Source of the DNA: Acidobacteriota bacterium
GTDB taxonomy: Bacteria; Acidobacteriota; UBA6911; RPQK01; JAJDTT01
Length of the DNA stretch: 36,406 nt
Assembly: GCA_022827025.1 (NCBI GenBank)
Contig: JAJDTT010000105.1
Location: 1 to 36,406, forward strand
Reading direction: 5' to 3'
Position numbers and translations under genes: made by a program. Positions 1-36,406 of the stretch are shown here, piece by piece. How positions within the stretch are numbered: the first letter of the stretch is position 1; every line of letters begins with the position of its first letter. A model generated the notes under the pieces. The model made no database searches and was not told the origin of the DNA. It saw only the letters and a list, made by a program, of their open reading frames with translations.

Positions 1-161
1 ACCAAGAGCAGGCAGGCGACCATGAGCAGCCGCCAGTAGAGATGCAGGATGCCGGGTGCCCGCAGACGAAAGATCCAGGGCAGAAGTCCCCCGACCAGAA
101 TCAGAATTCCAGTCTGAAGGCTGTAGAACCAGAGGTTGGACATCCACGATTCAAGGCTCAT
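1..161 (-). CDS. N-terminus of a second M56 (BlaR1-like) membrane peptidase, cut by the window edge
   Basis: Reading the minus strand from the ATG at 159-161 gives about 53 residues beginning MSLESWMSNLWFYSLQTG. They align closely with the N-terminus of the neighbouring 618-residue M56 protein (MSLELSLSNLWFYSLQTG), including the first two predicted membrane segments. The gene runs off the left edge, so the zinc site and any C-terminal domain cannot be seen. Its ATG overlaps the TGA of the upstream M56 gene (ATGA at 158-161), so translation is probably coupled and the two genes share the operon led by blaI. I infer a tandem duplication. Because only the N-terminus is visible, the full-length product could differ from its neighbour. 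Confidence 0.85.
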   Translation of the reverse strand, partial: MSLESWMSNLWFYSLQTGILILVGGLLPWIFRLRAPGILHLYWRLLMVACLLL

Positions 162-2014
162 TTCCCTTCCTCAATCATCTCCTCCAACTCCCGGAACTTC
201 TGCTGGAACTCCTTCATGTCGATTGCTGCCATCTCGTTTCTGGCACGCTCCAATTCCTTCCGCGCGTTCTCAAACTGGCGCCGGAAGTCCTTCAAATCGA
301 TTATTTCCATCTCGCTTTTGGCACGGTCCAATTCCTTTCGCGCCCGTTCAAGCGTGTGCCGCATCTGGCTCCCGATTTTGTTTTTCAGATTGACCGTTTG
401 CGGAACGGACGCATCGTGTGGGAAGCGGACGACGACGGTGGTTCTTACGGGAACGGGTATGCCGTCCAAGACAAAGGGCTTGTAACGCCATTGGCTTACG
501 GCATTCGCAGCCGCGGAGTTCAAGCCGGGGTCTCCCTCGTCCCCATTCATGACCTCCACCTGCTGAACTTCTCCGTTCTTGCCGATCACGATGGACAGTA
601 TGACCTGACCCGATGGACGAGCTTCTTGGAGCTCTGCCGGATACTCGGGATCAACCCGGTGGATCAGGCGGCTCTCCATGACCTGCCCTCCCACTCGAAC
701 AGGCTCCTCGACGGCTGATCTTGATTTGGGCATACGAAGAAAAACGGTGGTTCTTACCGGAACGGGCTTCCCGTCCAGGAGAAACGGTTCATAGCGCCAC
801 TGTTTCACCGCATCCGTCACCGCGGAATTCGAGGGGGGATGGTCTTCAGCGCCTTGCAAGACTTTCACCTGCTGAACCTCTCCCTTCCTGTCGACAACGA
901 TGGACAATATGAACTGATCCAACGGGCGGGAACTCCCCGGGCGGCCGGGGATCTCCGGATCAACCTTGTGGACCAGCTTGTTGGCCATGACCCGACTTCC
1001 GACTCGAACAGGCTCTCCGGCAGTTGGTTCCTCTTGCGGCATCCGAGCCGACGGAGTGGCCTTCAAAGGCAGTGCGGCCAGACTCCACCATCCGGTTACC
1101 GACAGCAGGGCAACGCAGACGCTCCAGAACATCGTCGATTTGGTCTTGGACATTCGTACCTCCTGGAATTGGAGCAGGCGCCGCACCCGGCGGCTGAACT
1201 GGCATTCCCTGAGAAAAAGGGGAGCGGGCAAGGATGCGGTGGAATTCTTCCACCTTGCGATCTCAACCAATGAATGAAGGTAGGTCTTCCTCGACCCCAG
1301 CAGCGCGACCGCTCGCTCATCCACGACCTGCTCCCGGGTCAACTGAATTCGGCCGATCAGCCAGTAGACACCCGGGTGGAACCAGAACACGGTCCGCACC
1401 AACTCCTCGATTGTGTTCCAGAACCAGTCGCCCCTCTTCACGTGCAGCAGCTCATGGCAAGCGACCGCCTTCTGCATCGCCTCGTCCAGCTCTGCAAACG
1501 ACTCGGGGACGACGATGACCGGGCGGAACCAGCCAAACGTAACGGGTCCGGTGACCTCGGACGACACACGAAACCGGGTAGAAACTTCCATCTCCTCGGT
1601 CAGCAGCTTCAGATGCGGCGGCAGGACCAGCCGCCGAGTTCTCCGCCTCAAGCGGCGGAGCCTGCAAAAGCCAGCCCCCAGCCAGATCAGGCGAAGCAAG
1701 ATGCCGGAGACCAAGAGAACCCCCAACATCGGAAAGACGTCAGCGGCCTGGTCCGTCTCACTGACCGTCACCGGAGAAGCGGGAAGAATCAGTTCCTCGG
1801 CCACTGGAACCGATACGGGATCGGGCAAGGGTTCCGGCACCCCCGGTTGGAATACCAGAAGGAGACAGACTGCCAGCAGAACCCGCCAAAAAAGGTACAA
1901 ACTGCGGGGCTCTCGAAGTCGAAGGATTCGGACCAGGAGGCCAGCCGCCAGAATCAGGATTCCGGTCTGGAGGCTGTAGAACCAGAGATTGGATAACGAC
2001 AGTTCCAGGCTCAT
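158..2014 (-). CDS. M56 family metallopeptidase (BlaR1-like) with two C-terminal TonB domains
   Basis: The 618-residue membrane protein has predicted TM helices near residues 8-30, 38-56 and 92-115. A cytoplasmic-type peptidase region carries the zinc motif HELLH at 187-191, followed by FHP at 212-214, and a fourth TM helix lies near 295-317. Two homologous TonB C-terminal-like modules follow at about 337-428 and 440-531; each has a VDPE motif and a QWRY(E/K)PF(L/V)LDG(K/I)PVPVRTTV core. The last 80 residues are highly charged and likely coiled coil. In the family, BlaR1/MecR1 proteins sense an external signal and remove the BlaI repressor by proteolysis; here the sensor domain is replaced by TonB-like modules. 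The ATG overlaps the TAA of blaI by one base, so the two are probably translationally coupled. The substrate and signal are unknown. Confidence 0.9.
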   Translation of the reverse strand: MSLELSLSNLWFYSLQTGILILAAGLLVRILRLREPRSLYLFWRVLLAVCLLLVFQPGVPEPLPDPVSVPVAEELILPASPVTVSETDQAADVFPMLGVLLVSGILLRLIWLGAGFCRLRRLRRRTRRLVLPPHLKLLTEEMEVSTRFRVSSEVTGPVTFGWFRPVIVVPESFAELDEAMQKAVACHELLHVKRGDWFWNTIEELVRTVFWFHPGVYWLIGRIQLTREQVVDERAVALLGSRKTYLHSLVEIARWKNSTASLPAPLFLRECQFSRRVRRLLQFQEVRMSKTKSTMFWSVCVALLSVTGWWSLAALPLKATPSARMPQEEPTAGEPVRVGSRVMANKLVHKVDPEIPGRPGSSRPLDQFILSIVVDRKGEVQQVKVLQGAEDHPPSNSAVTDAVKQWRYEPFLLDGKPVPVRTTVFLRMPKSRSAVEEPVRVGGQVMESRLIHRVDPEYPAELQEARPSGQVILSIVIGKNGEVQQVEVMNGDEGDPGLNSAAANAVSQWRYKPFVLDGIPVPVRTTVVVRFPHDASVPQTVNLKNKIGSQMRHTLERARKELDRAKSEMEIIDLKDFRRQFENARKELERARNEMAAIDMKEFQQKFRELEEMIEEGK

Positions 2015-2382
2015 TACCCCTCCTCGATCATTTGCTCCAGTTCTCGTAGCTTCACCTTGGAAACGTCGTGCCGCTCGACCAAGTGCAGCATGAGCGCCTC
2101 GCTGGACCCTCCGAACACCCGCTCCACCAGGTCCGCCACCACCTCACGAACCACTTCATCCCGGGGACGGGTGGGCCGATAGATATGCGCCCGCCCCTCC
2201 TTCCACTTCCGGAGAAATCCCTTTCGGTCCAGGCTCTGCATGGTGCCCATAACCGAGGTGTAGGCGATCCGGCGCCGAAGGCGCAGTTCCTCGTAGACGT
2301 CGCGGACGGTGACCTCTTCCTTGTCCAGACGCCAGATCAGCTTCATGATTTCCAGTTCCTGCCGACTTAAGGACTTTGACAT
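2014..2382 (-). CDS. blaI: BlaI/MecI/CopY-family transcriptional repressor
   Basis: This 122-residue protein matches the BlaI/MecI family in length and pattern. An N-terminal winged helix (SRQELEIMKLIW, then VRDVYEELRLRRRIAYTSVMGTMQSL) recognises DNA. It is followed by the KGFLRK wing and a C-terminal dimerisation helix pair ending RELEQMIEEG. Such repressors bind dyad operators as dimers and are cleaved or displaced after their M56 partner is activated. Here blaI is the first gene of an operon with at least two M56-type genes, so autoregulation is likely. The start is ATG at 2380-2382. The sequence immediately upstream is a dyad with no Shine-Dalgarno site, which suggests a very short or absent leader. 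The name reflects family membership; the target need not be a beta-lactamase. Confidence 0.9.
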   Translation of the reverse strand: MSKSLSRQELEIMKLIWRLDKEEVTVRDVYEELRLRRRIAYTSVMGTMQSLDRKGFLRKWKEGRAHIYRPTRPRDEVVREVVADLVERVFGGSSEALMLHLVERHDVSKVKLRELEQMIEEG

Positions 2383-2400
2383 ACGTAGACTCTAGTACGT
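2383..2400 (-). promoter_or_regulatory. Candidate BlaI operator dyad abutting the blaI start codon
   Basis: Two overlapping dyads touch the start codon: ACGTA (2383-2387) pairs with TACGT (2396-2400), and TAGA-C-TCTA occupies 2386-2394. On the minus strand an A/T-rich TATATAAC lies just upstream (about 2401-2408) and could be a -10 box. That would place transcription start inside or next to the dyad and leave a leader of roughly 0-15 nt. Position and symmetry fit an autoregulatory BlaI site, but the sequence does not match the classical TACA-n2-TGTA operator exactly. The assignment is by inference. Confidence 0.4.
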
Positions 2401-2538
2401 TATATACCTTATTTCAACCAGGAATCCGGATTTTTGAAATCACGTCTAAAACTCAGTACGGAATCCGTGGTTGGAATGCCGTTCGGAGATGCGTTCTCCG
2501 GGACCGTCTGCTTCGGTCCGGCGGCAACGAAATGGCGA

Positions 2539-4383
2539 CTACGCTGGGCGTTTCCTCAACCCTTTCACCGGAAACGGCTTATCGCTCAAGAGGCTCTGCA
2601 GGATGTTTCCCAGGATCTCGACGGTTTTCGGGGCGGCACCCAGGGCGCTCCAGACGATGTTGCCTTCGCCGTCGATGATGTAGTGGCTCGGGTACGCCTC
2701 CACCCCGAATGCCCGTGCCATGCGGCTCGAGGATGGAACGATCTCGTAGCGGAACTCCCTGCCCTTCAGGAACTCCTTGATCGGTTCCGCGTCATCCGTG
2801 GCGAAGGCCAGGAATCGGGCCTTCCCCGCAAACTCGTTCGCCAAGTCGTTCAGCTCGGGGATCTCCTTGATGCACGGTCCGCAACTGGTGAACCAGAAAT
2901 TCACCACCACCGGCTTCCCCTTCAGTGACTTGGACGTCAGTTGGACGCCCTCCAGTGTCGTCCCTCGGATCTGCGGGGCAGGTTCCAGTTCCGGAGTTTC
3001 ACCGGTCAACCGGGTCATGAGGTAGTCGTCGAAACCCCGGCTGCCTCCGGTGCGGGCAACAAAGGCGTTCTTCAACATCTCCTCGGCCGTCGCGGACCCC
3101 ATGCGGTAGGCGTCCACGAGGATTTCTTCGCCCCGGCGGAGATGGCCAATGCTCGTCCAGACTGCCGCCTCGATTTCCAGGTCCTCTGCCGACCGGCCCC
3201 GTCCGTCTGCTTGAGCCATCTTGACATCGGCCAGCGCCCCTTCAGCATCCCCGTTCCGGAGCCGAAGCCGGGCGCGAACCCTGAAGGCCAGATCCCGCAG
3301 ACGCTTGTCGGAAACGAACGCGTGCGGCGTGAAATAGAGCTCGATCGAGCGGTCGATGAGTCGTTTGGCCTCTTCGTCCGAGGTCCCCTCCCTGGACAGT
3401 GCGTTCGCCAACAGCAGATAGGGATGGGGATCTTCCGGATCCTCGTCGACCCAAGCCGCGAACAGGCGGCGAGTGGCTTCCAGGCTCACTCTTGTATTGC
3501 TCCTGAGCCAGAGGACAGATCTCCTGTCCTTCCAGAGACGCGGGTTGGCCGGCGCGTCGTTCACGAGCATCGCTTGCAGCTTCTCCAGCCCAGCACTCAT
3601 TTGGTCCAGACCCTGAGTCGATACCCAGAAATCGGCTTCGTTCAGGGCTTGGACAGAGTATCTCGACTCGGGAAACCGGGTACAGAGTTCGGTCAAGCTC
3701 TCAAATGCGCGGTCTGATCGTTTCGCGAGCCAGTAACCCGTAGACAGCGTTCGGAGCAATGATGGCCCCTTTTCTTGGACCTCCATCTTGCGAAGCTGTG
3801 AAATGACTTCATCGATTTCCAGATTCTTCAAGATCCTTTGCTTAAGCCCCCAGATCTTGGGGTAGATCCACCACAGGTCCGGGTTTTCGGCGAGTGTGCT
3901 GTCGATGACCTCGTTGCAGGCCGCGAGGTCCGTCCGCGGTCTGCATGACGACAAGACCCGGGTTCCGGGCGGCGATTCTCCGGTATCCGTTCGAGGCGCA
4001 AATCCCTTGCCACGAAAAATCCTTTCCGGCGTCCGGATCCTGACCGCCGCCCATTCGCAGTTGCCGGGCATCGTCATTCGAGCGACGAACGCTTCTCCGT
4101 CCCAGACGGCCTTCGCATTGACGGTGGAAAGGATGTCCTGATCCCAAGTCGACAAGTTGACGAACACGCGATCATTCGGGAAAAGACGACCCCGCGGGAA
4201 TTCCGGAGTGATCCGAACGACAAAGGATTGACCCCAGCGAGGCGCTTCGGGCTCGATCTGAACCCCGGCAAACAGGCCGGTCCCCAGCGCGAGGGCGGAC
4301 AGGAGAGGGCAGATGGTTCCGATCAGACTTCTCGAAACGTTCTTAGCATGTCTTCCGTAAAGTCGCATGAATGTGAGAAACAT
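2539..4383 (-). CDS. Exported protein with C-terminal TlpA/ResA-like thioredoxin domain
   Basis: The 614-residue product has a positively charged N-terminus and a hydrophobic stretch (about residues 17-40) that looks like a signal peptide or anchor. A large helical middle region (about 150-450) resembles degenerate TPR or other helical repeats. The C-terminal thioredoxin fold (about 465-605) contains WFTSCGPC, with the redox pair at Cys501 and Cys504, and a typical cis-proline at Pro565 (EAYPSH). TlpA/ResA proteins exchange dithiols in the periplasm, often reducing cysteines of apocytochromes or exported enzymes. The ATG at 4383 is preceded on the minus strand by GGAGG at a 4-nt spacing; Met6 is an alternative start. 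The gene is separated from blaI by about 156 bp and is probably its own unit. The substrate is unknown. Confidence 0.85.
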   Translation of the reverse strand: MFLTFMRLYGRHAKNVSRSLIGTICPLLSALALGTGLFAGVQIEPEAPRWGQSFVVRITPEFPRGRLFPNDRVFVNLSTWDQDILSTVNAKAVWDGEAFVARMTMPGNCEWAAVRIRTPERIFRGKGFAPRTDTGESPPGTRVLSSCRPRTDLAACNEVIDSTLAENPDLWWIYPKIWGLKQRILKNLEIDEVISQLRKMEVQEKGPSLLRTLSTGYWLAKRSDRAFESLTELCTRFPESRYSVQALNEADFWVSTQGLDQMSAGLEKLQAMLVNDAPANPRLWKDRRSVLWLRSNTRVSLEATRRLFAAWVDEDPEDPHPYLLLANALSREGTSDEEAKRLIDRSIELYFTPHAFVSDKRLRDLAFRVRARLRLRNGDAEGALADVKMAQADGRGRSAEDLEIEAAVWTSIGHLRRGEEILVDAYRMGSATAEEMLKNAFVARTGGSRGFDDYLMTRLTGETPELEPAPQIRGTTLEGVQLTSKSLKGKPVVVNFWFTSCGPCIKEIPELNDLANEFAGKARFLAFATDDAEPIKEFLKGREFRYEIVPSSSRMARAFGVEAYPSHYIIDGEGNIVWSALGAAPKTVEILGNILQSLLSDKPFPVKGLRKRPA

Positions 4384-4474
4384 ACGTCCTCCAGCCAGGA
4401 GAGATCACAAATTCCAAATCCCAAGATAGGAGCTCTCCCACCGGCCATGAGCCCGGCGAGATCCTGGGAGAAAA

Positions 4475-4605
4475 GGAGTGGGGGTTTTCCTACCCCCACT
4501 CCCTCGGGGGGACTGAAAGTCCCCCCTCCTATTCACCCAACTCCGGCCCCACCGGGGCCCAGCGAAGGCAACCGCAGCGAAGAGGGGGGACAAGAATGTC
4601 CCCCC
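4475..4605. repeat. Cluster of three dispersed hairpin repeats
   Basis: Three perfect hairpins lie downstream of the sulfatase gene. At 4475-4502, GGAGTGGGGG and CCCCCACTCC flank TTTTCCTA. At 4506-4526, GGGGGGACT and AGTCCCCCC flank GAA. At 4584-4605, GGGGGGACA and TGTCCCCCC flank AGAA. They belong to a family seen at six other places in this window, with different stems and a short TCC/GGA-like loop. None is followed by a convincing T-tract. The remainder of 4384-4645 shows no gene. Confidence 0.85.
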
Positions 4606-4645
4606 TCCGGGTGCCCCATGGTTTTCTCAGAAGACCGGGAGCTTC

Positions 4646-6328
4646 TCACTCCTCACCTCTCATTTCTCCTTCCACGGCCGATTCCCCATCTTTTGCAACC
4701 CTCTGCCTCCAAGCCTGATAGAGGCGGCCCATTGCCTTCACCCGCTCCGGATACCGGGACGCAAGGTCTCGCCGCTCGGTGCGGTCCGTATCCAGGTCGA
4801 AGAGCAGCCACAGGTTTTCCGGATCTCCCAGGACCGGTGGAACGGTCCCGCTCCTCCCCGCAGGCCGCCAGGGCTGGTAGCGAATCCAGTGGTCGGGAGA
4901 AACCAGCTTCCACCTGCCCTGCCGGACCGCCCGCCAGAGACCGCGCTGATTCCAGAAGAGCGCCTCATGGCCCTCCCGGGTCCTTGCCTGGAAGATGGGA
5001 AGCAGGCTCCGGCCCTCGATCGGCGGGATCCTCATCCCGTTCACCTCTGACGGATAGTCGGCTCCGGCAACCTCCAGGCAGGTGGCCATGATGTCGATGA
5101 GGTGGCCGGGTTCCGAGCTGACCCTTCCCGGCCGCGCGATCCCCCGGGGCCAGTACGCCACCAGGGGCGTGGCGATGCCGCCCTCGTGGTTCCAGCGCTT
5201 GAACTGCCGAAACGGCGTGTTGCTGAGATTGGCCCAGGGGAGGTCCACCGATCGGTAGGACTCGACGGGACCCGGCGGCAGGCCGGGTGTCCGGGTCCGG
5301 TCCTCGTCGCTGGCGCCGTTGTCGGACAGGAACAGAACCAGGGTGTTCCTTTCCTTGCCCAGCGACCGCACGGTCTCCATGAGGCGGCCGATGTTCTGGT
5401 CCATTCGATCCACCATGGCGGCATAGACTGCCATCTTCAGGTCCCATGCCTCCTTGTCCGCCACCTCGTCCCAGGCCGGCGCGTGGGGACTGCGGGGAGA
5501 CAGTTCCGATCGGCCGGGGATCAACCCTTCCCGCACCAGACGCCGGTGGCGCTCCCGGCGGAGCGTGTCCCAACCCGCCATGAAACGGCCCCGGTAGCGG
5601 GCAATGTCTTCCGGCCAGGCATGAAGCGGGTAATGAGGCACGGTATAGGCGAGATAGAGAAAGAAGGGGCGGTCCTCCCGGCCGTACTGCTCCAGATAGC
5701 CGATGGCGTGATCCGTGAAGGCGTCGGTGCTGTAGAACCGGCGGTCTTCCGGCGTGTAGGGGCGAACGACCTTCCCTTCGATGGAAAAGGGTTGGTCGTC
5801 GCCGGCGAACTTCTTGCCCGGCTCCGGCTCACCGGGTCGTCGTCGGCCCGGATTGAAATGATTGCTGGTTCCCGTCAGGAGTCCGTAGTAACGCTCGAAT
5901 CCCCGCTTCAACGGATGGCCGTCCAGGTGCCACTTGCCCGACATGAACGTCCGGTAACCGGCGGCCTTGAGGGCTTCCGCCAGGGTGACGCATCCCAGAA
6001 ACCGGCGGTCTCCCACCTGTTGGGAATAGAGTCCGCTGAGCAACGATGCCCGGCTGGCCGGACAGATCGCATTGTTGTAGAACTGCGAGAAGCGGAGCCC
6101 GTTGCGGGCCAGGCGGTCCAGATTCGGGGTCCGGATCTCTCCCCCGTAGCAGCCCAGGTCCGAGTAGCCCAGATCGTCCGCCATGATCAGGATGATGTTG
6201 GGCCGGGGCGGAGACGAGCCCCACGCCAGCGAGCCGGCGAGCAGGGCAAACAGGAACGCCCGGACGACGCTTCGGCTGGCGTTCCTCACCCTTCGTGATG
6301 CGAGCGGGCGTTCCTCAGAACCCGGCAT
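4646..6328 (-). CDS. Sulfatase (formylglycine-dependent arylsulfatase family), exported
   Basis: The 560-residue protein has an N-terminal signal segment (about 22-38) followed by the sulfatase core starting PRPNIILIMADDLGYSDLG. Asp51 and Asp52 are metal ligands. CPASR at 89-93 is the C-x-(P/A)-S-R signature whose cysteine is converted to formylglycine. GKWHLDG at 131-137 supplies Lys and His active-site residues, and FLSDNG is the second metal-binding Asp-Asn. Family members hydrolyse sulfate esters of glycans or small molecules in the periplasm or outside the cell. The ATG lies about 8 nt after the start of the upstream FG-GAP stop codon, and AGGGA overlapping that stop acts as a ribosome site, so the two genes form a coupled pair. 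The substrate cannot be read from sequence. A formylglycine-generating enzyme must be encoded elsewhere. Confidence 0.95.
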   Translation of the reverse strand: MPGSEERPLASRRVRNASRSVVRAFLFALLAGSLAWGSSPPRPNIILIMADDLGYSDLGCYGGEIRTPNLDRLARNGLRFSQFYNNAICPASRASLLSGLYSQQVGDRRFLGCVTLAEALKAAGYRTFMSGKWHLDGHPLKRGFERYYGLLTGTSNHFNPGRRRPGEPEPGKKFAGDDQPFSIEGKVVRPYTPEDRRFYSTDAFTDHAIGYLEQYGREDRPFFLYLAYTVPHYPLHAWPEDIARYRGRFMAGWDTLRRERHRRLVREGLIPGRSELSPRSPHAPAWDEVADKEAWDLKMAVYAAMVDRMDQNIGRLMETVRSLGKERNTLVLFLSDNGASDEDRTRTPGLPPGPVESYRSVDLPWANLSNTPFRQFKRWNHEGGIATPLVAYWPRGIARPGRVSSEPGHLIDIMATCLEVAGADYPSEVNGMRIPPIEGRSLLPIFQARTREGHEALFWNQRGLWRAVRQGRWKLVSPDHWIRYQPWRPAGRSGTVPPVLGDPENLWLLFDLDTDRTERRDLASRYPERVKAMGRLYQAWRQRVAKDGESAVEGEMRGEE

Positions 6329-6334
6329 TCGTCC

Positions 6335-8767
6335 CTATCGATCCGACACTACGGGACGGCCCAGCCGGACTTTGGGGCGTTCGTCCAGTTCCAGCGCCGT
6401 GTGCCGGTAGAAGTAGTAGGTGCCCATTTCCGGAGAGGCCAGGATGTCGGGCTTGGCGTCTCCGTCCAGGTCCCGGAAGCCGTAGTAGGGACCGTGCGAG
6501 CCAAGCCCTTCCAACGGCTTTCCGAAGAGGGCCAAAACCTGGGGAGGCCCGAAGCGGGGTTCGGCCGGAGTGCCGATGTTGGGATAGATGAGAGGCCGGG
6601 TGGGATTGTGGTCCCACGCGCCCGACCTGCGTCGGCATTCGTTGAAGAAGAGGTCCAGCAGGCCGTCCCCGTTCCAGTCCACCAGGAAGAACTGGCTCGG
6701 CTGTAAATCGACTCCCTGGATGGCCTCGCCTCCGGGAAGGCGAAAGGGACCGTCGTCCCGGAGCCGAAGCGTCCCCTCCCCGTCCCGGAACCTTCGGAAC
6801 AGGTGGGCCTCCCAGGTGACGGCCGCAGCCGTCACGAGATCGGTGAGACCGTCTCCGGTGACGTCGGCAAATGCGGCCCGGGCCCTCCCGCGGAACGGCT
6901 GGTGGCGGTTGGGAACCTTCTTCCTCCACTGGCCGGTTCCGGCTCCCAGCAGTTTGGCCGTCGCGGCCAGGAGATCCTTTCCGTCGGGATAACCCTCGCA
7001 CAGAATCTGGAGCCGCGGTCCGAACCTGGGCCGGCTGCGGGTGCCGATGTTGCGGTACCAGAAGATCCGGTTGGTCAGGTTGGGGAGCAGCAGGTCCGGC
7101 AGCCGGTCTCCGTCCCAGTCGATGTAGACCGGGTGCGTGTAGCCCATGTTGTGCCCGTAATTCTCCAAACCCGGAAAGACCTGGCTCATGAAGAGGCAGA
7201 TCGGTTCCCCCTGGGACCGGACCGGCTCCTCCCGGGCGAATGCCGGACGAGACTCGGTGCCGTCGTTGATCAGGACGCGGACAAAGCCGAATCCGTCGCC
7301 GGCCAGGAGATCCCAGTCCCCGTCTCCGTCCCAATCGCAGGGATAGGGCGTCGCCTGTTCTCCCAAAATCGCATGGGCAGACAGCGACAGGGCCTCGCGG
7401 CGCAGGAAAGCCGGTTCCTTTCCGGCATCACCCTTGAGATGCTCGAAAAAGGCCAACTTTCGAAGGTGGTCGTAGGCCACCAGGAGGCCTCGCCGGGGAC
7501 CCGCCGGGACGGATGCGGTGAAATAGGCGGCCGGGACACCAACCTGTTCCAGCAGGCGAGGGGAACCAAACCTTGGAACCGATCCACCCTGGTTCCGGCG
7601 CCACGCCACCCGGTAGAAATGTTTCTTCCTCTCGGCCTCGGGATCGGTGACCAGGCAGACGCTGTCCGGACGGCCGTCCTGGTCCACGTCGTAGAAACTG
7701 GCCCGGACTCCGGGATCGATTTGAACAGGGCGTCCCGGCCGAAAGGGCCAGCCCTCGGGATTCGTATTTCGAATGAAGTAACCCCGGCCGTCGGGTGGAA
7801 TGTCCTGGCCTCGAAACATGGACCCGACGAACAGGTCCTGGCTCCCGTCCTGGTCCAGGTCCACGATTCTCACCGGACCCCACCATTCCTTTGGACGGGG
7901 AATGCGGCCGTGGTCCCGGAAGATGGAAAGTCCTCCGTCGTCCCGCTCCCCGGTGTTGAGAAGGAAGATGATCCAACCCTCGGCGCTGCGGGGATTCTGA
8001 TGCGAGCCGTCGGCAGGCGAGGAATAGACAAGGTCGACCAGGCCGTCGCCGTTCAGGTCTCCCGCGTCCAGGTGGAGGTAGCCGGCCCGCAGATGCCGCG
8101 GCTCCGGCGAGCCGGCTTCGTCCAGGTAGCGGATGGCGACCGGTTCGCCGAACTGGAACTCGTCGGCGCCGCCGACCCGGGGATAGCAGACGATTCCCCC
8201 AGGCGGACGGTCAGGCGAATAGGTGTAGATGACCGTTCCCACGAGGTCGCGCTTGCCGTCTCCCGTCAGGTCCACCAGGGCGCCCAGAATGGGAAGCGAG
8301 ATGGGTTTCGGCTCGCCCGCGTTGTAACGGAGCAGATCGCCGGTTCCGATCATGGGAACGTAAGGACGAGGATTCAGCGGCGGCCGCACGGCGCCCACCC
8401 GAAAACGGATCCGGTAGTCTCTATGCTCCGGGTCCTCCACGACCCACTGGACCCGTCCCTGCTGTCCGTGGTGGAAGTCGCGGCTCAGGGCATGAGGCAC
8501 AGGGCTCCCCGACACCGCATCCACGACCTGAATCGAGTTGGGATCCAGAACCCCGGCGACTCCGGCGTCCGCGGCCAGGGAGGCGAAGTCGATCCATGGC
8601 TCCAGAGGAATCTGGCCGAACGGAAGTTGGGAGACGATGCGAAGCCCCACCGTGACCTCGCGGCCGGACGAATAGGCGGCCGGCCAGATCAGGGTGACGG
8701 ACAAGGCGAAGATCAGGGTCTGCAAACTCCGGATCGACATGGAAGAGAGTCCCTTGGAATCCAGCAA
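6335..8767 (-). CDS. Exported FG-GAP/VCBS repeat beta-propeller protein
   Basis: The 810-residue protein contains about nine calcium-loop motifs typical of FG-GAP/VCBS repeats, such as DLTGDGKRDLV, DLNGDGLVDLV, DWDGDGDWDLL, DWNGDGLLDLF and DLDGDAKPDIL, spread along most of its length. It has a signal peptide in the first 35 residues. Such proteins fold as integrin-like propellers and usually bind surfaces or carbohydrates outside the cell. The start chosen is TTG at 8765-8767, because GGAGG lies 4 nt upstream on the minus strand; an ATG at 8738-8740 keeps the signal peptide but has no good ribosome site. It is the first gene of a pair with the sulfatase 6 bp downstream, suggesting that substrate binding and desulfation go together. 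Confidence 0.85.
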   Translation of the reverse strand: MLDSKGLSSMSIRSLQTLIFALSVTLIWPAAYSSGREVTVGLRIVSQLPFGQIPLEPWIDFASLAADAGVAGVLDPNSIQVVDAVSGSPVPHALSRDFHHGQQGRVQWVVEDPEHRDYRIRFRVGAVRPPLNPRPYVPMIGTGDLLRYNAGEPKPISLPILGALVDLTGDGKRDLVGTVIYTYSPDRPPGGIVCYPRVGGADEFQFGEPVAIRYLDEAGSPEPRHLRAGYLHLDAGDLNGDGLVDLVYSSPADGSHQNPRSAEGWIIFLLNTGERDDGGLSIFRDHGRIPRPKEWWGPVRIVDLDQDGSQDLFVGSMFRGQDIPPDGRGYFIRNTNPEGWPFRPGRPVQIDPGVRASFYDVDQDGRPDSVCLVTDPEAERKKHFYRVAWRRNQGGSVPRFGSPRLLEQVGVPAAYFTASVPAGPRRGLLVAYDHLRKLAFFEHLKGDAGKEPAFLRREALSLSAHAILGEQATPYPCDWDGDGDWDLLAGDGFGFVRVLINDGTESRPAFAREEPVRSQGEPICLFMSQVFPGLENYGHNMGYTHPVYIDWDGDRLPDLLLPNLTNRIFWYRNIGTRSRPRFGPRLQILCEGYPDGKDLLAATAKLLGAGTGQWRKKVPNRHQPFRGRARAAFADVTGDGLTDLVTAAAVTWEAHLFRRFRDGEGTLRLRDDGPFRLPGGEAIQGVDLQPSQFFLVDWNGDGLLDLFFNECRRRSGAWDHNPTRPLIYPNIGTPAEPRFGPPQVLALFGKPLEGLGSHGPYYGFRDLDGDAKPDILASPEMGTYYFYRHTALELDERPKVRLGRPVVSDR

Positions 8768-9137
8768 TGTCCCTCCAATGTCTCATATCGGGCGTTGGAG
8801 TGGGGGTTTTCCAACCCCCACGCCCAGCGTGCTGTCCCTCAAATACAACGTAGGGGCGCCCCTTCTGGTCGCCTGCCCGGCGCCGGCACGTGGAGCGGCG
8901 GCGTCCTCGACGCCGTCTTGCGACCTCGCATTCGAGAAAAACCGAGCGGCCGCATCGTCGCTACCCACCTGCGCTCGGCCTCACCCCCCAGCGCGAAAAC
9001 GAGCGAAAGGACCGATCTCTCTTCGAAGAAAAGAACCGGGACGTCCAGCGGCCGAGCTTCGATTTCACCCAACGCTCGAAAGAGGGCGACAAGGATGTCG
9101 CCCCTCCTGGCGTGGTTTGGACCGACGCAATAAGAAT
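8768..9137. repeat. Gene-free stretch with three dispersed hairpin repeats
   Basis: No credible gene lies between the FG-GAP gene and the beta-propeller gene. Three family hairpins are present. At 8800-8821, GTGGGGGTT and AACCCCCAC flank TTCC. At 8899-8915, CGGCGTC and GACGCCG flank CTC, preceded by TGGAGCGG. At 9084-9103, GGGCGACA and TGTCGCCC flank AGGA. The sequence near 8851-8880 has further palindromic GC-rich words (GGGGCGCCCC, GGCGCC). The first hairpin sits upstream of the FG-GAP start and the last downstream of the next gene, so their position relative to genes varies. Confidence 0.8.
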
Positions 9138-10640
9138 TCAGTTTATTTGGAAGGAATATAGACGAGTTCTGCTCAGAATGAACTTCAACCGAACCGTATG
9201 GTCCTTGAGTTCTTCCAGGTTCTCCTTGCCCTCCCAGAAGACCTTGGAGTACACGCCCTCTGCCGGGGCTACTCTGGAAGCATCGGCTTCGTAGCCGGGA
9301 ATGGGGTTGCCCGCGGCGTCCTGGACCTCCACCTTCAGGTAGCCCTCCTGGTTGGGGCTGTCGTTGAAGGTCACCTCTCCCGGCGCCTCCGACGCGTCCC
9401 CTTCCCGCCTGAGCAGGCGAGCGTTCACCCGGAGCGAACTCCCCGAGAACTGAACGGGCCGGGTCAGGACCGTGCCCTCGGCGGTGGCGTCCAGGGAGAC
9501 GAAGCCGTCCTGTCGCAGGCGGGCCAATCCGATCTCTCCGGTGTGGTCCTCCGACGGGGCGTTGTGGAGATTGTCGAACCCGGAGTAGTAGATCCAGACC
9601 ATTCCGTCCTTGACCACGGGAGCCGTAATGGGCCAGATCATTCCGCTGTCGAAGCTCTTGCCCGAATATTCGTTCCGCTGGTAGCCCAGATAGATCAGCG
9701 GCCGACGATACACGCTCCGTTGCCACTCGACGCCGTCCCGGCTGGAGACCAGTTGGACGTCCATGGTCTGGATGTTGGTATGGAAGACCCAGAGCAGGCC
9801 CAGGGTCTGGCTTCCGTAGGGGAAGGCCGACAACCCGTAGAACTCGGTCCCGGGACGATCATGACTGTCCGGCTCCAGGACCAGGCGATCGTCGGTCCAG
9901 TGGATGAAGTCGTCGCTGACCAGCCGCGAGACCTTTCTGGGGCCTCCGGGATTGGTCTTGTGATAGAGCCAGTACTGCCGGGAGACGGGATCCCGCATCA
10001 CCGCGAAGGTGTCTCCCGTGGCCCAGCAGGGCACCACCGGATTCTTTTCGTAATCGGTCCAACGGATCCCGTCGGGAGAGAAGGCGGCCCAGATGCCGCA
10101 CCGTTCCCGGTCCCGGGTCTGCCAATACCCCATCTTGTAGCGGCGGGCAGGGTCCGGATCCTCCGGGTCCAGGATCACCGAGTGGTTCCAGTTGTTCCAA
10201 CGCAGCACGATGTTGTTGGCCTTGGAGCCGCGAAACTCCAGGTGGTTCAATTCCGGCTTCTCCCACCGGATCCCGTCCTCGGAGGTGGCGTAACAGACGA
10301 ACTGATCGATATCGGTATCGCCGGTTCGCGCCAGCGTGTTGTACCACATCTCGAAAATTTTCTTTTCCGGAGAGTAGATAACGCTCCCCGGTTGAAGTAT
10401 CAGGTAACCCTCCCAGGGACGGTCCGACCGGATCAGGGGGTTTTCGGACACTTTTCCGCCCCGGCCCAGACTCCGCCAGACCCGGTCCATCCGCTCGATG
10501 AGCAGGTCATCCACGAACAGTTGGACCCGATCATCCAGCCGAACGGGAGGGTCCGCCGCGGGACCCGGAGCGCAGGAGACTCCCCCCAACAGGACGCTCC
10601 CCACGAATACTGCCAAGCAGATGCCGGATTTCATTCTCAT
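9138..10640 (-). CDS. Exported GH32/GH43-like five-bladed beta-propeller protein, possible lipoprotein
   Basis: From ATG at 10638-10640 the product is 500 residues. It begins MRMKSGICLAVFVGSVLLGG followed by VSCAPG, a hydrophobic signal ending in a Cys that fits a lipobox loosely. The body has repeated patterns seen in glycosidase propellers of clans GH-F and GH-J: VRLDDRVQLFVDDLLIER, CYATSEDGIRWEKPEL, AAFSPDGIRWTDYEKNP and VSSRDGVEWQRS. A beta-sandwich-like C-terminus (about 390-500) follows. I infer a glycan-active or glycan-binding role outside the inner membrane; the catalytic triad cannot be assigned with confidence. The start was chosen because GGAG precedes it by about 7 nt and it opens the signal peptide. 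An in-frame start at 10691 would fall in a hairpin repeat and is unlikely. Confidence 0.75.
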   Translation of the reverse strand: MRMKSGICLAVFVGSVLLGGVSCAPGPAADPPVRLDDRVQLFVDDLLIERMDRVWRSLGRGGKVSENPLIRSDRPWEGYLILQPGSVIYSPEKKIFEMWYNTLARTGDTDIDQFVCYATSEDGIRWEKPELNHLEFRGSKANNIVLRWNNWNHSVILDPEDPDPARRYKMGYWQTRDRERCGIWAAFSPDGIRWTDYEKNPVVPCWATGDTFAVMRDPVSRQYWLYHKTNPGGPRKVSRLVSDDFIHWTDDRLVLEPDSHDRPGTEFYGLSAFPYGSQTLGLLWVFHTNIQTMDVQLVSSRDGVEWQRSVYRRPLIYLGYQRNEYSGKSFDSGMIWPITAPVVKDGMVWIYYSGFDNLHNAPSEDHTGEIGLARLRQDGFVSLDATAEGTVLTRPVQFSGSSLRVNARLLRREGDASEAPGEVTFNDSPNQEGYLKVEVQDAAGNPIPGYEADASRVAPAEGVYSKVFWEGKENLEELKDHTVRLKFILSRTRLYSFQIN

Positions 10641-10678
10641 GCCGCCACTCCCGGCGGGGATCATAACACGCGGGTCAT

Positions 10679-10862
10679 GGAGCGGCGACATGGAGCGGCG
10701 ACATCCTTGTCGCCGAGGAGCGGCGTATTTTAGGCGCCGAGCAGGGGGGGTAGGGGACGGCAGTCCCCCCTGTACGCTTCCGACGCCCTTCTACGCTTTG
10801 GAAATGTTGAAGACGGGGCGACAAGAAATCGCCCTTCCCGTCGGGCGATTGGAAATCGCCCC
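10679..10862. repeat. Largest cluster of dispersed hairpin repeats, between divergent genes
   Basis: Between the divergent propeller and DUF1501 genes lie at least five hairpins. At 10696-10715, CGGCGACA-TCCT-TGTCGCCG. At 10721-10739, CGGCG and CGCCG flank TATTTTAGG. At 10753-10768, GGGGAC-GGCA-GTCCCC. At 10816-10834, GGGCGA and TCGCCC flank CAAGAAA. At 10843-10861, GGGCGATT-GGA-AATCGCCC. A half copy (GGAGCGGCGACAT) directly precedes the first. Because the flanking genes point away from each other, these hairpins are 5' of both and cannot be terminators for them. Confidence 0.85.
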
Positions 10863-10905
10863 TCCCGACTATTGGCGCGGGCTGCTAAACTTGGGAGCCA
10901 GACCG

Positions 10906-12258
10906 ATGCTTCGTCTCGACGGCCCGACATCGCCCAATCTCTGCCAGACAGTCCACCGCAGGGACTTCCTTCACGCCGGATCGCTGGCGTTCCTGGGACT
11001 CACCCTGCCCGGCTTCCTGGAGCTCAAGGCCGCGGGCCGGACCACCTCCGACAAGGACGTGAACTGCATCCTCCTGTTTCTGGAGGGGGGCGCGCCCCAA
11101 ATGGACACCTGGGACCCGAAACCGGACGCTCCGGCCGAGATCCGGGGACCCTACAAGCCGATCCCCACCAACGTGTCTGGAATTCGGATCACCGAGCTGT
11201 TTCCCCGCATGGCTCGCCACGCCGACAAGTTCGCGTTGATCCGCTCCTGCTACCACACCAATCCGGCCCATCCCCAGGCCAAGACCTGGATGCAAACCGG
11301 ACGGCCTCCGCTCCCCGGAATCCAGTACCCGCATCCGGGTTGCGTCGTCGACAATCTGAAGGGAGCCCGGGGGGACCTGCCGGCGCATGTCCTGCTGCCC
11401 TACCGGCTGGACAAGGGGCAGGGGCCCGGTTTCCTGGGCAAGACCCACGAGCCCTTCGTCATCGACTCCGACCCTTCCGACCCTTCGTTTCGGGTCCGGG
11501 ACCTCCGGCCGCCCGATTACGTCTCGGCGGTTCGAGCCCGCAGACGGATTTCCTTCCGCCGGCTCATCGACCGGAGCTTCCTCGATTTCGAGGAGAACTG
11601 CGCCGAGAGCCGGCTCCTGGACGCCAATTTCTCCCAGGCCTACCGGATCGTCTCCTCCCGGGAGGCCCGGCAGTCCTTCGACCTGACCGGCGAACCGGAC
11701 CGGCTTCGGCAGAGCTACGGCATGAACCGATTCGGACAGGGCTGCCTCCTGGCCCGGCGCCTCGTGGAGCGCGGCGTCCGCTTCGTGACGGTCAACATGT
11801 TCGACGACCTGGCCGGGTCGTGGGACATTCATGGCCAGTCGCCCTTCACCTCCCTGAGCGCCCTCGACACCCTGGGGCCCATGTTCGACCACGCCTTCTC
11901 TTCCCTGCTGGAAGACCTCCGGCAGCGGGGACTTCTGGAGCAGACCCTGGTGGTGGCCATGGGAGAGTTCGGCCGGTCCCCCAAGATCAATCCGGCGGGC
12001 GGACGGGACCACTGGCCGGCCTGCGGCACGCTCATCCTCGCCGGCGGAGGCGTCGCGGGGGGGCAGGTCATCGGCTCCTCCGACCGCACGGCCAGCGAAC
12101 CCAGGGACCGTCCCGTCGAACCCCTGGAGATCCTCGCCAGCCTGTATCACGCCCTCGGGATCAGCCTTCACACCGAACTGGACGGACCGGGCAACCGGCC
12201 GGTTCCCGTGGTGGAGATCGGCGTGGAGCCGATCCGGGAGCTTTTCGGCGCCGCATGA
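10906..12258 (+). CDS. DUF1501 family exported protein with Tat-like signal
   Basis: The 450-residue product starts at ATG 10906, with GGGAG about 8 nt upstream. HRRDFLHAG and a hydrophobic stretch (about residues 17-42) look like a twin-arginine export signal. The body has the DUF1501 pattern related to alkaline-phosphatase/sulfatase folds: LFLEGGAPQMDTWDPKPD near the N-terminus, PHPGCVV, SYGMNRFGQGCLLARRLVERGVRFVTV, DIHG, and the C-terminal GEFGRSPKINPAGGRDHWP. In planctomycetes and acidobacteria this family nearly always sits beside a DUF1549/DUF1553 protein, as it does here. The biochemical role is not established; glycan or phospho/sulfo-ester metabolism has been suggested from context. 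Its stop overlaps the next gene's ATG (ATGA at 12255-12258). Confidence 0.9.
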   Translation: MLRLDGPTSPNLCQTVHRRDFLHAGSLAFLGLTLPGFLELKAAGRTTSDKDVNCILLFLEGGAPQMDTWDPKPDAPAEIRGPYKPIPTNVSGIRITELFPRMARHADKFALIRSCYHTNPAHPQAKTWMQTGRPPLPGIQYPHPGCVVDNLKGARGDLPAHVLLPYRLDKGQGPGFLGKTHEPFVIDSDPSDPSFRVRDLRPPDYVSAVRARRRISFRRLIDRSFLDFEENCAESRLLDANFSQAYRIVSSREARQSFDLTGEPDRLRQSYGMNRFGQGCLLARRLVERGVRFVTVNMFDDLAGSWDIHGQSPFTSLSALDTLGPMFDHAFSSLLEDLRQRGLLEQTLVVAMGEFGRSPKINPAGGRDHWPACGTLILAGGGVAGGQVIGSSDRTASEPRDRPVEPLEILASLYHALGISLHTELDGPGNRPVPVVEIGVEPIRELFGAA

Positions 12259-14720
12259 TCTCGACTCTCCTGCTGGCCGCGTCCACGCTCACGGTTTCCG
12301 GTGCCGGTTCACTGGCGCTGATGCCGCCCGACATCACGCTTCAGGGACAGGACGCGACACAGCGGCTCATCCTGATCCAGCGGACGCCCCAACGCGGGTC
12401 CGAGGCCGACCTGACCCGAGAAGCGACCTTCTCTTCTTCGTCTCCCGGCGTCGCCCGAGTGGGCGCTCAAGGGGTGGTGCGGGCGTCGGGCGACGGAGAG
12501 GCCCGAATCACCGCCCGGCTGCCCGACGGCCGCTCTGCATCCGTCCGGGTCCGGGTGAGATCGGCCGGCCAGCCGCCGCCCCGGGACTTTCGCAACCAGG
12601 TCCGCTCGGTCATGACCAAGTCGGGGTGCAATTCGGGACCCTGCCATGGCGCCGGAGCGGGACAGAACTTCTTCAAGCTCTCGTTGAGAGGCTATTCCCC
12701 GGAGGAGGACTTCCGGGCTCTCACCCGGGAGGGTGGGGGCCGCAGGATCTCCCGGCAAGAGCCGTCTCGGAGCCTGATTCTGCTTAAACCCACCCTGGCC
12801 GTCTCCCACGGCGGAGGAAAGCTGCTGGAAACGGACTCCCTCGATTATCGAATCGTGGCCGACTGGATCGCGGGCGGAGCCAAGGGTCCCGCTCCCGACG
12901 ATCCGAAGATCGAGCGGTTGGAGATCCACCCATCACAGGCGACGCTACGGCCGGGAGTCCGGCACCGGCTCGTGGTCCGGGCGTTCTTCTCCGACGGACG
13001 GTCCGAGGACGTCACTCGCTGGGGCAAGTACACGAGCAGCGACGCCTCCGTGGCCAGGGTCGGAGAGGATGGAATGGCGGAGACCGCAGGTCATGGGGAG
13101 GCGACGCTTTCGGTCTGGTATCTCGACCGGATCGCAGCGGCGAGAATCTCCGTTCCCTTTCCCGGGGAGCTTCCGGCGGAGGTCTTCCGCAATGCGGACC
13201 GCCACAATTTCATCGACGACCTGGTCCTGGAGAAGCTGCAACAGATGCGGATTCCCCCGTCGGATCTCTGCACCGATTCGGAGTTTCTCCGGCGGGCCTC
13301 CCTGGACGCGGCGGGAATCCTGCCCACCGGCGTAGAGGCGAAACGGTTCGTGGCCGATCCGGACCCTGGAAAACGAAGCCGCCTGGTGGATGCGCTGCTG
13401 GAGCGGTCCGAATTCGCGGATCTCTGGGCCTACAAGTGGTCCGACCTGCTTCTGGTCTCCAGTTCCAAACTCACGCCGGCCGCGACCCGAACCTTCCATG
13501 GTTGGATTCGACAGGCGGTCGCGGAAAACAAGCCCTGGGACCGCCTCGTCGAGGAGATCATCACCGCTTCCGGAAGCAATCTGGCCAACGGCCCCGCCAA
13601 CTACTACCTGCTTCACGACGAGCCCACCGCCCTGGCGGAGAACATGACCCTCACCTTCATGGGGATCTCCATCAATTGCGCCCGCTGCCACAACCACCCC
13701 TTGGACAAATGGACGCAGGACGACTACTACCACCTCTCCAGCTTCTTCTCCCGAGTCGGCCGAAAAAACGACCTGGGCTACGGTTTTGCCGACAACCCCA
13801 ACTCATTGAAGGAGACCACCATATTCACCGCCAGCCGCGGCGAGGTGATCCATCCGCGACTGGGCCGTCCCCTTCCTCCCCGCCCTCTGGAATCGGCGGA
13901 GTCGATCCACGACCGGCCCGGGAGAGACCGGCGGCTCCCTCTCGCGCAATGGCTCACTTCGGGCGAGAATCGCTACTTCGTCCGTGCGGTCGTGAATCGG
14001 GTCTGGCATCACTTCATGGGCCGGGGCCTCGTCCATCCCGCCGACGACATGCGGGAAACCAACGTGGCTTCCAATCCGCGCCTCCTGGAAGCCTTGGCGC
14101 GCGAACTGGTGCGGAGCGAATTCGATCTCAAGTCGCTGATCCGATCCATAATGAATTCGGCCACCTACCAGAGGAGTTCCCGGCTCCAAGGCAACAGCCA
14201 CGACCGGAAGTATCACTCCCACTACCTGGTCCGAAGACTCCCGGCCGAGGTCCTGCTGGACGTGGTGTCCCAGGTTCTGGGCGTGCCCGAGAGCTTTGCC
14301 GGATATCCGGAGGGGGTCCGGGCGCTTCAACTGCCCGACTCCCGGGTGAACTCCTACGCGCTGACCCTCTTCGGACGGCCCGCCAGAGAAATCAACTCCT
14401 ACTCGGAGCGGGTACGGAGTTCCACGGTCCCCCAGGTCCTGCACCTGCTCAACGGGGATCTCCTGAGCGCCAAGCTTCGCTCCCCCGAAGGAAAACTCCA
14501 GCGGATGCTCGACGAGGGGCTCACGGACCGGGAGATGGTCCGCCGGATCTTCTGGAGCTCACTTTCCCGGCCGCCGTCCCCGGGGGAGGAGGCGGAGATC
14601 CTGAAACTGTTCGGCCCGGACGGAGACTCGTCCGCCTCCCGGGAGCAGAAGCGCCGTGAGCTCCTGGAAGATTTCTGGGCGGGCGTGATGATGAGCAAGG
14701 AATTCCTCTTCAACCACTGA
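12255..14720 (+). CDS. Exported Ig-like, DUF1549 and DUF1553 domain protein with c-type haem-like motifs
   Basis: From ATG 12255 the product is 821 residues: a signal peptide (1-17), a bacterial Ig-like segment (about 25-102), and a cytochrome-like segment with CNSGPCHG at 125-132. A second Ig-like segment lies at about 220-302. DUF1549 (about 315-520) contains the CARCH motif at 475-479 followed by NHPLDKW, and DUF1553 (about 565-815) includes VRAVVNRVWHHFMGRG and YQRSS. CARCH is a standard CxxCH haem-attachment motif; the earlier CX4CH spacing is common in this family but is not the canonical one. The protein is probably periplasmic and partners the DUF1501 protein. The much longer open frame upstream of 12255 runs antiphase across the DUF1501 gene and is not coding. 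Confidence 0.9.
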   Translation: MISTLLLAASTLTVSGAGSLALMPPDITLQGQDATQRLILIQRTPQRGSEADLTREATFSSSSPGVARVGAQGVVRASGDGEARITARLPDGRSASVRVRVRSAGQPPPRDFRNQVRSVMTKSGCNSGPCHGAGAGQNFFKLSLRGYSPEEDFRALTREGGGRRISRQEPSRSLILLKPTLAVSHGGGKLLETDSLDYRIVADWIAGGAKGPAPDDPKIERLEIHPSQATLRPGVRHRLVVRAFFSDGRSEDVTRWGKYTSSDASVARVGEDGMAETAGHGEATLSVWYLDRIAAARISVPFPGELPAEVFRNADRHNFIDDLVLEKLQQMRIPPSDLCTDSEFLRRASLDAAGILPTGVEAKRFVADPDPGKRSRLVDALLERSEFADLWAYKWSDLLLVSSSKLTPAATRTFHGWIRQAVAENKPWDRLVEEIITASGSNLANGPANYYLLHDEPTALAENMTLTFMGISINCARCHNHPLDKWTQDDYYHLSSFFSRVGRKNDLGYGFADNPNSLKETTIFTASRGEVIHPRLGRPLPPRPLESAESIHDRPGRDRRLPLAQWLTSGENRYFVRAVVNRVWHHFMGRGLVHPADDMRETNVASNPRLLEALARELVRSEFDLKSLIRSIMNSATYQRSSRLQGNSHDRKYHSHYLVRRLPAEVLLDVVSQVLGVPESFAGYPEGVRALQLPDSRVNSYALTLFGRPAREINSYSERVRSSTVPQVLHLLNGDLLSAKLRSPEGKLQRMLDEGLTDREMVRRIFWSSLSRPPSPGEEAEILKLFGPDGDSSASREQKRRELLEDFWAGVMMSKEFLFNH

Positions 14721-17110
14721 TGCGCCCGAAACCCCGAATTCTGATCCTCATCATTCTCGGCACCCTTTCCTGGAGTCTGGCCGCGACCTACTCCCCCTCC
14801 GCGCCGGTGGTCTACCAGGCCACTCCCACCGGAGCCCAGGCCGGTTCCAGAGCTCAAGTCGTTTTGGAGGGAATACATCTCAAAGGGTCCGAAAATATAG
14901 TTTTTAACTCCTCGGATCTAACGGCCAGAGTCCTTGAGGTTCGGGACGGACCCAACGGCCGGTTCCAGACCCCGCTGGAGCGGTTGCGCCTGGAAGTCGA
15001 AGTTCACGAAAAAACCCCTCCCGCAATCTACGGATTCCGAGTCAAGACCCGGCACGGAGCCAGCAACTGGATTCCCTTCGCTGCCGGGCGGTTCCCCGAG
15101 ATCCACGAGTCCGACGGAAACGGCACCCTCTCCGGAGCCCAACCCGTACCCCTTCCCGCGACGGTGAACGGCCGGATCGCCAAGGGAGGAGAGGAAGACT
15201 ATTTCCAATTTGAAGGGCGCCAGGGTGAGGAACTGGTGCTCCAACTGCAAGCCCACGCCTTGGGATCCCGGATGGACGCGGCTCTCACGCTCATGGGACC
15301 GGAGGGACGGGTCCTGGCCGGCAACAACAATGCCTCTCCGCGAAACCTCGACGCCATGTTGGGTTTGCGGCTGCCCCGATCAGGCCGCTACACCGTCCGG
15401 GTCACCGATTTTGCCGGCGGTGGGGGCTCGCGAAGCTTCTACCGCCTGACCTTGGGAGCAGTTCCCTATGTGACCCACCTGTTTCCCACGGGCGTGCGCC
15501 GCGGTGAAGAGGTGGAAGCGCGGTTGGAGGGCTTCAATCTGGGAGGTCAGACCAGGATTCGGCTCCGCGGGGACCGGCCACCCCGGGAGGACGGCTTCCG
15601 GGACCTGACGATCCGCACGGCCCATGGTCCGGCCCACAACCCCGTCCGGATCGCGGTGGGGAACCATGACGAGGCCCTGGAGTCGGAAGAGAACGATTCC
15701 CCTGAGACGGCTCAGCCGGTCTCCGTCCCCATCACCGTCAACGGCCGGATCGATTCGGTCCGGGACGCCGACGTCTTCCGCTTTCCGGCTCGCCGGGGGC
15801 AGCCTCTGGCCTTGGAGGTCGCCGCTCAGCGGCTCGATTCCCCACTGGATTCCCATATCGAAGTCCTGGACCTCCAGGGCAATCCCCTGCCCCGGGCCCG
15901 GCTCAGGACCATCTTCGAAGGAAGCCACCTGGAGCCCCTGGCCTCCCGCTCCCTGCAACTGCAGCGGTTCGACCTGGCTAACGGAACGGCGTTTCGGGGA
16001 GGAGACTTCGTCCTCCTGAGCGAGCGGGAGCTGGTCCGCCTGGAAGAGGGCCTCCGCCACTCGGACGACTTCTCCCTGGCCCAGGGCCTCCTGGGCCAAC
16101 GCCTGGCCTGGTTGGGCACTAGTCCCCAGAACCATCCCAAAAACTACAACGCCCGGAAGGTGGAGATCCTTCCTCCCGAAGCTCCGCCCACGGGAGATTC
16201 ATCCACCCTGACCCTCTTCTATCGAAACGACGACGGCGGTCCCGTCTACGGCAAGGACTCGTATCTTCTGTTCGATCCCCCGGCAGACGGAGAATACCTG
16301 GTTCGCCTGCGGGACCTGAACGGTTCGGGAGGACTCCGCCATACGTACCGTCTCACGTTCCGTCCCGCCAGGCCCGATTTCCGGCTCTACCTGGACGACG
16401 GCTTCATGCAACAGCGGGACCTGAGGGGAGCGGGGGCCAGGAGCCCCAACGTCCCCCGGGGTGGGAGCGTTCCCCTGGTGGTGTCGGTCCTGCGGGTCGA
16501 CGGGTTCCGGGACGAAATCCGGATCGAAGCCGTGGATCTGCCGCCCGGCATCCGGGCCGAACCGGGCGCCATTCGCCGGGACGAGTTCCAGACGACGCTG
16601 ATCTTCACCGCGGACGCTTCAGCGCCTCCGGCGCCACCCGGTCACACGCTCAAGATCCAAGGGCGCGCCCGAATCGGAGGCCGGGCGAGAATCCACGCGG
16701 CGGTGGACCCGGACAGTGGGCTGAACCTGGTCTCCCTGGTCCCTCCCCCTGCCATCCGGCCTCTGGTCGAACCGGAACACCTGGTCCTGAAGCGGGGGTC
16801 CCAGGGCCGCCTCCATGTCCGGATCGACTGTCCGGATGACTTCGCTCATGAAGTGGGGATCGAAGTGAAGAATCGCCCCCCCGGCCTGTTCGTTGACGGA
16901 CGGTCCACCAATGCGGGGCTGGTCATCAGCAAGGGCGAACACTCCCGCATCCTGAATATTCTGGCGGAGGAATCGCTGGAGCCCATGACCGTGCCCATCT
17001 ACGTCGTGACCCGGCACCGCAGCGAACGTACCGAGAAGATGCGAGGATTGGGAATCCTGGAAGAGTCGGTCGACTACGCCTCCCATCCTGTCCTGGTGAC
17101 CATCGAGTAA
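14720..17110 (+). CDS. Exported protein with bacterial pre-peptidase C-terminal (PPC) domains
   Basis: The 796-residue protein begins at ATG 14720, overlapping the previous TGA by one base (TGATG), so it is the third gene of a coupled operon. A signal peptide (1-22) is followed by an IPT/Ig-like domain. Two PPC-like domains come next: about 130-245, with ESDGNGTLSGAQPV, NGRIAKGGEEDYFQF and GRYTVRV, and about 310-400, with ESEENDSPETAQPV and NGRIDSVRDADVFRF. More beta-rich segments run to the end (DGEYLVRLRDLNGSGG near 515-530). PPC domains are secreted beta-sandwich modules often tied to export or substrate contact. No catalytic domain is evident. Genes of this type regularly accompany DUF1501 and DUF1553 genes, so it probably works in the same extracytoplasmic assembly. 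Confidence 0.85.
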   Translation: MRPKPRILILIILGTLSWSLAATYSPSAPVVYQATPTGAQAGSRAQVVLEGIHLKGSENIVFNSSDLTARVLEVRDGPNGRFQTPLERLRLEVEVHEKTPPAIYGFRVKTRHGASNWIPFAAGRFPEIHESDGNGTLSGAQPVPLPATVNGRIAKGGEEDYFQFEGRQGEELVLQLQAHALGSRMDAALTLMGPEGRVLAGNNNASPRNLDAMLGLRLPRSGRYTVRVTDFAGGGGSRSFYRLTLGAVPYVTHLFPTGVRRGEEVEARLEGFNLGGQTRIRLRGDRPPREDGFRDLTIRTAHGPAHNPVRIAVGNHDEALESEENDSPETAQPVSVPITVNGRIDSVRDADVFRFPARRGQPLALEVAAQRLDSPLDSHIEVLDLQGNPLPRARLRTIFEGSHLEPLASRSLQLQRFDLANGTAFRGGDFVLLSERELVRLEEGLRHSDDFSLAQGLLGQRLAWLGTSPQNHPKNYNARKVEILPPEAPPTGDSSTLTLFYRNDDGGPVYGKDSYLLFDPPADGEYLVRLRDLNGSGGLRHTYRLTFRPARPDFRLYLDDGFMQQRDLRGAGARSPNVPRGGSVPLVVSVLRVDGFRDEIRIEAVDLPPGIRAEPGAIRRDEFQTTLIFTADASAPPAPPGHTLKIQGRARIGGRARIHAAVDPDSGLNLVSLVPPPAIRPLVEPEHLVLKRGSQGRLHVRIDCPDDFAHEVGIEVKNRPPGLFVDGRSTNAGLVISKGEHSRILNILAEESLEPMTVPIYVVTRHRSERTEKMRGLGILEESVDYASHPVLVTIE

Positions 17111-17136
17111 CCACGTCGGACGGCCGCGGCGGCGAT

Positions 17137-18657
17137 TTACGGTGTGGCGGCCTGGACTGAGCACCGGCCGGCATACGCTCGCCGCAACTTGCGGAGAGCC
17201 ATGGCCTCGATCTGCCGGATCCGCTCCCGGGTCAGGGAGAAAACGCGGCCGATCTGCTCCAGAGTATGCTCCCTGTCTTCCCCAACACCGAACCGCAGGC
17301 GAAGCACCCGCTCCTCTCGGGAGTCCAGATTCATGAGGATGCCTGAGGTTTCATCCGCAACGCTCAGACGCAGCAGTTCTTCCGAGGGAGACTCGCCGGT
17401 GCAGTCCTCGAGGATGTCCTGCAGCTTACCCTCCTGGTCGCGGCCGATCGGGGCTTCCAGGGAAACCGGCTTTCGCGCGATTTCCAGGATGCGCCGGACC
17501 CGGTCCGCCGGCAGTCCCACGACTCCGGCGAGCTCTTCCGTACTGGGTTGGCGGCCATGGATCCGGGTCCACTCGCGAGCCGTTCGGACGGACTTGTAGA
17601 CCACCTCGGAGATGTGGACGGGAAGTCGAATGGTTCTGCCTTTCTCGGAGATGGATCGCTGGATCGCCTGCCGGATCCACCAGTGGGCGTACGTGGAGAA
17701 CTTGAAGCCCAGACGGTGATTGAAGCGGTCGACCGCCTTCATCAGGCCGATATTCCCCTCCTGAATCAAATCCAGGAAAGCCAGCCCCCGGCCCCGGTAT
17801 TTCTTGGCCACGGACACGACCAACCGCAGGTTCGACTGCACCAGTTCCTGCTTGGCATCGACGGCCTTGCGCTCCGCGTCGCAGATGCGGCCGAAGGCTC
17901 GGCGCGCCTGCTCCCGGGTCACGCACCGGGACTGCTCCCACTGCTCCAATTCGTTGCATACCTCCCGGTATCTGCCCTGGTCCTCCGCCGCGGGACTCTT
18001 CCTGAGCCGCTCGCTCGTGTTGACCAGGTCCAGCATCGGTTCCAGAGAGGTCTTGAGCGACTTGAGCAGGCGGACTCGAGCCTCCTCCTTCAGTCCCAGC
18101 TTGCGAATCCGCCCGGCGATGGCGTGGCGAACGCGAGCCAAGCCCAGCAATTCCCGGAAGCCGGGTTCCCCATCCTGTACGGCCTGCCGCCATCGCCGCC
18201 ACAGGCGTCGGGCGCGCTGGTCCAGATGGGCAATGGTCCCCAGTTGCATCCGGAACCACTCCCCGGCTTTGACGCCGGAGGTGGCCTTGGAATCCAGACG
18301 GGCGATCTCCCGGATCCGAATCTCTCCGACCTGCAGCCGCGGCCCCCAGGAAAGAAGTTCCCCGACGGCAAGCGGACAACGGTATAGATTATCGGCGAGC
18401 CGCTCCCGTCCCTTCGCCAGCCGGCTGGCGATCTCGGTCTCCTGCTTGGCCGTCAACAGAGGTATCGATCCCATCTCCCTGAGGTAGGTAAAGATCGTGT
18501 CGTCCCCGTGGCTTCTCCTGCCTGCATCCGACCCCGGCCCCAGGACTTCATCCCGATCCCATGGGGTCGAGCCGGTATTCCGGCGCCCGGCAGAGCCTGA
18601 GCCCCCGTAAACCCGTCCGTAGCCGCCACGATTACCCGCAATTCCCGATTTCATCAT
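17137..18657 (-). CDS. RNA polymerase sigma-70 family factor (RpoD-like, probably group 2)
   Basis: From the ATG at 18655-18657 the protein is 506 residues. Region 1.2 lies at about 51-85 (DTIFTYLREMGSIPLLTAKQE) and a long non-conserved helical insert at about 90-260. Region 2 (268-348) contains LIQEGNIGLMKAVDRFN and STYAHWWIRQAIQRSI, and region 2.4 reads RTIRLPVHIS. Region 3 spans about 350-420, and region 4 (440-495) contains EERVLRLRFG, HTLEQIGRVFSLTRERIRQIE and KLRR. There is no acidic region 1.1 and the C-terminal tail is atypical, so an alternative (group 2) factor is likelier than the housekeeping one. The start is supported by AGGTGA 5 nt upstream on the minus strand; an in-frame start at 18750 would place the hairpin repeat inside the coding region. 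It converges on the PPC gene 26 bp away. Confidence 0.9.
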   Translation of the reverse strand: MMKSGIAGNRGGYGRVYGGSGSAGRRNTGSTPWDRDEVLGPGSDAGRRSHGDDTIFTYLREMGSIPLLTAKQETEIASRLAKGRERLADNLYRCPLAVGELLSWGPRLQVGEIRIREIARLDSKATSGVKAGEWFRMQLGTIAHLDQRARRLWRRWRQAVQDGEPGFRELLGLARVRHAIAGRIRKLGLKEEARVRLLKSLKTSLEPMLDLVNTSERLRKSPAAEDQGRYREVCNELEQWEQSRCVTREQARRAFGRICDAERKAVDAKQELVQSNLRLVVSVAKKYRGRGLAFLDLIQEGNIGLMKAVDRFNHRLGFKFSTYAHWWIRQAIQRSISEKGRTIRLPVHISEVVYKSVRTAREWTRIHGRQPSTEELAGVVGLPADRVRRILEIARKPVSLEAPIGRDQEGKLQDILEDCTGESPSEELLRLSVADETSGILMNLDSREERVLRLRFGVGEDREHTLEQIGRVFSLTRERIRQIEAMALRKLRRAYAGRCSVQAATP

Positions 18658-18723
18658 CTCGGTCACCTGCCTTGAATAACGTTCTGTGTAGTAGACGGAT
18701 TCTCGGCAGAAAAGGTTTCGTTT

Positions 18724-18824
18724 CGATGGAGCGGCGACCAGCGGCGACATGGAGCGGCGACATCCCTGTCGCCGGGAGCGGCGTGTTTCACGCGCCGACT
18801 GGGACCGGCGTCTTATAGGCGCCG
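18724..18824. repeat. Cluster of dispersed hairpin repeats upstream of the sigma factor gene
   Basis: Three hairpins are visible. At 18755-18774, CGGCGACA-TCCC-TGTCGCCG. At 18781-18793, GCGTG-TTT-CACGC. At 18806-18824, CGGCG and CGCCG flank TCTTATAGG. They are preceded by two partial left halves reading (GGA)GCGGCGACCA and GCGGCGACAT. The third is nearly the same as the copy at 10721-10739. The cluster lies 5' of the sigma gene. The rest of 18658-18967 is A/T-richer and shows no gene. Confidence 0.8.
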
Positions 18825-18967
18825 ATCCCAGGGGGAGTAGGGGAGACGTCTACGGAAGAGATCTCATAAGTATATGATATTACAGGAGTTATTATCTTTC
18901 CTCCCGACCTGATTCCCTCATTACATCCCACGTTCTAAACGGGATTCCATTCGACCGTATTGGAGGT

Positions 18968-18975
18968 CCGTGGAC
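18968..18975. repeat. Left 8-bp target-site duplication of the IS66-ended cassette
   Basis: CCGTGGAC directly precedes the GTAAC end at 18976. An identical CCGTGGAC directly follows the GTTAC end at 20523. Eight-base duplications next to GTAA termini are the hallmark of IS66-family transposition. Confidence 0.8.
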
Positions 18976-19310
18976 GTAACCGTTCGGTCAGGCCGTGGGG
19001 ATCGACTTCCTGTGCCGGGCCTACGGCTTCGCGCTCAATGGCGACCGGGCACCCAACGAAGTGCCACCCATTCACCTCCATGGGATGGAAGCACAGAGTC
19101 GAGAAGCGACCCGTGGTTGTCGGAACGATAGGGGCGGGTCGCGTGGTGTGTAAGGACTTCGCGGCTGACGACCATCTGCCGTTATCCGGTCCGCGGGAGG
19201 TCTTGCCGCCGCGACGAGTGGCTCAAGCCCGCCAGCAACCTAAAGAGAATTGATCGCTACGGAGAGAATGTCGTTTCGACCACTCCACCACGGCTTGCCC
19301 GAACGGTTAC
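18976..19310. mobile_element. Left non-coding element with IS66-type terminal inverted repeats (element A)
   Basis: The left end reads GTAACCGTTCGGTCAG, then GCCGTGG. The right end, read inward on the minus strand, is GTAACCGTTCGGGCAA, then GCCGTGG. The ends are inverted and nearly identical over 23 bp, giving a 335-bp unit. I see no transposase fragment in any frame inside it. Its own immediate flanks (CCGTGGAC and CTGCATCC) do not match each other, so it did not insert alone at this site. It resembles a MITE. Confidence 0.75.
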
Positions 19311-19533
19311 CTGCATCCACACTTGGATCAGGTGATGCGAACCGAGGATCCGAAGGTCGCTGGTTGAGTCGTTGCGCGGCGACAGCCGCGTTTCCCCGGA
19401 TGTTGGCATCGGGTTGCGGGCGACCATAAGTGTGGTGGCCGGCCGGCACGGCTCCGCAGCGGACGACGCGTGGTCACCCCTGGAGAAAATCTTGGGAGCG
19501 ACGGGCTCCCGCGAATCGACGACGGAGAATGGG

Positions 19534-20169
19534 ATGCCCCACCGACACTTCCTTGAACTGCGCGAGGCGATTCACGACAGGCTCAGAACCCTTCAGCCTC
19601 CCTTTTGGGAAGAGCAGATAGAGAAGTATCCCTGGCTTTACGGAGCCCTCGGCGACCCCAGCGCCGACGTGATGTTCGTGTGCGAGATTCCGTCTCTGTC
19701 AGCGCTCCGGGCGATCACAGAAAGCCCTTTCGGCGGCCCACCCAACTTTGATACTCAATGGACGGGGAATCCCGACCACCGCCGGGACAAGCGCTTCCGC
19801 AAGGTGCTGTGCGACCTCGGGTTGAAGGACGGCAAGATCTGGGAGCCGGGGGGCTGGCACTGCTACATTACGAACGTCATCAAGCAGGCGGCTTTAGTGG
19901 ACAATTGGACGCAAGTTCCCCGGCACGAGAAGCGGCGAACGGCTCGTAAATGGAGCGGGATCCTTCAGATGGAAGTCGACGCGGTGCGACCGGTAATCGT
20001 TTTCTGTGTCGGCGGCGAAGCGCACTCGGCGGTGAAATGGCTTCAGAACAACGCCGGTTTGCGTGTTCCGGGGCCGATCCACCGCATCTGGTCCTACTCG
20101 GCCCGACGCGGCAACGAAGAAGTGGAGCGGAAAATGCGTAACGGGATCGCGCCGTATCTCCAAGGTTAG
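19534..20169 (+). CDS. Uracil-DNA glycosylase superfamily-like protein, cassette cargo
   Basis: From ATG 19534 (GGAG 6 nt upstream) the product is 211 residues. The layout resembles family 4/5-type uracil-DNA glycosylases: GDPSADVMFVCEIPS at about 40-54 corresponds to the motif usually read as GExPG, DKRFRKVLCDLGL at about 84-96 to the conserved helix after the active site, WHCYITNVIKQ at about 108-118 to the core strand, and PVIVFCVGGEAHSAVKW at about 153-169 to the strand before the second motif. The usual HPS-type DNA-intercalation motif is not evident; the region reads VPGPIHRIWSYSARRG. It may therefore act on another base or be a divergent non-repair member. It is the only gene inside the IS66-ended cassette. 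The in-frame TTG at 19372 has no support. Confidence 0.7.
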   Translation: MPHRHFLELREAIHDRLRTLQPPFWEEQIEKYPWLYGALGDPSADVMFVCEIPSLSALRAITESPFGGPPNFDTQWTGNPDHRRDKRFRKVLCDLGLKDGKIWEPGGWHCYITNVIKQAALVDNWTQVPRHEKRRTARKWSGILQMEVDAVRPVIVFCVGGEAHSAVKWLQNNAGLRVPGPIHRIWSYSARRGNEEVERKMRNGIAPYLQG

Positions 20170-20202
20170 GAGGGAGCTTGACGGACCGGGTTACGTCCAA
20201 GG

Positions 20203-20523
20203 GTAACTGTTTGGTCAGCCCGTGGAAGAACGGTCGGTCGGCATCCTCCCGCCGGCGCAAGCCATACTGCGTCGGCGTTGCCGCTGATCCACCAGCGCGG
20301 CGGCTGGACCACCTTTGGACAGGCCAGCCGAGGCTGCTCGCCGTGCCGCGAAATCCCTTTGCGCGGCTGGCCAACCGACCACATCGTTCCGGCACCACGG
20401 GTCTCGTCTCCGCTCTGCCCGCTGTCTGGGCGGAGGTGGAAGTGGGGGCGCTCGTCGGCTGCTCGTGCGCCATCAAGCCGAACCCGTGAGAAGTTCGAGA
20501 CCACGGCTTCACCGAACAGTTAC
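20203..20523. mobile_element. Right non-coding element with IS66-type terminal inverted repeats (element B)
   Basis: The 321-bp unit begins GTAACTGTTTGGTCAG, then CCCGTGG. It ends with a copy that reads inward GTAACTGTTCGGTGAA, then GCCGTGG. The ends share the consensus of element A (GTAACYGTTYGG core plus CCGTGG). No transposase ORF is seen inside. The inverted symmetry seems to extend a further 8 bp outward (GTCCAAGG on the left against GTCCACGG read inward on the right). It closes the cassette 34 bp after the UDG-like stop codon. Confidence 0.75.
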
Positions 20524-20531
20524 CCGTGGAC
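20524..20531. repeat. Right 8-bp target-site duplication of the IS66-ended cassette
   Basis: CCGTGGAC follows the terminal GTTAC of element B and is identical to 18968-18975. Confidence 0.8.
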
Positions 20532-21230
20532 TCCCCATGGAGGAGTTTCGAGCCTCAACTCCAGACCGAACCGCCGAGTTTGGGGGTCGGTGAAGCCCCA
20601 CCGACGAATGCCCATTGCATCTCCTCCTTTCTGGATCCGGGGTCTTCGCCGTGGGGCGAATCGTACCATGGCTCCAGAGAAAGGACCGGTGGGACCTGTC
20701 CCCCCAGGCCCCCCAGTGGCGCCAGAACCCGCGCCGGATCACCATTCCGGCGCTGAACCGGGCGCTTTTATTTGTCGCGTCCCATAAGAATGGGTCCCTC
20801 GCGCAGGATTCCCGCCGCGCCTCTCGCTGGCTTCCCGGTCGGCGCGAGTCTGTCCCCGGCCGAGAGTGGGACGATGGACACTCACCCAAACCGGTTGGCC
20901 GGAGCCTGGTTTTCGCTGCTGACAAGTAGTGTTTGGTGCCGATCGGGGAGCGCACATGGGACAACGGGGGGCATGTGCACGAAAGAGGCCTTTCGGCGTG
21001 CACGGACACTTTTCTCTAACCTACTGTGCCCGTTGCAGTTGCTGTCCAACTCGCGGCTCGGCCGTGCCGATCGGGGCATTTTGAGGAGGACGGGAGCGCC
21101 CCCCCTTTTTGCCTCCCGGATCGGCACAGCGGGGAAGGCTGATGTGCACTGCCGTGCCATCGCCTGGAGGGGTCGCTCCCGTCCCATTGATCCCTGCGGG
21201 AAGGCCAGAAATGAAACTGTGACGGGCAAG
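20532..21230. other. Accessory stretch without a convincing gene; degenerate fragments
   Basis: Several open frames overlap here but none has family features and a ribosome site. The frame around 20615-20720 encodes FAVGRIVPWLQRKDRWDLSPQ, which resembles FAVGQIVPRLLGEPENLYSLPQ in the small protein at 21410-21685, so it is probably a decayed paralogue. GTGCCGATCGGGG occurs at 20936-20948 and 21064-21076. GATCGGCAC at 21119-21127 is its inverted 9-bp arm and could form a long imperfect hairpin. I see nothing else. Confidence 0.5.
20645..20675 (+). repeat. 31-bp direct repeat, copy 1 (hairpin-bearing)
   Basis: The segment starts TTCGCCGTGGGGCGAA, which can itself fold (TTCGCC with GGCGAA), and continues TCGTACCATGGCTCC. 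It matches 21542-21572 at 28 of 31 positions. Both copies read FAVG(R/Q)IVP in their own frame, so this looks like a coding duplication. Confidence 0.7.
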
Positions 21231-21239
21231 ATGGGACGC

Positions 21240-21413
21240 ATGAGCGCCCCTGACATCCACGAGGAACGGTTGGAGACCCTCAGGAAGCAGGCGGTGGAGA
21301 GGCTGCGCTCCCGCCGCGCTTACCGCTGTCCGCACTGCGGCTATCGGAGCTTTCAGATGGACAGTCCCCACTACGGAGAAATGTGCGAGCTCCTGGCGCA
21401 ACGACCCTCATGA
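21240..21413 (+). CDS. Small zinc-ribbon-like protein (tentative)
   Basis: From ATG 21240 this is 57 residues: a charged helix (IHEERLETLRKQAVERLRSR) followed by AYRCPHCGYRSFQMDSPHYG and EMCELLAQRPS. CPHCGY is a typical zinc-knuckle half with CxxC, and a further Cys lies about 17 residues on; a complete four-ligand site is not seen. An ATG at 21231 is an alternative start, and neither has a strong ribosome site. Its TGA overlaps the ATG of the next small ORF (ATGA at 21410-21413), which argues that both are real and coupled. No family is recognised. Confidence 0.4.
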   Translation: MSAPDIHEERLETLRKQAVERLRSRRAYRCPHCGYRSFQMDSPHYGEMCELLAQRPS

Positions 21414-21685
21414 GCTTCGAACGGACCTGTGCTGGATGCCGGGAGATTCGGGGGTTGCCTGCCTCCCAGCACTGCGAGCGGTTCAGGAGGTCGGAGGGTA
21501 CACTGAGCCTCGAAGTTGAGGTCCTTCAGTGGGAGGACGATTTCGCCGTGGGGCAAATCGTACCACGTCTCCTGGGAGAACCGGAGAATCTCTATTCTTT
21601 GCCGCAGGATGTCCGCCAATTTCAGTTAATGGATATAGACGGAAAGAGATTCGGAACCCGGCCGACTAGGTATTTCAATCCGTAA
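21410..21685 (+). CDS. Small hypothetical protein coupled to the zinc-ribbon ORF (tentative)
   Basis: From ATG 21410 this is 91 residues beginning MSFERTCAGCREIRGLPASQ. The N-terminus has CxxC followed by HCERF, a possible metal site, and the C-terminal part is DDFAVGQIVPRLLGEPENLY followed by SLPQDVRQFQLMDIDG. No known family is recognised. A related fragment (FAVGRIVPWLQRKDRW) lies about 895 bp upstream at 20645-20720, and conservation of the peptide across diverged DNA hints at real coding. The 4-bp overlap with the preceding small gene suggests translational coupling. Confidence 0.4.
   Translation: MSFERTCAGCREIRGLPASQHCERFRRSEGTLSLEVEVLQWEDDFAVGQIVPRLLGEPENLYSLPQDVRQFQLMDIDGKRFGTRPTRYFNP
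21542..21572 (+). repeat. 31-bp direct repeat, copy 2
   Basis: TTCGCCGTGGGGCAAA plus TCGTACCACGTCTCC matches 20645-20675 at 28 of 31 positions. It lies within the ORF at 21410-21685. Confidence 0.7.
21618..21639 (+). repeat. 22-bp direct repeat, copy 1, upstream of the ankyrin gene
   Basis: AATTTCAGTTAATGGA followed by TATAGA. It matches 24082-24103 at 19 of 22 positions, all three differences being transitions. The copies lie on either side of the ankyrin gene, 2464 bp apart. Confidence 0.6.
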
Positions 21686-22029
21686 TCCAAGCCGGGCGGC
21701 GGCTCCGAGAGCCTTCTGTGCGACCGGATGCCGGGACGGGTTGAGACCGTCGATCCTCGTTGTCGACGCGCCGTGACGGAAAGACGGTGGGAACGGCTCG
21801 GGTTGAGGGACGTCCAGTTGAGGCTCTGGCGAGAGAGTTTTCCGGTTGAACCCGAGGAAGCGTTTCAGCTTGTTCCTCGGTCGCTCCGGTTGGTGCCGCT
21901 CGCTTGGAGTTCAGCCCTGAAATCTTCCTTTACTGGCAACTGGGCTAGGTTTACGCTGACAGGCAGTTAAACTACGCGATGCCGTTGGCATGCGGTCTGC
22001 GCCGGCAGTCCTGCCTAGGAGAGAAGACC
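21686..22029. other. Gene-free stretch; holds a remnant resembling the ankyrin gene's 3' end
   Basis: No credible gene is seen. At 21995-22010, GTCTGCGCCGGCAGTC matches the last codons of the downstream ankyrin gene (ATCTGCGTCGGCAGTC at 23912-23927, 14 of 16). Both read LRRQS in the same phase. This looks like the tail of a lost or decayed upstream paralogue. An AGGAG at about 22017-22021 serves as ribosome site for the ATG at 22030. Confidence 0.5.
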
Positions 22030-23934
22030 ATGATCAGAGTAATGTTGACGGTAAGCGCCTGGGCGGTGCTATGGACGGCTCTGGAGCCGTCGGCGCAAGA
22101 GGCGCCTCTCGATTGTAGAAAGTGGAACACGAAAGAATATTTCGAGATGGCCACGGTCCGGGACGTGAACGCGTGCCTGGCCGCCGCCGATCTGATGGAG
22201 CGGGATGTATACGGGCACGCTACCCCCCTGCATCTAGCGGCTGGATACACGAAGACTCCTGCAGTGATCGAAGCGCTGCTGGCGGCTGGCGCGGATGTGA
22301 ATGTTCGGGACGCAAAGCGTGACACGCCCCTGCATTTTGCAGCCGAGCATAACGAGAATCTGGGAGTGATCCAGTCCCTGCTGGCGGCCGGGGCCGACGT
22401 GGATGCACTGTCGGGGCCGGGACACCCACATCATATCGCCAGCCACTGGTACAACACTCCTCTGCATCGGGCGGCCATGTTCAATGGAAATCCGGAGGTG
22501 ATCGAGGCGTTGCTGGCGGCCGGGGCGGACCCAATGGCGCAGCCGGATGAAAATTACCCGACACCGCTGCAACTTTCAGCCCTGGGCAACGGGAATCCAG
22601 AGGTGATCAAGAGGCTATTGGAGGCGGCCGGGACGAAGGCTCTGGACGATGAGGTGAGAACAACCCTTTTGCTTTTAGCGGCAGGGGGCAACGAGAATCC
22701 AGCCGTGGTGGAAGTGCTCCTTAAGGCAGGTGCGGACCCCAACGCGCGGGATAAGAACAAGGATACGCCTCTCCACTCGGCGGCTCGATCCAACGGGAAT
22801 CCGGAGGTGATCGAGGCGCTGCTGGCGGCCGGCGCGGATCCCAAGACGAACGTTGCTGGTGGCCGCACACTCCTGCATGAAGCGGCCTCCCACAACAGGA
22901 ATCCCGCCATCATCGAGTTCTTAGTCAAAGGGGGGGCCGACCTGGAGGCGCGGGATTGGGCCAGTTCCACACCCTTGCATCTAGCGGCACACTTCATACG
23001 GAATCCGGAGGTGATCGAGGCGCTGCTGGCGGCCGGGGCCGACGTGAACGCACGAAATGCCAAGGAGGAAACTCCCTTGCATGTGGCGGCCGCTGAGAAT
23101 CCGAAGATAGTCGAGATTCTGCTCAAGGCGGGAGCCGACCCGATAGCGCGGGATAAAGATCGCTCTACTCCCCTACATTTGGTGGCTGGTGACCCCAGTT
23201 TGTTGGCCATGAGATCTCCATATAAGTACTATCGGGAGATGTCTGTGCGGGCGATCGAGGCGCTACTGGAGGCCGGCTCCGACCTGGAGGCGCGGGATAA
23301 GAATCGATGGACCCCTCTGCATGCGGCGGCGAGGGGCAACAAGCACCCAAAGATACATGAGTCCTTGATCGTGGCGGGGGCCAGCCTAACGGCGTTGGAC
23401 CGTGAAAATAAAACTCCCCTGCATGCGGCGGGCGAGCTCAATAGCGCCTCCGCCGCTAGGAAGGTTCTGCTGGTTGCCTGGGCCAGATTGGCCGTTGGGA
23501 AAATAGACGGCACGGCAATTTCGGATGCTGACGGCGGCACGGGGAAAACGGCGCGAGCGCGGTCCATTTTCGCGGAAGGCGTTATTATCGACCAACAACT
23601 CATTGGAAATTCCGACGGTTTCGACCCGGATGTTCCCGCGCCCGCCGGCGACACAAATGTTACCTATAAAGGGTCTTTTGTGAGGGGCAAGGCGCACGGC
23701 AACTGGATATTGAGCTTTGCGGATGGGAGCGTATTGGAAGGGCCCTATGTAGACGGGCAGATGCATGGAGACTGGGTCTTTCGCTTTGCAGATGGGAACG
23801 TATGGAAAGGCCCTTGCGTGAAAGGCCAGATGCACGGTGACTGGGTCGTGACCCTTTTTGCAAACGAATCGATGTGGACGAGGACCTACAGGAACGGCAG
23901 ATGGATCGGCGATCTGCGTCGGCAGTCTTCCTGA
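22030..23934 (+). CDS. Exported ankyrin-repeat protein with C-terminal MORN-like repeats
   Basis: From ATG 22030 the protein is 634 residues. A signal peptide (about 1-22, ending PSAQEA) is followed by about 12 ankyrin repeats of mainly 34 residues, with consensus TPLHLAA-n-NPEVIEALLAAGADVNARDK, over residues 55-485. Three to four MORN-like units (YKGSFVRGKAHGNW, LEGPYVDGQMHGDW, WKGPCVKGQMHGDW, WTRTYRNGRWIGD) follow near 550-625. Ankyrin arrays bind proteins; MORN repeats often contact lipids or proteins. An exported combination suggests a periplasmic or secreted interaction surface, and no enzymatic domain is visible. Several repeats are nearly identical in DNA (the word GGAGGTGATCGAGGCG recurs), so the array may expand or contract by recombination. 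AGGAG lies 8 nt before the ATG. Confidence 0.85.
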   Translation: MIRVMLTVSAWAVLWTALEPSAQEAPLDCRKWNTKEYFEMATVRDVNACLAAADLMERDVYGHATPLHLAAGYTKTPAVIEALLAAGADVNVRDAKRDTPLHFAAEHNENLGVIQSLLAAGADVDALSGPGHPHHIASHWYNTPLHRAAMFNGNPEVIEALLAAGADPMAQPDENYPTPLQLSALGNGNPEVIKRLLEAAGTKALDDEVRTTLLLLAAGGNENPAVVEVLLKAGADPNARDKNKDTPLHSAARSNGNPEVIEALLAAGADPKTNVAGGRTLLHEAASHNRNPAIIEFLVKGGADLEARDWASSTPLHLAAHFIRNPEVIEALLAAGADVNARNAKEETPLHVAAAENPKIVEILLKAGADPIARDKDRSTPLHLVAGDPSLLAMRSPYKYYREMSVRAIEALLEAGSDLEARDKNRWTPLHAAARGNKHPKIHESLIVAGASLTALDRENKTPLHAAGELNSASAARKVLLVAWARLAVGKIDGTAISDADGGTGKTARARSIFAEGVIIDQQLIGNSDGFDPDVPAPAGDTNVTYKGSFVRGKAHGNWILSFADGSVLEGPYVDGQMHGDWVFRFADGNVWKGPCVKGQMHGDWVVTLFANESMWTRTYRNGRWIGDLRRQSS

Positions 23935-24260
23935 CAGTAGGTCCTCGGGGAAGTCTTCAGCTCTGCGCCGGGGCCGCGAATTATTGTCGGTAATGTCCGT
24001 TGCCGTGACCCAGTCCAGGGGACGGATCGGTGACGGCGTCGGAAGTTCCGAATCACGTGTGGACGGGAGGCGAGGACCGTAAATTTCAGTTAACGGACGT
24101 AGAAACATCCGGAAGGGACCACCGAAAACCACTCACGAATCCGACCGGGATGAGAATGGAGTGACCTGTGAGTAGCCACAACAAAGGGACTCGATACTAC
24201 GGCACTATTCTCACCAGTCGGAAACAAAAGGTCCAAGGCAGGTCTATAGTCCCCATTGTA
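23935..24260. other. Gene-free stretch between ankyrin gene and exported hypothetical gene
   Basis: No independent gene is supported. It contains the second copy of the 22-bp repeat (24082-24103). A GTG at 24168, with GGAG 6 nt upstream, could extend the next gene by 31 residues. Otherwise I see nothing in it. Confidence 0.5.
24082..24103 (+). repeat. 22-bp direct repeat, copy 2, downstream of the ankyrin gene
   Basis: AATTTCAGTTAACGGA followed by CGTAGA; 19 of 22 identical to 21618-21639. Confidence 0.6.
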
Positions 24261-25322
24261 ATGAAGTTGCTCATCGCACTGGCTTTCATTCTGTCTTTGG
24301 CACGCGCCGAGGAGCTGCCCGTCACGATCAGCGAAGTATCGATCGTCGAAGGCCCTCCCTTGTCCTTCGAGTTCACCATCACCGGCCCCTTCTTTGATGA
24401 ACACAAGATGGAGCGACTCACGATCCGGGGCATTCCCCACGAACTGGCGCGTGATTACAAAAGCTACTTGAACCCGGAGGTAGTGCGCTCTCCCATAGGT
24501 CCAGAACACCTCGCAATGGCCTTCAGGTATGGCAGCAACCGTCTGGAGTTCTATCGCGATGGGGAACTGGTCCACGCTGGAGACGGGGGCGGAATGACCT
24601 CCTATCTGTCGGAGGTGTGTATTGACCCCGGTTCGGGTCGGCTCAGGCTGATGTTTAACCTGTGGAGCGGCAGTGCGAGCATCCCTGGCCGAGACGACAT
24701 TTTTTATTTCGTTCCCGGCAAGGGAATCGTCAGCAAAACTCTCGCCTGGCATGAGTACAGAGTCACGACGATCGATTGTGCAGAGGATGAGACGCGCTGG
24801 GAAGAGGGTGCGCCGCCCTGGGAATGGGGCGAGAGTTTCCGCCCGTGCCGCTGTGCCGGCAGGATTGACGGTGAGGACTACTTCTCTGCCGCGAGCGAAA
24901 TAATAAGCGCAGAGACAATCGAAAACCCGATTTCGGAAGCGGACTTCTCCTCATTACTTTCCCGGATCGGCGGATGGGAGAAAGTTCTTGATCGGTTCGA
25001 GGGCACTGCGGTGGACGTTCAGCGCTTCGAGTCTTCCAAATTCGAGGTCGTGGCGATCACCTACGAGGATTCGCTAAGAGCCTTTGGCTCGTCCCAGACT
25101 ATCTTCGTGCACCGAGTGGGAGATGGATACTGGGTCCGGGTTTACGCCGCGCCAGAAACGTCAAAGGGATTCCTCAAGGCGACGATTCACGGGTTGGTGA
25201 ATGAGGATGTTTTGGACTTGACCATGAATGTCGACGAAACGCCCTACTGGGGAAGATTTGAGCGCGTGACAAAGAACCTTCGGGAGTGGTGGCAGGAGGC
25301 GGATCGAGCCAGGCAGCCATAG
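24261..25322 (+). CDS. Exported hypothetical protein
   Basis: From ATG 24261 the protein is 353 residues, starting with a clean signal peptide (MKLLIALAFILSLARAEEL). I recognise no domain. The mature part is mixed alpha/beta and acidic. It has cysteines in VCIDPG, DCAEDE and PCRCAG that could form disulfides after export, and a C-terminal region rich in aromatic residues (DGYWVRVY, ETPYWGRFERVTKNLREWW). The ATG has no clear ribosome site, while an in-frame GTG at 24168 does (GGAG at 6 nt) and would add 31 residues, giving a longer n-region; the true start is uncertain. It sits on the plus strand between the ankyrin gene and the oppositely oriented chimeric locus, and no functional link is evident. 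Confidence 0.7.
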   Translation: MKLLIALAFILSLARAEELPVTISEVSIVEGPPLSFEFTITGPFFDEHKMERLTIRGIPHELARDYKSYLNPEVVRSPIGPEHLAMAFRYGSNRLEFYRDGELVHAGDGGGMTSYLSEVCIDPGSGRLRLMFNLWSGSASIPGRDDIFYFVPGKGIVSKTLAWHEYRVTTIDCAEDETRWEEGAPPWEWGESFRPCRCAGRIDGEDYFSAASEIISAETIENPISEADFSSLLSRIGGWEKVLDRFEGTAVDVQRFESSKFEVVAITYEDSLRAFGSSQTIFVHRVGDGYWVRVYAAPETSKGFLKATIHGLVNEDVLDLTMNVDETPYWGRFERVTKNLREWWQEADRARQP

Positions 25323-25520
25323 CAAAGCTTTCAAACTGTCCCACAGAAATCCGGACGGCTAAGCCGCGCGTCCCCGCACCATGCTAGAAACATACTCTCG
25401 CGGCGGGGCGGACACCGCAGGAAACGGGGGTATCAGGGGCATGGTTTAGAATACGATAAAGTATATTATACGGACCTTTCCGGGAGTCCGGATCAGCACA
25501 GGAGACGAAGGGCTGAGAGA

Positions 25521-27134
25521 TCAGAAGAGCCCAGGGTAGTCTTCAGGAGTGTACTGATCCGCCGGAAACGGCTGCATCACACTCTTGATCAGCTTTTCTC
25601 TACGGTCGCAGGCGACGAGTCGGGCGTCGAGCATCCGAACATACTGCTCGCCCTTTTGACGTACAGATTCATTCGAAGGATCGATGTGACTCTCTACGTG
25701 TTCCTTCATCCTGTGTATCCAGCCTCGAACGACGTTGAGCGACGCAAGGTCCTTTTCAGGATCATCGGAACCGAAATTGAGGAGCCCCTTGAACGGGAAG
25801 ATGGCAGTGAGGTCACCGTCCGTCTCGACACAGCGGGAAAACACCTCTTTTACGCATTCATCGGACTGTCGCTGAACATATTGGACAACGTCCATATCAA
25901 CCTCGATGAACGGGGTCCCGCGCTCGTCGGCATCTCTTCTGAAAATGGAAACCTGCTTTTCCCCCTCGACGGCCTCGCTGAAGCCAACACCAATTTGATA
26001 TTCGGCTGTGTGATAAATCGGACCACGTTTGATGTAGCCGCGACACATGATTCCCTTTGATAGCAATCTCCTACAGGCGCCCCAGCAATGGCCAACAAGA
26101 TTGATGAGTCCTGCCGGTGAGATCTCGGCTGAGATCAACACGCTGTCGGAAACTTGAGTGATGCGAAAGTCCAGGTCCTTCCTAATCCATGGTGCCTGGG
26201 GACAGGTCGTGGGACCGTATTTTTTGAAATGTTCGCGCTCCGTGGGTTTGCCCAGCATGTCCGTAATTTCGCAAAACTCCTTGAGTGACAGACCGCGTCC
26301 TGTATCGGAACCACGGACATGAAACTTCCATCCAAGCACGTCCACGAAAGCGATGAATTTTTCGGTGTACTGAAGCTCGCTCAATGCCCTCTCACGGGTG
26401 ATGACACCCACGAGGTCGCGGACCTGGGACACTGTGACGTGTCCGGACTTCACCGAGAAGATGATCTTCTTGGTCTTTCCACCCCGGCCTTCGTCATGGA
26501 AGTTTTTCTGACCATCAATACCCCGGTCGGCTCCCTTTTTTGGTTTAACAGGTCGACCTTCGACCAAGCCGAGAGCCCACAACTCGAACTGATGGGTGTC
26601 GTCCGCTGCCAGAGCGGTCGCATCCTGGAGGCTGACCGGTTCACCGATGACGTCAAATTGGCAGTCCTTCCCGAAGGAGTCCCGCAGCCGGTATCGGACT
26701 AGGGAAACAGCCAACTGGGTGATGTCGATCCCGATCCAGCGACGATCGAGCTTCTGAGCTGCGGCAATGGCTGTTCCACATCCGCAGAAGGGGTCCAAGA
26801 TGGTGTCGCCTTCGTTGCTGCTTGACCTGACGATCCGCTCAAGGAGAGCTATGGGTTTCTGCGTGGGATAGCTGAGGCGTTCTCTTGAGGTATTCGCAAT
26901 TCGTGGAATATCGGTCCAGATATTCTGAAGTGGTTTCCGTGGTGATTCGTCAAGGCAGACCTTTTCCCCGTCTAGTCTAGGAATGCCATCCCGTTTTGTC
27001 TCGATGCGGCCCTGAGCCCACATCTCCTCCAAACCTTCCAAGCTCTTGGACCACATCCTAGTTGGTCCTGGGATGGTCCCCCGCCACTCGAACCTTCCGG
27101 AATTGCCTCGAAGAGGTGCAGTCAGATTTTCCAA
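25521..27134 (-). CDS. Chimeric frame: DNA methyltransferase C-terminal half joined to a class III nucleotide-cyclase-like protein
   Basis: One frame of 537 residues holds two unrelated parts. Residues 1-250 are the C-terminal half of an N6/N4 DNA methyltransferase: SYPTQKP at about 88-94, motif I DPFCGCGTAIAAAQ at 114-127, then a C-terminal region ending IIFSVKSGHVTVSQVRDLVG. Homology stops abruptly near RERA at 247-250. From residue 251 the sequence looks like a stand-alone class III cyclase-fold protein: KFIAFVDVLGW with Asp265, RITQVSDSVLIS with Asp330, RGYIKRGPIY and GVGFSEAVEGE, matching the two metal-aspartate strands and the following strand-helix of cyclases. The cyclase part could start independently at TTG 26382-26384 (287 residues, AGAGG 3 nt upstream). 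The nominal start at 27134 is a TTG without ribosome site just after an amber codon, so the methyltransferase part is probably not made. Confidence 0.65.
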   Translation of the reverse strand: MENLTAPLRGNSGRFEWRGTIPGPTRMWSKSLEGLEEMWAQGRIETKRDGIPRLDGEKVCLDESPRKPLQNIWTDIPRIANTSRERLSYPTQKPIALLERIVRSSSNEGDTILDPFCGCGTAIAAAQKLDRRWIGIDITQLAVSLVRYRLRDSFGKDCQFDVIGEPVSLQDATALAADDTHQFELWALGLVEGRPVKPKKGADRGIDGQKNFHDEGRGGKTKKIIFSVKSGHVTVSQVRDLVGVITRERALSELQYTEKFIAFVDVLGWKFHVRGSDTGRGLSLKEFCEITDMLGKPTEREHFKKYGPTTCPQAPWIRKDLDFRITQVSDSVLISAEISPAGLINLVGHCWGACRRLLSKGIMCRGYIKRGPIYHTAEYQIGVGFSEAVEGEKQVSIFRRDADERGTPFIEVDMDVVQYVQRQSDECVKEVFSRCVETDGDLTAIFPFKGLLNFGSDDPEKDLASLNVVRGWIHRMKEHVESHIDPSNESVRQKGEQYVRMLDARLVACDRREKLIKSVMQPFPADQYTPEDYPGLF

Positions 27135-27179
27135 CTTGTATTTTCGCCCATCCTCGTCGGTATGCTTGAACCTCTTCAG

Positions 27180-27805
27180 CTACGACTCGCCGTAGGCCTC
27201 ATAGAGCGGGTTCCATGCCGGACTAGAACCCCTTGAGTAGTAGAGAATCACGTCGGCGATGTTTCCGTACTTGGTAGCGTCATTATGACTCTCGTGACGT
27301 TGCCAAGTAATTTCATTGCGAAAGTTCAGTTTCCCGAAAATCGAATCCAATAGCAGCTTCAAGTAATGGCTGGCCGTTGGATCGCAGTGCAGGTAGAGAC
27401 TCCCCGTTAGTTTTAGCACCCTCCAGAGCTCCAAGAGACGGGGAGCCATCATCGATAGGTAGGCTAGCATGTCGTTGGTGCCGAGAATTTGCCTGAAGGC
27501 AATCAGGGCCTCGGCTACCTGCCCCCCAGCCTCGACCTTGTTCTTCACCACATGCGCCAGCGCCGCCTCGACCACCTCGCGCGGATGATCCGTCTCCTCC
27601 GCCGCCCAGTCCCGGAACGACGACCGGAACCCGTGCGGCACGGCGGCGATCCCGTTCCACCGCAGTAGCTTGCGCAACCGACCCGAGCCGAGGGGCTTTC
27701 CGCCCTCCCGGGGGAAGATCAACCGGGCGGCTCCATCCTCCAGCGTCCGGGCTTCCTCCAGAATTTCCTGCGCCCGGCCACACAGCGGCACCCGGTGCTC
27801 CCGTT
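27180..27805 (-). pseudogene. Tyrosine-recombinase C-terminal remnant fused to a truncated DNA methyltransferase, ending in an amber stop
   Basis: From about 27805 to 27528 the minus strand encodes the end of a phage-type integrase: REHRVPLCGRAQEILEEA, then PHGFRSSFRDWAAEETDHPR and ALAHVVKNKVEA. The N-terminal two thirds and the final Tyr segment are missing, and a TAA lies just upstream. At about 27528 the frame switches to a site-specific DNA methyltransferase (GGQVAEALIAFRQILGTNDM, then LELWRVLKLTGSLYLHCDPT, WQRHESHNDATKYG and WNPLYEAYGES). The catalytic DPPF-type motif expected N-terminal to this segment is absent. A TAG at 27180-27182 stops the frame, but methyltransferase homology continues in phase (LKRFKHTDEDGRKYKLENLT), so this is a nonsense mutation in an already truncated gene. 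Confidence 0.8.
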
Positions 27806-28050
27806 ACACCATAACAAACGGGATGGAGTTGGATATCAAGGGATGTCAGGGGAGGATGAAACGCGTTCAGAATGGGTATAAACTAAAGAAATACAACCAC
27901 TTAATAGATATTCTGGGATCTCTTTGGATACCTGTGGAATCTAAAGGGGTGTTGAGTGGACGGCAGTCCCTCTACGCTTCCCCCCCCCCGAATGGCACAT
28001 GACCAAAAAGGAACAAAGAAAAAGACGGGGGACAGGAAAGTCCCCCCTCC
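27806..28050. repeat. A/T-richer intergenic DNA with two dispersed hairpins
   Basis: No gene is seen. GGAC-GGCA-GTCC lies at 27958-27969 and is followed by TCTACGCTTCC, closely matching the copy at 10753-10784. GGGGGAC and GTCCCCC flank AGGAAA at 28027-28046, just past the frdD stop. A run of ten C residues lies at 27980-27989. The second hairpin could influence the frd mRNA 3' end but lacks a T-tract. Confidence 0.7.
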
Positions 28051-28404
28051 TTACACGAGCAGCCAGACGGTAGCCGCCGTCCCCGCAATGGCGGAGCCGT
28101 AGCAGAGGATCGAGATGGCTGTCTTGAGGGCTCCGCCTCCCAGGTCGATCAGGATGTGCCGGAGACGGTGAGCCGAGTGGAATAGAGGCAAGGAAATGAA
28201 AACCAGCAGATAGAGCCGAGCCAGCGGGTTCTCCAAGAGCTCCCGAACCCGCTCGTAGGAGAGCGTCTCGAGGGGGATCCAGCCCAGGCCGACGCCCAAG
28301 CCGGTCACCAGGATGTGGACCGGGACCAGGAAGGCCGCCACCGTGCCGCCCGCCGAAAAGAGCCCCCACCAGATGGGGTCGGTCGTCTTGAGTCGCACAC
28401 CCAT
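28051..28404 (-). CDS. frdD: Fumarate reductase subunit D (membrane anchor)
   Basis: The 117-residue protein has three predicted membrane helices (about 15-36, 60-80 and 88-114). It carries the family pattern DPIWWGLFSAGGTVAAFLVP near the N-terminus and FHSAHRLRHILIDLG in the middle, whose His residues suit the quinone or haem face of the anchor. FrdD and FrdC anchor the FrdAB catalytic dimer to the inner membrane and pass electrons from menaquinol. Its length matches E. coli FrdD (119). The ATG lies one base after the frdC stop codon, and it is the last gene of frdABCD. Confidence 0.92.
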   Translation of the reverse strand: MGVRLKTTDPIWWGLFSAGGTVAAFLVPVHILVTGLGVGLGWIPLETLSYERVRELLENPLARLYLLVFISLPLFHSAHRLRHILIDLGGGALKTAISILCYGSAIAGTAATVWLLV

Positions 28405-28405
28405 C

Positions 28406-28810
28406 TCAGTTCACCACCAGGTACCAGAGAATCCCGGAAACCACGATCCAGGCCAGGTAATTCGCCGCCAGCACCAATTTGGCCGGGATCACCTTCCGTC
28501 CCATCCGAATCACCATCACGATGGGGGTCAGGTGGATCCAGGTCACCGTGTGAAGCACGCAGAACACCAGGGACACACCCAGCAATCCCAGGACCGCTGG
28601 ATGCTGGAGCAGGGCAAGGTAAGCCTCATAGCTCTCCTTCCCTTGCGACAGCCGGTACAGGCCCACCAGGTATCCGAGCGCGTAGAGCGCCACGAACACC
28701 GCCGACAGCTCCCGGAGCATGAACAGGAAATACCGCCCGCTGCCCAGCCACCAGAGGGCCGACCTCCGGGGCCGGTAACGAGGCGGACGCCGTGCCGAAG
28801 TGACGCTCAC
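28406..28810 (-). CDS. frdC: Fumarate reductase subunit C (membrane anchor)
   Basis: The 134-residue membrane protein starts at GTG 28808-28810 (GGGGGA 4 nt upstream), overlapping the frdB TGA in a GTGA junction. Three membrane helices are predicted (about 28-52, 70-95 and 110-132). WWLGSGRYFLFMLRELSAVF near the N-terminus and FCVLHTVTWIHLTPIVM, followed by MGRKVIPAKLVLAANYLAW, match FrdC. It forms the quinone-binding anchor together with FrdD. Coupling by overlap with frdB and one-base spacing to frdD supports stoichiometric production. Confidence 0.92.
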   Translation of the reverse strand: MSVTSARRPPRYRPRRSALWWLGSGRYFLFMLRELSAVFVALYALGYLVGLYRLSQGKESYEAYLALLQHPAVLGLLGVSLVFCVLHTVTWIHLTPIVMVIRMGRKVIPAKLVLAANYLAWIVVSGILWYLVVN

Positions 28811-29544
28811 GATTTCCCCCAGGGCCAGAGCATCCCGAGGATATGGTCCTTCGTCAGTTGCACCTTGGAACGCTGGATCGCCGCCGCCGGGTCCACGTGC
28901 TTGGGACAGACCACCGAGCACTCGCCGACGAAGGAGCATTCCCAGATTCCCTCGTGGCTTCCGATGACCTTGGCCCGCTGGTCCTGGCCCTCCTCCCTGG
29001 AATCCATGTCGTACCGGTGCGCCAAGGCGATGGCGGCCGGTCCGATGAAGGTCTGGTCCGCCGCGTAGACCGGGCAGGCCGCGTAGCAGAGAGCGCAGTT
29101 GATGCACATGCTGAACTGTCGAAAGAGCTGCAGCTCCTCGGGGGACTGCAGATACTCCCCTTCTTCAACCGGCTTTTCCTGCTCCCGAATCATCCATGGC
29201 TTCACCGCCCGGAGCTTGTCCATGAAATCGTCCATCTCGATGACCAGATCCCGGATCACCGGGAAATGGTCCAGAGGACCCACCTGCACCCCTTGCGGGT
29301 AGTCCTTCAGAAAGACGGCGCAAGTCAGCTTGGCCTCTCCGTTGACCATCATGCCGCAGCTTCCGCACACCCCCATGCGGCACGACCAACGGTAGCTCAG
29401 GCTCCCGTCGACGTGGTCCTTGATGTAGTTGAGGCCGTCCAGGACCACCATCTCATCGTCGTAGGGGATGGTGTAGGTCTGCTCGAACGGGGCGGGACTA
29501 TTCTCCGGATCGTACCGGATGACGGTGATGTCGATTTTGTTCAT
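28807..29544 (-). CDS. frdB: Fumarate reductase iron-sulfur subunit
   Basis: From the ATG at 29542-29544 the protein is 245 residues. The [2Fe-2S] cluster ligands are Cys55, Cys60, Cys63 and Cys75 (SCRMGVCGSCGMMVNG). The [4Fe-4S] set is Cys147, 150 and 153, with Cys213. The [3Fe-4S] set is Cys157, 203 and 209 (CINCALCYAACP and CSFVGECSVVCP). Spacing matches E. coli FrdB closely. The subunit relays electrons between the membrane quinol site and FAD in FrdA. The longer open frame upstream to 30111 overlaps frdA out of phase and is not coding. Twenty bases separate it from frdA. Confidence 0.95.
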   Translation of the reverse strand: MNKIDITVIRYDPENSPAPFEQTYTIPYDDEMVVLDGLNYIKDHVDGSLSYRWSCRMGVCGSCGMMVNGEAKLTCAVFLKDYPQGVQVGPLDHFPVIRDLVIEMDDFMDKLRAVKPWMIREQEKPVEEGEYLQSPEELQLFRQFSMCINCALCYAACPVYAADQTFIGPAAIALAHRYDMDSREEGQDQRAKVIGSHEGIWECSFVGECSVVCPKHVDPAAAIQRSKVQLTKDHILGMLWPWGKS

Positions 29545-29564
29545 GCCGGCATCTCGCTCCTGGC

Positions 29565-31274
29565 TCAATATTTCCGCTCCTCGGGAGCCCAACGGGTGAT
29601 GGTCACCGGCTGGGTCTCCAACCGTGGACCCTCCTCGGAGATGAGGGACAGTTGGTGATGCAGGAACTGTTCGTCGTCGCGCTCGGGAAAGTCGACCCGG
29701 GCCTGAGCCCCGCGTGACTCCTCGCGAGTCAGGGCGGCCCCGGCGATGCACCGGGCCACGTCCAGCATGAAGTCCAGTTCCAGGGCCGCCACCAGGTCGG
29801 TGTTGAAGACCTTCCCCCGGTCGTCGATGCGGACGTCGGCGAACCGCTCTCTCAACTCCGCCAGTTCCCTGGTGGTCTCCAGCAGGCTGTCCCGGGTCCG
29901 GTAGACTCCACACCCCTTCTCCATGGCGGTCTGCATCTCGCCCCGCAGACCGCTGATGCGCTCGGTCCCATCTTCCCGATGGAGGAATCCCTGCTCGATC
30001 CGCTGCTCCTCCTTGCGGGCCGCCGCTCGGACCCGGCCCGAATCGACAAGGCCGGTGGATTGGGCGTGGCGGGCGGCCGCCTCGCCGGCGAATCCTCCGA
30101 AGACCAGGCATTCGGTCAGAGAATTGGACCCCAGACGATTGGCGCCGTTGATGGTGACGCAGGCGACTTCTCCGGCCGCGTAGAGGCCCTCCAGGGGCGT
30201 GCTCCCGTCGTTTGCGGTACTGACGCCGCCCATCATGTAGTGCACCACGGGACGGACCGGAATGGGCTGATAGACCGGGTCGATCCCCACGTACTTGGAC
30301 GCCAGCTCCCGGACGAAGGGAAGCTTCTCGTTGATGACCTTCTCACCCAGATGGGTGAGGTCCAGGTGGACATACTCGCCATGCCGGTCTTCGAAGGCTC
30401 GACCCGCCTGACGTTCGGAAATAATGGCCCGGGAGAGGATGTCCCTGGGTCCCAATTCCATTTTCCCCGGAATGTAGCGCTCCAGGAATCTCTCGCCTTC
30501 GCGGTTGAAGAGATACCCACCCTCGCCCCGGGAGGCTTCCGTGATCAGGATTCCGGTCCCGGGCAGGCCGGTGGGATGGTACTGGACGAACTCCATGTCC
30601 TTCAGCGGCGCTCCGGCCCGGTAGGCCATGGCCATCCCGTCGCCGGTCTTGATGTTGCCGTTGGTGGTGAAGGGGAAGATCTTGCCACCTCCACCGGTGC
30701 AGAGCATGACGGACTTGGCCAGGATGGGTTGGATCCGCCCGGTGGCCAGATCCAGGCCGGTGACGCCCACGCATTTTCCGTCGTCCACCAGGAGTGAGGT
30801 GACGAACCACTCGTCGAAACGCCGGATCCTGGCAAAGCGCAACGAGTGCTGGAAGAGGCTGTGAAGCATGTGGAACCCGGTCTTGTCCGAGGCGAAGACG
30901 GTCCGCTTGACGCTCATGCCCCCGAACGCCCGAACGCTGATGCGCCCGTCCCGGTCCCGGCTCCACGGACAGCCCCAATGCTCCAGTTGTAGGACCTCTT
31001 TCGGAGCCGTATCCACGAAAAGCTCCACGGCATCCTGGTCCGCCAGGTAGTCGCTTCCGCGAATCGTGTCGAAACAATGCAGGTCGTGGCTGTCGTAGTC
31101 GCGAAGCACGGCCGCCGTGCCGCCCTCGGCCGACACGGTGTGGCTGCGCATGGGATAGACCTTGGAGACCACGACGATGTCCAGGTCCGGCTGCACTCCC
31201 ACTGCCGCCACGGCCGCCCGCAGCCCGGCTGCGCCGCCGCCGACAATCAGGAGATCACACTTCAATGCGTCCAT
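29565..31274 (-). CDS. frdA: Fumarate reductase flavoprotein subunit
   Basis: From the ATG at 31272-31274 the product is 569 residues. It has the N-terminal FAD-binding Rossmann motif [14 protein letters not shown] and the covalent-FAD histidine His45 in [23 protein letters not shown] and [10 protein letters not shown] supply catalytic His and Arg, and [11 protein letters not shown] and [15 protein letters not shown] are further conserved. The subunit reduces fumarate to succinate in the cytoplasm, or the reverse, as part of the FrdABCD complex. It is first in the operon and divergent from the DUF2784 gene 207 bp away. I see no strong ribosome site at this ATG, but N-terminal homology fixes it; the frame extending to 31715 is spurious. 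Confidence 0.95.
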
Positions 31275-31481
31275 ATTCGGGCGCGAATGTTGCCACACTT
31301 CCCGAAACGGAATCAAGGCGGCGATGACGGAAAGAGGCGGCGTCCGAGCGCCGGCGAATGATGCTGAACGGCCAACCGCCCGGACCGCATTTGCGGGCGG
31401 GACTTCGGCGCAGTATCGTGCAAATTCCACCGACTGTTCGATTGCGGAGCGGAAAGGCGGCGTAGCGGATGGAAGGAAACG

Positions 31482-31907
31482 ATGAATCTTCTCCACCTTC
31501 TGGACACCTTCTTCCTCCTCTTCCACTCCCTCTGGATCCTCCTGGTGGTCCTGGGTTGGACCTGGTCTCGAACCCGGCGGTTGAGCCTGGCGGCACTCGT
31601 CCTGACCGCTGTTTCCTGGTTCGGACTCGGCTTCTGGCGGGGGTGGGGCTACTGCGTCTGCACCGACTGGCACTGGCAGGTGCGGCGGTCTCTGGGTGAC
31701 CTCGACCTGCCTCACAACTACATCGGCTTTCTGATCAGGGAAGGGACCGGTCTGGAGGTCCCGGATCCGGTTCTGGAACCTGTCATCCTCGGGGCCTTCC
31801 TGACGTCCGCCGTCGGAGGCATCGGGCTCCGCCTGCGGGACCGCTGCCGGATGACCTCAACCGAGGCCGAAGTCCTGACCCGCGAGCAGGAGGACCTCCT
31901 TGAATAG
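31482..31907 (+). CDS. DUF2784 family membrane protein
   Basis: The 141-residue protein has four predicted membrane segments (about 5-25, 36-52, 83-95 and 98-115). It carries the DUF2784 signature [20 protein letters not shown], followed by [17 protein letters not shown]. The family is found widely in bacteria and its function is unknown. The start is ATG 31482 with GGAAGGA 4 nt upstream. Its 3' end overlaps the start of the symporter gene by 8 nt, so the two are cotranscribed and probably coupled. Confidence 0.85.
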
Positions 31908-33426
31908 CCCGGGCGAGGGACTGACAGCCATCGACTGGGGGATCATCGCCCTCTACGCCCTGGGCACCGTGGCCCTGGGATATTTTTACGGACGGCGTCA
32001 GTCCAGCCTCAAGGAATATTTCACCGGCGGCGGGCGCATGAACGCCATCCTGGTGGGGTTCTCCATCTACGCGACCGGTCTGAGCACCATCTCCTACCTG
32101 GCGGTCCCCGGCGAGGCCATCGGCAAGGGCCCCGGGGCCATGTTCAACAACTTCATGGTCTATCCCATCCTCTACCTGGTCATCGGCTACGTCTTCCTTC
32201 CGCTCTACATGCGCCGGCGCGTCACCAGCGCCTACGAATACCTGGAAGACCGGCTGGGTTTGCGGATCCGGCTCCTGGGAGCCGTCATATTCGTGCTCTC
32301 GCGCCTGATCTGGATGTCGCTTCTCGTCTACCTGTCGGCCAAGGCCATGACCGTGATGTTGGGCGTGGACGAATCGTGGATTCCGGTGGTCATCCTGGTG
32401 ACGGGATTCGTGGCCGTGATCTACACGTCGGTCGGCGGTCTGCGGACCGTCGTCATCACGGACACCCTCCAGTTGACCCTCATGCTGGGGGGAGCCTGGC
32501 TCGTGATCGGGATCGTGACCTGGCAACTGGGCGGCGTCACCTGGGTCCCCACCTCCTGGCAGCCCCATTGGGACCACCAGCCGTGGTTCAGCCTCGACCC
32601 GGCGGTTCGGGTCACGGTCTTCGGATCGGTGATCTACGTCACCCTCGAGGGAATCTGTGGAGCCGCCTCCGACCAAACCCACGTCCAGAGATATATGGCC
32701 ACGGGGAGCCTGAAGGCGGCTCGGCGCTCCATGATCGCCAATATCCTTGCCGGTCTCGCCGTCGTCCTCACTCTCTGGATCACCGGGCTCGCCCTTCTCG
32801 GGTACGTGCAGCAGGCGGCTCAGACGCTTCCCTCCCACATCAACGTCGGCCAGGGGGCCGACAGCGTATTTCCCTATTTCATTGCCTACGTGCTGCCTCC
32901 CGGCATCTCCGGGCTCGTGGTGTCGGCCATGTTCGCGGCCGGCATGTCCAGCGTCGACTCGGGCGTCAACTCCATCACCGCCGTGGTCAGCCGCGATTTT
33001 CTGCACCGGTTCGGGAGATTGCCGGCCAGCCGGCGCGCCCGCACCCGCCTGGCCAAGATCATGGCGTTCTCCATCGGCATGATCGTGGTGGTGGTCGGCT
33101 CCCTGATCGACAACGTGCCGGGGAACATCTGGGCGGTCGGCCAGAAGACCTCGGGGCTGCTCTCGACTCCCCTGTTCGCCCTCTTCCTGTTCGCCTTGTT
33201 CGTCCGCTTCGCCACGCCCCTGGGAGTCGTCTGCGGCACCGTGACCGGCATCACCGCCGCCGTTCTCGTGGCCTACTCCGGACCCATCTTCGGATTCGAT
33301 TCGGAGACCGGGTACGACCCGGTGAGTTTCATCTGGATCGGACCCATCGCCTTGACGGCGAATCTGCTGGCCGGAAGCCTGGCGAGCTACGTTCACCAGG
33401 CGCTCCGCCGGTTCCGAAAGGGATGA
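31900..33426 (+). CDS. Sodium:solute symporter (SSF family)
   Basis: The 508-residue protein has about 13 predicted membrane helices. SSF motifs include KEYFTGGGRMNAILVGFSIY, LSTISYLAVPGEAIG, VIYTSVGGLRTVVITDTLQ, the GAASDQTHVQRYMAT segment and AMFAAGMSSVDSGVNSITAV. Members use the sodium gradient to import sugars, sialic acids, amino acids or vitamins; the substrate is not predictable here. The start is TTG 31900, strongly supported by a perfect AGGAGG 6 nt upstream, and it lies within the last codons of the DUF2784 gene. Uptake of products from the nearby secreted enzymes is plausible but inferred. Confidence 0.92.
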   Translation: MNSPGEGLTAIDWGIIALYALGTVALGYFYGRRQSSLKEYFTGGGRMNAILVGFSIYATGLSTISYLAVPGEAIGKGPGAMFNNFMVYPILYLVIGYVFLPLYMRRRVTSAYEYLEDRLGLRIRLLGAVIFVLSRLIWMSLLVYLSAKAMTVMLGVDESWIPVVILVTGFVAVIYTSVGGLRTVVITDTLQLTLMLGGAWLVIGIVTWQLGGVTWVPTSWQPHWDHQPWFSLDPAVRVTVFGSVIYVTLEGICGAASDQTHVQRYMATGSLKAARRSMIANILAGLAVVLTLWITGLALLGYVQQAAQTLPSHINVGQGADSVFPYFIAYVLPPGISGLVVSAMFAAGMSSVDSGVNSITAVVSRDFLHRFGRLPASRRARTRLAKIMAFSIGMIVVVVGSLIDNVPGNIWAVGQKTSGLLSTPLFALFLFALFVRFATPLGVVCGTVTGITAAVLVAYSGPIFGFDSETGYDPVSFIWIGPIALTANLLAGSLASYVHQALRRFRKG

Positions 33427-33521
33427 CGCGGGTCGCGGGAGCGGGACTCTGGTAGACTGGGCGAGTACTATCCGGGTCCGATTCGTGGACGTCCGGACCT
33501 GATCCCAAAGAGAGGAATGTC

Positions 33522-34685
33522 ATGAGAAACCACTTGCGAATCTGGTTGGCGGCCCTGTTGTTCTCCGGCGCCGCTCTGGTAGCCAACCACGGGACCCCCA
33601 CGACCGAAGCGCTCATGCGTGACGCCGCCCAGGTCCTGTCCCAGTCCCTGGACCGGGTCCAGCGGTCCTACACACTCTTCCCCTTCGACGCCGATCATCG
33701 GGGCGACTGGCATTACTTCCCCGAAGGGGGATTCACCAGAGTCTATGGTTACGTCCGCAACGGGATCACCTTCAAGCAGATGAACCCCATGCAGAAACAC
33801 CTGGCCAGCGCTCTGCTGGCTTCGGGATTGAGCCGCAGCGGATTCGCCAAGGCGACTCGCGTCATGAGCATGGAAGAGATCATCCGCGCCATCGAGGACG
33901 ACCACACGGGGCACCGCGACGCCGAGAGGTTCCACTTCTCCATCTTCGGAACCCCCGGCGACGAGGGCAACTGGGGCTGGCGGGTGGAGGGACACCATCT
34001 CTCGGTTCACTACACCCTCAAGGACGGCAAGCTCATCTCCTCCAGTCCCACCTTTTTCGGCGCCAATCCCCACGAAGTGGCCCAAGGGGCCCACAAGGGG
34101 ATGAGAGTCCTGGAGCGGGAAGAGGACATGGCGGTCGCCCTGCTCAAGAGCCTGGACCCGGAGCAGCAGCGGCAGGCCATCTACCAGGAGGTGGCGCCCG
34201 AGGACATCCTCACCATGGCCGACCGCCGGGCCAAGATTGAGGGCGCCCTCAAGGGGCTGCCGGCATCCAAGATGACGGAGGCGCAATATGAGGGTCTGAT
34301 GGAGTTGATTGGCGAATACGCCGGCAACATGCCTCAGGAAGTGGCGGCAAGCCGCATGAAAACCGCTCGGGAAACGCCCCGGGATCAACTCTACTTCGCC
34401 TGGGCGGGGCGCATCGGCCGGCCCAAGCCCGAGGCCGTTCCCATCGGCGGCAGGACCACCGGGAACCGGGATTCCAGGGGCAACTACTACCGCGTCCAGG
34501 CCCCCACGTTTCTCATCGAGTACGACAACACCCAGAACCTGAGCAACCACAGTCACTCGGTCTGGCGGGACTACGAGAACGACTTCGGCTACGACGTCCT
34601 GGCGGATCACTACCGGAGATACGATCACGGGACCGGTGGAATCCACTGGGCCGGCCTGGACCGGAGTGACAGCCCGAAAAGGTAG
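33522..34685 (+). CDS. Exported DUF3500 family protein
   Basis: The 387-residue protein has a signal peptide (1-21). The body matches the DUF3500 pattern: RDAAQVLSQSLDRVQRSYTL, DWHYFPEGG, HLASALLASGLSRSGFAKA, EEIIRAIE, RFHFSIFGTPGDEGNWGWRV, EGHHLSVHYTLKDG, FFGANP and, near the C-terminus, FLIEYDNTQNLSNHSHSVWR followed by DYENDFG. The family is common in acidobacteria, planctomycetes and proteobacteria; its activity is not established. The ATG at 33522 is preceded by GAGG at 6 nt. It is 95 bp past the symporter gene and could be in the same transcript. Confidence 0.88.
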   Translation: MRNHLRIWLAALLFSGAALVANHGTPTTEALMRDAAQVLSQSLDRVQRSYTLFPFDADHRGDWHYFPEGGFTRVYGYVRNGITFKQMNPMQKHLASALLASGLSRSGFAKATRVMSMEEIIRAIEDDHTGHRDAERFHFSIFGTPGDEGNWGWRVEGHHLSVHYTLKDGKLISSSPTFFGANPHEVAQGAHKGMRVLEREEDMAVALLKSLDPEQQRQAIYQEVAPEDILTMADRRAKIEGALKGLPASKMTEAQYEGLMELIGEYAGNMPQEVAASRMKTARETPRDQLYFAWAGRIGRPKPEAVPIGGRTTGNRDSRGNYYRVQAPTFLIEYDNTQNLSNHSHSVWRDYENDFGYDVLADHYRRYDHGTGGIHWAGLDRSDSPKR

Positions 34686-34713
34686 CGAGGGACCTGAGGA
34701 AAAAGGACGGGAG

Positions 34714-34787
34714 CGGCGGTTTCCCAACCGCCGAACTCCGAGTGACTCCCGGACACCGAAGCAGGAGCGATTGGAAATCACCCCTGC
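34714..34787. repeat. Two dispersed hairpin repeats
   Basis: CGGCGGTT-TCCC-AACCGCCG lies at 34714-34733, with an 8-bp perfect stem. A longer imperfect hairpin at 34761-34787 has GCAGG/CCTGC outer arms and a GATT-GGA-AATC core. They separate the DUF3500 gene from the BNR gene. The same loop words (TCCC, GGA) appear in the other clusters of the window. Confidence 0.8.
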
Positions 34788-34814
34788 TTGCTTCTTAGAC
34801 GAGGAAGGACGGCA

Positions 34815-36272
34815 ATGAGCAGGACAACGTGGGTATTGTTGTGTCTCTGGTCTGCAATGATGGCGGCCAGCCCGGTGCCGGCGGCCGGCATCATCAGCGT
34901 CACTCGGGGCGGCCCCGACATCAAGGTGCCTCCAACCCAGCCGGACAATGCCACCTGGCGCTACGGGCTGGGCGCCGCCTTCCAGGTCGGTCCGCGCCAG
35001 GCAATTCTGTTTTGCGGCATCCGCCGCGAATACGGTCCCGGAGTCGACTTCGAGATCGGCACCGACGGGATCCTTTTCGACGACCTCTCGGACGTACGGG
35101 CCGACCGGGCCGTCGTCCTTTCTCGAAATCACCTCGAACCCAATCCCAACTCCGATCCTCCCGGAAAGCCGGCCGTCATGGTCAAGTATCCGGTCCAGGG
35201 CGGATTCATTCCCCGAGGGGCAAGGCGCGCGGACGGGTCCGAGTACGAACAGGGCGGGACCGGGTTCGGCGTGGCCAGCGCCATCGGCTGGCCGGCTGCC
35301 AACTCAGATGCGTCCGGCGGCGAAGTCTGGCACTCCGAAAATCCGAGGGGAGTCGAACCTTTCGGAGGAAACGAGCAACACAAGTATTTCGAGGTTCAAC
35401 AATACGCGTTCGATGGCGAGTCGTTCCGGGTTGTGGAAACCCGCAAGGTGGGAGAGTCCGAGCTCATCTCCGGCTGGCGGGTCACCAACCGCGGCTTGGG
35501 CCCGGCCATCCTCGACGGAGAAGACCTGCTTCTGGGGATGGTCGGGGCGCCTGTCCCTCGCTTCGGTACCGTGGCGCCGCAACCCACCGGAGCCGTGCTG
35601 GTGCGCTGGAAGCATCGGAACGGGAAATGGGAAGCGGCGGACATCATCTCCGTGACCGGCGGGGACAATTCGTTCGAGCCCAGCGTGGCGCGCGACCGGG
35701 ACGGCTCCCTTCTCTTCTGCGTGCGCGGCGGCAAGGAGCCGGATTACAACGACGTGCGCATCTGGCGTTCCACGGATCAGGGCCGGAATTGGGAACAGAT
35801 CATCTACGTCCGGGGGATCATCGGCAGCACTCCCATCAACCTCAACCCGGCCACCGACGGCAGCCTTTACGTGGCGTCCAACCTCTACCAGGTTCACATG
35901 CACCCCTGGCCCCACACCTACCGGCTGCCCCGGGACCGCCAGGGGAATCAACGGGGCGGCGGCTGGTTGCGGGAGACTCTGGCGCTGTGGCCTCTGCGGG
36001 CGGACCGAACGGGCCTGGAAACGCCCATCATCGCCCGCGACTGCCGGAGTGAATTCGGAACCCCTCCCGGAGGCTCCACCTGGAACGTGGATCATCCCGT
36101 TGCCGTGAACCTGAGACTACGGGATGGACGCTGGCACAACGTCATGGTGACCCGGATTCTGGAGTACGGAGAGATCGTCCGCCAGTTGGGACCGGCTCCC
36201 CAATCCGGGGCCTACCTCGAGGAGGTCCACTCCTCGGGCAAACCGGTTCCGGCTTGGCGGTTCGAAGACTAG
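34815..36272 (+). CDS. Exported BNR/Asp-box (sialidase-like) beta-propeller protein
   Basis: From ATG 34815 (AAGGA 5 nt upstream) the product is 485 residues with a signal peptide (about 1-24, SPVPAAG). An Asp-box SxDxGxxW motif occurs in IWRSTDQGRNWEQII, within a segment that also has FEPSVARDRDGSLLFCVRGG, the pattern of sialidase-type propellers where strands carry repeated Asp-boxes. Only one clear Asp-box is seen, and the catalytic Arg triad, Tyr and Glu of true sialidases cannot be assigned. It may be a glycosidase, lyase or binding propeller acting outside the cytoplasm. Downstream to 36406 there is no further gene in the window. Confidence 0.75.
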   Translation: MSRTTWVLLCLWSAMMAASPVPAAGIISVTRGGPDIKVPPTQPDNATWRYGLGAAFQVGPRQAILFCGIRREYGPGVDFEIGTDGILFDDLSDVRADRAVVLSRNHLEPNPNSDPPGKPAVMVKYPVQGGFIPRGARRADGSEYEQGGTGFGVASAIGWPAANSDASGGEVWHSENPRGVEPFGGNEQHKYFEVQQYAFDGESFRVVETRKVGESELISGWRVTNRGLGPAILDGEDLLLGMVGAPVPRFGTVAPQPTGAVLVRWKHRNGKWEAADIISVTGGDNSFEPSVARDRDGSLLFCVRGGKEPDYNDVRIWRSTDQGRNWEQIIYVRGIIGSTPINLNPATDGSLYVASNLYQVHMHPWPHTYRLPRDRQGNQRGGGWLRETLALWPLRADRTGLETPIIARDCRSEFGTPPGGSTWNVDHPVAVNLRLRDGRWHNVMVTRILEYGEIVRQLGPAPQSGAYLEEVHSSGKPVPAWRFED

Positions 36273-36406
36273 GAGCCTGCGCGGCAGAAATTGATCTGCT
36301 GCGAAAGCGTATAATCGGTCCATATTTCCCCGATTTCTCGGCGAATAGAACAACTATGCGCCTCTAAATCGTGAAAATCTGGCCTCGATTCTCCACTTTC
36401 TCGCTA

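What the first reader, a model, noticed from the sequence alone, without database searches (positions are those of the whole stretch)
25521..26384. Class III nucleotide-cyclase-like protein next to methyltransferase and integrase wreckage
The 287-residue segment has the FVDVLGW (Asp265) and VSDSVLIS (Asp330) strands and the RGPIY and GVGFSEAVEGE segments expected of a cyclase fold, but lacks the usual receptor domains. Stand-alone cyclases of this general type act in Pycsar antiphage signalling, and the neighbourhood holds remnants of a modification enzyme and an integrase, as in defence islands. No TM-, TIR- or nuclease-type effector is adjacent, so it may be an orphan or an undescribed type.
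Basis: inference. Interest (0 to 1): 0.66.

Follow-up and report, generated by a model that had tools for sequence, protein, structure and literature searches.

The report
Cyclase-fold protein riding restriction-modification operons
A small intact gene on a 9-kb imported DNA island encodes an enzyme-like protein with the fold of cyclic-nucleotide makers but an altered active site, and its relatives keep turning up inside bacterial anti-virus (restriction-modification and BREX) operons, which suggests an uncharacterised kind of defence effector.

Summary
On the minus strand, 25521-26384 encodes a complete 287-aa protein with a high-confidence class III nucleotidyl-cyclase fold (AlphaFold pLDDT 92; all 15 PDB matches with E <= 0.001 are class III cyclases). 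Both metal aspartates are invariant in about 100 relatives. The class III Asn...Arg transition-state pair is absent from all 101, so this is a distinct active site. No PADLOC PycC, Pfam or NCBIfam model matches, and no Pycsar effector is adjacent: membership of Pycsar is not supported. The gene lies on a ~9.2-kb island absent from 3 of 3 same-genus genomes. It is fused in frame to the only N6/N4 methyltransferase above cut-off in the genome, which is broken (integrase tail at its N-end, internal TAG, last ~84 codons lost). In an Edaphobacter assembly, relatives of the same two genes sit 2 nt apart. Other relatives directly adjoin type IIL (MmeI), type I, type ISP and BREX genes; another clade pairs with Panacea antitoxins, the arrangement of the validated toxin PanT of phi52237. 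Best reading: a mobile cyclase-fold effector attached to R-M or antitoxin partners, here orphaned by decay of its partner. Toxicity, product and regulation are inferred, not shown.

The parts
25521..26384 (-). Cyclase-fold protein, 287 aa, intact; TTG start at 26384 (TTG AGC GAG aligns with ATG AGC GAG of the Edaphobacter relative)
26385..27134 (-). C-terminal part of a broken N6/N4 DNA methyltransferase (motif DPFCGCGT, then a restriction-endonuclease-like domain), in frame with the cyclase-fold protein; about 84 codons of its 3' end missing compared with the Edaphobacter relative
27180..27182 (-). In-frame TAG that interrupts the methyltransferase
27183..27527 (-). N-terminal part of the same methyltransferase (boundary with the integrase tail approximate)
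27528..27791 (-). C-terminal ~88 residues of a tyrosine recombinase (P4-type integrase), fused in frame to the methyltransferase fragment
18732..28043 (.). Genomic island of about 9.2 kb, absent from three same-genus genomes (158-176 nt at that place); lower G+C (53-59%) at 25-27.8 kb against 64% in the flank
24168..25322 (+). Convergent ORF of 384 aa, no Pfam match, signal-peptide-like N-terminus; no sign that it partners the cyclase

Best explanation
A horizontally moved accessory gene encoding a stand-alone protein of the class III nucleotidyl-cyclase fold. SHOWN: intact gene; cyclase fold by prediction; invariant metal aspartates; class III Asn/Arg pair replaced; on an island; relatives of the same methyltransferase and cyclase genes tightly paired in Edaphobacter; relatives embedded in R-M and BREX operons or paired with Panacea antitoxins. 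INFERRED: it is a metal-dependent nucleotide-processing effector that arrests growth, and it acts with, or is held in check by, the neighbouring DNA-modification or antitoxin protein, as the anticodon nuclease PrrC is held by the EcoprrI type I enzyme (PMC3874165) and PanT of phi52237 by PanA (PMC8832971). A phage that disables or titrates the partner would release it. In this genome the partner methyltransferase is dead, so the copy is probably an orphan, silent or waiting for another partner.
For: Fold: pLDDT 92.1, pTM 0.87; top PDB matches Rv1900c and Ma1120, Foldseek probability 1.00, PycC structures among the matches. Residues: D15 100/100, D80 101/101, Asn+Arg pair 0/101. Clade of 16, support 100/100. 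Tight neighbours: N6/N4 methyltransferase 2 nt upstream in L016; MmeI-type enzyme 22 nt upstream in L018; HsdR upstream in L024; PglX and PglZ on either side in L026; type ISP in L065; HsdS/HsdM in L105 and L115. R-M within 1.5 kb in 4 of 17 core loci (window included) against 0 of 30 canonical cyclase loci (Fisher p 0.013). Panacea antitoxin next to L056, L069, L076, L083 and L108, the layout of the validated toxin PanT of phi52237; the window protein matches that PHROG at 1.6e-6. Empty site in 3/3 congeners.
Against: No activity, toxicity or phage-defence test exists for this clade. Most core members (13 of 17) have no R-M gene directly adjacent. The R-M count uses queries drawn from the same loci, which favours the family, and two of the four cases (window, Edaphobacter) may be one inherited operon (p 0.037 if merged). 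If the methyltransferase were the sole silencer of a toxin, its loss here should have been lethal. Without Asn/Arg the protein may not be a cyclase at all. The Panacea-linked clade is distant (about 20-25% identity), and PanT of phi52237 was not compared directly.
Confidence: 0.45

Rival explanations
1. A signalling cyclase of Pycsar type (cyclic pyrimidine or purine messenger) whose effector lies elsewhere or was lost.
For: Fold match includes PycC structures 8jsf and 8jsz; both metal aspartates kept; one distant relative (L035) lies 30 nt from a true PycC.
Against: No PADLOC PycC match at E <= 1, while the L035 neighbour matches PycC at 8e-39 and has the Asn/Arg pair. No CNBD, TM or TIR partner adjacent in the core loci examined; in L013 an AbiJ_NTD5-TIR protein without a CNBD match lies about 1.5 kb away.
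Confidence: 0.12
2. The window copy is a passenger: a once useful gene in a decaying island, now without function.
For: Partner methyltransferase broken in three ways, integrase reduced to a tail, TTG start with no partner operon; island absent from congeners.
Against: The 287-aa frame is intact and keeps every residue invariant in the clade, so it has not decayed visibly.
Confidence: 0.28
3. A non-catalytic or regulatory member of the fold: it binds a nucleotide and metal and tunes the neighbouring modification enzyme, without making a messenger or being toxic.
For: Class III transition-state pair lost in all 101 relatives; direct adjacency to modification enzymes of several types.
Against: Two invariant metal aspartates plus near-invariant His125, Glu142 and Lys244 look like an active site; the related Panacea-linked layout contains a proven toxin.
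Confidence: 0.15

Closest known systems
PanT of Burkholderia prophage phi52237 (PanAT toxin-antitoxin; Kurata et al. 2022, PMC8832971)
   Same: Same predicted fold; the gene layout PanA-cyclase is found in our L056, L069, L076, L083 and L108; the window protein matches their PHROG 21097 at 1.6e-6 over residues 5-187.
   Different: The window clade is a separate, strongly supported clade, is not paired with Panacea, and adjoins R-M genes in several cases. The PanT sequence itself was not fetched. The paper calls it a putative nucleotide cyclase and does not show a cyclic nucleotide.
Pycsar cyclases PycC (PMC11224242)
   Same: Class III fold, single cyclase domain, two metal aspartates, defence neighbourhoods.
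   Different: No PycC profile match; Asn/Arg pair absent; no cyclic-nucleotide-sensing effector next door.
PrrC of EcoprrI (PMC3874165)
   Same: Works-like comparison only: an effector gene inserted in an R-M operon.
   Different: PrrC is an anticodon nuclease; no match to it was seen and no relation is claimed.
DUF2652 cyclase-like proteins (PMC4886424)
   Same: Uncharacterised soluble class III-fold proteins, some with altered transition-state residues.
   Different: No DUF2652 match; the mycobacterial DUF2652 proteins keep the arginine, this family does not keep the Asn/Arg pair.

Membership tests
[quoted passage not shown]
   AlphaFold model pLDDT 92.1 and PDB matches to class III cyclases at probability 1.00
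Class III nucleotidyl cyclase (enzyme) | Two metal-binding aspartates | tested here: met
   D15 and D80 invariant in about 100 relatives
Class III nucleotidyl cyclase (enzyme) | Transition-state Asn and Arg (GDxVNLASR) | tested here: not met
   Register from the hhalign segment (weak: probability 2%) and motif spacing; 0 of 101 relatives have both. Asn alone is dispensable in some cyclases (PMC4886424).
Class III nucleotidyl cyclase (enzyme) | Forms a cyclic nucleotide from an NTP | not testable with these tools
   No biochemical data
Pycsar | Cyclase recognised by PycC models | tested here: not met
   0 PADLOC families at E <= 1 for the protein; positive control L035 neighbour 8e-39
Pycsar | Adjacent CNBD-linked TM or TIR effector | tested here: not met
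   None beside the window gene; none recognised next to core relatives
PanAT toxin-antitoxin | Panacea (PF13274) antitoxin adjacent | tested here: not met
   None in the window; present in a different clade (PF13274 in L108, 2.3e-15)
PanAT toxin-antitoxin | Toxic when expressed, neutralised by partner | not testable with these tools
   Shown for phi52237 PanT only (PMC8832971)

The most novel reading that the evidence does not exclude
A class III-fold family with an altered active site serves as a general guard effector that inserts into many unrelated DNA-modification systems (N6/N4 methyltransferase, MmeI type IIL, type I, type ISP, BREX) and is set off when a phage disables them, through a nucleotide product that is not a standard 3',5'-cyclic nucleotide.
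Probability: 0.18. Interest if true: 0.85.

Novelty: new variant of a known kind. Interest (0 to 1): 0.52.

Why it matters
No Pfam, NCBIfam or PADLOC model covers this family, so current defence annotation misses it. Its repeated placement inside R-M and BREX operons points to a second, cyclase-fold layer behind DNA modification. The altered active site makes a direct question testable: what does a class III fold do when the metal site is kept and the Asn/Arg pair is gone?

Tried and rejected
Pfam, NCBIfam and PADLOC searches of the protein gave nothing. Two same-phylum matches (L003, L004) were thioredoxin reductases, not relatives. Sequence search of the PDB gave only chance matches. Profile comparison with canonical cyclases was in the expected register but weak (probability 2%), so the fold claim rests on structure. 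L010 was first thought to be an integron cassette; its repeats are 193-nt inverted repeats flanking a 3-kb unit, so that was dropped. A 141-aa ORF beside core member L011 looked Panacea-like by eye, but Pfam gave no Panacea match, so it is not counted. No tRNA or Rfam family marks the island ends. Searches for more members of the core clade in two other classes found only 2 more weak ones. DUF2652 was considered as a name for the family and rejected.

Full report
WHAT IS THERE. The finding's coordinates hold a gene on the minus strand; the plus strand is interrupted. The protein of 287 residues starts at TTG 26384 and ends at 25521. It is part of a 537-codon open frame (25521-27134) whose first 250 codons are the C-terminal part of a DNA methyltransferase (PF01555, 3.4e-23).

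IT IS A COMPLETE, SEPARATE PROTEIN. Relatives with 41-48% identity over the full length were found in Acidobacteriota (Edaphobacter L016), in the window's own phylum (L002), and in Nitrospirota, Planctomycetota, Geobacter, Halanaerobium and Pseudomonadota. They are stand-alone proteins of about 270-290 residues that start at the same place. The Edaphobacter start ATG-AGC-GAG lines up with TTG-AGC-GAG of the window. The frame of the window copy is open and keeps all residues that are invariant in the clade. In a tree of 101 relatives the clade of 16 has support 100/100, and the window protein groups with L002, L016 and L018 with moderate support (91/77). The clade is rare: 10 of 396 genomes of the phylum match the broader profile, and only one besides the window's carries a close relative.

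FOLD AND ACTIVE SITE. AlphaFold2 with 29 aligned sequences gives pLDDT 92.1 and pTM 0.87. All 15 PDB matches with E <= 0.001 are class III cyclases (Rv1900c 1ybt first, E 9e-5, probability 1.00), and the cytidylate and uridylate cyclases 8jsf and 8jsz are also matched. A Panacea-linked relative (L056) modelled separately also matches only class III cyclases at the top. Across 101 relatives D15 is present in all 100 sequences that cover it and D80 in all 101. The positions that carry Asn and Arg in canonical class III cyclases hold other residues: no relative has both, whereas 18 canonical cyclases from relatives of the window's genome all have them and so does the PycC next to L035. The register of that comparison comes from motif spacing and from a weak hhalign segment, so it is likely, not proven. 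Other strongly conserved residues are S79, R115-G116, H125, A138, E142, P158 and K244. I conclude: class III fold shown by prediction; ordinary cyclase chemistry doubtful.

THE METHYLTRANSFERASE AND INTEGRASE. The methyltransferase is broken in three ways: an integrase C-terminus replaces its N-terminal residues, a TAG lies at 27180-27182, and about 84 C-terminal codons are missing, so that it reads straight into the cyclase-fold gene. It is the only N6/N4 methyltransferase above cut-off in the genome. In Edaphobacter L016 a methyltransferase 56-59% identical keeps its full C-terminus and stops 2 nt before the cyclase-fold gene; that copy has one frameshift, real or an assembly error. So the pair is a recurring arrangement rather than a chance neighbour.

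THE ISLAND. In three same-genus genomes the sequence left of 18.73 kb is joined to the sequence right of 28.04 kb with only 158-176 nt between. About 9.2 kb was gained by this lineage (or lost from all three). G+C falls to 53-59% at 25-27.8 kb against 64% in the flank.

NEIGHBOURS OF RELATIVES. Clustering neighbours of about 114 loci and reading adjacent genes gave: an MmeI-type (type IIL) enzyme 22 nt upstream of the match in L018; HsdR just upstream of L024 (itself a truncated copy) and a SIR2-like gene after it; PglX 22 nt upstream and PglZ 58 nt downstream of L026 (BREX); a type ISP enzyme 32 nt downstream of L065; HsdS and HsdM on both sides of L105; HsdS overlapping L115; PycC 30 nt downstream of L035. 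The R-M, BREX and PycC assignments were confirmed with Pfam and PADLOC; the SIR2 call is by eye. Panacea antitoxin genes precede five relatives (Pfam PF13274, 2.3e-15 in L108; the other four by sequence clustering) and ParA-like ATPases precede five others. R-M genes lie within 1.5 kb in 4 of 17 core loci and 10 of 114 loci, against 0 of 30 loci of canonical cyclases (p 0.013 for the core, 0.089 for all). This test is biased in favour of the family because the queries came from it, and some control loci carry shorter flanks.

FUNCTION. The nearest experimental fact is PanT of Burkholderia prophage phi52237: toxic, neutralised by PanA, predicted nucleotide cyclase, mainly blocks transcription; its product was not identified (PMC8832971). 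The same gene-pair layout is in our L056, L069, L076, L083 and L108; three of these were tested against PHROGs and belong to phrog_21097, which the window protein matches at 1.6e-6. I did not fetch the phi52237 sequence because its host is a listed pathogen. For R-M linkage the known precedent is PrrC (PMC3874165). I therefore favour an effector attached to a modification enzyme or antitoxin, orphaned here. That the window genome survives with a dead methyltransferase means that the enzyme is not the only thing keeping the protein harmless, or that the gene is silent.

VERDICT. Observation confirmed; Pycsar membership not supported; a rare, mobile, cyclase-fold clade of R-M neighbourhoods, distantly related to relatives that share the layout of a proven toxin. 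New variant of a known kind; interest 0.52.

Noticed in passing
window 19372-20169 (+): Uracil-DNA-glycosylase superfamily protein (PF03167, 1.4e-8) on the same island; DNA glycosylases can act in phage defence (from memory).
   Followed up: partly
window 21979-23934 (+): 651-aa ankyrin-repeat protein with a weak MORN match near its C-terminus on the same island.
   Followed up: partly
L026 3404-4186: A relative of the cyclase-fold protein lies between pglX and pglZ of a BREX operon in a Bacteroidia assembly.
   Followed up: partly
L104, L110, L087, L068, L084: A clade of relatives directly follows a ParA-like ATPase gene (8-21 nt); a conserved two-gene unit of unknown role.
   Followed up: no
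L035 8001-8861 and 8892-9842: A relative sits 30 nt upstream of a PycC cyclase; two cyclase-fold genes side by side, possibly a heterodimer.
   Followed up: no
L010 6615-9794: The relative and a 314-aa ORF lie in a 3-kb unit flanked by 193-nt inverted repeats (95% complementary).
   Followed up: no
L013 10306-11349: AbiJ_NTD5-TIR protein about 1.5 kb downstream of a core relative.
   Followed up: no
G000 whole genome: The window's genome and three congeners have no canonical class III cyclase (PF00211), while most other members of the order that were searched do.
   Followed up: no
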